From a virus, in IMG/VR virus record IMGVR_UViG_3300040815_001638, positions 1-31,741 of that record: a stretch of 31,741 bases of DNA. One strand, 5' to 3'. Of the stretch, positions 1-31,741 are shown one piece after another (position 1 is the first letter of the stretch; the number at the start of each line of letters is the position of its first letter). The translations under genes were made by a program, and so were the position numbers. The notes below the pieces were generated by a model. That model had not been told where the DNA came from and ran no database searches. It worked only from the letters and a program-made list of their open reading frames with translations.

Positions 1-872
1 CCAAGGTCGAAACCGTCGAGATCGCGCTTCTCGGACTTGGAAAGGTTGTTTGCAGGAGAGTATTCCGCCTGGCTTTCAGCCATAACCCGGAGTGCTTCGG
101 ATTGAAAATCGGAAACAGAATCTCCACGCTCGATAGCCTTCTTGTGATCGACCACAATTCCGCGAGACTTCATGGTCTCGGACACGCTTTCGATAGCGGA
201 AATCCGAGAACGCTCTTCGCTTTGAATTTTGGCACGTTCGGCTTTTTCGTCGAACTTCGGGGCCTCGTTGATAACCTCCACGCTGCGGGTAGCAGTTTCG
301 GGAGCCGTCTTAGGTTTGGTGTCTTCTGACATCTTTTCTTTTTTTGAATTAGGTTTATCCGTGGGTTCTTCCATCGTTCTGCCAACCCCGACAGAATCGT
401 CGGCAGGGATGCTCACCAAGCTGAGTTCGTAAGGCTCCCAGTCCGTAGCTGTGACGGCCTCCCGACCACCTTCAAGCTTGCTGGAATCCTCGCCGTGAAT
501 CCGATACCCAACCGAAACCAATCGTCGAATACCATCTTTCACGTCTTGGAAAATCTCTTCGGCTCTTGCCGATTTTGAAAAGCGAACGATTGCGCGACCC
601 TTCTTGTCTGCGTCAATCCATGCTCTCTCCACAACTCCAATTTGGTCGTTGCGGTCATGCTCCATTAGGAATGCTCCACCGTTGTTGATACGGTCTAGTC
701 GGACGTTCTCGGCCTCGTGTGCCAGCGTCTCGGTTCCATACCATCGCTCGACCACCGATTCGGAAGAGAACGCAATTTCAACAGTGCGCTTTTCCTCGTC
801 GATGTTTCGGTTCGTGATCTCAACGGACCTGTGTGCCAGTTTATCAGCCGTTGTTTTCCTCTGGTTCATCAT
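1..872 (-). CDS. HK97-type prohead protease (S78), probably fused to major capsid protein; 3' end off window
   Basis: About 290 codons are present and no stop is reached at the window edge. Residues 1-165 look like a peptidase S78 prohead protease, which trims scaffold and capsid during head maturation. His72 lies in FLMEHDRNDQIGVV, Ser120 in RRLVSVGYRI, and the domain ends with ELSLVSIPADDSV. A Lys/Glu/Pro-rich linker (about 168-205) follows, then a charged helical stretch (EERSRISAIESV) of the kind that joins protease to capsid in fused protease-capsid proteins. The capsid domain would lie beyond the left edge; that part is inference. Two ATGs are in tandem at 872 and 869. The start overlaps the portal gene by 29 bases, so the two are probably translationally coupled. 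Confidence 0.85.
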   Translation of the reverse strand, partial: MMNQRKTTADKLAHRSVEITNRNIDEEKRTVEIAFSSESVVERWYGTETLAHEAENVRLDRINNGGAFLMEHDRNDQIGVVERAWIDADKKGRAIVRFSKSARAEEIFQDVKDGIRRLVSVGYRIHGEDSSKLEGGREAVTATDWEPYELSLVSIPADDSVGVGRTMEEPTDKPNSKKEKMSEDTKPKTAPETATRSVEVINEAPKFDEKAERAKIQSEERSRISAIESVSETMKSRGIVVDHKKAIERGDSVSDFQSEALRVMAESQAEYSPANNLSKSEKRDLDGFDL

Positions 873-2571
873 TTTTTGGGGCTTTGTCAATTTCTGCGGG
901 TTTCTTTGGTTTGGCAGAAGTAGCGAAAATTTTATCGATCTCCTCTTGAGTCAGCAAAGGGAAGGCTGCTGCTGCAATAGCCTTGGCCGATTCAAGAGGA
1001 ATGATTCCTTCTCCCACTTCACCAGCCAGTTTGATCAATGACGCAATTTGAGCCCCGTTCATCCCGGTGCTTTGGATTTCTCCTGCGGCTGCCGCTTCCT
1101 CGTTTGAGTCTTGAGTTTCTCCGCTATCTCCTTCAGTGAATGTTGATGCTGTCGCTGCATCTCCAGAACCTCCATCATCTGCGGTCAAACTAATTCCAAG
1201 TGATGCCGCCAAATCCTCATCCTCCTTGAATTTCGCCAAGACTTCATAAACGTCTCCCCCACCATCGGCGATGATGTCTCTCAATGGAGAAATGCGGTTG
1301 TTCATAGCGATGACTGCCGCTTCCATGTCCTTCTTAGGGTCTACCCATGCCCAACGGCGGCCCCTGAATTCTGGCACGTTGAATTTCCAGATTTTGTCGA
1401 ATGGCAAACCAAGCCGACCGCTTAAAAGTTCGATCTCCAGCCAAGCCGTAAACACGCGCTCTAAAACGTGTTCGATCATAAAGCGTTGGATTGCTTTCCA
1501 GACTTCGCGCTCTTCGATGAGTCCCGCCCTGATGCTGGAGTAGTTCACTCCCTCCAGATCATTCGACAAAGAATTATAACTAATCCCAAGAGAAGTAGCA
1601 ACTCCGCGCAAACAACTCTTAACGAAGTCTCCATAGCCGGAATTGGGGTGGTTAGAATCCCAAGATGTGAAGTCAACTCCAGCCGGAAGTTCCTCGATGG
1701 TTCCAGGCGCGGCATCAACGGGCAAGTTCCCGTCATCGTCAATCTCTCCAGTCCATCCCTCCGCAGTCTTTTTGGTGAAGAATCCCATCTTTGCCGCTCC
1801 AGTCCTTGCTGCGACAAGTTCGGCCTCGGCATAGCCATCAAGCATCTTGAGCCGTGCCATTGACGAAACCAGCCAAGGGATTCCCCTGGTCTGGTCTGGC
1901 CTCTCCGTTCTAAACGGGTGAATGATTTCCTCTGCTGGGACTCTCACCCGCCGTTTAAAGTCGGCGTTGAAAAGAGTGTCGCCGGGATGATTGCCGAGCA
2001 GATAATAGGCAACGGGTTTCCGGTATTGATCGAACTCGACGCCAAAACGAATTTCGTTCCCGTTGTCGGCTCTCCCATTGTAGCTATCGTCGATTAGATC
2101 AGCCTCTAAAACTTGTAGCTTAAGCCCTGAAGATTCCCGAATTAGGCGAATGACAACCTCTCCATCTCTCGCGATGGAGCGCAAAACAAGCCTTTGAACG
2201 TCACCCCAAGAATGACGGCCTGAGATTTCACACGATCCAACCTTTCCCCATTGTTTCCAAGCGGTTTCAATCTTGGTATTGGCGAGTTCGTCAAGCTTCC
2301 CGCTTGCTTCCTTTGACCGGACTTGCAAAGAGATTCCCTTTTCTCCAAGTGTGTTATTCTCAAGACTCCGAAGGAATCCTTTCACCCATTCGTTATTGCG
2401 CTCCAAGTCTCTTGACCTGTTGCGCATGGTGGAAAGCTTGCCCTCTAGCTCTCCATCAGGAGAGAGAGAAGCCGTGATCCAATCCATCGTCAAACGACTG
2501 GAAGAGGTGGCCGAAAAACTCCTCTTCTCTGCTCTTTTTGGAGAAAACCTTGTTTTGAAAAATTGAATCAT
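844..2571 (-). CDS. portal protein, lambda GpB family
   Basis: 575 aa. Forms the dodecameric ring at the capsid vertex through which DNA is packaged and ejected. The N-terminal region RNRSRDLERNNEWVKGFL, the stretch DGEVVIRLIRE, and the long helix after IIHPFRTERPDQTRGIPW (SSMARLKMLDGYAEAELVAA) are typical of lambda-type portals (Phage_portal_2). The C-terminal tail is acidic and low in complexity. The reading frame stays open upstream to a TTG at 2643, but ATG 2571 overlaps the stop of the gpW-like gene as ATGA and gives the usual family start (MIQFFKTRF). Order TerS-TerL-W-portal-protease matches lambda. Confidence 0.93.
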   Translation of the reverse strand: MIQFFKTRFSPKRAEKRSFSATSSSRLTMDWITASLSPDGELEGKLSTMRNRSRDLERNNEWVKGFLRSLENNTLGEKGISLQVRSKEASGKLDELANTKIETAWKQWGKVGSCEISGRHSWGDVQRLVLRSIARDGEVVIRLIRESSGLKLQVLEADLIDDSYNGRADNGNEIRFGVEFDQYRKPVAYYLLGNHPGDTLFNADFKRRVRVPAEEIIHPFRTERPDQTRGIPWLVSSMARLKMLDGYAEAELVAARTGAAKMGFFTKKTAEGWTGEIDDDGNLPVDAAPGTIEELPAGVDFTSWDSNHPNSGYGDFVKSCLRGVATSLGISYNSLSNDLEGVNYSSIRAGLIEEREVWKAIQRFMIEHVLERVFTAWLEIELLSGRLGLPFDKIWKFNVPEFRGRRWAWVDPKKDMEAAVIAMNNRISPLRDIIADGGGDVYEVLAKFKEDEDLAASLGISLTADDGGSGDAATASTFTEGDSGETQDSNEEAAAAGEIQSTGMNGAQIASLIKLAGEVGEGIIPLESAKAIAAAAFPLLTQEEIDKIFATSAKPKKPAEIDKAPKNDEPEENNG

Positions 2572-2810
2572 CGAAACTGAATTTTCAGCGTCTTCCGGTG
2601 GCTGTTTACAGCCGCTTGGAGCTGGGTAATCTGAGTCCTCCAATACTCGCGAGACTTCTCAAGCTCGTTAATGCTCGCGAGCGTGCGGGACTGGTCGCCA
2701 AAGCTGGTAGCCGATGCCGTTTTTTCGTAAAGAGTGGAAAGCGTGACGTCGATCTTGTCACGCATCGCGATTGCCGCGTCCAATTTCTCCTCGTTGGTGG
2801 TGTCAGCCAT
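2568..2810 (-). CDS. gpW-like head-tail joining protein
   Basis: 80 aa, small, highly charged and helical. The pattern EEKLDAAIAMRDKI ... SFGDQSRTLASINELEKS ... YWRTQITQLQA fits the GpW family, which stabilises packaged DNA and makes the surface for tail attachment. Its place between large terminase and portal is that of lambda W. The frame is open to a TTG at 2840 that overlaps the terminase stop, but ATG 2810 (MADTTNEE) is the likelier start and is preceded by GTTTGACA, the leader motif seen before several other late genes here. Its stop overlaps the portal start by 4 bases. Confidence 0.75.
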   Translation of the reverse strand: MADTTNEEKLDAAIAMRDKIDVTLSTLYEKTASATSFGDQSRTLASINELEKSREYWRTQITQLQAAVNSHRKTLKIQFR

Positions 2811-2833
2811 TAAATTTGACCAAGATGTCAAAC

Positions 2834-4654
2834 TTACCAATTGCTAACCCATCCTCCTCTTGCCCTCTTGGGCTTTTTCTTTGCCACTTTGGATTTTTTG
2901 TCCTCTTCAAACGATTTCTTGAGCTTTCCCCAGTCCACTCGTAGCAACTGGAGTGCTGCTGTCGCATAGACTCTCAAATCAAGTGCTTCGTTTCGAGCTT
3001 TTGACGGGTTTTCAAACCGCGCAAAGGGAACCCCGTTGCGATACCGGATTACTTTCGTTTCACTTGTCAATTGTCGAAACCAATCCTCCTGTCGATCGTT
3101 AGGAAAGTGCATAAACCCGCTGCCTTTTTCACCGAGTGAGAGTCTTGAGTAGATCAACTCCTTTGCCGTATCAGTTCCCACCGAAAACAGAAATGCTTTC
3201 TCAACGCCTTTCTTGGTAGGTCTGTTGATTAGTGGCACTCCTGGCCCCCCTACTCCTTTGCATGCGTAAACATGGCGTATTTGCCTAGGCTTGGTGTATT
3301 GGTAAACGGCCTTGGTCTTGTGTCCTGAGTCGATAAACGTGCATGAGACTTTAACCTCGTTCCCTGACGGGTGAAGATACGTCTCTTTCAAGACTTCATC
3401 CAGCGACTCTTGGGTTTCTGGCTGGTTAAAGTCTCCCATGATGACGTGGTAGTCAATACTCCAAGACTCTTCCCCTTCTCCCCAAGCAACAATCTCCACC
3501 TCGATTCTGTCTCCCTGAATATCGACGCCAGCCGTCAGGAGATAGGCTTCTTTCGGAAACTCTCCCCAGTCTTCTCGACGTTGAATCAATGGCTCCCATG
3601 CGACTCCTTCGCCCTCGTCTTCCCATGTTTCAGCTAGAAAGGTGTTAATCCAAGTTCTGAGCGTTTCCTTTCCTGCTTTCTTAGCCTTGATGTTTTCAGC
3701 CGCCATTTGATGCAGGCGGGACTTGAAACCTTTCTTGTGTCGGAAAAGCGATGCTATGCCTGGGAGGTGATAACCTCTCAAGCTTCGTTCGGGATAGGTA
3801 GGAATCCACTCTCCATTCCTCACCATCTCCACCCGATCTTGGTCCGTTAGCCTTGCCTCGCAGCCTTCGCAATTCAGGTAAGCATCGCTACCGTCTTCCT
3901 CATCCCAACGAACGTTTACCCATTTGAGCGTTTGCTTGTGACCGCAACGGGGGCAAGGGCAATGAAAACGCCTTTGGTCGCTTCCCTCAAATTCCGTTTC
4001 GATCCTGCTTCGGCCTTTGACGGTCGGAGTCGAAGTCATGACGATGACAGCGTTCCAAAACGTCTCCGTTCGTCGTATGGCAAGGCTTGAAGGATCTCCC
4101 TCACTTCCCGCCGTGACTGGGTAGCGGTCAACCTCATCTAGGAGAACAACCCGCCTCGGCCTCGATGCCAGCCCAGAGGGAGCATTAGCGCCGGCAATCG
4201 CCAGGTTCCCCCCGGGGAATGATTTGTGCAAAATCGTGTTTCCGCTCGTCCGGCTCTTAACGTCTGAGATTTTGTCTTTGATCCTCGGCGTGTCCCGACA
4301 CATGGGGGCAAGTCTCTCTTTCGACCATGCCTCCCCTAGCTCAATCGTCGGTTGAACCATGAGCATGGGCGAGGGTTCAATATCTACAAAATATCCGACA
4401 ACATTGTTAAGGACTTCGGTTTTCCCTAGTTGAGCCCCCACCATTAACACGGTTCCCGTAGCGTCAGGATCGTTTACCGAGTTCATCCATTCACGGGCGT
4501 ATGGCGTTATAGATGACGAGTATTTGCCATGCTGCCCCGAAGACTCAGGAGATAGAAAACGAAACTCGTCGGCCCATTCGCTGACCGTCATCCTTGGCGG
4601 AGGTTCGAAGATGTTTAACCAAGCTTCCGCGATCTCTTGGAGCTGGTCACTCAT
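2834..4654 (-). CDS. terminase large subunit, GpA family
   Basis: 606 aa, full length for the lambda GpA/Phage_GpA family. ATP-driven motor and nuclease that cuts concatemers and pumps DNA into the prohead. The Walker A-like motif is GAQLGKTE (about 73-80) and Walker B with coupling acid is VVLLDEVDRYP (about 169-179). TSTPTVKG follows, then a Cys-rich zinc-ribbon-like segment (CPCPRCGH near 232, CEGCEARL near 263). The C-terminal nuclease begins at TAGVDIQGDRIEVEI. Starts with ATG overlapping the small terminase by 8 bases. GpA-type terminases usually act on cos sites. Confidence 0.96.
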   Translation of the reverse strand: MSDQLQEIAEAWLNIFEPPPRMTVSEWADEFRFLSPESSGQHGKYSSSITPYAREWMNSVNDPDATGTVLMVGAQLGKTEVLNNVVGYFVDIEPSPMLMVQPTIELGEAWSKERLAPMCRDTPRIKDKISDVKSRTSGNTILHKSFPGGNLAIAGANAPSGLASRPRRVVLLDEVDRYPVTAGSEGDPSSLAIRRTETFWNAVIVMTSTPTVKGRSRIETEFEGSDQRRFHCPCPRCGHKQTLKWVNVRWDEEDGSDAYLNCEGCEARLTDQDRVEMVRNGEWIPTYPERSLRGYHLPGIASLFRHKKGFKSRLHQMAAENIKAKKAGKETLRTWINTFLAETWEDEGEGVAWEPLIQRREDWGEFPKEAYLLTAGVDIQGDRIEVEIVAWGEGEESWSIDYHVIMGDFNQPETQESLDEVLKETYLHPSGNEVKVSCTFIDSGHKTKAVYQYTKPRQIRHVYACKGVGGPGVPLINRPTKKGVEKAFLFSVGTDTAKELIYSRLSLGEKGSGFMHFPNDRQEDWFRQLTSETKVIRYRNGVPFARFENPSKARNEALDLRVYATAALQLLRVDWGKLKKSFEEDKKSKVAKKKPKRARGGWVSNW

Positions 4655-5126
4655 CGCTAAAATCCATTTCCTTTAGGCTAACCAAGTCTCTCAAACACTG
4701 GTCTTTCTCATCCTCGCTCAAAGGCATATTCAGGATACGAGTCTTGATTGCGCTCATCACCTTCTCTCCGGATCTCTTCACCTTCTCAATCTCGACCAGT
4801 TCACCACGGGATCGAGCGTTGAATATCTCCAGCTTGTCGGCTTCCTCTTTTGTCCGCCTCAACCGCTCCCTGTCGAAGTCTGTTTCATCCTCTCCCTTTG
4901 CCCCCCATTGGTTCTTTGGCTGGTTCCTCAGATAGTTGACGTAACGATTCACCGAGTCACAAAGAGGGAACTTCCCCCGCTCCAATTTCACCAAGACTCC
5001 TTCCTCCACAAGTTGCCCGATTCTTGTCTTCGTCAAGCTTAAGACACTAGCCAGAGATGATGTCGTTGCGATCGGCCCCGATCCTCTACCAATCCCGTAG
5101 TTGCTTGGGTTCGCTTCGTCTGCCAT
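4647..5126 (-). CDS. terminase small subunit, Nu1-like
   Basis: 159 aa. DNA-recognition partner of the large terminase. The N-terminal half looks like a winged helix-turn-helix (SLASVLSLTKTRIGQLVEEG then LVKLERGKFPLCDSVNRYV), as in Nu1-type excisionase-fold small subunits. It is followed by a long charged helix (DRERLRRTKEEADKLEIFNA) and RSRGELVEIEKV, typical of Nu1-like proteins. ATG 5126 is the first gene after the noncoding stretch holding the terminator and candidate packaging site, which is where lambda Nu1 sits relative to cos. Confidence 0.85.
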   Translation of the reverse strand: MADEANPSNYGIGRGSGPIATTSSLASVLSLTKTRIGQLVEEGVLVKLERGKFPLCDSVNRYVNYLRNQPKNQWGAKGEDETDFDRERLRRTKEEADKLEIFNARSRGELVEIEKVKRSGEKVMSAIKTRILNMPLSEDEKDQCLRDLVSLKEMDFSDE

Positions 5127-5219
5127 TGCCTAATCCATAAGCTTTACTAATCCCAAGACAAGGACCATTCATAAAAAGTTATAGCTAGCTTTTTGGCGTG
5201 AGGCAGATGACACCAGAAC

Positions 5220-5244
5220 GTTGCCTCCAGAAAGGACCCGTAAC
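5220..5244 (-). other. candidate cosN packaging/cleavage site
   Basis: On the minus strand, GTTACGGG (5244-5237) equals the bases across the lambda genome junction (GTTACG joined to GGGCGG). Here it starts a hyphenated dyad, GTT.....TCC-TTTCT-GGA...AAC. It lies about 110 bases before the small terminase start, in the same relative place and orientation as lambda cosN to Nu1. The surrounding 5127-5315 has no convincing gene. This is inference from position and eight matching bases. Confidence 0.35.
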
Positions 5245-5315
5245 CCCTTGATTTTCAACGATGAGCGCATTTCGCAACGTGTCACTCATTGCGTTTTGCA
5301 ATGCTTTGATGCAAA

Positions 5316-5348
5316 GAAAAAACCCGCGCTCGTGGTTAGAGGCGGGTC
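5316..5348 (-). terminator. rho-independent terminator after the early block
   Basis: On the minus strand, stem ACCCGC (5347-5342) pairs with GCGGGT (5327-5322) around a 14-nt loop, followed by a T-run (5321-5317). It lies about 35 bases after the stop of the 91-aa gene, and probably separates early transcripts from the terminase/head operon. Confidence 0.75.
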
Positions 5349-5381
5349 TTGGTATTAGGTTTGGTTATGCCTTGGGTGCGT

Positions 5382-5657
5382 TTACTCGATGAGGTCTTGG
5401 CTCTTGTTCAGAGCCTTCATCCTGTCTGTGGTCTGCTTGTCGATGGTAATGGCTAGGAGGTCAGCTTTCAACACGTTGCTGTTGGCTGCGTTAATCTTTC
5501 CTAGTGCGTTTGAATACTCGGATGCTTCATTCAAGCTAAGCTCTCCAGCCTTCAGCGCATCAAGGACAGCAAATCCCTCTTGCGAAGCTCTGATGGAGTT
5601 CTGTTTCACGATCTCGATTGATTCGTAATCTTCATTAGTTCTCATGTCTTGTTTCAT
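5382..5657 (-). CDS. small helical phage protein, unknown function
   Basis: 91 aa, no family recognised. It is acidic and all-helical in appearance (SLNEASEYSNALGKINAANS), with no Cys and no membrane segment. There are two possible ATGs, 5657 and 5645. The first has the A-rich leader ACAAAAACAAAACCA and overlaps the preceding Zn-protein stop, so I prefer it. It is the last gene of the early block, directly before a strong terminator. Confidence 0.7.
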   Translation of the reverse strand: MKQDMRTNEDYESIEIVKQNSIRASQEGFAVLDALKAGELSLNEASEYSNALGKINAANSNVLKADLLAITIDKQTTDRMKALNKSQDLIE

Positions 5658-6109
5658 TGGTTTTGTTTTTGTTGTTTGATGAATCGTTTGATTTGTCGGT
5701 TGGTGTGGACTGCTTTGATGAGTTCTTCTGGTGGATCTGTCCCTAGTCGTTTCTTTAGGTATTCTTTTGTCCCAGATTCTGAGTTGTCGTATTCTCTCCT
5801 TTTGGCCTTGCCTCTCTCTGAGATTTTGTATTTCCTATGGATGGCCTTACCTCTCTCTGAGTTGTCGTATTCTCTCCTTTTGGCCTTGCCTCTCTCTGAG
5901 ATTTTGTATTTCCTCTGGGTGGCCTTACCTCTCTCTGAGTTATAGTATTCTCTCCCGCTGGCATAATTGCAAATTGAGCAATGGCGGGACACTGTATACC
6001 TTTCCGCCACATGCCCGTGCTTACACGGCTTCCCAGTGAAGTATCTCTTCAGGCCCTTTTCCATAGCCTTCTTCCTTGTGATTATCTTTGTCTCTTCTTG
6101 TTCGTTCAT
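5654..6109 (-). CDS. Zn-binding phage protein with basic tandem repeats; HNH/endonuclease VII-related N-terminus possible
   Basis: 151 aa. The N-terminal part LKRYFTGKPCKHGHVAERYT followed by RHCSICNYASGREYY gives four Cys/His ligands and resembles the Zn-binding start of many phage proteins annotated as HNH or recombination endonuclease VII-like. I see no full catalytic core. Residues about 56-107 are four 13-residue repeats of the form Y-x-x-S-E-R-G-K-A-x-x-R-x, strongly basic and probably nucleic-acid binding, encoded by a 78-bp tandem DNA repeat. ATG 6109 has leader CCAAAACG and starts just after a poly-U hairpin with a pseudoknot-capable loop. Confidence 0.75.
   Translation of the reverse strand: MNEQEETKIITRKKAMEKGLKRYFTGKPCKHGHVAERYTVSRHCSICNYASGREYYNSERGKATQRKYKISERGKAKRREYDNSERGKAIHRKYKISERGKAKRREYDNSESGTKEYLKKRLGTDPPEELIKAVHTNRQIKRFIKQQKQNQ
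5781..5963 (-). repeat. 78-bp tandem repeat inside the Zn-protein gene
   Basis: Copies 5781-5858 and 5859-5936 differ at two bases, and a partial third copy runs to about 5963. Each copy encodes two 13-residue units (Y-K-I-S-E-R-G-K-A and Y-D-N-S-E-R-G-K-A types). The length is a multiple of three, so copy-number change by slippage would keep the frame. Confidence 0.9.
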
Positions 6110-6119
6110 CGTTTTGGTA

Positions 6120-6212
6120 AAAAAAAGCCCCGTCCGGGACTAGACTACCGAACGAGGCTTTTTTTGAGGGTTTGATCCCAGTCTTTAAAGAGCTTTGTGA
6201 CAATGTCTAGTC
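6120..6212 (-). ncRNA. terminator-like hairpin with loop pseudoknot; possible third copy of the phage RNA element
   Basis: On the minus strand a long stem (6165-6152 with 6133-6120) continues through TTCGG/CCGGA to a 10-nt loop (6147-6138) and ends in eight U. Eight loop bases, GTCTAGTC (6145-6138), are complementary to GACTAGAC upstream (6212-6205). This repeats the architecture of the elements at 13813 and 15451 and again lies immediately before a start codon. Sequence similarity to those is weak (CTTGA...CCTGA...GGCA upstream), so homology is uncertain. The hairpin alone may serve as a terminator; its A-run/T-run flanks make it potentially bidirectional. Confidence 0.5.
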
Positions 6213-6258
6213 GTCGAACTGCTGCCAAGCTGCCTACCGCATCAGGCCAGTCAAGAGC

Positions 6259-6293
6259 AAAAAGCCCGGCTGCTTAAAAAAACAACCGGGCTT
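6259..6293 (-). terminator. rho-independent terminator after the 141-aa gene
   Basis: On the minus strand AAGCCCGG (6293-6286) pairs perfectly with CCGGGCTT (6269-6262), followed by TTTT. A further 7-bp dyad (6293-6299 with 6238-6244) could enclose it and compete with its base. It lies about 100 bases after the stop at 6394. Confidence 0.7.
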
Positions 6294-6366
6294 GATGCGT
6301 GTATGAACAAACAAAACAAGAACGGGGGGAATATGGGCTTTGCTTGTGTCTTGGCAAGGGAAAATA

Positions 6367-6385
6367 ACAGGTCGATACAGAAGAC
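6367..6385 (-). repeat. 19-bp direct repeat, copy 1
   Basis: Minus-strand GTCTTCTGTATCGACCTGT, eight bases after the stop codon of the 141-aa gene. It matches 8596-8614 at 18 of 19 positions, and that copy also sits right after a stop codon. Role unknown. Confidence 0.6.
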
Positions 6386-6393
6386 GCTTCGCG

Positions 6394-6819
6394 CTACTGA
6401 TCTTGGGTGTTCATGCTAGAGACTGCGGCGACACCGGATTGCATCACCCCTCCCTGCATCACCCCGCTGACGGCGCTTCCGACACCGATCATTCCGAGCC
6501 ATTGTTCATAGGTCGCTGTTTGTAATCCGAAGGCGCTGGCGTTGTTGTCCGCCAGCCATCGCGCCAACTCTTCAGCCGTTTCCATCACTGGACTGATTGG
6601 GGTTCCTTCCGTGAAATCCTCATACATTTGCAGATGCGTCTTTTCCGCTTCCGACCACTCCGGCATGAGTTCCGCTTCCGCTGGCGGTTCGTCTTCGTCG
6701 TCCGGTTCGTAATATTCGAGGATGTCTCTACCGTGGAGGGGGATGAAATTATGATTCCCGTTTCTCCATTCTTTCGGATGTTCCCAGTTGGCAGGGACGC
6801 GCCTTACTTCTCTACCCAT
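6394..6819 (-). CDS. conserved phage protein of unknown function
   Basis: 141 aa. The start MGREVRRVPANWEHPK, the middle part LMPEWSEAEKTHLQMYEDF and the end ELARWLADNNASAFG with ATYEQWLGMI match a widespread phage protein family without known role. The last 35 residues are Gly/Val/Ala-rich and weakly hydrophobic (GVGSAVSGVMQGGVMQSGV). The frame stays open to a GTG at 6840, but ATG 6819 gives the usual family start. No Shine-Dalgarno is visible. The 135 bases before it have no convincing gene, only a 27-codon frame with an A-rich leader. Confidence 0.8.
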   Translation of the reverse strand: MGREVRRVPANWEHPKEWRNGNHNFIPLHGRDILEYYEPDDEDEPPAEAELMPEWSEAEKTHLQMYEDFTEGTPISPVMETAEELARWLADNNASAFGLQTATYEQWLGMIGVGSAVSGVMQGGVMQSGVAAVSSMNTQDQ

Positions 6820-6954
6820 GGCATGAACAAGCGGATGCACGACAACGCCCTCCCGCTGGGAGAGTTGGCGCGTATCCTTGGTTTCGGTGGTTCATTGTGT
6901 TTGCGGGAGTGATTCGTCGGGGGCGTGTGTGATCCTAAACGTTCGCTTGAAAAA

Positions 6955-7131
6955 TCATCCCTCGCGCATCCTCCGTATTTTCGCCGCCAAAAATGCGCCC
7001 CGGCTTTCCGTTCCGCGCATCCTGTCCAGCTTCTCCCACAGTTCGGGCGGCAGGGTGATTGATCCCGTTTGGACGTTTCGCCCCGGTTTCCTCCCTGCAC
7101 CCTGCCGTTTTCCTCCGTGCCCTTGCTTCAT
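6955..7131 (-). CDS. small basic ribbon-helix-helix-like DNA-binding protein
   Basis: 58 aa. It begins MKQGHGGKRQGAGRKPG, the AT-hook-like basic head seen in many small phage regulators. SITLPPELWEKLDRM then RGAFLAAKIRRM follows, a strand-helix-helix pattern like Arc/MetJ proteins. The ATG overlaps the stop of the upstream gene as ATGA. Two other genes here (9109-9264 and 10442-10780) share the GGKRKGAGRKP head. It probably binds DNA as a dimer; its target is unknown. Confidence 0.75.
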   Translation of the reverse strand: MKQGHGGKRQGAGRKPGRNVQTGSITLPPELWEKLDRMRGTESRGAFLAAKIRRMREG

Positions 7132-7505
7132 GACAACTCGCGAATGATTTCACCCAGAGAGTTAAGGGCTGTGCAAGGCTCGCACCCAGCATCTAGGAGA
7201 TCTTCGTAAAGCTCCCCGTCTATGGCGTTCAGGACTTCGTGTGCCCTGTTGAGGGTGTTTAACTGCCGTTTTGTCAGTTTCTTCTTCTTCGATTCAAACC
7301 TTGAACGCTCAACCCCCACTTTTTCCAACCATTCCGCCGCCTGTTCTTCCGTGTCGTGAAGTTCGCCTTCCATCCTACCTGAAACCCATGTGGCGATTCC
7401 GCCCCGTGTTTGGCTCCATGCGATTCTAATTTTCCCCTTGGCGAACAGGTCGCCCCATACAGCTTTCAGGGTGTTTTCTCCGTCGTTGTGATTAATGATC
7501 CTCAT
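7128..7505 (-). CDS. hypothetical phage protein
   Basis: 125 aa, no family recognised. Mixed alpha/beta N-terminal half (KGKIRIAWSQTRGGIATWVS), a charged linker (SRFESKKKKLTKRQLN), then a helical C-terminal part with two Cys (DLLDAGCEPCTALNSL). The stop is coupled to the small GGKR protein (ATGA). There is no Shine-Dalgarno before ATG 7505. Confidence 0.75.
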   Translation of the reverse strand: MRIINHNDGENTLKAVWGDLFAKGKIRIAWSQTRGGIATWVSGRMEGELHDTEEQAAEWLEKVGVERSRFESKKKKLTKRQLNTLNRAHEVLNAIDGELYEDLLDAGCEPCTALNSLGEIIRELS

Positions 7506-7546
7506 TGCGCTTTATGGATACCTGATAAACTTGATTGCGTCAACGT

Positions 7547-8158
7547 CTATTTCAAGAAAAGGTCAGTTTGTTTCGAGATCATGCGGTCAGCCATGCAAAT
7601 CGTGTCGTTGTGGTCGCCGCCATGACAGACGAGCATGATTTCCTCAGTGTTCCATCCCTTGCCCATGCCGACCGTGTTCCACCCAAAGGACAAAACCACG
7701 CTTCCCGGTTCGCAGAGCTGGCGCATGAGTGTCCGACATTCCTTTTTCATCGCCGCCGTCTGCGTGTCCTTCATGGTCGCCGTTAGTCCGATCTCCGAAT
7801 AAACCTCGGACACTTGGCGGGGACTGTATGGCGGATCAAATATCACAAGATCGGCTTTAACCCCTTCATTTACCAGATGCCGCAGAAAGTCCCGCGCTTC
7901 CATGTGGTGTTCTGCCTCTGTATTCGGGTTGATGTCGTTTGTGTGGGTCGCCCATCGCTTATTCCTCGCGAACGGATCGACACTCACGACTGATTCCCGC
8001 AGATACCTTTTCACCATGTTTCCCATGTCTGGCACACTAAACGTGTCAGAGTTCGGCATCGCCCAAACACGACGAAAAGCGAACAAATTGCTGCACCCAA
8101 CACCGACCCGCTCCGAGTCGATGCTTTCAGGTGGTGAGATAGTCGTTTCTGTATTCAT
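7547..8158 (-). CDS. phage DNA methyltransferase-like protein (DPPY class)
   Basis: 203 aa. DLVIFDPPYSPRQVSEVYS (about 103-121) holds the DPPY motif IV of N6-adenine/N4-cytosine methyltransferases. The segment PNSDTFSVPDMGNMV and VDPFARNKRWATHTNDINPN are typical of a short phage family often annotated as adenine methyltransferase. No separate SAM-binding FxGxG motif is evident, so activity is not certain. The first 33 residues precede the usual family start at Met34 (ATG 8059) and may not be translated. It could protect phage DNA from restriction or modify host DNA. Confidence 0.75.
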   Translation of the reverse strand: MNTETTISPPESIDSERVGVGCSNLFAFRRVWAMPNSDTFSVPDMGNMVKRYLRESVVSVDPFARNKRWATHTNDINPNTEAEHHMEARDFLRHLVNEGVKADLVIFDPPYSPRQVSEVYSEIGLTATMKDTQTAAMKKECRTLMRQLCEPGSVVLSFGWNTVGMGKGWNTEEIMLVCHGGDHNDTICMADRMISKQTDLFLK

Positions 8159-8191
8159 TGCGCGTTGTCGTCGGTGTGGGTGAGCATGGCG

Positions 8192-8569
8192 TTAAAAAGG
8201 TATTTCTTGTCCCTCCCCAGCGTCAACGGTGGAGTGGTGCGGTTGTTGTGCGTTGGCCTTTTGGCGGTAGTTGTCGCCAGGGTCGTTTGCAGACTTCTCA
8301 GCCTTATCGACACGCCACGCTACAAGGTTGGTGTAGTATTTGCCATTGTGTTCCCTTCCTCGCAGATTGAATGAGACAGTGATCTCATCGCCAACCTTGA
8401 AAGGATCAAGCTGGTCGATTCTTTCCTTGAGTGCTTCAAACTTGATGAATTGATCAAATTTGCCGTCTGACATCTTCACGACGAATTCTCGTTTTGAGAA
8501 TCCCGATGCGAATGTTTGAGTGTCCTCCAAGTGGTGGAGGGTTCCTAATATTGGGTTTATTTCATTCAT
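8192..8569 (-). CDS. DUF3127-like OB-fold, single-strand DNA-binding-type protein
   Basis: 125 aa. GFSKREFVVKMSDGKFDQFI, then FKVGDEITVSFNLRGRE and YYTNLVAWRV fit the DUF3127 OB-fold family, and the acidic tail GEGQEIPF resembles the C-terminal tip of SSB proteins that recruits partners. It probably serves as the phage single-strand DNA-binding protein; that role is inference from fold and tail. ATG 8569 follows an A-run leader (GCCAAAAAAAAATCT). Confidence 0.78.
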   Translation of the reverse strand: MNEINPILGTLHHLEDTQTFASGFSKREFVVKMSDGKFDQFIKFEALKERIDQLDPFKVGDEITVSFNLRGREHNGKYYTNLVAWRVDKAEKSANDPGDNYRQKANAQQPHHSTVDAGEGQEIPF

Positions 8570-8595
8570 AGATTTTTTTTTGGCTTAACCTGAGA

Positions 8596-8614
8596 ACAGG
8601 TCGATAGAGAAGAC
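8596..8614 (-). repeat. 19-bp direct repeat, copy 2
   Basis: Minus-strand GTCTTCTCTATCGACCTGT, two bases after the stop of the 104-aa gene. It matches 6367-6385 with one mismatch. Here it runs into a small hairpin, ACCTG-TTCT-CAGGT, before the DUF3127 gene. Confidence 0.6.
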
Positions 8615-8616
8615 CC

Positions 8617-8931
8617 CTAAAGCGGCTCCTCATCTTTGCTGTTCTCTTCTTCACCCCCGCGAAATTCTCGCCACTCGCGGAGGTTCGTTGTCGCTTCGTG
8701 GCTTTCCCTTAGAATCTGCTCTCTGGTCTGCTCTGACAGTTCCGGCCAAACGTAGGCGAGAGCTTTACAGACAGCGAGAGTGCCACCCGTATCTCGGTGA
8801 TGCACGTATCGCGCCGCGAACACGAAAGCGGTTTGGACAATCTCAGGAAGAGAACAAGTAGAGGTAGCCAACCCCGATCTCGTCGGCTGTTCGCTACGCT
8901 CTGTTACGTCTTTTCCGGGGTGGCTACTCAT
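8617..8931 (-). CDS. hypothetical phage protein, helical
   Basis: 104 aa. The core VFAARYVHHRDTGGTLAVCK and LAYVWPELSEQTREQIL resembles a helical phage family of unknown function. The N-terminal 25 residues (TERSEQPTRSGLATS) look low in complexity and overlap a degenerate palindrome near 8885-8905. ATG 8931 overlaps the preceding Zn-protein gene by 8 bases. Confidence 0.7.
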   Translation of the reverse strand: MSSHPGKDVTERSEQPTRSGLATSTCSLPEIVQTAFVFAARYVHHRDTGGTLAVCKALAYVWPELSEQTREQILRESHEATTNLREWREFRGGEEENSKDEEPL

Positions 8932-9112
8932 GGTCGTTAATCTTCTCCAAAAGCTCTTCTGGCTCGTAGTCTGGGACTGCGTTAGCCATCGGGCAATCCT
9001 TATGGTTGAAGACGCAGAAGGTGTAAAGGCAACCTGGCTCGTATTTGATGCCGGGCTTGCCTTGGCACTTGGAGCAAGGTTTGAGGGCTTCGATTACGTC
9101 TGCCTGAGTCAT
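8924..9112 (-). CDS. Lar-like small zinc-ribbon protein
   Basis: 62 aa. LKPCSKCQGKPGIKY ... YTFCVFNHKDCPM gives the spaced CxxC...C...C of Lar-type restriction alleviation proteins, small phage/prophage zinc proteins. Anti-restriction activity is only a family-based possibility; many such zinc ribbons are untested. ATG overlaps the previous stop as ATGA. Confidence 0.7.
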   Translation of the reverse strand: MTQADVIEALKPCSKCQGKPGIKYEPGCLYTFCVFNHKDCPMANAVPDYEPEELLEKINDHE

Positions 9113-9264
9113 GGCTTCTCTCGTTTAATCATTGCCTCAACTCGGTCCCTGCCCAGCTTCCGAGCCTTGGCAACAACGGAAGTTTGGAGTCGGAACGGGA
9201 GAGGGATTCTAGGATCGGCAACGGGTTTGCGTCCAGCTCCCTTGCGCTTTCCTCCGTGTGTCAT
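9109..9264 (-). CDS. small basic GGKRKGAGRKP protein
   Basis: 51 aa. It begins MTHGGKRKGAGRKPVADPR, followed by a possible strand and two short helices (IPLPFRLQTSVVAKARKL, RVEAMIKRE) like a minimal ribbon-helix-helix protein. ATG 9264 starts one base after the previous stop, and its own stop overlaps the Lar-like gene (ATGA). Its 5' part is a near-exact DNA repeat of part of the gene at 10442-10780 (41 of 43 bases). Confidence 0.75.
   Translation of the reverse strand: MTHGGKRKGAGRKPVADPRIPLPFRLQTSVVAKARKLGRDRVEAMIKREKP
9213..9255 (-). repeat. 43-bp direct repeat encoding GGKRKGAGRKPVAD, copy 1
   Basis: Matches 10693-10735 at 41 of 43 bases, with both differences synonymous. The genes carrying it diverge completely outside it, so the block looks like a shuffled module. 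Confidence 0.85.
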
Positions 9265-9265
9265 T

Positions 9266-9505
9266 TTATTTTTCATTTTCATTAATTGCTCCTAACTCCA
9301 ACAGTCTTGCAGCTTCGATCATCGTTTGCGCGAGATCCCTGCAATCATTGGAATCAAGATATCCCTTGCTCCCGTCAATCCAGTATTTCAACTCGTCGCC
9401 CTTTATCGTTTGGTGCAGTTCTATCTCATCGTTCAGTATTTTTATGACAACTGGAGAACAATTTGTGGGAGGGCAATCACCCTCGGCGTCTTTTGGTTTA
9501 CTCAT
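9266..9505 (-). CDS. hypothetical phage protein
   Basis: 79 aa, no family recognised. Beta-rich start (SPVVIKILNDEIELHQTIKG) and a C-terminal helix (CRDLAQTMIEAARLLEL). The frame is open to 9595, but ATG 9505 has the A-rich leader CACAAAAGACG, overlaps the previous stop by 8 bases, and begins MSK like the gene at 10138, whose 5' junction is a DNA repeat of this one. Confidence 0.7.
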   Translation of the reverse strand: MSKPKDAEGDCPPTNCSPVVIKILNDEIELHQTIKGDELKYWIDGSKGYLDSNDCRDLAQTMIEAARLLELGAINENEK

Positions 9506-9539
9506 CGTCTTTTGTGGGTGATGCCTCCACAAAGGCGTT
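9498..9539 (-). repeat. 42-bp gene-junction repeat, copy 1
   Basis: Covers the end of one gene (NAFVEASPTKDDE-stop) and the start of the next (MSK). Matches 10131-10172 at 39 of 42 bases. A degenerate third version with AACGCC...GTGGAGGCA.CACCCA lies near 9792-9828 inside the 154-aa gene. Confidence 0.8.
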
Positions 9540-9686
9540 AAGGAATGGAATTGATGCCTTGTGGCGCTGCTTGTCGCGGTTCGTCGGCCCATCACAGGCT
9601 CCCAGTCGGGTGAGTTCCGTCGCGTCGATTCCCCTCACAAGTGGGGTGCTGATTAGGCTCTTTATCTGGCACATCAAAATTTCCAT
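9498..9686 (-). CDS. hypothetical small phage protein
   Basis: 62 aa, no family recognised. Polar middle (CDGPTNRDKQRHKASIPFL) and an acidic end. Its C-terminus VEASPTKDDE is nearly that of the 104-aa protein (VKASTTKDDE), through the 42-bp DNA repeat. Start ATG 9686 overlaps the previous stop by 13 bases. It could be a decayed or recombined gene. Confidence 0.5.
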   Translation of the reverse strand: MEILMCQIKSLISTPLVRGIDATELTRLGACDGPTNRDKQRHKASIPFLNAFVEASPTKDDE

Positions 9687-10138
9687 AACAAGTCGTGGAT
9701 TAGCAACCTCCCGCTTCGCTCCGATGCCAGAGCGTCAGCGTTCTGCTCGGGGCCGACAGTGTTTAGAAAATCGCGGTCCATGCTCATTGATCGTTCTTGG
9801 GTGCTGCCTCCACTTTTGGCGTTCGCTAGAGAATTAAGCAATTCAAGCGTTTCCTTGGCTTTTTCCACCCAGCGTTGCTCGACCACCCAATGACCGCATC
9901 CGTTAACGCATTCGGGATCTGGTGGGGTCACATAGCGTCCGCACCAATGGCATACGACCCATGGATAGTCTGCGTGGCATCCTACGGTCACTTTATATTC
10001 TGGGTGGGCGGTGTCGTAGATCGCGACGATGCCGCTGCGTTGTTCAAGAACAAAGCGAACAAGTTGCGGCAGATCAACCGCCGGGCTGTTCGTTGTTTGG
10101 ACGGTATCCACCGCCTCGGTGTCTTGCTTTTTACTCAT
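9674..10138 (-). CDS. hypothetical zinc-finger-like phage protein
   Basis: 154 aa. VCHWCGRYVTPPDPECVNGC (about 62-81) supplies two CxxC-type pairs, probably a structural zinc site. The preceding part is mixed alpha/beta with PEYKVTVGCHADY. From about residue 110 the protein reads through a degenerate junction repeat and a hairpin-forming stretch (9718-9753) that encodes NADALASERSGRL, so the last 45 residues may be an in-frame accretion. ATG 10138 has leader CACAAAAGACG. Confidence 0.65.
   Translation of the reverse strand: MSKKQDTEAVDTVQTTNSPAVDLPQLVRFVLEQRSGIVAIYDTAHPEYKVTVGCHADYPWVVCHWCGRYVTPPDPECVNGCGHWVVEQRWVEKAKETLELLNSLANAKSGGSTQERSMSMDRDFLNTVGPEQNADALASERSGRLLIHDLLWKF
9718..9753. repeat. 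imperfect palindrome inside the 154-aa gene
   Basis: GCTCCGA pairs with TCGGGGC and, inside, CAGAGCG with CGTTCTG around a TCAG loop, one mismatch or wobble in each arm. A related string, AGAGCGTAGCGAACAGCC, lies on the minus strand at 8885-8902. It may be a small dispersed palindromic element. Confidence 0.45.
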
Positions 10139-10172
10139 CGTCTTTTGTGGTTGATGCCTTCACAGAGGCGTT
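10131..10172 (-). repeat. 42-bp gene-junction repeat, copy 2
   Basis: Encodes NASVKASTTKDDE-stop and the start MSK of the next gene. 39 of 42 bases match 9498-9539. Confidence 0.8.
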
Positions 10173-10445
10173 CTCTTGTAAATATTGGATGACCCTCTTT
10201 GCCGCTTCCTCGTAACGAACGATACAAACCCAACCCGCTGCCCAGCATTCATCTGAATAGCGCTCCCAGGCCCATTGTATATCTTGGTCGCTTGCGTCGA
10301 ATCCCTGCTCGTTCATTGATTTTTTGATTTTTCTGACATCATCGGGGAAATTAACCTCCACTGATCTCGATAAGATAACAAGCTGCTGATCCCGACGACC
10401 TTCCGCCTGTTGGGTTTGATTGGGTGATTCTTGGTTTTCATTCAT
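10131..10445 (-). CDS. hypothetical phage protein with DxxxAWxxYSD motif
   Basis: 104 aa. VEVNFPDDVRKIKKSM then SDQDIQWAWERYSDECWAAG and WVC matches a small phage protein pattern in which a Trp/Tyr-rich helix precedes AGW. Function unknown. The Gln-rich start (ESPNQTQQAEGRRDQQ) is disordered-looking. ATG overlaps the previous stop (ATGA), and its own end overlaps the next gene by 8 bases. Confidence 0.7.
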   Translation of the reverse strand: MNENQESPNQTQQAEGRRDQQLVILSRSVEVNFPDDVRKIKKSMNEQGFDASDQDIQWAWERYSDECWAAGWVCIVRYEEAAKRVIQYLQENASVKASTTKDDE

Positions 10446-10780
10446 GATCTTTGATCTTGGTCTTTTTCTGGACGGTCGCGGATAGCTTCAGCGTTCATTT
10501 TAAATGTCGCGTTAGATCTTTCAGCGATGGCGATGCCTAGCCGATGTAACTCCTCTTCGCCGAGGAAACGGAGAGCGTTGTAAAGGATAGCAGCAACACT
10601 CCCAACCTTCTCAGCCGCTCTGCTCTCAGCACAGGATTGGCAATAGGTGTCTGCCTCCATACCGCACTTACAGCAACTGCGAACAAGGCGCTGATCGGCA
10701 ACGGGTTTGCGTCCAGCTCCCTTTCGTTTTCCTCCTGCGCTCACTTTTCTGGTCTGAATGGTTTGGTCAGGTTGAGGCAT
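10442..10780 (-). CDS. GGKRKGAGRKP-headed small zinc protein
   Basis: 112 aa. AGGKRKGAGRKPVADQRL (about 15-32) is the same basic head as in the 51-aa protein, here joined to CCKCGMEADTYCQSC, a four-Cys zinc knuckle, and a helical C-terminal part (VAAILYNALRFLGEEELHRL). The head is encoded by a 43-bp repeat, so the gene looks like a chimera of shared head and unique body. Probably nucleic-acid binding. Confidence 0.7.
   Translation of the reverse strand: MPQPDQTIQTRKVSAGGKRKGAGRKPVADQRLVRSCCKCGMEADTYCQSCAESRAAEKVGSVAAILYNALRFLGEEELHRLGIAIAERSNATFKMNAEAIRDRPEKDQDQRS
10693..10735 (-). repeat. 43-bp direct repeat encoding GGKRKGAGRKPVAD, copy 2
   Basis: Matches 9213-9255 at 41 of 43 bases. Confidence 0.85.
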
Positions 10781-11166
10781 TGCCGCGCTGGTCCAGCGAT
10801 CTGCATGAATCTACGGTTTGACGCTAGCGGGATCATAATTTCGTTGATCTTAACAATGATCTGATGGAGGTCCGCGTTTTCCTTTCGGAGGTTAGCGTTT
10901 TCTTTTTCAAGGTCAGTATCGCTTGAGTGGTCTTTGTAAAACCCTTCTGTGATTGCGTCAATTTTGGCCCTTTTACTTATGATGTGAGGACGGATTGCGT
11001 CATGACAAACTTTACTACCGACGATCCATCCCATGCGATACTCTGGATGGCTATCAGTGAAGTCTTGGTGCTTTACAGCGTAATTGGTCGCTTGCACCGC
11101 AATTGATGCCGTCTCAGTAACGACCTTCTGCACCAAGTGCTTTATTTCATCTTTCGTGGTGTTCAT
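10741..11166 (-). CDS. hypothetical coiled-coil phage protein
   Basis: 141 aa. The N-terminal two thirds are helical (KHLVQKVVTETASIAVQATN, YRMGWIVGSKVCHDAI). A clear heptad stretch, DLEKENANLRKENADLHQII (about 85-104), predicts a coiled coil, so it is probably oligomeric. No family recognised. It overlaps the next gene by 40 bases, unusually long for this phage but with both frames well formed. Confidence 0.7.
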   Translation of the reverse strand: MNTTKDEIKHLVQKVVTETASIAVQATNYAVKHQDFTDSHPEYRMGWIVGSKVCHDAIRPHIISKRAKIDAITEGFYKDHSSDTDLEKENANLRKENADLHQIIVKINEIMIPLASNRRFMQIAGPARQCLNLTKPFRPEK

Positions 11167-11169
11167 GAT

Positions 11170-11382
11170 TTAGGCTGGAATGATTTTCTTGCTGATTAGG
11201 TCAATGTCCCAGCATTTTCCGAACTCATCTTTGACGGATACGCAATCTCCTGAAATGAAGTAAGCGGTCCAATCTGTCTCTCGACAGTTATATTCAGAAG
11301 AGAATCGAACCCTGAGAGCTTCACAAATAGTAAGAAGAAATGATGGGTTTGATGAATTGATCACTGGTCTTTGGTTGGACAT
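11170..11382 (-). CDS. hypothetical small phage protein
   Basis: 70 aa, no family recognised. It appears beta-rich at the end (TAYFISGDCVSVKDEFGKCW then DIDLISKKII). Three bases separate it from the coiled-coil gene. The 62 bases between it and the helicase stop hold nothing I recognise. Confidence 0.65.
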   Translation of the reverse strand: MSNQRPVINSSNPSFLLTICEALRVRFSSEYNCRETDWTAYFISGDCVSVKDEFGKCWDIDLISKKIIPA

Positions 11383-11444
11383 GCGTTCACTCTACCTAAG
11401 ATTTGATTACCGACAACCCAAATCGAAAGAAAAGTAAAAATAAT

Positions 11445-12743
11445 TCAGGACGGCTGGAAAACGGTCTCAAATCTCTGGAATTCCCCGACAAGCTCAAGTG
11501 GAAGGAGCTGGTCACGGGCTGCGCTTCTCCACTTGTCTACTCGGATGCCGTTATCGACAATCGTAAGGACTACATCGGCATCATGGCTAAGGCTTCGCGA
11601 CTCCCTGATCCGCCCCTCGTCGTTTAGCTGGACTGGGCTTATCACTGTGCATTTCAGCTTTTTTGCCAGTTGCTTGAGATTCTTGGAATATCGGGAAAGC
11701 TCCTGCTCCCTGTTTTCCCCTTGTAGTCGGTTTCCTTGGATTAGCTGAACATAATCAACCACGATGACAGACACAGCGCCAAGCTCGGCCTCTGCTTCTG
11801 ATTGCGCTATGATGTAATCAATCGACATCCCCGGTTCATCGGAAATCAAAAGGTTTTTCTCTGAAAGAAGGTTTGAATGCTTATGGATTGCGCGTTTTTG
11901 GCCAACCTCGATCTGCTGCCCGTTTGCACCTCCTGACCTTGGATTCGTAATTGCTCGCATGTTGATCCTGCCTCGGCAGCTAATCAGGCGAGAAGCCACC
12001 TCCGCAACTCCCATCTCCAAAGTGAAGATTAGCACCTTTTCTCCAGCATCGAGAGCGGGATTGATGACTTGGTAAGAAAGAGCACTCTTTCCACCGCTGG
12101 TTTTTCCTCCGATTACCCATAGTTCCCCAGGTCGCATTCCCCCTCCGATGTTGTCGAGTTGGTGAATTCCCGTCGAAAGTCCAGGAATATCCCCGTGCTT
12201 CATCCGTTCCTCCATTTCTTTTGCCGCTAGTCCGAGAGCGTGCTTAATCGTCGAAAACGCTTTTTTCTGCACAGTCGCCAATTTGATGTCTTCGATGGCG
12301 TTTTTCATCGAATCGAGGACATCTTGCGATGAATTGCCCGACAATGCCGCATTGCGGGCGCTGTAAGCATGCGTGAGGGCTTTCCGGCGTGCGTAGGTGT
12401 CTCTTACCTCCGAGAGATGCTCAGCGAACTGTGATGGCGTTACAGGCGCATCTGCGACAGCGACCAAGATTTCAAACCTGTCATCCCCTCCAGCACGTTC
12501 ATATTTGTCATTCTTCTCAAGGTGGTAAATCACGCTCCTGACATCGCAATCCGCGCCATCGTTATGCCTGTCGATGAGGGTTTTATAAATTATTTGGTTC
12601 TCTGGCCGGAAAAACATCGAGGGCTTGAGACCGTCTCCTTTGGCCTTCGATAGCCATTTGGCCGAGTCTATCAGCATCATGGAGAGGATCGAGTCCTCTG
12701 GGATTAGAGCCTTTGGTAGCTCGCTTTCTTCTAAGTTGTTCAT
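11445..12743 (-). CDS. dnaB: replicative DNA helicase, DnaB family
   Basis: 432 aa. Hexameric 5'-3' helicase that unwinds the phage replication fork. The N-terminal domain starts LPKALIPEDSILSMMLIDSA. The RecA-like domain has Walker A GGKTSGGKS (about 212-220), LIFTLEMGVAEVASRL, Walker B VIVVDYVQLI (about 327), and the C-terminal QLNDEGRIRESRSLSHDADV with arginine-finger region. The frame is open to 12854, but ATG 12743 overlaps the previous stop as ATGA and gives a normal DnaB start. Lies directly after an initiator gene and a DnaB-N-like gene, forming a replication operon. Confidence 0.95.
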   Translation of the reverse strand: MNNLEESELPKALIPEDSILSMMLIDSAKWLSKAKGDGLKPSMFFRPENQIIYKTLIDRHNDGADCDVRSVIYHLEKNDKYERAGGDDRFEILVAVADAPVTPSQFAEHLSEVRDTYARRKALTHAYSARNAALSGNSSQDVLDSMKNAIEDIKLATVQKKAFSTIKHALGLAAKEMEERMKHGDIPGLSTGIHQLDNIGGGMRPGELWVIGGKTSGGKSALSYQVINPALDAGEKVLIFTLEMGVAEVASRLISCRGRINMRAITNPRSGGANGQQIEVGQKRAIHKHSNLLSEKNLLISDEPGMSIDYIIAQSEAEAELGAVSVIVVDYVQLIQGNRLQGENREQELSRYSKNLKQLAKKLKCTVISPVQLNDEGRIRESRSLSHDADVVLTIVDNGIRVDKWRSAARDQLLPLELVGEFQRFETVFQPS

Positions 12744-13096
12744 TTTGAGATAATTCGTTTGAGTTTGCCTGTCTTGTTTCTGATTAATGATTGGTGTTTC
12801 ATTTCCCTGATAGCCTGCTCCAGCTTCCCGTCTACCTCCCTGTTGAGTCTCCACTGTATGAATAACGCCAGCCCTGAGATGTAGCCGTCGAACTCTTTGA
12901 GTAGATCTGGAGATTCGTAATAGATTTCCTCTGGCTCGATGCTCAATCCCTGTTCTGTCCTGTTGAGTAGAAACGCGAATGCTCGTTGAGTGATACCAGG
13001 CAGAAAGTGGGAAGGTGTAATTCCTGAGTCCTTAATCAGGGTCAGCGAGTTCTTGGTGTCGCGCATGAGACAGGAGATGACAATCTCTTCGTTCAT
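12740..13096 (-). CDS. stand-alone DnaB N-terminal-domain-like protein
   Basis: 118 aa. NEEIVISCLMRDTKNSLTLI, then SGITPSHFLPGITQRAFAFL aligns in pattern with the N-terminal domain of the DnaB next door (PEDSILSMMLIDS ... KPSMFFRPENQIIYKTL). There is no Walker motif; the rest is a basic helical tail. It may bind the helicase N-domain collar as a loader or regulator, or be a truncated paralogue; both are inference. The frame opens at 13183, but ATG 13096 overlaps the initiator stop (ATGA). Confidence 0.7.
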   Translation of the reverse strand: MNEEIVISCLMRDTKNSLTLIKDSGITPSHFLPGITQRAFAFLLNRTEQGLSIEPEEIYYESPDLLKEFDGYISGLALFIQWRLNREVDGKLEQAIREMKHQSLIRNKTGKLKRIISK

Positions 13097-13803
13097 AGGA
13101 TTCGCTGGGCTTGAGGTTTGCTGTGTTGAACTTTCGGAAGCTCTGGAGTCGGGTCGTCTTCCCATCGTTCCTGATTCATCCATGTTGAGCAGTGAGCGAT
13201 CAGAGAACCTGTTCGTTCCAAGTCTAGCTTGTAGTTCTCGATTCCAGTCTTGATCGTTTCAAAGTCTACCTTGGTGAGAGCTTTCTCGATTGCTTTCAAA
13301 GCGGACACTCTGGATTTCTTGAGAGGATAAATTTGGTAGAGTTCTTCGGCTTCTTTCTTATTATCCGTAGTTGAAGATGAAGATGAAGATGAAGGGGTTG
13401 GGTTTTGCTTAACCTGGGTGGTTTGCTTTTGCTTTGGGTTTTGCTTAACCAAATTGGGGTTTCCTCCCTTTTTTCCAGCTTTCCTCCTTATTTGGATCAA
13501 TCTTTCATCTCTAACCATTCGTCGATTATAGATCGCGCCATCCTCTTCCCTCTTGCTTGCTACCCCATAGGTTAAAAGTGTGCTTAAGATTTGGTTAACC
13601 TCTTGCTTATCCAAACGGAGAATATGCCCAAGAGCTTCAACTGGCATCGGCTTTCCCGCTAATAGCAAAACTCCTCTCTCCTCCGATTCGTGCATCAGGC
13701 AAAGAATATCAAACCAAACCGATTGGTCATGCCTCGACAACGCTTGGATTCCAGGATCTTTCCTCCAGTCGGCTGGGTAAAATTGGAATGCGGGTAATTT
13801 CAT
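13093..13803 (-). CDS. replication initiator-like protein (DUF1376-type N-terminus)
   Basis: 236 aa. The N-terminal winged-helix-like part, FQFYPADWRKDPGIQALSRH, with DILCLMHESEERGVLLLAGK and GAIYNRRMVRDERLIQIRRK, is typical of phage DUF1376/replication-protein starts. GKKGGNPNLVKQNP and a Ser-rich linker follow. The C-terminal YPLKKSRVSALKAIEKALTK and SLIAHCSTWMNQERWEDD is shared by lambda-O-like and other phage initiators. Upstream of DnaB, it probably binds the origin and recruits helicase. The linker DNA carries direct repeats that could be the origin. It starts six bases after the poly-U of the RNA element at 13813. Confidence 0.82.
   Translation of the reverse strand: MKLPAFQFYPADWRKDPGIQALSRHDQSVWFDILCLMHESEERGVLLLAGKPMPVEALGHILRLDKQEVNQILSTLLTYGVASKREEDGAIYNRRMVRDERLIQIRRKAGKKGGNPNLVKQNPKQKQTTQVKQNPTPSSSSSSSTTDNKKEAEELYQIYPLKKSRVSALKAIEKALTKVDFETIKTGIENYKLDLERTGSLIAHCSTWMNQERWEDDPTPELPKVQHSKPQAQRIL
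13374..13450. other. candidate replication origin repeats inside the initiator gene
   Basis: Two perfect 17-bp direct repeats, TTGGGTTTTGCTTAACC at 13398-13414 and 13434-13450, lie 36 bp apart with a partial copy between, next to a purine-rich trinucleotide tract (13374-13395). Lambda-type phages keep iterons within the initiator gene. The repeats also encode VKQNP twice, so protein-level repetition is an alternative. Confidence 0.4.
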
Positions 13804-13812
13804 AGGCTTAAA

Positions 13813-13960
13813 AAAAATCCTCGCCTCAAGCTCCTAAAATTGTCTTAGCGGGACGGCGGAGTTTAGAGGCGAGGAATTAAAATTCTTCTGTGTAAACCGT
13901 CCCGCTAAGTTTGGTCTGCCCAGATCCTACTCAGGACATAGATTCGTTCAAGGTTTATTT
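13813..13960 (-). ncRNA. structured RNA element, copy 1 (pseudoknot with terminator hairpin)
   Basis: On the minus strand: AAATAAACCTTGAAC (13960-13946), GTCCTGAGTAGGATC (13937-13923), then strand P1 (13909-13897). Next come P2 (13875-13866), P3 (13864-13858), the P1 partner (13856-13844, 13 of 13 bp), CAATTTTA, the P3 partner (13834-13828, 6 of 7) and the P2 partner (13827-13818, 10 of 10), then eight U. P1 and P2 interleave, so both can form only as a pseudoknot. The same order and conserved blocks occur at 15451-15591. It begins inside the end of the HNH gene and ends just before the initiator ATG. No known RNA class recognised. Confidence 0.75.
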
Positions 13961-14643
13961 ACAGCCAAGCGTCCCAATTCAAACAGTTCCAAAGTCTTCA
14001 CTGCAATAGGAGAAAAGTTTCCCTCGCGGATCATTCTCGCAACATCGGCCATCTTATGACATGGAGAATCACAAAGAGCCATGAGTTCCCGATCTGTCTC
14101 ATTCCCGATTGCGCTTGAACCATCGGCCAGCTTGTATGTTCGATGATGCGTGTGCAGAGTATGATGACTTGAGCTGTGGTCTTTCAAACAAAGCTCGCAG
14201 ATCCATCCTTTCCTCCTCCTGTAATCTAGGCTTCTTGCCTGCCACCCCATCGTTCGATAGTAGTCATCAAGCGGACTATTCGCTTTCCCAGACCATTCCG
14301 AAATATTCTCCAAAATCCCTTGAACTCCATCAGGATTTCCAAATTCCCTTTGATTTTCTCTTTTCAGCTGTAACAAACAGTCCCTTTCTTTAAAGGTTTG
14401 CCCATCACTCAAGCCTCCCAAATATCCTGACTTGTCCAAGCATCTCACAAGTCCTTTAACATCATCGTGTAAAAAGTTATTTGTTCCACCCTCATTCAAA
14501 AGCTTTTGAAGGTCGTCCCATTGCTGGCGATGAGACAAAAAGGCATCCTTAAAACCATCGATCAAAAGCCCTTGATCTTTCTTTTCTTTGAAATAGTTGT
14601 AGGCTACTTCTTTCTGTTCATAAGTGTAGTTTACGTTTTTCAT
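13948..14643 (-). CDS. HNH endonuclease
   Basis: 231 aa. The C-terminal nuclease has WICELCLKDHSSSHHTLHTH (Cys149, Cys152, His164-167), NETDRELMALCDSPCH (Cys191, Cys195, His196), the beta-beta-alpha-metal HNH layout with a structural zinc. The 140-residue N-terminal part is helical and unrecognised, and could be the DNA-recognition region. It follows the adenine methylase by 13 bases, with GAAAGAGA before ATG 14643. Both genes are visibly richer in A+T than neighbours. The pair may be a restriction-modification unit, or the HNH a homing-type nuclease; the sequence does not decide. Confidence 0.85.
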   Translation of the reverse strand: MKNVNYTYEQKEVAYNYFKEKKDQGLLIDGFKDAFLSHRQQWDDLQKLLNEGGTNNFLHDDVKGLVRCLDKSGYLGGLSDGQTFKERDCLLQLKRENQREFGNPDGVQGILENISEWSGKANSPLDDYYRTMGWQARSLDYRRRKGWICELCLKDHSSSHHTLHTHHRTYKLADGSSAIGNETDRELMALCDSPCHKMADVARMIREGNFSPIAVKTLELFELGRLAVNKP

Positions 14644-14656
14644 TGATTCTCTTTCT

Positions 14657-15421
14657 TTATTTGTTTTTCCAGATCACTAGTTCTTTTTGTTTTTTGTTTT
14701 TGCTGTTTACGCTATTGACTTCAATCTCCTCAATATCGAATCCTGAGTATAAATCTCTTATTAGCTCATTATCGTCGTAGCTAACAACGAAAGAATCGAA
14801 ATTGGCAACCCAGTTTCTCAACCTTAAATGATCAGATTCTTTGAATGAATTTTTGTATAGCCCTGATCCGGCCTTAACATAAGGTGGATCGGCATAGCAA
14901 AAACCGACAGTATCGAGTTCTTGGAAATCCTTGCTAGTTACATCCCAATTATGTGACTTATTAGCAAGTTCCCGAAGTGAATTTGACCACTTCCGAGGTT
15001 TCCACCGACAGTCTATTTTGTAAGACCCAGACTGGTCATATCCTCCTTGTGGTCCTGACATATAACCCATCCCTCCATGCGAACATGAATGTAGAATAAT
15101 TTTATTCAGTGCAGCTTCACGAATTTCACCAATTCCGTCTTTCTTCTTGCTTTCTTCCCATCGCTCCACAGAAGGAACAACTTTTAACAAATCTTGAATA
15201 AGAGTCTCAACATCTGATTTGATCATTTTATAAACTGCAATCACCCCAACGTCCAAGTCATTAATATTCAATTCCTTGAATCCATCAATAGCACTTAGTA
15301 ACCCACCGCCTCCAATAAAAGGTTCTGTGTAAATCATATCGCCACACCAAAGCGGATTGGGAAAATGACGAAGAATTTTGCCATGCAGGTTTTTTTTGCC
15401 GCCTGGGTATCTAGGAATCAT
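14657..15421 (-). CDS. DNA adenine methylase, D12/Dam class
   Basis: 254 aa, normal size for the family. Transfers methyl from SAM to N6 of adenine. RYPGGKKNLHGKI (about 4-16) and YTEPFIGGGGLLSA (about 31-44) form the SAM site, ELNINDLD the acidic loop, and ADPPYVKAGSGLYK (about 177-190) motif IV. The frame is open upstream into the RNA element, but ATG 15421 (MIPRYPGGK) is the conserved start. Paired with the HNH gene, it could protect against that nuclease or against host restriction. Regulation may come from the structured leader that ends 30 bases upstream. Confidence 0.93.
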   Translation of the reverse strand: MIPRYPGGKKNLHGKILRHFPNPLWCGDMIYTEPFIGGGGLLSAIDGFKELNINDLDVGVIAVYKMIKSDVETLIQDLLKVVPSVERWEESKKKDGIGEIREAALNKIILHSCSHGGMGYMSGPQGGYDQSGSYKIDCRWKPRKWSNSLRELANKSHNWDVTSKDFQELDTVGFCYADPPYVKAGSGLYKNSFKESDHLRLRNWVANFDSFVVSYDDNELIRDLYSGFDIEEIEVNSVNSKNKKQKELVIWKNK

Positions 15422-15450
15422 GACTTTAATAAGTTTAGTTTCATTACATA

Positions 15451-15591
15451 AAAAGCCCCTTTGGGGCGATCCGTTAAAATTGCTGGCGAGCGGTCGGATC
15501 GACACAAAGGGGCTGAAAGCCTTATTGTAACCGCTCGCCAAAGTGGTTGCCCTGATACTAATCAGGACCTGCGCTTGTTCAAGGTTTATTT
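15451..15591 (-). ncRNA. structured RNA element, copy 2 (pseudoknot with terminator hairpin)
   Basis: On the minus strand: AAATAAACCTTGAAC (15591-15577), GTCCTGATTAGTATC (15568-15554), P1 (15540-15530), P2 (15514-15505), P3 (15501-15495), P1 partner (15494-15484, 11 of 11), CAATTTTA, P3 partner (15473-15467, 7 of 7), P2 partner (15463-15454, 10 of 10), five U. Stem sequences differ from copy 1 yet all three stems pair, which is covariation. A local hairpin GCCCC-AAA-GGGGC just before the U-run competes with P2, giving a possible switch. Ends 30 bases before the methylase ATG. Confidence 0.78.
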
Positions 15592-15592
15592 C

Positions 15593-15769
15593 TCATCGTC
15601 GATCCTTTGTAAGTTCGCAGATTTGCTCAATCGCGATGGTCAGTTGCTTTTTCAGCTCGTCTCTCTGCTTGGTGATACCTGCTTTCTCAGCGATGAGTCG
15701 CTCGATGGTGTCACGGGCTTCCTCAAGCTCCTGCTCAAGCTCGGCTGCCAGTTCTAGGTATGGACTCAT
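15593..15769 (-). CDS. small coiled-coil protein
   Basis: 58 aa. Almost entirely heptad-like helix (LAAELEQELEEARDTIERLI, then KQRDELKKQLTIAIEQI). Strong Shine-Dalgarno GGGGAGGAG seven bases before ATG 15769, which overlaps the previous stop (ATGA). The stop lies two bases before RNA element copy 2. Function unknown. Confidence 0.75.
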   Translation of the reverse strand: MSPYLELAAELEQELEEARDTIERLIAEKAGITKQRDELKKQLTIAIEQICELTKDRR

Positions 15770-16608
15770 AGCAACTCCTCCCCTCCCTTGGCTGTAATCC
15801 CACCATCAAAACAACCGCATGGAATTGGGTTCTCATCATTCTCATCCAGCCATTCCCAAAGTTTCCCTTGGTCCTGATCAGCCTTCACAATGTCAGACCA
15901 CATAAATGATCTGCCCGTGAGACCCCTCGGTGTCCTGTTCTTTCCTCCTTCTCCGTTCGCGGCTTCCTCTATAGCGACCGCTCTATCAAACAATTCAGGG
16001 TGCTTGTTTTTTAATCGGAGGATCTCGCCACGCTTCATGGCAGGACAAAAGAAGCAGGCTGATTTACCTGGGACTGGTAGGTTATGGCGCTTGATAGCTT
16101 CGGCGCACTCCTCTCGGCCCCACTGCCACTCAATTAGCGGATAGGTGAAACGCTCAATGAATCCTCTAGCGTGGATCTCGTGAGTCTTATCAATCCTTCT
16201 ATGAGATTCCTTCGCATCATATCCGATAGCTTTTAAACACTCCTTGAATCCATTTTCCAAGCACCATTCAATCATCCTTTTTGATTGAGGTTGGATTTTA
16301 TGCTTCATCGAACATGCCTTTCTCCCGTAAGCAAGACTAGGAAGCATTTTTGCGTTTAGGCACAAATCCTCAAGTGTTGGCTGTCTTCCGTCTTTCATAG
16401 TATAGTTCACAACCTCGACTCCTATTCCCCACCATAGTTTGCAGATCCCGTCAATATGGCGAACGTGCTGGTAGGTTTCCGGCATCTCTCCTCCCGTGTC
16501 AGCAAACAGGATCAGGTCAGGCTTGATTCCTCTCTCTTTGAATCCGCAGAGCATGGCAGTTGAGTTCAGTCCTCCACCGTATGCAATTATCAATGGTAAT
16601 TTGCTCAT
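15766..16608 (-). CDS. PP-loop ATPase, PAPS reductase-like
   Basis: 280 aa. IIAYGGGLNSTAMLCG (about 7-22) is the PP-loop of adenine nucleotide alpha hydrolases. LILFADTGGEMPETYQHV and the Cys-rich SACFFCPAMKRGEIL fit the phosphoadenosine phosphosulfate reductase family found in many phages. Substrate in phages is not established; a role in DNA or RNA sulfur modification is a family-based possibility. The frame opens at 16698, but ATG 16608 has GAGGGGAGGAAC upstream and overlaps the previous stop (ATGA). It ends GGEELL, like the upstream protein GGEELI, because both overlap the same Shine-Dalgarno sequence. Confidence 0.85.
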   Translation of the reverse strand: MSKLPLIIAYGGGLNSTAMLCGFKERGIKPDLILFADTGGEMPETYQHVRHIDGICKLWWGIGVEVVNYTMKDGRQPTLEDLCLNAKMLPSLAYGRKACSMKHKIQPQSKRMIEWCLENGFKECLKAIGYDAKESHRRIDKTHEIHARGFIERFTYPLIEWQWGREECAEAIKRHNLPVPGKSACFFCPAMKRGEILRLKNKHPELFDRAVAIEEAANGEGGKNRTPRGLTGRSFMWSDIVKADQDQGKLWEWLDENDENPIPCGCFDGGITAKGGEELL

Positions 16609-17021
16609 ATCAGTTCCTCCCCTCCCTTGGCTGGTTTGAACGATTCCCCGCTCTGCTCGATGGTAACCTCGATGAACGGGCCTGATGATCGCCGGCACTC
16701 GTCCTGGTCAAAGGTGGTCATCGTGATGAATTTGGGAGAGTCATCGGAGAACCAACCGCAAGCGACAAGGGCATCTTCGATCTCCTTCCAGTTTCCCCTG
16801 CCAATAGATGACGTGTCCCATAGCCTTTGCCCTTTGCCCAGCACCCTCACAACGTGAACGGTGACAGGGAAAAGGAACGGGCTGCGGGTAAGCCTGAGTT
16901 GTCTCAGTTTGGCTTCAATCTGCTTGCGTATCTTGGCGGAAGAGAACCACTTGGAGCCCCTTCCATCGTTGCCATTGGTAAGCTCAAACGGAAGCTGGAA
17001 TGTTTCTTGGTAGTTGCTCAT
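16605..17021 (-). CDS. RusA-like Holliday junction resolvase (probable)
   Basis: 138 aa. The pattern VRVLGKGQRLWDTSSIGRGN, then WKEIEDALVACGWFSDDSPK and a final strand GPFIEVTIEQ, resembles RusA-type resolvases, in which paired acidic residues (D, D, DD) bind metal. The canonical DxDN core is not exact (WDTSSIGRGNWK), so the assignment is moderate. It sits in a recombination block with the RecE-like exonuclease. Coupled at both ends by ATGA overlaps. Confidence 0.6.
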   Translation of the reverse strand: MSNYQETFQLPFELTNGNDGRGSKWFSSAKIRKQIEAKLRQLRLTRSPFLFPVTVHVVRVLGKGQRLWDTSSIGRGNWKEIEDALVACGWFSDDSPKFITMTTFDQDECRRSSGPFIEVTIEQSGESFKPAKGGEELI

Positions 17022-17347
17022 AACGAAACCCCCAGTCTAGCTAGCTCTTCACCTTCGCTCGTGAGGTAGTGGAATCTTCTAGGCTTGCCACTTTTACCGG
17101 CAACCTGGACCCTCTCGATCCTGATGAATCCGGCCTCTTCCAATCGGCTGCATGCGCTGTGAACGATCCCGTTTGATGGCTTAGCATTCTCATCGCTATT
17201 TGTAAGCCTAATCACTTTAGTGAGACCTCCTGTGGTGATCCCTTCGTTGTCGTAAATAGCGCAAACGATGATCCATTGCCGGAGTGTCGTCACCCCCATA
17301 ATTGATGCCCGGCAAAGGGTGATTGTTCGTTCTCTGTTTGCGTTCAT
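17018..17347 (-). CDS. winged-helix DNA-binding protein, MarR-like
   Basis: 109 aa. TLRQWIIVCAIYDNEGITTG, NGIVHSACSRLEEAGFIRIE and a basic wing (VAGKSGKPRRFHYLTSEGEE) form a winged helix like MarR/PadR proteins. It probably regulates phage or host transcription, but no operator can be assigned. ATGA overlaps at both ends place it in the recombination operon. Confidence 0.72.
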   Translation of the reverse strand: MNANRERTITLCRASIMGVTTLRQWIIVCAIYDNEGITTGGLTKVIRLTNSDENAKPSNGIVHSACSRLEEAGFIRIERVQVAGKSGKPRRFHYLTSEGEELARLGVSL

Positions 17348-18288
17348 TCTGTCTCCTCCTTGGTTAGTCGTTCGTCTTCGCTCATGGCGTGATATGGCAT
17401 TAAGTCGAGAGTGGAGATGCTCTTACGGTATTTGCTCCTAATGCCCCTGTGAGCGCATTTGGCGTAATCCTTGAGTGCTTCCCCTACTGCTCTTGTTCCA
17501 AGGGCTAAGGCGTCATCGTCGAGCATTACAACGCGAACTTCCAATGTCTTGGTGTCTTGGAAGATAAAGCCAAAGTCTGAGCATAGCCTGTCTTCAGATA
17601 CTTTACTGAACAAGGTCCGGTAGTATGCAGCTTGCCAGTGGTAGCGATATTTGCCAATCGCGTTACGAATCGAATCGTCATCGAGCCCGGTGCTGATCGT
17701 CTTGTAGTCGAAAATGGTCTCTGGATAGTCGCCATCTTCGCTAGGGAGAATATCCAGCAGACATTTAGCCGGTATTCCCCCGATCTCTCCAACGACTCCG
17801 ACTTGGAACTCTGCGCCTTCCATGATTGGGCCAGCGACATCGTGAAGCCGAACCTGCTTGGCTGCGTTGCTAAGGTGGTTCAAGCGTTCTTCGTAAGCCT
17901 CCCTCTCGGCAGCAATCGCTTCACGCTCCTTGGCAGACTGGGAGGGAGTAAGAACGCGAACGCCTTCCTTCTCCTTCTCGGCTTTCCACTCCTTCGCCGC
18001 CTTTGTTCTTAGATCCGCAAAGGGAAGCTCTGCGAACGGTTCAGACTTCGGCATAGGGAGAAGGTCTCCCAGCGTGTCAGGGTCCGTTACAGCCGCATCA
18101 AAGAGCGATCCTGTCTCCATTGCCTTCGTTGGTTTAAACTCGGGGCTTTTGAGCCATGCGTAAGGATTGGGCGCAAATGACTTGAGCATCGAGCATGAGA
18201 TTGGGCCTTCGATGAGTTTGGATTTCTCCAGCTTCCACCCGTGGTATTCATCCATCCCCATTCCAGGGTAAATTCCTTTAGTTACCAT
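17344..18288 (-). CDS. RecE/exonuclease VIII-like PD-(D/E)XK nuclease (DUF3799 type)
   Basis: 314 aa. SCSMLKSFAPNPYAWLKS and AMETGSLFDAAVTDP are the typical start; the catalytic core is GIPAKCLLDILPSEDG (Asp179) and FDYKTIST (Asp194-x-Lys196), then YRYHWQAAYYR. Such 5'-3' exonucleases make single-stranded ends for phage recombination. The middle helix (about 115-145) is very charged. The OB-like gene just upstream could be its partner. ATG 18288 overlaps that gene by 7 bases. Confidence 0.85.
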   Translation of the reverse strand: MVTKGIYPGMGMDEYHGWKLEKSKLIEGPISCSMLKSFAPNPYAWLKSPEFKPTKAMETGSLFDAAVTDPDTLGDLLPMPKSEPFAELPFADLRTKAAKEWKAEKEKEGVRVLTPSQSAKEREAIAAEREAYEERLNHLSNAAKQVRLHDVAGPIMEGAEFQVGVVGEIGGIPAKCLLDILPSEDGDYPETIFDYKTISTGLDDDSIRNAIGKYRYHWQAAYYRTLFSKVSEDRLCSDFGFIFQDTKTLEVRVVMLDDDALALGTRAVGEALKDYAKCAHRGIRSKYRKSISTLDLMPYHAMSEDERLTKEETE

Positions 18289-18698
18289 GCTAGTGGTGCC
18301 TTTCCAGTTTCAGGGGCAATGTTAAGGACGCGAACGCATGGACCTTGGCCGCGAAGGTCGGGCCGGTATTCGGATTTCAAACCGAGACAGATTTTCTTGC
18401 CGTGCCAGTTTGCGCCGATCGTTCCGTGAAGCCTAACTATGGCCTTGGTGTTGGTAGCGTTCAGCTTCAACGGTCGCTCGCTCTTGACGAAATAGAGTAG
18501 GTTAGCGTTTGAGTCCTTCACTCCGTTGTCGTATTCCAGCACGTCAAGGTGTTCGATCCGGTCAATAGTCACCGTGATGTGATCCTTTCCTGCCTTCTCC
18601 AACGCTCCTTGAAGCACAAGGGCGTTGAGGAATCTCATGTCTAGCGATGCCGTGACATCGCCGCTGACAAGTTCTCCTGTTGGTATTGGTTTGCTCAT
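18282..18698 (-). CDS. OB-like phage protein, probable recombination partner
   Basis: 138 aa. KDHITVTIDRIEHLDV, then LYFVKSERPLKLNATNTKAI and IGANWHGKKICLGL are short strands like an OB-fold phage protein commonly found beside exonucleases and annealing proteins. That it binds single-stranded DNA is inference from context. ATG 18698 has only A-rich sequence (AAATTAAAAAATT) upstream, no Shine-Dalgarno. Confidence 0.65.
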   Translation of the reverse strand: MSKPIPTGELVSGDVTASLDMRFLNALVLQGALEKAGKDHITVTIDRIEHLDVLEYDNGVKDSNANLLYFVKSERPLKLNATNTKAIVRLHGTIGANWHGKKICLGLKSEYRPDLRGQGPCVRVLNIAPETGKAPLAW

Positions 18699-18715
18699 AA
18701 TTTTTTAATTTGGGA

Positions 18716-18964
18716 TTAGTTCGATGGCTTTCTCGACTGGCTCCCTTCAAGCCAGTATTCTGCGAAGCGCTTTCCGTTTTTGGAAACCATCTTCTTTCGG
18801 ATGTCTTGGCCCTCTGTTTTGAGTTCAAGGACTCTTGCTGCCAGCCGGGACGTCCCGAACAATCGGAGCGCATCCATTGATGTCAGCCTGTGTCCTCCCC
18901 AAAGATGGGCGAGGATCGCGTATTTTTGGTTACGCAAAACCAGTTCGTTCATTTCTTCGTTCAT
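18716..18964 (-). CDS. helix-turn-helix protein (HTH_39 type)
   Basis: 82 aa. ILAHLWGGHRLTSMDALRLF, then GTSRLAARVLELKTEGQDIR is the signature of a small phage helix-turn-helix family that ends with a beta-wing (KRFAEYW). Probably a transcription regulator. The frame opens to 19114 but ATG 18964 has leader AATAACAAAACA and gives the family start. Confidence 0.78.
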   Translation of the reverse strand: MNEEMNELVLRNQKYAILAHLWGGHRLTSMDALRLFGTSRLAARVLELKTEGQDIRKKMVSKNGKRFAEYWLEGSQSRKPSN

Positions 18965-18971
18965 TGTTTTG

Positions 18972-19220
18972 TTATTTCGTTTGTTTCTTCTGCCATTCCA
19001 ACGCCTTGTTGAGCGCCTCCAAAACCTCCACTCTCTCCCAAGAATCAAGGTCGAATTCTCCGGCGAGAAGTGACCGCTTGATCTCAAGGTTATCAAGTAC
19101 GTGGTTTGCTGCAAATTTGTTTGCCATCAGGTCAATCCTTCCTTGGCGCACAATTTCAGACTGGGCAAATACCCAGGTGACAACGGCCATGATTGCCATT
19201 CCGAGCCCTAGCCAGATCAT
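18972..19220 (-). CDS. small membrane-anchored phage protein
   Basis: 82 aa. One N-terminal membrane segment (MIWLGLGMAIMAVVTWVFA) followed by a charged helical domain (LDNLEIKRSLLAGEF, EALNKALEWQKKQT). Function unknown; possibly an inner-membrane early protein affecting the host envelope. ATG overlaps the previous stop (ATGA), with GGAGGAG before it. Confidence 0.7.
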   Translation of the reverse strand: MIWLGLGMAIMAVVTWVFAQSEIVRQGRIDLMANKFAANHVLDNLEIKRSLLAGEFDLDSWERVEVLEALNKALEWQKKQTK

Positions 19221-19393
19221 GGCTCCTCCTTTCTCTCCTGACGTTCAAGGTAGTCGGATAGCTTCCCAGTTCTCACAAAGGCTTCAAAGCTGATGCCGCT
19301 TCCGTTCTTCATCCAGTATTTCAAAGCGGCTTCATCGCTGACCTTCCTTAGCTCGGAAATGCGAGCAATGCGAATTTCAAAGCTATCACTCAT
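19217..19393 (-). CDS. hypothetical small helical protein
   Basis: 58 aa. Helical (SDSFEIRIARISELRKVSDE), ends in charged residues. An ATG at 19411 exists, but ATG 19393 has AAAGGAG seven bases upstream and overlaps the stop of the 57-aa gene (ATGA), so it decides the start. Confidence 0.7.
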   Translation of the reverse strand: MSDSFEIRIARISELRKVSDEAALKYWMKNGSGISFEAFVRTGKLSDYLERQERKEEP

Positions 19394-19563
19394 GAGCAGA
19401 CTCCTTTCCATGAGTGGCGGTAAATGACTCGCATTTTTGAATCCACCTCGTCTGTCATTTCGTAGACGCTACCGTCCTTGAGCATGATAGCCCGGACGCC
19501 GATTGAGATGACTTTGCCGCAGTCAATGCCGCCAAGTAGGACGGCTTCCCATTTAGGACTCAT
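19390..19563 (-). CDS. hypothetical small beta-rich protein
   Basis: 57 aa. MSPKWEAVLLGGIDCGKVIS, then KDGSVYEMTDEVDSKM and VIYRHSW suggests a small beta-barrel or sheet. It is bracketed by ATGA overlaps on both sides, which strongly supports translation despite its size. No family recognised. Confidence 0.7.
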   Translation of the reverse strand: MSPKWEAVLLGGIDCGKVISIGVRAIMLKDGSVYEMTDEVDSKMRVIYRHSWKGVCS

Positions 19564-19835
19564 TTCGTTGCCCTCCTGTTGGTTGGGCGTTCGATTTCAG
19601 CAATCAGGGCATCAAGTGAGAGCAAAGGTTGCTCAAGTCCCTCCATGACGTTGACGCTGTGAGTTTCTGAGGAAACCTTTTGAAGATCGTTTTTGATCTC
19701 GTGCAGTATATCAAGAATTTCATCTGTGCTTAAATTAAGCAAATACTTCACCATATTTGGAATTGTTACGCAGTGTTTTGCGGCAAGATACTTAACCTCT
19801 TTGTGGTCTTCGTCTTCGACTTGTAGCATTTTCAT
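19560..19835 (-). CDS. ribbon-helix-helix-like small regulator
   Basis: 91 aa. MKMLQVEDEDHKEVKYLAAK then VTIPNMVKYLLNL has the strand-helix-helix spacing of ribbon-helix-helix proteins, followed by an acidic helix (STDEILDILHEIKNDLQKV). Possibly an early transcription regulator; the target is unknown. Confidence 0.6.
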   Translation of the reverse strand: MKMLQVEDEDHKEVKYLAAKHCVTIPNMVKYLLNLSTDEILDILHEIKNDLQKVSSETHSVNVMEGLEQPLLSLDALIAEIERPTNRRATK

Positions 19836-19842
19836 GGGTCGA

Positions 19843-20034
19843 TTACTTTGATGATTTAAGCTGGTTTTTAAGCTGGTTAATGATCTGATCTTGCAGGAAA
19901 ATTATCCGTCCGTTTTTGTCGGCTGGTCCAAGGCCAAGAATATCCAGCTCGCGGAACTCTCTGTCTCCGCGATCATGCTCAACGAGGAAAAGGATGGTTT
20001 CAAGTTTTGCGATTTGTTTTTCTGAGGTAGTCAT
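19843..20034 (-). CDS. first gene of the early operon, small helical protein
   Basis: 63 aa. Two helices (EKQIAKLETILFLVEHDRGD and FLQDQIINQLKNQLKSS) around a short loop; unknown function. ATG 20034 has leader AACAAAACGAAAAC and lies 45 bases after a candidate sigma70 -10 box. Confidence 0.65.
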   Translation of the reverse strand: MTTSEKQIAKLETILFLVEHDRGDREFRELDILGLGPADKNGRIIFLQDQIINQLKNQLKSSK

Positions 20035-20078
20035 GTTTTCGTTTTGTTTGTCTTGGGTTCGGTCCCTTCGACGGACTC

Positions 20079-20106
20079 AACCTAACCAAAACTCGAAAAG
20101 TGACAA
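20079..20106 (-). promoter_or_regulatory. candidate early promoter, minus strand
   Basis: On the minus strand TTGTCA (20106-20101), a 16-base spacer, and TAGGTT (20084-20079). It is the best match in the 221-base gap between divergent genes, 45 bases before the first early ATG. No experimental support. Confidence 0.4.
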
Positions 20107-20206
20107 CGCTTTTCTTTAAGTTTTTAAACTTTCCAAGGTTTTACAAGGGTTCCAGCCTCAAGAAAAATGTTTAAGGAATCCTAACCTTTGCGTAATTAGG
20201 GTTTGC

Positions 20207-20247
20207 TTTGCGTCTCACAAAACGCCAAAAGTGAGACACAACGCAAA
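20207..20247 (+). promoter_or_regulatory. inverted repeat, candidate operator or leader hairpin
   Basis: TTTGC-GTCTCAC (20207-20218) faces GTGAGAC-acaac-GCAAA (20231-20247), with 12 bases between. It ends nine bases before the ATG of the only complete plus-strand gene. It could be a regulator operator in the divergent control region or a hairpin in that gene's leader. Confidence 0.5.
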
Positions 20248-20255
20248 ACAAAACC

Positions 20256-20486
20256 ATGAGTGAATCTAAACGAAAGAAATTGGATAATGTGTCTTGTTCC
20301 GCAAGACGAATCGCAGATCAGCTTGACGATCTAGCTCATGCAATGCGGAAAGTCGGAGCGCAACTAGAGAGGCATGGCGAGGATCATTGTCATTATGCGC
20401 TCGCCAGGTCTGGAGAACTTCTCGGGGCCGCAGAAATAGCGAGAGAATGGGCAAAGAATCTCCGAGTTGAAAAGCAGCACAGGTGA
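20256..20486 (+). CDS. lone plus-strand small protein, unknown
   Basis: 76 aa, basic and helical (DNVSCSARRIADQLDDLAHA, EIAREWAKNLRVEKQ). It does not look like Cro or CI. ATG 20256 has the same A-rich leader (CGCAAAACAAAACC) as the early minus-strand genes. It diverges from the early operon and converges on the amidase gene, 27 bases between stops. The position is that of a switch or immunity-type gene, but no function can be read from it. Confidence 0.7.
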   Translation: MSESKRKKLDNVSCSARRIADQLDDLAHAMRKVGAQLERHGEDHCHYALARSGELLGAAEIAREWAKNLRVEKQHR

Positions 20487-20513
20487 TTTGTCGAGTCACT
20501 CACAAAGCACGCA

Positions 20514-21140
20514 TCAGGATGCAAAATATTTCTGCAATGCTCTTGCATAAATCTGAGCAAGAGTCTCTTGGTTGCCATCGAACAGCACCCATTCCTGCGG
20601 GTTGCTGCCAAAAAACGGCTCGCAGATTAATGCTGGCGGCTTGGTTTTAGCTAAGAACTTGTAGCCTCGGTCACCATACTTGACTGCCTTAGAACCACGG
20701 TTGTTCTGTCCTGGCACCTCCTGCGTGTGTTGCTCGGTGAATGCTTTGGCCAGCCTTTCACCTTTTGCGCTCCGGTGATAGTAGAGATACTCAAAGCCTT
20801 TTGCCGACGAACTTGAGTAACTGTTAAAGTGCAATTCAATTGCGACATCAAAACCCCAAGTCCTCTCTGCAACCCATTGGACTGCCTTGCTGTAACTTTT
20901 AAACGGATAGTCGTTGATGATCTGTGAGGCGATTCCCAGCTCTTTTAAATGCTCGTGCAGATAGGTCGCCACGGCATTGTTGTATTCCCACTCACTGACT
21001 CCGCACACACTTCTAGCACCAGCATCATTGAGACGACTGTGGCCGACACAGATGGCAACCTTGCCGATGGCAGGATTTTTCTCTACTCTCTTTTTAAAAC
21101 TCATAAACCACCCGCGCATCCTTTCTAAAAATGTGTTCAT
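20514..21140 (-). CDS. N-acetylmuramoyl-L-alanine amidase (Amidase_3), endolysin
   Basis: 208 aa. Zinc amidase that cuts the bond between muramic acid and stem peptide. Zinc ligands: His34 in AICVGHSRLNDAGA, Glu50/52 in SEWEYNN, His104 in VAIELHFNS; catalytic Glu174 in LICEPFFGSN. A basic N-terminal helix of about 20 residues (ERMRGWFMSFKKRVEK) is amphipathic rather than a clear signal peptide, so export probably needs a holin. Coupled to the lipoprotein gene by ATGA; last gene of the late operon. Confidence 0.93.
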   Translation of the reverse strand: MNTFLERMRGWFMSFKKRVEKNPAIGKVAICVGHSRLNDAGARSVCGVSEWEYNNAVATYLHEHLKELGIASQIINDYPFKSYSKAVQWVAERTWGFDVAIELHFNSYSSSSAKGFEYLYYHRSAKGERLAKAFTEQHTQEVPGQNNRGSKAVKYGDRGYKFLAKTKPPALICEPFFGSNPQEWVLFDGNQETLAQIYARALQKYFAS

Positions 21141-21373
21141 TTGCCTATGATGATTGCTCTCCGGTAACTGTAATCACTATGAAACTTCTGGCCTCTGCCG
21201 GCTAGCACACCCTCTTCAAATTGGTAAGACTCACCCTTTTTCAGCGTCACTGTTGGCGGGTCGTGTAATGCGCTCGCGTTCAAATCGTATTCGTAAGCCC
21301 AATCTCTCCATACGCAGCTTGGCAGCAGGAGAGCCGTCAGCAGCGAGGTCGTCAAGTTTGTCTTCCAGTTCAT
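21137..21373 (-). CDS. small lipoprotein, spanin-like (Rz1-type) candidate
   Basis: 78 aa. Signal sequence MNWKTNLTTSLLTALLLPSC with lipobox LPSC; after Cys20 the mature part is short, polar and beta-like (TVTLKKGESYQFEEGVLAGR). It overlaps the 71-aa coiled-coil gene out of frame by 143 bases, as Rz1 overlaps Rz. An outer-membrane spanin role is inferred from lipobox and lysis context. The frame opens at 21412, but ATG 21373 gives a proper lipoprotein signal. Confidence 0.65.
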   Translation of the reverse strand: MNWKTNLTTSLLTALLLPSCVWRDWAYEYDLNASALHDPPTVTLKKGESYQFEEGVLAGRGQKFHSDYSYRRAIIIGK

Positions 21374-21446
21374 ATATGTAATTTCTGCGCTTCCACTCAA
21401 GATGTGCGACAAAGGCTCTGAGAACGCCTGTCAGGAGCTTGATCAC
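21231..21446 (-). CDS. conserved lysis-cassette coiled-coil protein
   Basis: 71 aa. A weakly hydrophobic start (IKLLTGVLRAFVAHLEW), then a charged helix (YIYELEDKLDDLAADGSPAA, KLRMERLGLRIRFERERI). GTG start at 21446 overlaps the holin-like stop as GTGA. The position suggests an inner-membrane spanin partner, but the hydrophobic segment is short and contains Arg and His, so this is uncertain. Confidence 0.65.
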   Translation of the reverse strand: MIKLLTGVLRAFVAHLEWKRRNYIYELEDKLDDLAADGSPAAKLRMERLGLRIRFERERITRPANSDAEKG

Positions 21447-21622
21447 TTGTCCTTAGCCTTAAACACGTTGAGGGCGAGCCAGTCGATAACCTTATACAAC
21501 TTGCCGATAAAGGTGTCATCCTTCGGCGTTGGCGTCAGTGCTGCAATTGCAGAAGCAGCTGCGATGATGGCGGTGAGAACTCCAAAAAGTTCCTCTTTGT
21601 TTTCTAGGATGTAGTTAATCAT
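21443..21622 (-). CDS. holin-like small membrane protein
   Basis: 59 aa. One membrane segment (LFGVLTAIIAAASAIAAL, about 12-29) and a C-terminal helix (KLYKVIDWLALNVFKAK). The PTPKDD then KLYKxID pattern recurs in phage holin-like proteins. ATGA overlap with the preceding membrane protein and GTGA with the next gene. Probably forms holes or helps release the amidase. Confidence 0.7.
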   Translation of the reverse strand: MINYILENKEELFGVLTAIIAAASAIAALTPTPKDDTFIGKLYKVIDWLALNVFKAKDK

Positions 21623-21798
21623 TTTTTACGGTTACGAAAGTTCTCAATCGCTGTGATAGCAGATAACACGGCGATAATCAATCCAAGAAAAGCTGAGATC
21701 ATTTGGATGACCACGTTAATATTTTGCGGAATCGTTGACACAAATGCAAAGATAGACGCTATAATTCCAGAAATCGGATGTGTTAGGTGGTGGATCAT
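21619..21798 (-). CDS. holin-like protein with two membrane segments
   Basis: 59 aa. Two hydrophobic stretches (ISGIIASIFAFVSTIP and VVIQMISAFLGLIIAVLSAI) with a short turn and a basic end (ENFRNRKK), the topology of small class II-like holins. First gene of the lysis cassette, coupled to the next by ATGA. Assignment rests on topology and position. Confidence 0.65.
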   Translation of the reverse strand: MIHHLTHPISGIIASIFAFVSTIPQNINVVIQMISAFLGLIIAVLSAITAIENFRNRKK

Positions 21799-21819
21799 TA
21801 TTATAGTTCGTCAGATGGT

Positions 21820-22173
21820 TTAGTAAAGGATTCCTTCTTGATACATTTCATCGTCCATCTCAAGGTCATTCTCAACTGGTGGCTCCCAGTGCAGCTTTGC
21901 AAGGTAGGTATCAAGGTCGATCTCGTTGATTGCCCCATCGTCGATGACAGGCTGGAGGAGTGCGTTGTCGTCAGCGGTGAACCTCCATCGGTCAAGGCAG
22001 TAGAGCTTTGAGGTTCCGGTCTCGGGGTTGGCGAAAAGGTCGTCCCAGTGTGGCAAACCTTTTACCGTCCCAGCTCCGTCAGGGTAGCCACGGCTGGTGT
22101 CAACGTGCGACGAGAGCATGTCGTAGACGTTGCGGTCAAAGATCTCAAAAAATCGGTGGGTGTCGTTGGTCAT
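21820..22173 (-). CDS. small acidic protein after the tail fibre, unknown
   Basis: 117 aa. Acidic with aromatic residues (RFFEIFDRNVYDMLSSHVDT, LYCLDRWRFTADDNALL). It begins two bases after the fibre stop. It could be a tail-fibre assembly protein or a small virion protein; no family recognised. The frame opens at 22332, but ATG 22173 follows the fibre gene directly and has GGAG and an A-rich leader. Confidence 0.65.
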   Translation of the reverse strand: MTNDTHRFFEIFDRNVYDMLSSHVDTSRGYPDGAGTVKGLPHWDDLFANPETGTSKLYCLDRWRFTADDNALLQPVIDDGAINEIDLDTYLAKLHWEPPVENDLEMDDEMYQEGILY

Positions 22174-22174
22174 G

Positions 22175-24505
22175 TTATTGTAAGACTCCGTTAATTGATA
22201 TGCCCCACCCCTTAGTTTTGAGTGATGAGATGGCTGTGTTTGTTGCGGCTGACAGTGGGTCACCGTTGTAATCAATGTCGATGACTGCATCCCCCAGCGC
22301 AGTGCCACCAGATGCGCCGCTGGTCGTGGCAAATTTGCCGCTTGTGTCGATGGAAACTAAGATATTCTCCACGCTCTGAGAGGTGAGGCTGTTGCATTGT
22401 TGCCATGAAGCGTTAAAGACTCCGCTTGATATACTTGTTGGGTTCCATGAATCAAAGAATCCTTCTGGCCAAGTGGTGAGGCTGCTGCAGTAACTCCACG
22501 CGAGGACAAACAACTTTGCACTTGAAACATCGAGCAGCGGGAAGGACGTGAGATTTCCGCAGGATCGCCATGCTTGGATAAAGTTCTCAACGCTTGACGT
22601 ATCTACCGATCCGAATTCCTCGATGTCAGACCGAGCTAGCCAATAAGATGCAAGGCTCGTCACACTCACCACATCAGCGGCTCCTCTACCAATAAGGATC
22701 TGTCTTGCCGCCTCGACCTCCGCAGACGTTGCGCTCTCTGGTAACAAAATGAGTCCATAAAGGTCACCAGTCTGGCGATATGCCGTGCCTCCTAAGTTGC
22801 CTAACAGGTTGAGTTCGGTGATGGCATCGTTGTCCACCTTATACGCAAAGGTTCCGAGTGACGTGCCGACGACCTGCCAGCCTGCTCGACGTGTCAATGG
22901 AATATCAATGTGGTCAGTGTTGTCCGAAAAAGTCACGGTGTAACCATCGGTCTGTGGCTGGTCTGGGGCTGTCCCCTGTGTGCCGATCAGGTCAGCGTCT
23001 CCGTTATCAGAGCCGACGATGCGCCCGTTCCATGATGTGACCGCGCCAGCACTTAGGGACTGTGGGTCGAAGAAGTAGTAACCGTAGCCGTCCTTGAAAT
23101 CGAAAACCGTGTTGCGGTTGTTGATGTAGTCGCGGACCTGTGTCGCTTGGTCATCGGTGATGGACGCAGGAAAGAGCGCGAGGTATTCGAGGTCGATTGA
23201 GGTGTTGTTGTTGCCATCTGTATAAGATGCGATGTTAAACTCTTCTGCGCTCAGGTCGCTAGATATAGTTGTGGGTCCTTCGTCTTCGTTAGCGTTATTA
23301 ACCTTGCTAATCTGTGAGCCGTTTTGGAACCGAGATTCCAGTAGCATATCCCCACTAGCGTCATCGAAAATGCCCGAGTGGATAATTGTATCGGAGCCGC
23401 CATTGTATCGTGAAATTAAGTTTGTTGTCGTTCCAGTGCGAGCGATAAAAAAGCCTCCAGGATCAGTATCGTTAGCTCCTGTGGAGTTAAGTCCGATTAG
23501 TCTAGCACTATCCTCACCACCATCCCCAAGCACGCTAAAGGCAGCGAACATGTAACCATCAGTAATCGTCTGGCCAAACACGCCGTCCATAAAGTCGTCC
23601 GCTCCATCGAACCGTAGAACAGGCTTCTTGATAGTCGTCGCTGGATCGTTGCCGGATTGATTGATGGTTACCACCTGCCCAGTCTCGCACTCAAATTTAT
23701 TAGCTCCGTGAGGGACGTTGGTGGCCGTGAAGTCTATGTTAGTGTTAGACCCTTCGGTGACGCTAAAGATTGCGCCTTTAAATGTTCGACCCGAAATATC
23801 GCTGGTTTCTCCAATTTCTGAATCAGTTTGTAAAATTGATGCGCTCGTTGTAAACGAAGCCACTTCTGTACCATCTAGATAAAGTGTGACAGCAGTTCCC
23901 ACTCTTGTGAGTCGTGCCGTATGGCGTTGTCCAAGAATAATTGACCCACCTGTGCTTGTTGTCGCTCCATCCCAAAAAACGCGCAACTCCAAACCTGGTG
24001 TAATATTTAGCAGAAATCTTCCTGCACTCGACCCTTCGTATTGAGAGAACAATTCGGCGAATGGGCTTTTTGATTCTTTTAGTATGAAATCAATTCTTAA
24101 ATCAAAGTCGCTTGTCGCTGGTAACACAGCGCTATTAACCTTTGCGTAGTTACCATTAACACCAGACACATAAAGATAACCATCACCATCAATCAACGGC
24201 AACGCTTTAGGCTGCGAGGTCGCCGTGGTCTGAGTAGCGTTTCCTCCCTTATTGCTGCCCGTAGATAAATTCTTGAGAACCGGGACGCTTTCCAAAAAAG
24301 TCGCGCTGTCTTCTGACGCCGAAAGCATCGACTGCCGGGCATCAAAAAACAAGTAAGGGTTTAAATCTAACGGATTGAAACTTTTTACCCCATTTTTGAA
24401 AATTCCGGCGCTAGAAAAAATTCCGGCACTAGAAAAAAGACCGGCTGCTGACTGCAATCCGGCTCTTCCTTCTCCAATGCCAGCTTTTGAGCTTTGGATT
24501 TTCAC
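22175..24505 (-). CDS. tail fibre with LamG-like and BspA/DUF285-like repeats
   Basis: 776 aa. Begins with short Ala/Gly repeats (AGLFSSAGIFSSAGIF), then two LamG/concanavalin A-like jelly-roll regions (about 110-275, PFAELFSQYEGSSAGRFLL ... FKGAIFSVTEG; and about 290-460). Near the C-terminus are BspA/DUF285-like repeats: FIQAWRSCGNLTSFPLLDVS, FVLAWSYCSSLTTWP and FNASWQQCNSLTSQS. Such proteins bind host-surface sugars or proteins. GTG start 24505 overlaps the previous stop (GTGA). Confidence 0.82.
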   Translation of the reverse strand: MKIQSSKAGIGEGRAGLQSAAGLFSSAGIFSSAGIFKNGVKSFNPLDLNPYLFFDARQSMLSASEDSATFLESVPVLKNLSTGSNKGGNATQTTATSQPKALPLIDGDGYLYVSGVNGNYAKVNSAVLPATSDFDLRIDFILKESKSPFAELFSQYEGSSAGRFLLNITPGLELRVFWDGATTSTGGSIILGQRHTARLTRVGTAVTLYLDGTEVASFTTSASILQTDSEIGETSDISGRTFKGAIFSVTEGSNTNIDFTATNVPHGANKFECETGQVVTINQSGNDPATTIKKPVLRFDGADDFMDGVFGQTITDGYMFAAFSVLGDGGEDSARLIGLNSTGANDTDPGGFFIARTGTTTNLISRYNGGSDTIIHSGIFDDASGDMLLESRFQNGSQISKVNNANEDEGPTTISSDLSAEEFNIASYTDGNNNTSIDLEYLALFPASITDDQATQVRDYINNRNTVFDFKDGYGYYFFDPQSLSAGAVTSWNGRIVGSDNGDADLIGTQGTAPDQPQTDGYTVTFSDNTDHIDIPLTRRAGWQVVGTSLGTFAYKVDNDAITELNLLGNLGGTAYRQTGDLYGLILLPESATSAEVEAARQILIGRGAADVVSVTSLASYWLARSDIEEFGSVDTSSVENFIQAWRSCGNLTSFPLLDVSSAKLFVLAWSYCSSLTTWPEGFFDSWNPTSISSGVFNASWQQCNSLTSQSVENILVSIDTSGKFATTSGASGGTALGDAVIDIDYNGDPLSAATNTAISSLKTKGWGISINGVLQ

Positions 24506-24747
24506 TTCTCAAGAACCATTTCCGTGTTCACAACCGAAGGAGTCACTCTGATCTTGTCCCCGGCTGAATACGTCACAAGAAACTTTTCAGTTCCATCTGT
24601 CACTGGACTACCTTCGACGGCAATCCATGCACCAGCTGCGGTTTTACGCTCAACAGTGAGGTCTCCGCTGGCTGCTGAGATGTAGTGAGTTCTCCCGCGC
24701 TCGATTGGGTATTCTACCGGGCTGGTACTTGCAAATGTTACAGTCAT
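24502..24747 (-). CDS. small tail structural protein
   Basis: 81 aa, entirely beta-like (VERKTAAGAWIAVEGSPVTD, KFLVTYSAGDKIRVTPSV), as in small phage decoration or fibre-joining proteins. ATG 24747 is preceded by TTTTGACA 19 bases away, the late-gene leader motif. Stop coupled to the fibre gene. Confidence 0.65.
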   Translation of the reverse strand: MTVTFASTSPVEYPIERGRTHYISAASGDLTVERKTAAGAWIAVEGSPVTDGTEKFLVTYSAGDKIRVTPSVVNTEMVLEK

Positions 24748-24787
24748 AATTTCAAAATCCTGCTTGTGTCAAAATAGATTTGAGTCT

Positions 24788-25924
24788 TTAGATCGAAGTG
24801 ATTACAAGGCTCCCATTAATGTCCACTGTCAGCCTGTATCTGCTCCCATAATCATCAGTCAGGATAAATCCTGTATTGCCGTTGCCGACTGATTCAATAT
24901 CCCCGCTGACTTTGAAGGTTGATGAGTCTACGAGATTGGCAATTGCGGTTTCTTTCTGAGCAGTCGTGAGAGTGTCTGGGAGCGTTGAAACAAAGTCATC
25001 TTGCACAAAGTTTCTCGTATCAACTCCGCCAGAAAGAGTTCCGCTGGCGTCTTCATCTGCTGGAGTCGTTGCCCAATCGTAAGCGATGGAGTTCCCATCA
25101 ACCCCGATTTGGTTTGCGGTTAGAGTCAAGGTTATTTCATCCGTTCCAATTCCCAAAACGTCAGCCGTAACTTCCGAACTTGCGGCCAAGGTTCCTACCA
25201 ATGTTAGCGAACCTAACCCAGTTCCATTGTTGATCGCATTAGCCACACCCATCACCCATGTTTGCCAAATAGTCGTCCCCGATGGATAACTTAAATAAGG
25301 TTCCGCAGGTGCCGATCCCGTGGAACCATCCCAAAGGTTAAGCGAAAAATCCCCCACTGAGACGCTTCCCGCCGTCACATCAACGGCAGCCCCTACCGAA
25401 TTATCAAAAACCAAAGCCGCGCTCGCTGCGGTGCCAGGAACATCGCCAATAATAGCGGGGTTTAAATCTTCGTTCCCTCGGTAAACGTCATTTTCACAGA
25501 TGGCCGAAAACGTTTTGATTGAGGTTGGCCCATCGTCACCCGTTGCTTGCCATGACACCTCTCCCATTAGAGTCACTGAGGCAGGGTCATTTGAGCTGTC
25601 GGAATCAATCGAGAATAGTGCGCTAAGCTCTTCCGTATTCAGGCTTGGAGAAGCGGTATAGTGAGGATCAGAGTCAGGATCTTCGACGGTTGAAGCTGTG
25701 AAAGTCTGCTCCAAAACAACAGGGTCATCATCGTATTTGCCCGACTCCTTAAGCGCAAAGGTAATCACCGTCGAAGCATCAAGCCTGGTTGGTGTCTGGT
25801 TTTGCAGAAACCGAACGGTAAGCGGCAACGCATCGCCCCGCTTAATCGTAAATGATCGAAGCTCTCTACGGTCAGTCAGAGACGTGACCAGCTTGAGAGT
25901 TTCAAGTTCGATAAAAAGTTCCAT
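24788..25924 (-). CDS. tail/baseplate structural protein, probable
   Basis: 378 aa, acidic, Ser/Thr-rich and beta-like throughout. The start FTIKRGDALPLTVRFLQNQT resembles N-terminal domains of baseplate upper or fibre-attachment proteins, with later KTFSAICENDVYRG and a Gly-rich middle. It lies between tape measure and fibre, where distal tail proteins are found. TTTTGACA precedes ATG 25924 and contains the tape measure stop. Confidence 0.6.
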   Translation of the reverse strand: MELFIELETLKLVTSLTDRRELRSFTIKRGDALPLTVRFLQNQTPTRLDASTVITFALKESGKYDDDPVVLEQTFTASTVEDPDSDPHYTASPSLNTEELSALFSIDSDSSNDPASVTLMGEVSWQATGDDGPTSIKTFSAICENDVYRGNEDLNPAIIGDVPGTAASAALVFDNSVGAAVDVTAGSVSVGDFSLNLWDGSTGSAPAEPYLSYPSGTTIWQTWVMGVANAINNGTGLGSLTLVGTLAASSEVTADVLGIGTDEITLTLTANQIGVDGNSIAYDWATTPADEDASGTLSGGVDTRNFVQDDFVSTLPDTLTTAQKETAIANLVDSSTFKVSGDIESVGNGNTGFILTDDYGSRYRLTVDINGSLVITSI

Positions 25925-25945
25925 TGTCTATGAATTTGGGGTTTG

Positions 25946-27553
25946 TCAAAACTCCGAGAGCGGGGCTTTTGCTGACTCGTTTTTTAGCTCTTGGAGAAGG
26001 TCTACCATTTTCGCTTGGAGGTCTGTTTGTCTTTTCTGCAAGTCTAGTTCGCCATAGACGCCGCCACCGCCGCCGATTCTTTGCATTGAAGAAACAGCGA
26101 TATTGGAACTCCTCGACGATAGTGCACCGAGATCATTACGGGAAGAAATCAAGTCTTGCCTCTTGCCCTCAAGTCCGACCAGCCTGTTGGCCTCGTCCTT
26201 GTCGAATCCAATACCCATCAAATCGCCTAGCATGTTTTCTTTTTTCGCGCTCCCAATCCCAAAATCTGAAAGGGTTTCTGCGATGTCTTGGCTAAGCCCA
26301 GTTTTGAAGTCTTCTCTTGCCAGCTTAGCTTGCTTTTCCTTTTCTGCGGTCTTGGCTTTTTCCGCTTCTAGCTCGCGCTTTTTAATCTCTTCATTTTTTA
26401 CGGCCATATCGAATAGAAGTTCCGTCCATTGAGCGTCTATTTTCTTTTGGTCGATTAAATCTTGCTCAGCATCTTTGATGCTTTCCAGCTCTTTGGCGTA
26501 TGCTTCGGCGTATTCCTTCTCCTCTTTCCTCCTCCTCATGTCAGCGAGGGATTCGCCTTTCCCTGAAGCCTCCCTCTCTTCTTTTTGGAATGGCGCTGGA
26601 AGGCTTTCTAATCCTCCGGCGCTATCCCATACCTCCTTAGCCTCACCGAAGAGCTTAAATGCTCTAGCCAATCCATTAGTGGCATCCGTGGTAAACTTGA
26701 TCTCGTCCCTGTATTCCTCCAAGAATCCAATGGCAGACTTAATGCCTTCCCCTGTCCCTTCCCAATCAATTTCTTTAAGAGCGGTTACCAGCTCGCTAAC
26801 TACTGGTAAGAGTTGCTCGCCAATGACGATTTTCAATTCATCAAATCGAGCCCCCACAATTTTTTGGGAATTCGCCAAATCGTTTGACGTTTCTGCAAAG
26901 TTGCCTTGTTGTGGTATCGTCTGCTCCAAGATCGAGCTATAAGCAGCCATAGCTTTGGCGTTCCCAGTAAGAGCGCCTTTGCCATCATAAAGCCCAAGCT
27001 CAAGAGCCTTGGCTTTCAGCCTCGCGTCATCCAAGGCAACGCCGAATCTTCTGATTGGCTCGTTCTCACCTCTCAACGCTGCTCCGAGTGCCGTAATAGC
27101 CTCCTCATTCGCAACATCGTTGAAGCTGCCCATGTCGGCGGCGAGTTCGACAAGTCTTCTCGACATCTCAGCGGCTTTATTTGCGCTCACGTCGAAGGCT
27201 AAAAGCATGTTTCCCATCGTCGAAGCCGCAGAAAGGCTTTGGAGTCTGCTCATACCAAGCGCGTCTGCAGTCGTCTTGCTCCAATCCTGCATTCCAGAAG
27301 CAGATTCCTTGAACACTGCTGACGATTTCCCCATCTCTTCATTGAGAGATGATGCCAAATTTACAGACTCCTTAATCATCGGGCCAATTGCGTTTGCAGC
27401 CTGGGCAAGCCCATCAAGTAGTTTGTGTCCAATCCTTTCCTTGAATCCCTTGGCAATTGACGAGGCAACGCTTTTGGTTTTCTTCTCAAAAGCTTTCAAC
27501 TCCCTAGCAGCCTTGCTCGAGTCCGCCCCTATCTTGACTTCTACGCCTGCCAT
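25946..27553 (-). CDS. tape measure protein
   Basis: 535 aa. VEVKIGADSSKAARELKAFE begins it; FNDVANEEAITALGAALRGE and RRFGVALDDARLKAKALELG are characteristic of TP901/lambda-type tape measures, followed by long helical regions. Sets tail length; 535 residues at about 1.5 angstrom each implies a short tail of roughly 80 nm. Lies after the chaperone genes as in siphoviruses. ATG 27553; variant leader CTTTGACT. Confidence 0.92.
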   Translation of the reverse strand: MAGVEVKIGADSSKAARELKAFEKKTKSVASSIAKGFKERIGHKLLDGLAQAANAIGPMIKESVNLASSLNEEMGKSSAVFKESASGMQDWSKTTADALGMSRLQSLSAASTMGNMLLAFDVSANKAAEMSRRLVELAADMGSFNDVANEEAITALGAALRGENEPIRRFGVALDDARLKAKALELGLYDGKGALTGNAKAMAAYSSILEQTIPQQGNFAETSNDLANSQKIVGARFDELKIVIGEQLLPVVSELVTALKEIDWEGTGEGIKSAIGFLEEYRDEIKFTTDATNGLARAFKLFGEAKEVWDSAGGLESLPAPFQKEEREASGKGESLADMRRRKEEKEYAEAYAKELESIKDAEQDLIDQKKIDAQWTELLFDMAVKNEEIKKRELEAEKAKTAEKEKQAKLAREDFKTGLSQDIAETLSDFGIGSAKKENMLGDLMGIGFDKDEANRLVGLEGKRQDLISSRNDLGALSSRSSNIAVSSMQRIGGGGGVYGELDLQKRQTDLQAKMVDLLQELKNESAKAPLSEF

Positions 27554-27569
27554 ACTGTTTCAGTTTAAG

Positions 27570-27788
27570 TCAAAGTTTCTTATCTTCCTCGATGATCCGC
27601 TCTAGTTCTCGGTCTAGTTCTCTATCTAAATATCCCCCGTTTGTTGGTTCCATTCCCGCAGCCCATCCAGCACAGGCAGAGAACGCGAACGACTGAGAAA
27701 TCGGAAGCTCGTGAATTACATAGTCCGGAGTCCAATGATATTCACGGCACGCTGAAGCAATCCCCGAAAGAAGCCATCCGAACGGGTT
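27570..27788 (-). CDS. tail assembly chaperone, -1 frameshift extension (gpGT-like)
   Basis: 72 codons read only after a -1 slip at the A9 tract. Sequence NPFGWLLSGIASACREYHWT then PDYVIHELPISQSFAFSACA is typical of the T-part of phage tail assembly chaperones (W-x-P-D-Y-V/I, then LPxSQ). There is no good start codon of its own in the first 45 codons. Fused to codons 28204-27788 it makes a 211-aa protein that would recruit tape measure and tube subunits. It ends 16 bases before the tape measure ATG. Confidence 0.82.
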   Translation of the reverse strand, partial: NPFGWLLSGIASACREYHWTPDYVIHELPISQSFAFSACAGWAAGMEPTNGGYLDRELDRELERIIEEDKKL

Positions 27789-28204
27789 TTTTTTTGAGCC
27801 TTTGCCCCCTTTGACTCCATCGCCACAATCGTATTCATTGAGCTGTAATAATGGAAGATGACTTCTTTGGCATATTCCCTGTGTTTGCTCGCAGGGATGG
27901 AATCAAGAAAACTGTAAAGATTCTCTTCAGTAGTGCCGTCCTTGACCATCTTAAAAAGGTCTTGAGACGATCTCGTGAAGGTGAAGAGAGCCACTCCTAA
28001 GTCCTGCGCCGACCAGTCAGAACTATCACCTTTCAACAAGGGATGGTCGAAGCTTTCGAGGAATAGGCAGTGTCCGTATTTGACCTCAAAAAGAGGAAAC
28101 TCTCCTATGCTTTTGCCTTTGGGCAAGAACGCTTCGATAACCTCCTTGGGAGTTCTATTTTCAGTGTTCTCGACCGCTTTTGCAAGCTGGTCTAGATTAG
28201 GCAT
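27716..28204 (-). CDS. tail assembly chaperone, frame-0 product (gpG-like)
   Basis: 162 aa. NLDQLAKAVENTENRTPKEV and FTRSSQDLFKMVKDGTTEEN, then a helical end; acidic and helical as in G-like chaperones. The frame-0 protein ends shortly after the slippery tract with QKKTRSDGFFRGLLQRAV. ATG 28204 overlaps the upstream stop by 8 bases; the frame opens at 28288 but within another gene. Position between tube candidate and tape measure is diagnostic. Confidence 0.82.
   Translation of the reverse strand: MPNLDQLAKAVENTENRTPKEVIEAFLPKGKSIGEFPLFEVKYGHCLFLESFDHPLLKGDSSDWSAQDLGVALFTFTRSSQDLFKMVKDGTTEENLYSFLDSIPASKHREYAKEVIFHYYSSMNTIVAMESKGAKAQKKTRSDGFFRGLLQRAVNIIGLRTM
27787..27795 (-). promoter_or_regulatory. 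-1 ribosomal frameshift site, A9 tract
   Basis: Minus-strand CAA AAA AAA ACC reads Q-K-K-T in frame 0. Slipping back one base gives AAC CCG TTC GGA TGG (N-P-F-G-W), the start of a conserved chaperone extension. A AAA AAA is a classic slippery heptamer. Confidence 0.8.
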
Positions 28205-28595
28205 CGGCCTGCATATTTGGGTAGTGCGAGATTGTGTAAGAAGCACTAGTTGTTTGAGCGCCAGCTTGAGAAGAAGAGGCGTCATCAATAAAGGCTCTCC
28301 CCGTGCTTACGTCGATCCCGTCGATGTCAGTGATCGCACCAAAATTAACCTCAGCTCCGTTTTCGGGAAGATCAAGAGAGGCATCCGTGGTCAGCACAGT
28401 AATAGAAATGGTGTTTTTCTTACCGTGGTCAATTCGGGTAACGTGGTCCCCGTCTTCATCTTGGATTTCTAGGACTGCTCCTGTTTTTGAAGCGCTAGCA
28501 TCCTGAACAATTCCTGAAATAACAGTATCAGAAACCGCTTTTAGTGAGTCTGAGATTCCAAAGAGAACCTGCTTCCCGACAATCGTATCTGGCAT
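28197..28595 (-). CDS. candidate major tail tube protein
   Basis: 132 aa, beta-rich (GAVLEIQDEDGDHVTRID, KNTISITVLTTDASLDLP, ASYTISHYPN). It lies between the tail terminator candidate and the chaperone, where siphoviruses carry the tube protein. Small for that role but within known range. ATG 28595 with TTTTGACA 13 bases upstream. Confidence 0.6.
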   Translation of the reverse strand: MPDTIVGKQVLFGISDSLKAVSDTVISGIVQDASASKTGAVLEIQDEDGDHVTRIDHGKKNTISITVLTTDASLDLPENGAEVNFGAITDIDGIDVSTGRAFIDDASSSQAGAQTTSASYTISHYPNMQADA

Positions 28596-28616
28596 ATCTC
28601 TGGAAAGTTGTCAAAA

Positions 28617-29027
28617 TTATGAGGGGTCCGGTGCTGCAATGAGTCGGTAAGTCTGAAAGTGCGTCCATTTCGTTTCCTCCCTGCCAGCCTCAATCATTTG
28701 CGGGTTCCATGCCGATGTTAGGAATCCGCCTGCGTCGAGATAGGTCTTCACAGCGTCAAAGTCGGCTAGCTCGTCAAAGAGTTCCGCTGCGTCCGTTTCC
28801 GCCGTTTCTATCGTCGTGTCATCGGAATCATGGAAGACAGCAATAATTACGTTGAAGTCCCATACAATAGCCTGATTCAAACCCATGTCTTCGGAGGTTC
28901 CGATTCTGACCACCGCGCAAGGGGGAGTGATGTCGCCGTCATCTTCTTCTCCCAGAATTACGATGTCTCCAGTATATTGCGTTTGGAGGTAGCTTTGAAT
29001 CCTCCTGATTAAATCGCTCCTAATCAT
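28617..29027 (-). CDS. tail terminator/completion-like protein
   Basis: 136 aa. The helix MIRSDLIRRIQSYLQTQ, strands (CAVVRIGTSEDMG, WDFNVIIAVFHDSDD), a helix (ETDAAELFDELADFDAVKTY) and a final strand (THFQTYRLIAAP) match the alpha/beta fold of phage tail terminators (gpU/DUF3168-like). Closes the tail tube at the head end. ATGA overlap with the upstream gene. Confidence 0.62.
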   Translation of the reverse strand: MIRSDLIRRIQSYLQTQYTGDIVILGEEDDGDITPPCAVVRIGTSEDMGLNQAIVWDFNVIIAVFHDSDDTTIETAETDAAELFDELADFDAVKTYLDAGGFLTSAWNPQMIEAGREETKWTHFQTYRLIAAPDPS

Positions 29028-29806
29028 GATCTTGATTTCATTCGTCTGTTAATTTTATCTGCCTTGCGTTTAAGCATCGATTCAAGTGCTTTTTCCAATC
29101 CTGCCGCCCGTCGATAAACCGCCCTTTGAATCCTCCCTTCGATATTTCTAGGGAAGTAATCCATTAGGTTTGCAACTACGATGGAGAGACCATGTTCTGT
29201 CTCCCTAAAAACAACGTCACCAGGTTTGTCTCCATGTCTGGTTATCCAAGCAGGCATTGCCCTCTTTGCCGTCTTTAGCCGCTTTCCAGCCCTAAGCCAG
29301 CCAGCATTAAGAATGCCTACTCGCTTGACCTGCATCCTCATAAACTCGCTTCTAATCGCCGCCCGAGTCATTGCCATGTTTTGCCCTGTCGATCCGGTCT
29401 TGATTCTTCCTGTTGCCTTTGAACGAGCTCTGGCGTGATACCTCTGCAAGTCGGCTACAGATTCGGCATAGTTGGGGATTTTCTTTGCTCCTCTTCCGGT
29501 TCCCCACTTGTAACCGCTTTCAATCATACCCTTGACCTTCTCTGGCTTCAGTCTGGTCGTGGGAAACAAGCTCGCAATGTCGGCCTTTATTGTCGCCTCT
29601 CCTAGTTTCTTGGCACTCGTGGCAATCCCGCCACGGTCAGTTAAGTTTTGGCCCTTCCACTTTCCTGGAGGAGTCATCGCTATAAGATGGCCGACGATGA
29701 TTCCAGATTGTTGTTCAACCACCTCATTGAGTCCCTTCTTCGACTCTTTCGCGAATTGCGACATCAGGAGGTTTAAGCGGGTGGTGTTTACTTCTGCCGT
29801 GATCAT
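29024..29806 (-). CDS. head-tail/neck protein, probable (HK97 gp10-like region)
   Basis: 260 aa, strongly basic. SKKGLNEVVEQQSGIIVGHL then IAMTPPGKWKG is typical of the start of gp10-type neck proteins, and GILNAGWLRAGKRLK and VVANLMDYFPRNIEGRIQRA follow. A basic tail (LKRKADKINRRMKSR) ends it. Next to the tail terminator. The frame opens at 29833, but ATG 29806 overlaps the previous TAA by one base. Confidence 0.6.
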   Translation of the reverse strand: MITAEVNTTRLNLLMSQFAKESKKGLNEVVEQQSGIIVGHLIAMTPPGKWKGQNLTDRGGIATSAKKLGEATIKADIASLFPTTRLKPEKVKGMIESGYKWGTGRGAKKIPNYAESVADLQRYHARARSKATGRIKTGSTGQNMAMTRAAIRSEFMRMQVKRVGILNAGWLRAGKRLKTAKRAMPAWITRHGDKPGDVVFRETEHGLSIVVANLMDYFPRNIEGRIQRAVYRRAAGLEKALESMLKRKADKINRRMKSRS

Positions 29807-30960
29807 TAGCTTAAAGAGTCGTATGGCGTCCACTCAGGGAACCCGTTAGCGTTACAAGTTAATGCGTATCCTTCCCCGTTCACATTAGCTTGCGCTGGTC
29901 TTGGTAAAGTTACCCAGTCTGTTCCGTCATGGTAAAGGATGTCACCTGCATAGCCTTCAGGTAGCCCCTTGCATCCTGCGGTGATTACTGGGACGGGGTT
30001 TGTATTTGTGATCAGTCCGTCTGACCAAGACAGCAGCTCAACGTCATCTTCCTCTTCATCACATTGGCGCCATACAAGAGTTCCAGACTTGTTATTCCCC
30101 TCAATTGTAATTGTTCCTTCACCATCGTCATTGACCTCAATCTGAGGATCTTCAAATTTTTCCGAAAGACATGAGAACTTTATAGCGTCATTGGTGGCGT
30201 CGATCTCATCGCCCACGGCATCAACAATGACTTTCCCATATTCAGGAATATGCCCTCCGCCCGTAGGGACGTATTGCTCCAAGGTTCGGAAGTCATAACG
30301 CTCGGCCGATCTATCCCAGAACTTATGAATGTATCGGGCTCCTCCCACATTCCGGCCAGTCCACAATCTCTCATGCTCGATGTCGCTTTGCTGGTATACC
30401 GTCACTACTGGCGCTCCCTCATCAATCTCAAATTTGAAGAGCTTCACATAGTAAGAGCCAGGTGCGCCAGCACCTTCACCGCTGGGCGGGTCGTGGTGGT
30501 CGCTATCCTGCTCAGCCCCTACTGTGATTTCTGGAGTGTTTGTTAGGTAGCCAGTCTCAGAAGTGTCGTAATGGACAGATACAAAATCTCCATCGGTGAG
30601 AGTGATTTCCTCCCGTGGTCTTGTGGACATCGAGACGGCGTTGATATTGACCTCGTGGAATACAACCCCATCATTCCCCTGTAGCGTGTCTCTCTCGATA
30701 ACCCATCCCTCTTGTAGCTCGGCAGCGTATTGAGGCGGGTCACTCTCTGGAACTGCGCGTAGTGAACGTATGGAAAACGGGGGAGGCTGAGACTGTTTGA
30801 TTTCTCGTCGCGACTTTGACGCAACAATGACGCCACTTCCCGAGCTGTCGTCAACCGTGATTCCCTGCCCCGCAATGATGCCTCTTCCCTTTAGGTAGTC
30901 GCCCAGCATCCTCCACTTGTGAGGAGTCGGAGAGCCTTGAAAAATCGTTTCCAGATCCAT
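29806..30960 (-). CDS. virion structural protein, unknown
   Basis: 384 aa, acidic, beta-rich, no family recognised. It contains many short strands (PREEITLTDGDFVSVHYDTS, VNDDGEGTITIEGNNKSG) and ends with LYHDGTDWVTLPRP, a form frequent in phage fibre or head-fibre proteins. Lies three bases after the upstream structural gene. Confidence 0.55.
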   Translation of the reverse strand: MDLETIFQGSPTPHKWRMLGDYLKGRGIIAGQGITVDDSSGSGVIVASKSRREIKQSQPPPFSIRSLRAVPESDPPQYAAELQEGWVIERDTLQGNDGVVFHEVNINAVSMSTRPREEITLTDGDFVSVHYDTSETGYLTNTPEITVGAEQDSDHHDPPSGEGAGAPGSYYVKLFKFEIDEGAPVVTVYQQSDIEHERLWTGRNVGGARYIHKFWDRSAERYDFRTLEQYVPTGGGHIPEYGKVIVDAVGDEIDATNDAIKFSCLSEKFEDPQIEVNDDGEGTITIEGNNKSGTLVWRQCDEEEDDVELLSWSDGLITNTNPVPVITAGCKGLPEGYAGDILYHDGTDWVTLPRPAQANVNGEGYALTCNANGFPEWTPYDSLS

Positions 30961-30963
30961 GTC

Positions 30964-31659
30964 TTAGTAGATATCGTCATCCCACCCGTTGCGGCCTGAT
31001 AGCTTCCACACGGTAGTGACTTGGTAAATGTTCCCTCTCCTAAGATAAGACTCTGACCATGCCAGCCAGTCCCTCCCCGAAACGCTTGGATTGTCTCCAC
31101 CTGGAAAGTCGATTGTTCCGACATCCCGAATGCCAGTTGGCCTAGTCGTTTGAAACTTGGTCTCTCTCCACTCAGCGCCGGGGGCAAGGTAGGAATCAAC
31201 GCCAGCCTTTGAGCTTGCGGAGCCAGTATAGGCGAACTCTTTCCAGATGGCATTGGTTTTGCCCGATTTGTAGCCCGTGTCAGGATCGACGAAAACCGAA
31301 CCATTCAACGGCGCCGCAGGAGTTCCCGCAAACTCGACAAAATCAGGGTGGACTTGGATTGGCTCCTGTCCTAGCGAAGTCGTAAGCTCGTATGTTGGAT
31401 CGGGAAGAGAGAGCAAGAACCCCTCGAAAGAGTAATTTACCGACCACCAGCCAGGCTTGGAACGTTGGCCGCTTCTCCGTGTTAATGCCATCGAGGAAAA
31501 GCGAGGATGAGGCGCAAACTCAGGTAACATTTGGTCTGGAAACTTGCTATCTGGAATCTCAACAGAGAGTTCGATTGTATCTACTCCAAAGCGGTCAGTT
31601 TCAAACCGTTCCGAGATTTGGTTAATCACCTCATTTAAACCCTTGGAACTTGCTGGCAT
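30964..31659 (-). CDS. virion structural protein, unknown
   Basis: 231 aa, beta-rich with many aromatic residues (SKPGWWSVNYSFEGFLLSLP, AEWRETKFQTTRPTGIRDVG). No family recognised. ATG 31659 has TTTTGACA 15 bases upstream. It is likely a neck, adaptor or minor tail protein from its place at the head end of the tail operon. Confidence 0.55.
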   Translation of the reverse strand: MPASSKGLNEVINQISERFETDRFGVDTIELSVEIPDSKFPDQMLPEFAPHPRFSSMALTRRSGQRSKPGWWSVNYSFEGFLLSLPDPTYELTTSLGQEPIQVHPDFVEFAGTPAAPLNGSVFVDPDTGYKSGKTNAIWKEFAYTGSASSKAGVDSYLAPGAEWRETKFQTTRPTGIRDVGTIDFPGGDNPSVSGRDWLAWSESYLRRGNIYQVTTVWKLSGRNGWDDDIY

Positions 31660-31700
31660 TAAAAATTGCTATTTTGTCAAAAGTTCGATAAGGAATTCTT

Positions 31701-31741
31701 ATGTCAGAAACCTACTACTGGGAGAACGGCGAAAGGGTTCC
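31701..31741 (+). CDS. start of a plus-strand gene, cut by the window end
   Basis: ATG 31701 has AAGGA seven bases upstream and opens 13 codons (MSETYYWENGERV) to the edge with no stop. It diverges from the structural operon. Too short to identify. Confidence 0.4.
   Translation, partial: MSETYYWENGERV

Follow-up and report, generated by a model that had tools for sequence, protein, structure and literature searches.

The window, by which we mean the whole 31,741-nt stretch of viral DNA analysed here (IMG/VR virus record IMGVR_UViG_3300040815_001638), carries two copies of a structured RNA element. Both copies and all of the surrounding genes lie on the minus strand, the RNA reading from 13960 to 13810 in copy 1 and from 15591 to 15450 in copy 2, and along that strand the order is copy 2, Dam methylase, HNH endonuclease, copy 1, replication initiator and DnaB, as follows.

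15450..15548, minus strand: predicted copy 2 RNA, with a U tract at 15454-15450 and CAAUUUUA at 15482-15475
about 15540-15530 with 15494-15484, minus strand: P1 of copy 2
15514-15495 with 15473-15454, minus strand: P2 of copy 2
14657..15421, minus strand: Dam-type (D12) DNA methylase, after copy 2 (PF02086, E 1.9e-25)
13948..14643, minus strand: HNH endonuclease between the methylase and copy 1 (PHROG 144, E 1.9e-5; no Pfam match)
13810..13917, minus strand: predicted copy 1 RNA, with a U8 tract at 13817-13810 and CAAUUUUA at 13842-13835
13909-13897 with 13856-13844, minus strand: P1 of copy 1
13874-13866 with 13827-13819, minus strand: P2a of copy 1
13861-13858 with 13834-13831, minus strand: P2b of copy 1
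13093..13803, minus strand: replication initiator/organiser, directly after copy 1 (PHROG 270, E 8.7e-21)
11445..12854, minus strand: DnaB-like helicase, two genes beyond the initiator (PF03796, E 4e-39)

An earlier note on this DNA had described two copies bracketing an HNH-methylase cassette, and taken literally this is so; the better reading, though, makes each copy the leader of whatever gene follows it, copy 2 heading the Dam-type methylase and copy 1 the replication initiator. An 8-codon mini-ORF, MKLNLLKS (about 15446-15420, minus strand), has a stop that overlaps the methylase start (ATGA). It begins with ATGAAA, as does the initiator gene behind copy 1, and this shared start suggests that copy 2 may have arisen by a duplication that took in the initiator start.

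Each copy folds into an H-type pseudoknot in which a poly-U terminator hairpin, ending 15–33 nt upstream of the next start codon, serves as the second stem. The analysis bears out the earlier proposal of a pseudoknotted RNA in which the apical loop of the poly-U hairpin pairs upstream. The blocks said to be common to both copies are present (AAATAAACCTTGAAC, 15 of 15; GTCCTGAnTAGnATC, 13 of 15; CAATTTTA, 8 of 8), P1 forms 13 bp in copy 1 (CUUAGCGGGACGG/CCGUCCCGCUAAG) and 11 bp in copy 2 (UGGCGAGCGGU/ACCGCUCGCCA), and P2 pairs in both as P2a (9 and 10 bp) and P2b (4 and 7 bp), followed by poly-U. The order of P1 and P2 is interleaved in both copies, which is what makes the pseudoknot, and the stem sequences differ while the pairing is kept.

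Single-structure folding cannot represent a pseudoknot, and unconstrained duplex scans were set aside, as they yield mostly long chance duplexes. When both strands of the window were scanned for the pseudoknot-terminator layout, the top two scores were those of copies 1 and 2 (-54.9 and -50.0, the next being -39.0); the two copies also rank first and second among the 53 gene starts of the window, with none of 300 shuffles as good in either case. Shuffling the upstream stretch 2000 times while keeping P2 and its loop constant never matched the P1 of either copy. Copy 2 contains a second short hairpin, GCCCCAAAGGGGC. The 3' strand of its P2 can fold on itself as GCCCC-AAA-GGGGC followed by U5 (15455-15467, minus strand), an alternative short terminator that is absent from copy 1 and lost in the related locus L001; it could be a switch or a chance feature.

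The third helix of the earlier note, P3, fared differently. Because its sequence is almost the same in both window copies, with a single one-sided change, it shows no covariation, and only about 4 of its 7 positions pair in a related copy (L001, 7855-7990). P3 was therefore dropped as an RNA helix in favour of a promoter of sigma70 layout, and together with the conserved 5' block it is better read as a predicted promoter, TTGAAC, 16 nt, TAGNAT.

15555..15582, minus strand: predicted promoter of copy 2, -35 TTGAAC at 15582-15577, 16-nt spacer, -10 TAGTAT at 15560-15555
13924..13951, minus strand: predicted promoter of copy 1, -35 TTGAAC at 13951-13946, 16-nt spacer, -10 TAGGAT at 13929-13924

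The columns invariant over four related copies (two in the window, two in L001) include TTGA.C, TA..AT and GGCA, and the counterpart hexamers in L001 are TTGATC and TAATAT, 16 nt apart. Each window hexamer matches the consensus at 4 of 6 positions, 8 of 12 in total, and so the window-copy promoters are missed by a promoter scan with a cut-off of 9 of 12. Start sites would fall near 13917 for copy 1 and near 15548 for copy 2, with P1 beginning about 9 nt further on. Each copy is thus better read as a putative unit running from a promoter through an RNA of ~110 nt to a terminator.

A weaker candidate lies elsewhere in the window.

6119..6212, minus strand: third pseudoknot-terminator, P1 6212-6205 with 6145-6138, P2 6161-6149 with 6136-6124, then poly-U
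5654..6109, minus strand: 151-aa ORF after the third element, ATG at 6109

It ranks third among the 53 gene starts (score -38.7), and since 1 of 300 shuffles was as good and its P1 was equalled in 21 of 2000 shuffles with P2 and the loop fixed, 6212-6119 is likely but not certain to be a further element. The 151-aa ORF has no Pfam match at E<=0.05, and its Cys/His-rich N-terminus presumably resembles that of phage homing-endonuclease-type proteins. Tandem 39-bp repeats within this ORF (5778-5972) encode 13-aa repeats of the SERGKAKRREYDN kind. A lead from a repeat family at 27778-27809 was rejected, as it lies inside an ORF and is without the pseudoknot-terminator layout.

The only known carriers of the window subtype are this phage, L005 and L001. 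The contig L005 matches the window at 100% identity and so adds no evidence; L001 matches at 97.8% over the 5.3 kb upstream and diverges afterwards. The first copy in L001 keeps the window sequence through P1, its changed P2 3' strand still pairs with the unchanged P2 5' strand, and it precedes a different methylase (P0006, PF01555). A divergent element stands before the initiator gene of L001, syntenic with copy 1, and comprises P1 GGGAGUAGUUG/CAACUACCCUC (10 of 11), P2a CCACCGGAA/UUCCGGUGG, P2b CCUGA/UCAGG and poly-U. Its P1 alone is not significant (239 of 2000 shuffles); position, the predicted promoter and a perfect P2 argue for counting it as an element. When viral contigs were scanned for exact motifs of the window subtype, L005 and L001 were the only true relatives, the other matches being chance, and no convincing match to a cultured phage came from BLAST of the elements. 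Sequence searches miss the class because only its topology is conserved.

Homologues of the initiator carry the same topology just upstream in five loci (L025, L023, L027, L090 and L050), and in L025 and L050 a small HNH gene (MTYAEKLKDPRWQ) sits between the RNA and the initiator. An alignment of this small HNH (A2) led to 27 genomic and 80 viral loci. Among 96 non-redundant HNH starts, 27 have a score S<=-32 upstream; of the 456 other genes at these loci, 5 do (Fisher p 1e-17), and the shuffle expectation is 0.5 of 96. Because S mixes P1 and P2, P1 was tested alone with P2 fixed, giving a combined p of 1.1e-7 in the 33 loci with a terminator-like P2 and of 0.56 in the other 63 HNH loci. The excess was weaker at initiator loci, taken as a control (5 of 103 at <=-32 versus 0.5 in shuffles), and the element is therefore far from universal; many MTY-HNH loci are without it, and there is no such leader before the HNH gene of the cultured phages Abp95 and Pan5. 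The gene after MTY-HNH is usually initiator-like and is followed by DnaB, as judged by sequence resemblance and partly by Pfam. At a Verrucomicrobia locus (L165) a second strong pseudoknot-terminator with different stems (S -38.9) precedes the ORF start at 2162. The HNH leaders of L212, L228, L166 and L175 share another conserved block, TCGGGcaaAACTACGGgAGG-like and without the pseudoknot-terminator layout, which is possibly a different structured leader.

The earlier note had looked to relatives with covarying stems before phage genes for support, and such relatives exist; Bacteroidota-type phages have a kissing subtype in which P1 is a loop-loop helix between the 7-nt loop of a 5' hairpin, P0, and the 7-nt apical loop of the terminator hairpin, stem P4. 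In an alignment of eight sequences (A9), 94% of cells are paired, against 35-46% in slid controls, and 17 pairs are changed on both sides; pairing of the 7-bp kissing helix is complete (100%), and both partners have changed in 5 of its 7 pairs, although few independent events lie behind this covariation because one loop is common to three of the sequences. Scanning for one fixed kissing sequence yielded 36 distinct elements, whose loops are constant through that selection. Their P0 is 100% paired in five positions with up to 4 pair types and their P4 92–100% paired in seven positions with up to 5 pair types, the slid controls being far lower for both stems. P4 contains U-G wobbles, 32 cells in three positions, that the opposite strand could form only as mismatches; this fits an RNA of the coding strand and not a DNA cruciform. 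A looser scan for kissing hairpins (633 matches versus 340 in shuffles) was dropped as evidence on its own.

Upstream of 30 of the 36 elements we found TAnnTTTG, a Bacteroidota promoter motif, at 9, 14 or 17 nt from loop 1 in 28 of the 36; the background for a 45-nt stretch is 2.9%. The motif points to probable Bacteroidota hosts for these phages. A search of 395 Bacteroidota genomes with model R1 returned nothing significant and was uninformative. Position and architecture, and these only, suggest that the H-type of the window and the kissing subtype are homologous.

Of the 36 kissing elements, 17 are followed first by a homing endonuclease gene and 14 by an initiator gene; DnaB is found within the ORFs beyond in 18, though many contigs end early. 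The usual order is RNA, optional homing endonuclease, replication initiator and DnaB. Downstream Pfam domains include GIY-YIG, NUMOD3, NUMOD4, HNH_3, T5orf172, HTH_36 and Lin1244_N, and the endonucleases are of differing families (GIY-YIG, GIY-YIG with NUMOD3, NUMOD4-HNH_3, HNH_3, T5orf172). At L315 13278 (minus strand) the kissing-loop RNA precedes a gene for a 420-aa TnpB (OrfB_IS605). The gene order of the class and of the window suggests that the RNA originally stood before the initiator, that endonucleases were inserted behind it, and that in the window phage duplicated copies came to head other cassettes. The computational results cover fold and topology, covariation within the kissing subtype, conservation of the promoter motifs, adjacency and gene order, and the structure and position of the class are well supported. 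A large, covariation-supported RNA class heads the replication modules of uncultivated tailed phages, with several diverged copies in one phage.

In keeping with the earlier note, which had recognised no known riboswitch, ribozyme or antitoxin RNA, the elements in the window, L001, L023, L025, L027, L090, L050 and ten further loci have no match in Rfam 15 at E<=1; the lone weak Rfam match elsewhere in the window is below its cut-off. No description of the element was found in the open-licence literature, and we take the class to be one of leader attenuators otherwise undescribed in Rfam or in the open-licence literature searched. Leader RNAs controlling replication initiators are well known in plasmids. 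The pT181-type attenuator (PMC4878617) shares with the phage element an initiator-gene leader, an intrinsic terminator and a kissing-hairpin interaction, and an initiator-gene leader with an intrinsic terminator is predicted from sequence at copy 1 and at the kissing-subtype loci. In pT181, however, the leader kisses an antisense RNA that is a molecule of its own, and there is an anti-terminator (PMC4878617), whereas the phage element carries both loops in the one RNA. Neither an antisense gene nor an anti-terminator was identified for it, and the promoter scan near copy 1 reported no consensus promoter facing the leader. A passage of PMC8383071 citing Asano and Mizobuchi 1998 describes the repZ leader of IncI-alpha ColIb-P9, which likewise has a long-range pseudoknot in an initiator leader; as described there, that pseudoknot is an activator of translation which antisense RNA blocks, whereas the phage pseudoknot is built into the terminator. 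The RBS hairpins of T4-family homing endonucleases (I-TevI, segB, Aeh1 mobE; PMC2988022) also place an RNA structure directly upstream of an endonuclease gene, but they are simple, come from upstream transcripts and are not shared with initiator genes, whereas the phage element is a promoter-pseudoknot-terminator unit. None of these three matches the phage element in all defining features. Type III toxin-antitoxin loci (ToxIN; PMC5086642) have in common the series of promoter, pseudoknotted RNA, terminator and gene; the phage element is a single unit with no tandem repeats and no ToxN-like toxin, and the genes downstream of it (methylase, initiators, homing endonucleases) are unrelated to one another. 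OMEGA (IscB/TnpB) guide RNAs do not fit, as the partner genes vary, with one TnpB among the distinct pattern matches, and nor does a metabolite riboswitch, as the stems vary freely with no shared unpaired core across subtypes. Conservation lies largely in the promoter in the window subtype and in the covarying stems in the kissing subtype.

The reading that we favour, with somewhat better than even confidence, is that each copy is a discrete transcription unit acting as a leader attenuator of the gene behind it, and that the class limits or times the replication initiator. A promoter would give rise to a ~110-nt pseudoknotted RNA ending at an intrinsic terminator that abuts the next start codon, the terminator hairpin being the second stem of the pseudoknot. 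Because the terminator lies 9–33 nt before the start codon, with no room for another promoter, the gene behind would need read-through, which is the anatomy of an attenuator; most transcripts would stop at the terminator, and the downstream gene would be expressed only by read-through. Translation may in addition be impeded by the knotted hairpin, which lies immediately before the start codon. Since replication modules canonically open with the RNA, followed by initiator/organiser and DnaB, it probably serves mainly to restrict the amount or set the timing of initiator production, and homing endonucleases repeatedly inserted between RNA and initiator would fall under the same leader. Transcription, termination and regulation by these RNAs are predictions from sequence, and a terminator before a gene could simply insulate that gene. 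The pseudoknot might strengthen termination, delay it, or let the free RNA compete in trans. The class would give a testable handle on replication timing and on homing endonucleases collecting at the RNA-initiator junction.

Taken further, this may be an undescribed and widespread class of phage replication-control RNA, a self-kissing or H-pseudoknotted leader whose terminated product could also use these same loops to bind nascent leaders in trans and so exert RNA feedback on initiator synthesis, with the diverged stems of copies in one genome preventing cross-reaction; we put this forward tentatively, as a rather doubtful extension. That the element is instead a stable stand-alone small RNA acting in trans, found before initiators and endonucleases only through genomic packing, we judge unlikely: a promoter and a terminator to itself are predicted for it, and hairpins or the pseudoknot seal it at either end, as one would expect if it were stable, but the elements examined share one orientation and a near-constant spacing to the start codon, and copies within one phage share almost no stem sequence, which would be odd for a trans-acting product.

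P2 with poly-U is by itself a terminator, and copy 2 has its second short hairpin, so the elements might be ordinary intrinsic terminators at gene junctions, with P1 incidental and endonucleases inserting because the site is neutral. This is improbable, as P1 exceeds chance with P2 fixed, the loop-loop helix covaries, and the predicted promoter lies upstream of P1 and not downstream of the terminator. Phage origins are often in or near initiator genes, and a transcript that primes or activates an origin beside the initiator gene would suit the canonical place directly upstream of initiator and DnaB; yet the copies before the methylase, the ORF at 6109 and the TnpB gene are not beside an initiator, and L001 and the window have two copies each in the replication region, making an origin-associated RNA quite improbable. 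It is hardly credible that the RNA is a guide or partner, OMEGA-like or antitoxin-like, of the protein encoded behind it, since the same RNA stands before genes for unrelated proteins, initiators and methylases among them, and no repeats or variable guide segment were seen, even though it often stands beside an HNH, a GIY-YIG or, once, a TnpB gene and its RNA-terminator-gene order resembles type III toxin-antitoxin loci (PMC5086642).

Further along the window, a 30-nt direct repeat (90% identical; 15765-15794 and 16604-16633) flanks a PAPS-reductase-like gene. L001 is without exactly this gene and retains one repeat, as if the gene had been recombined out or in.
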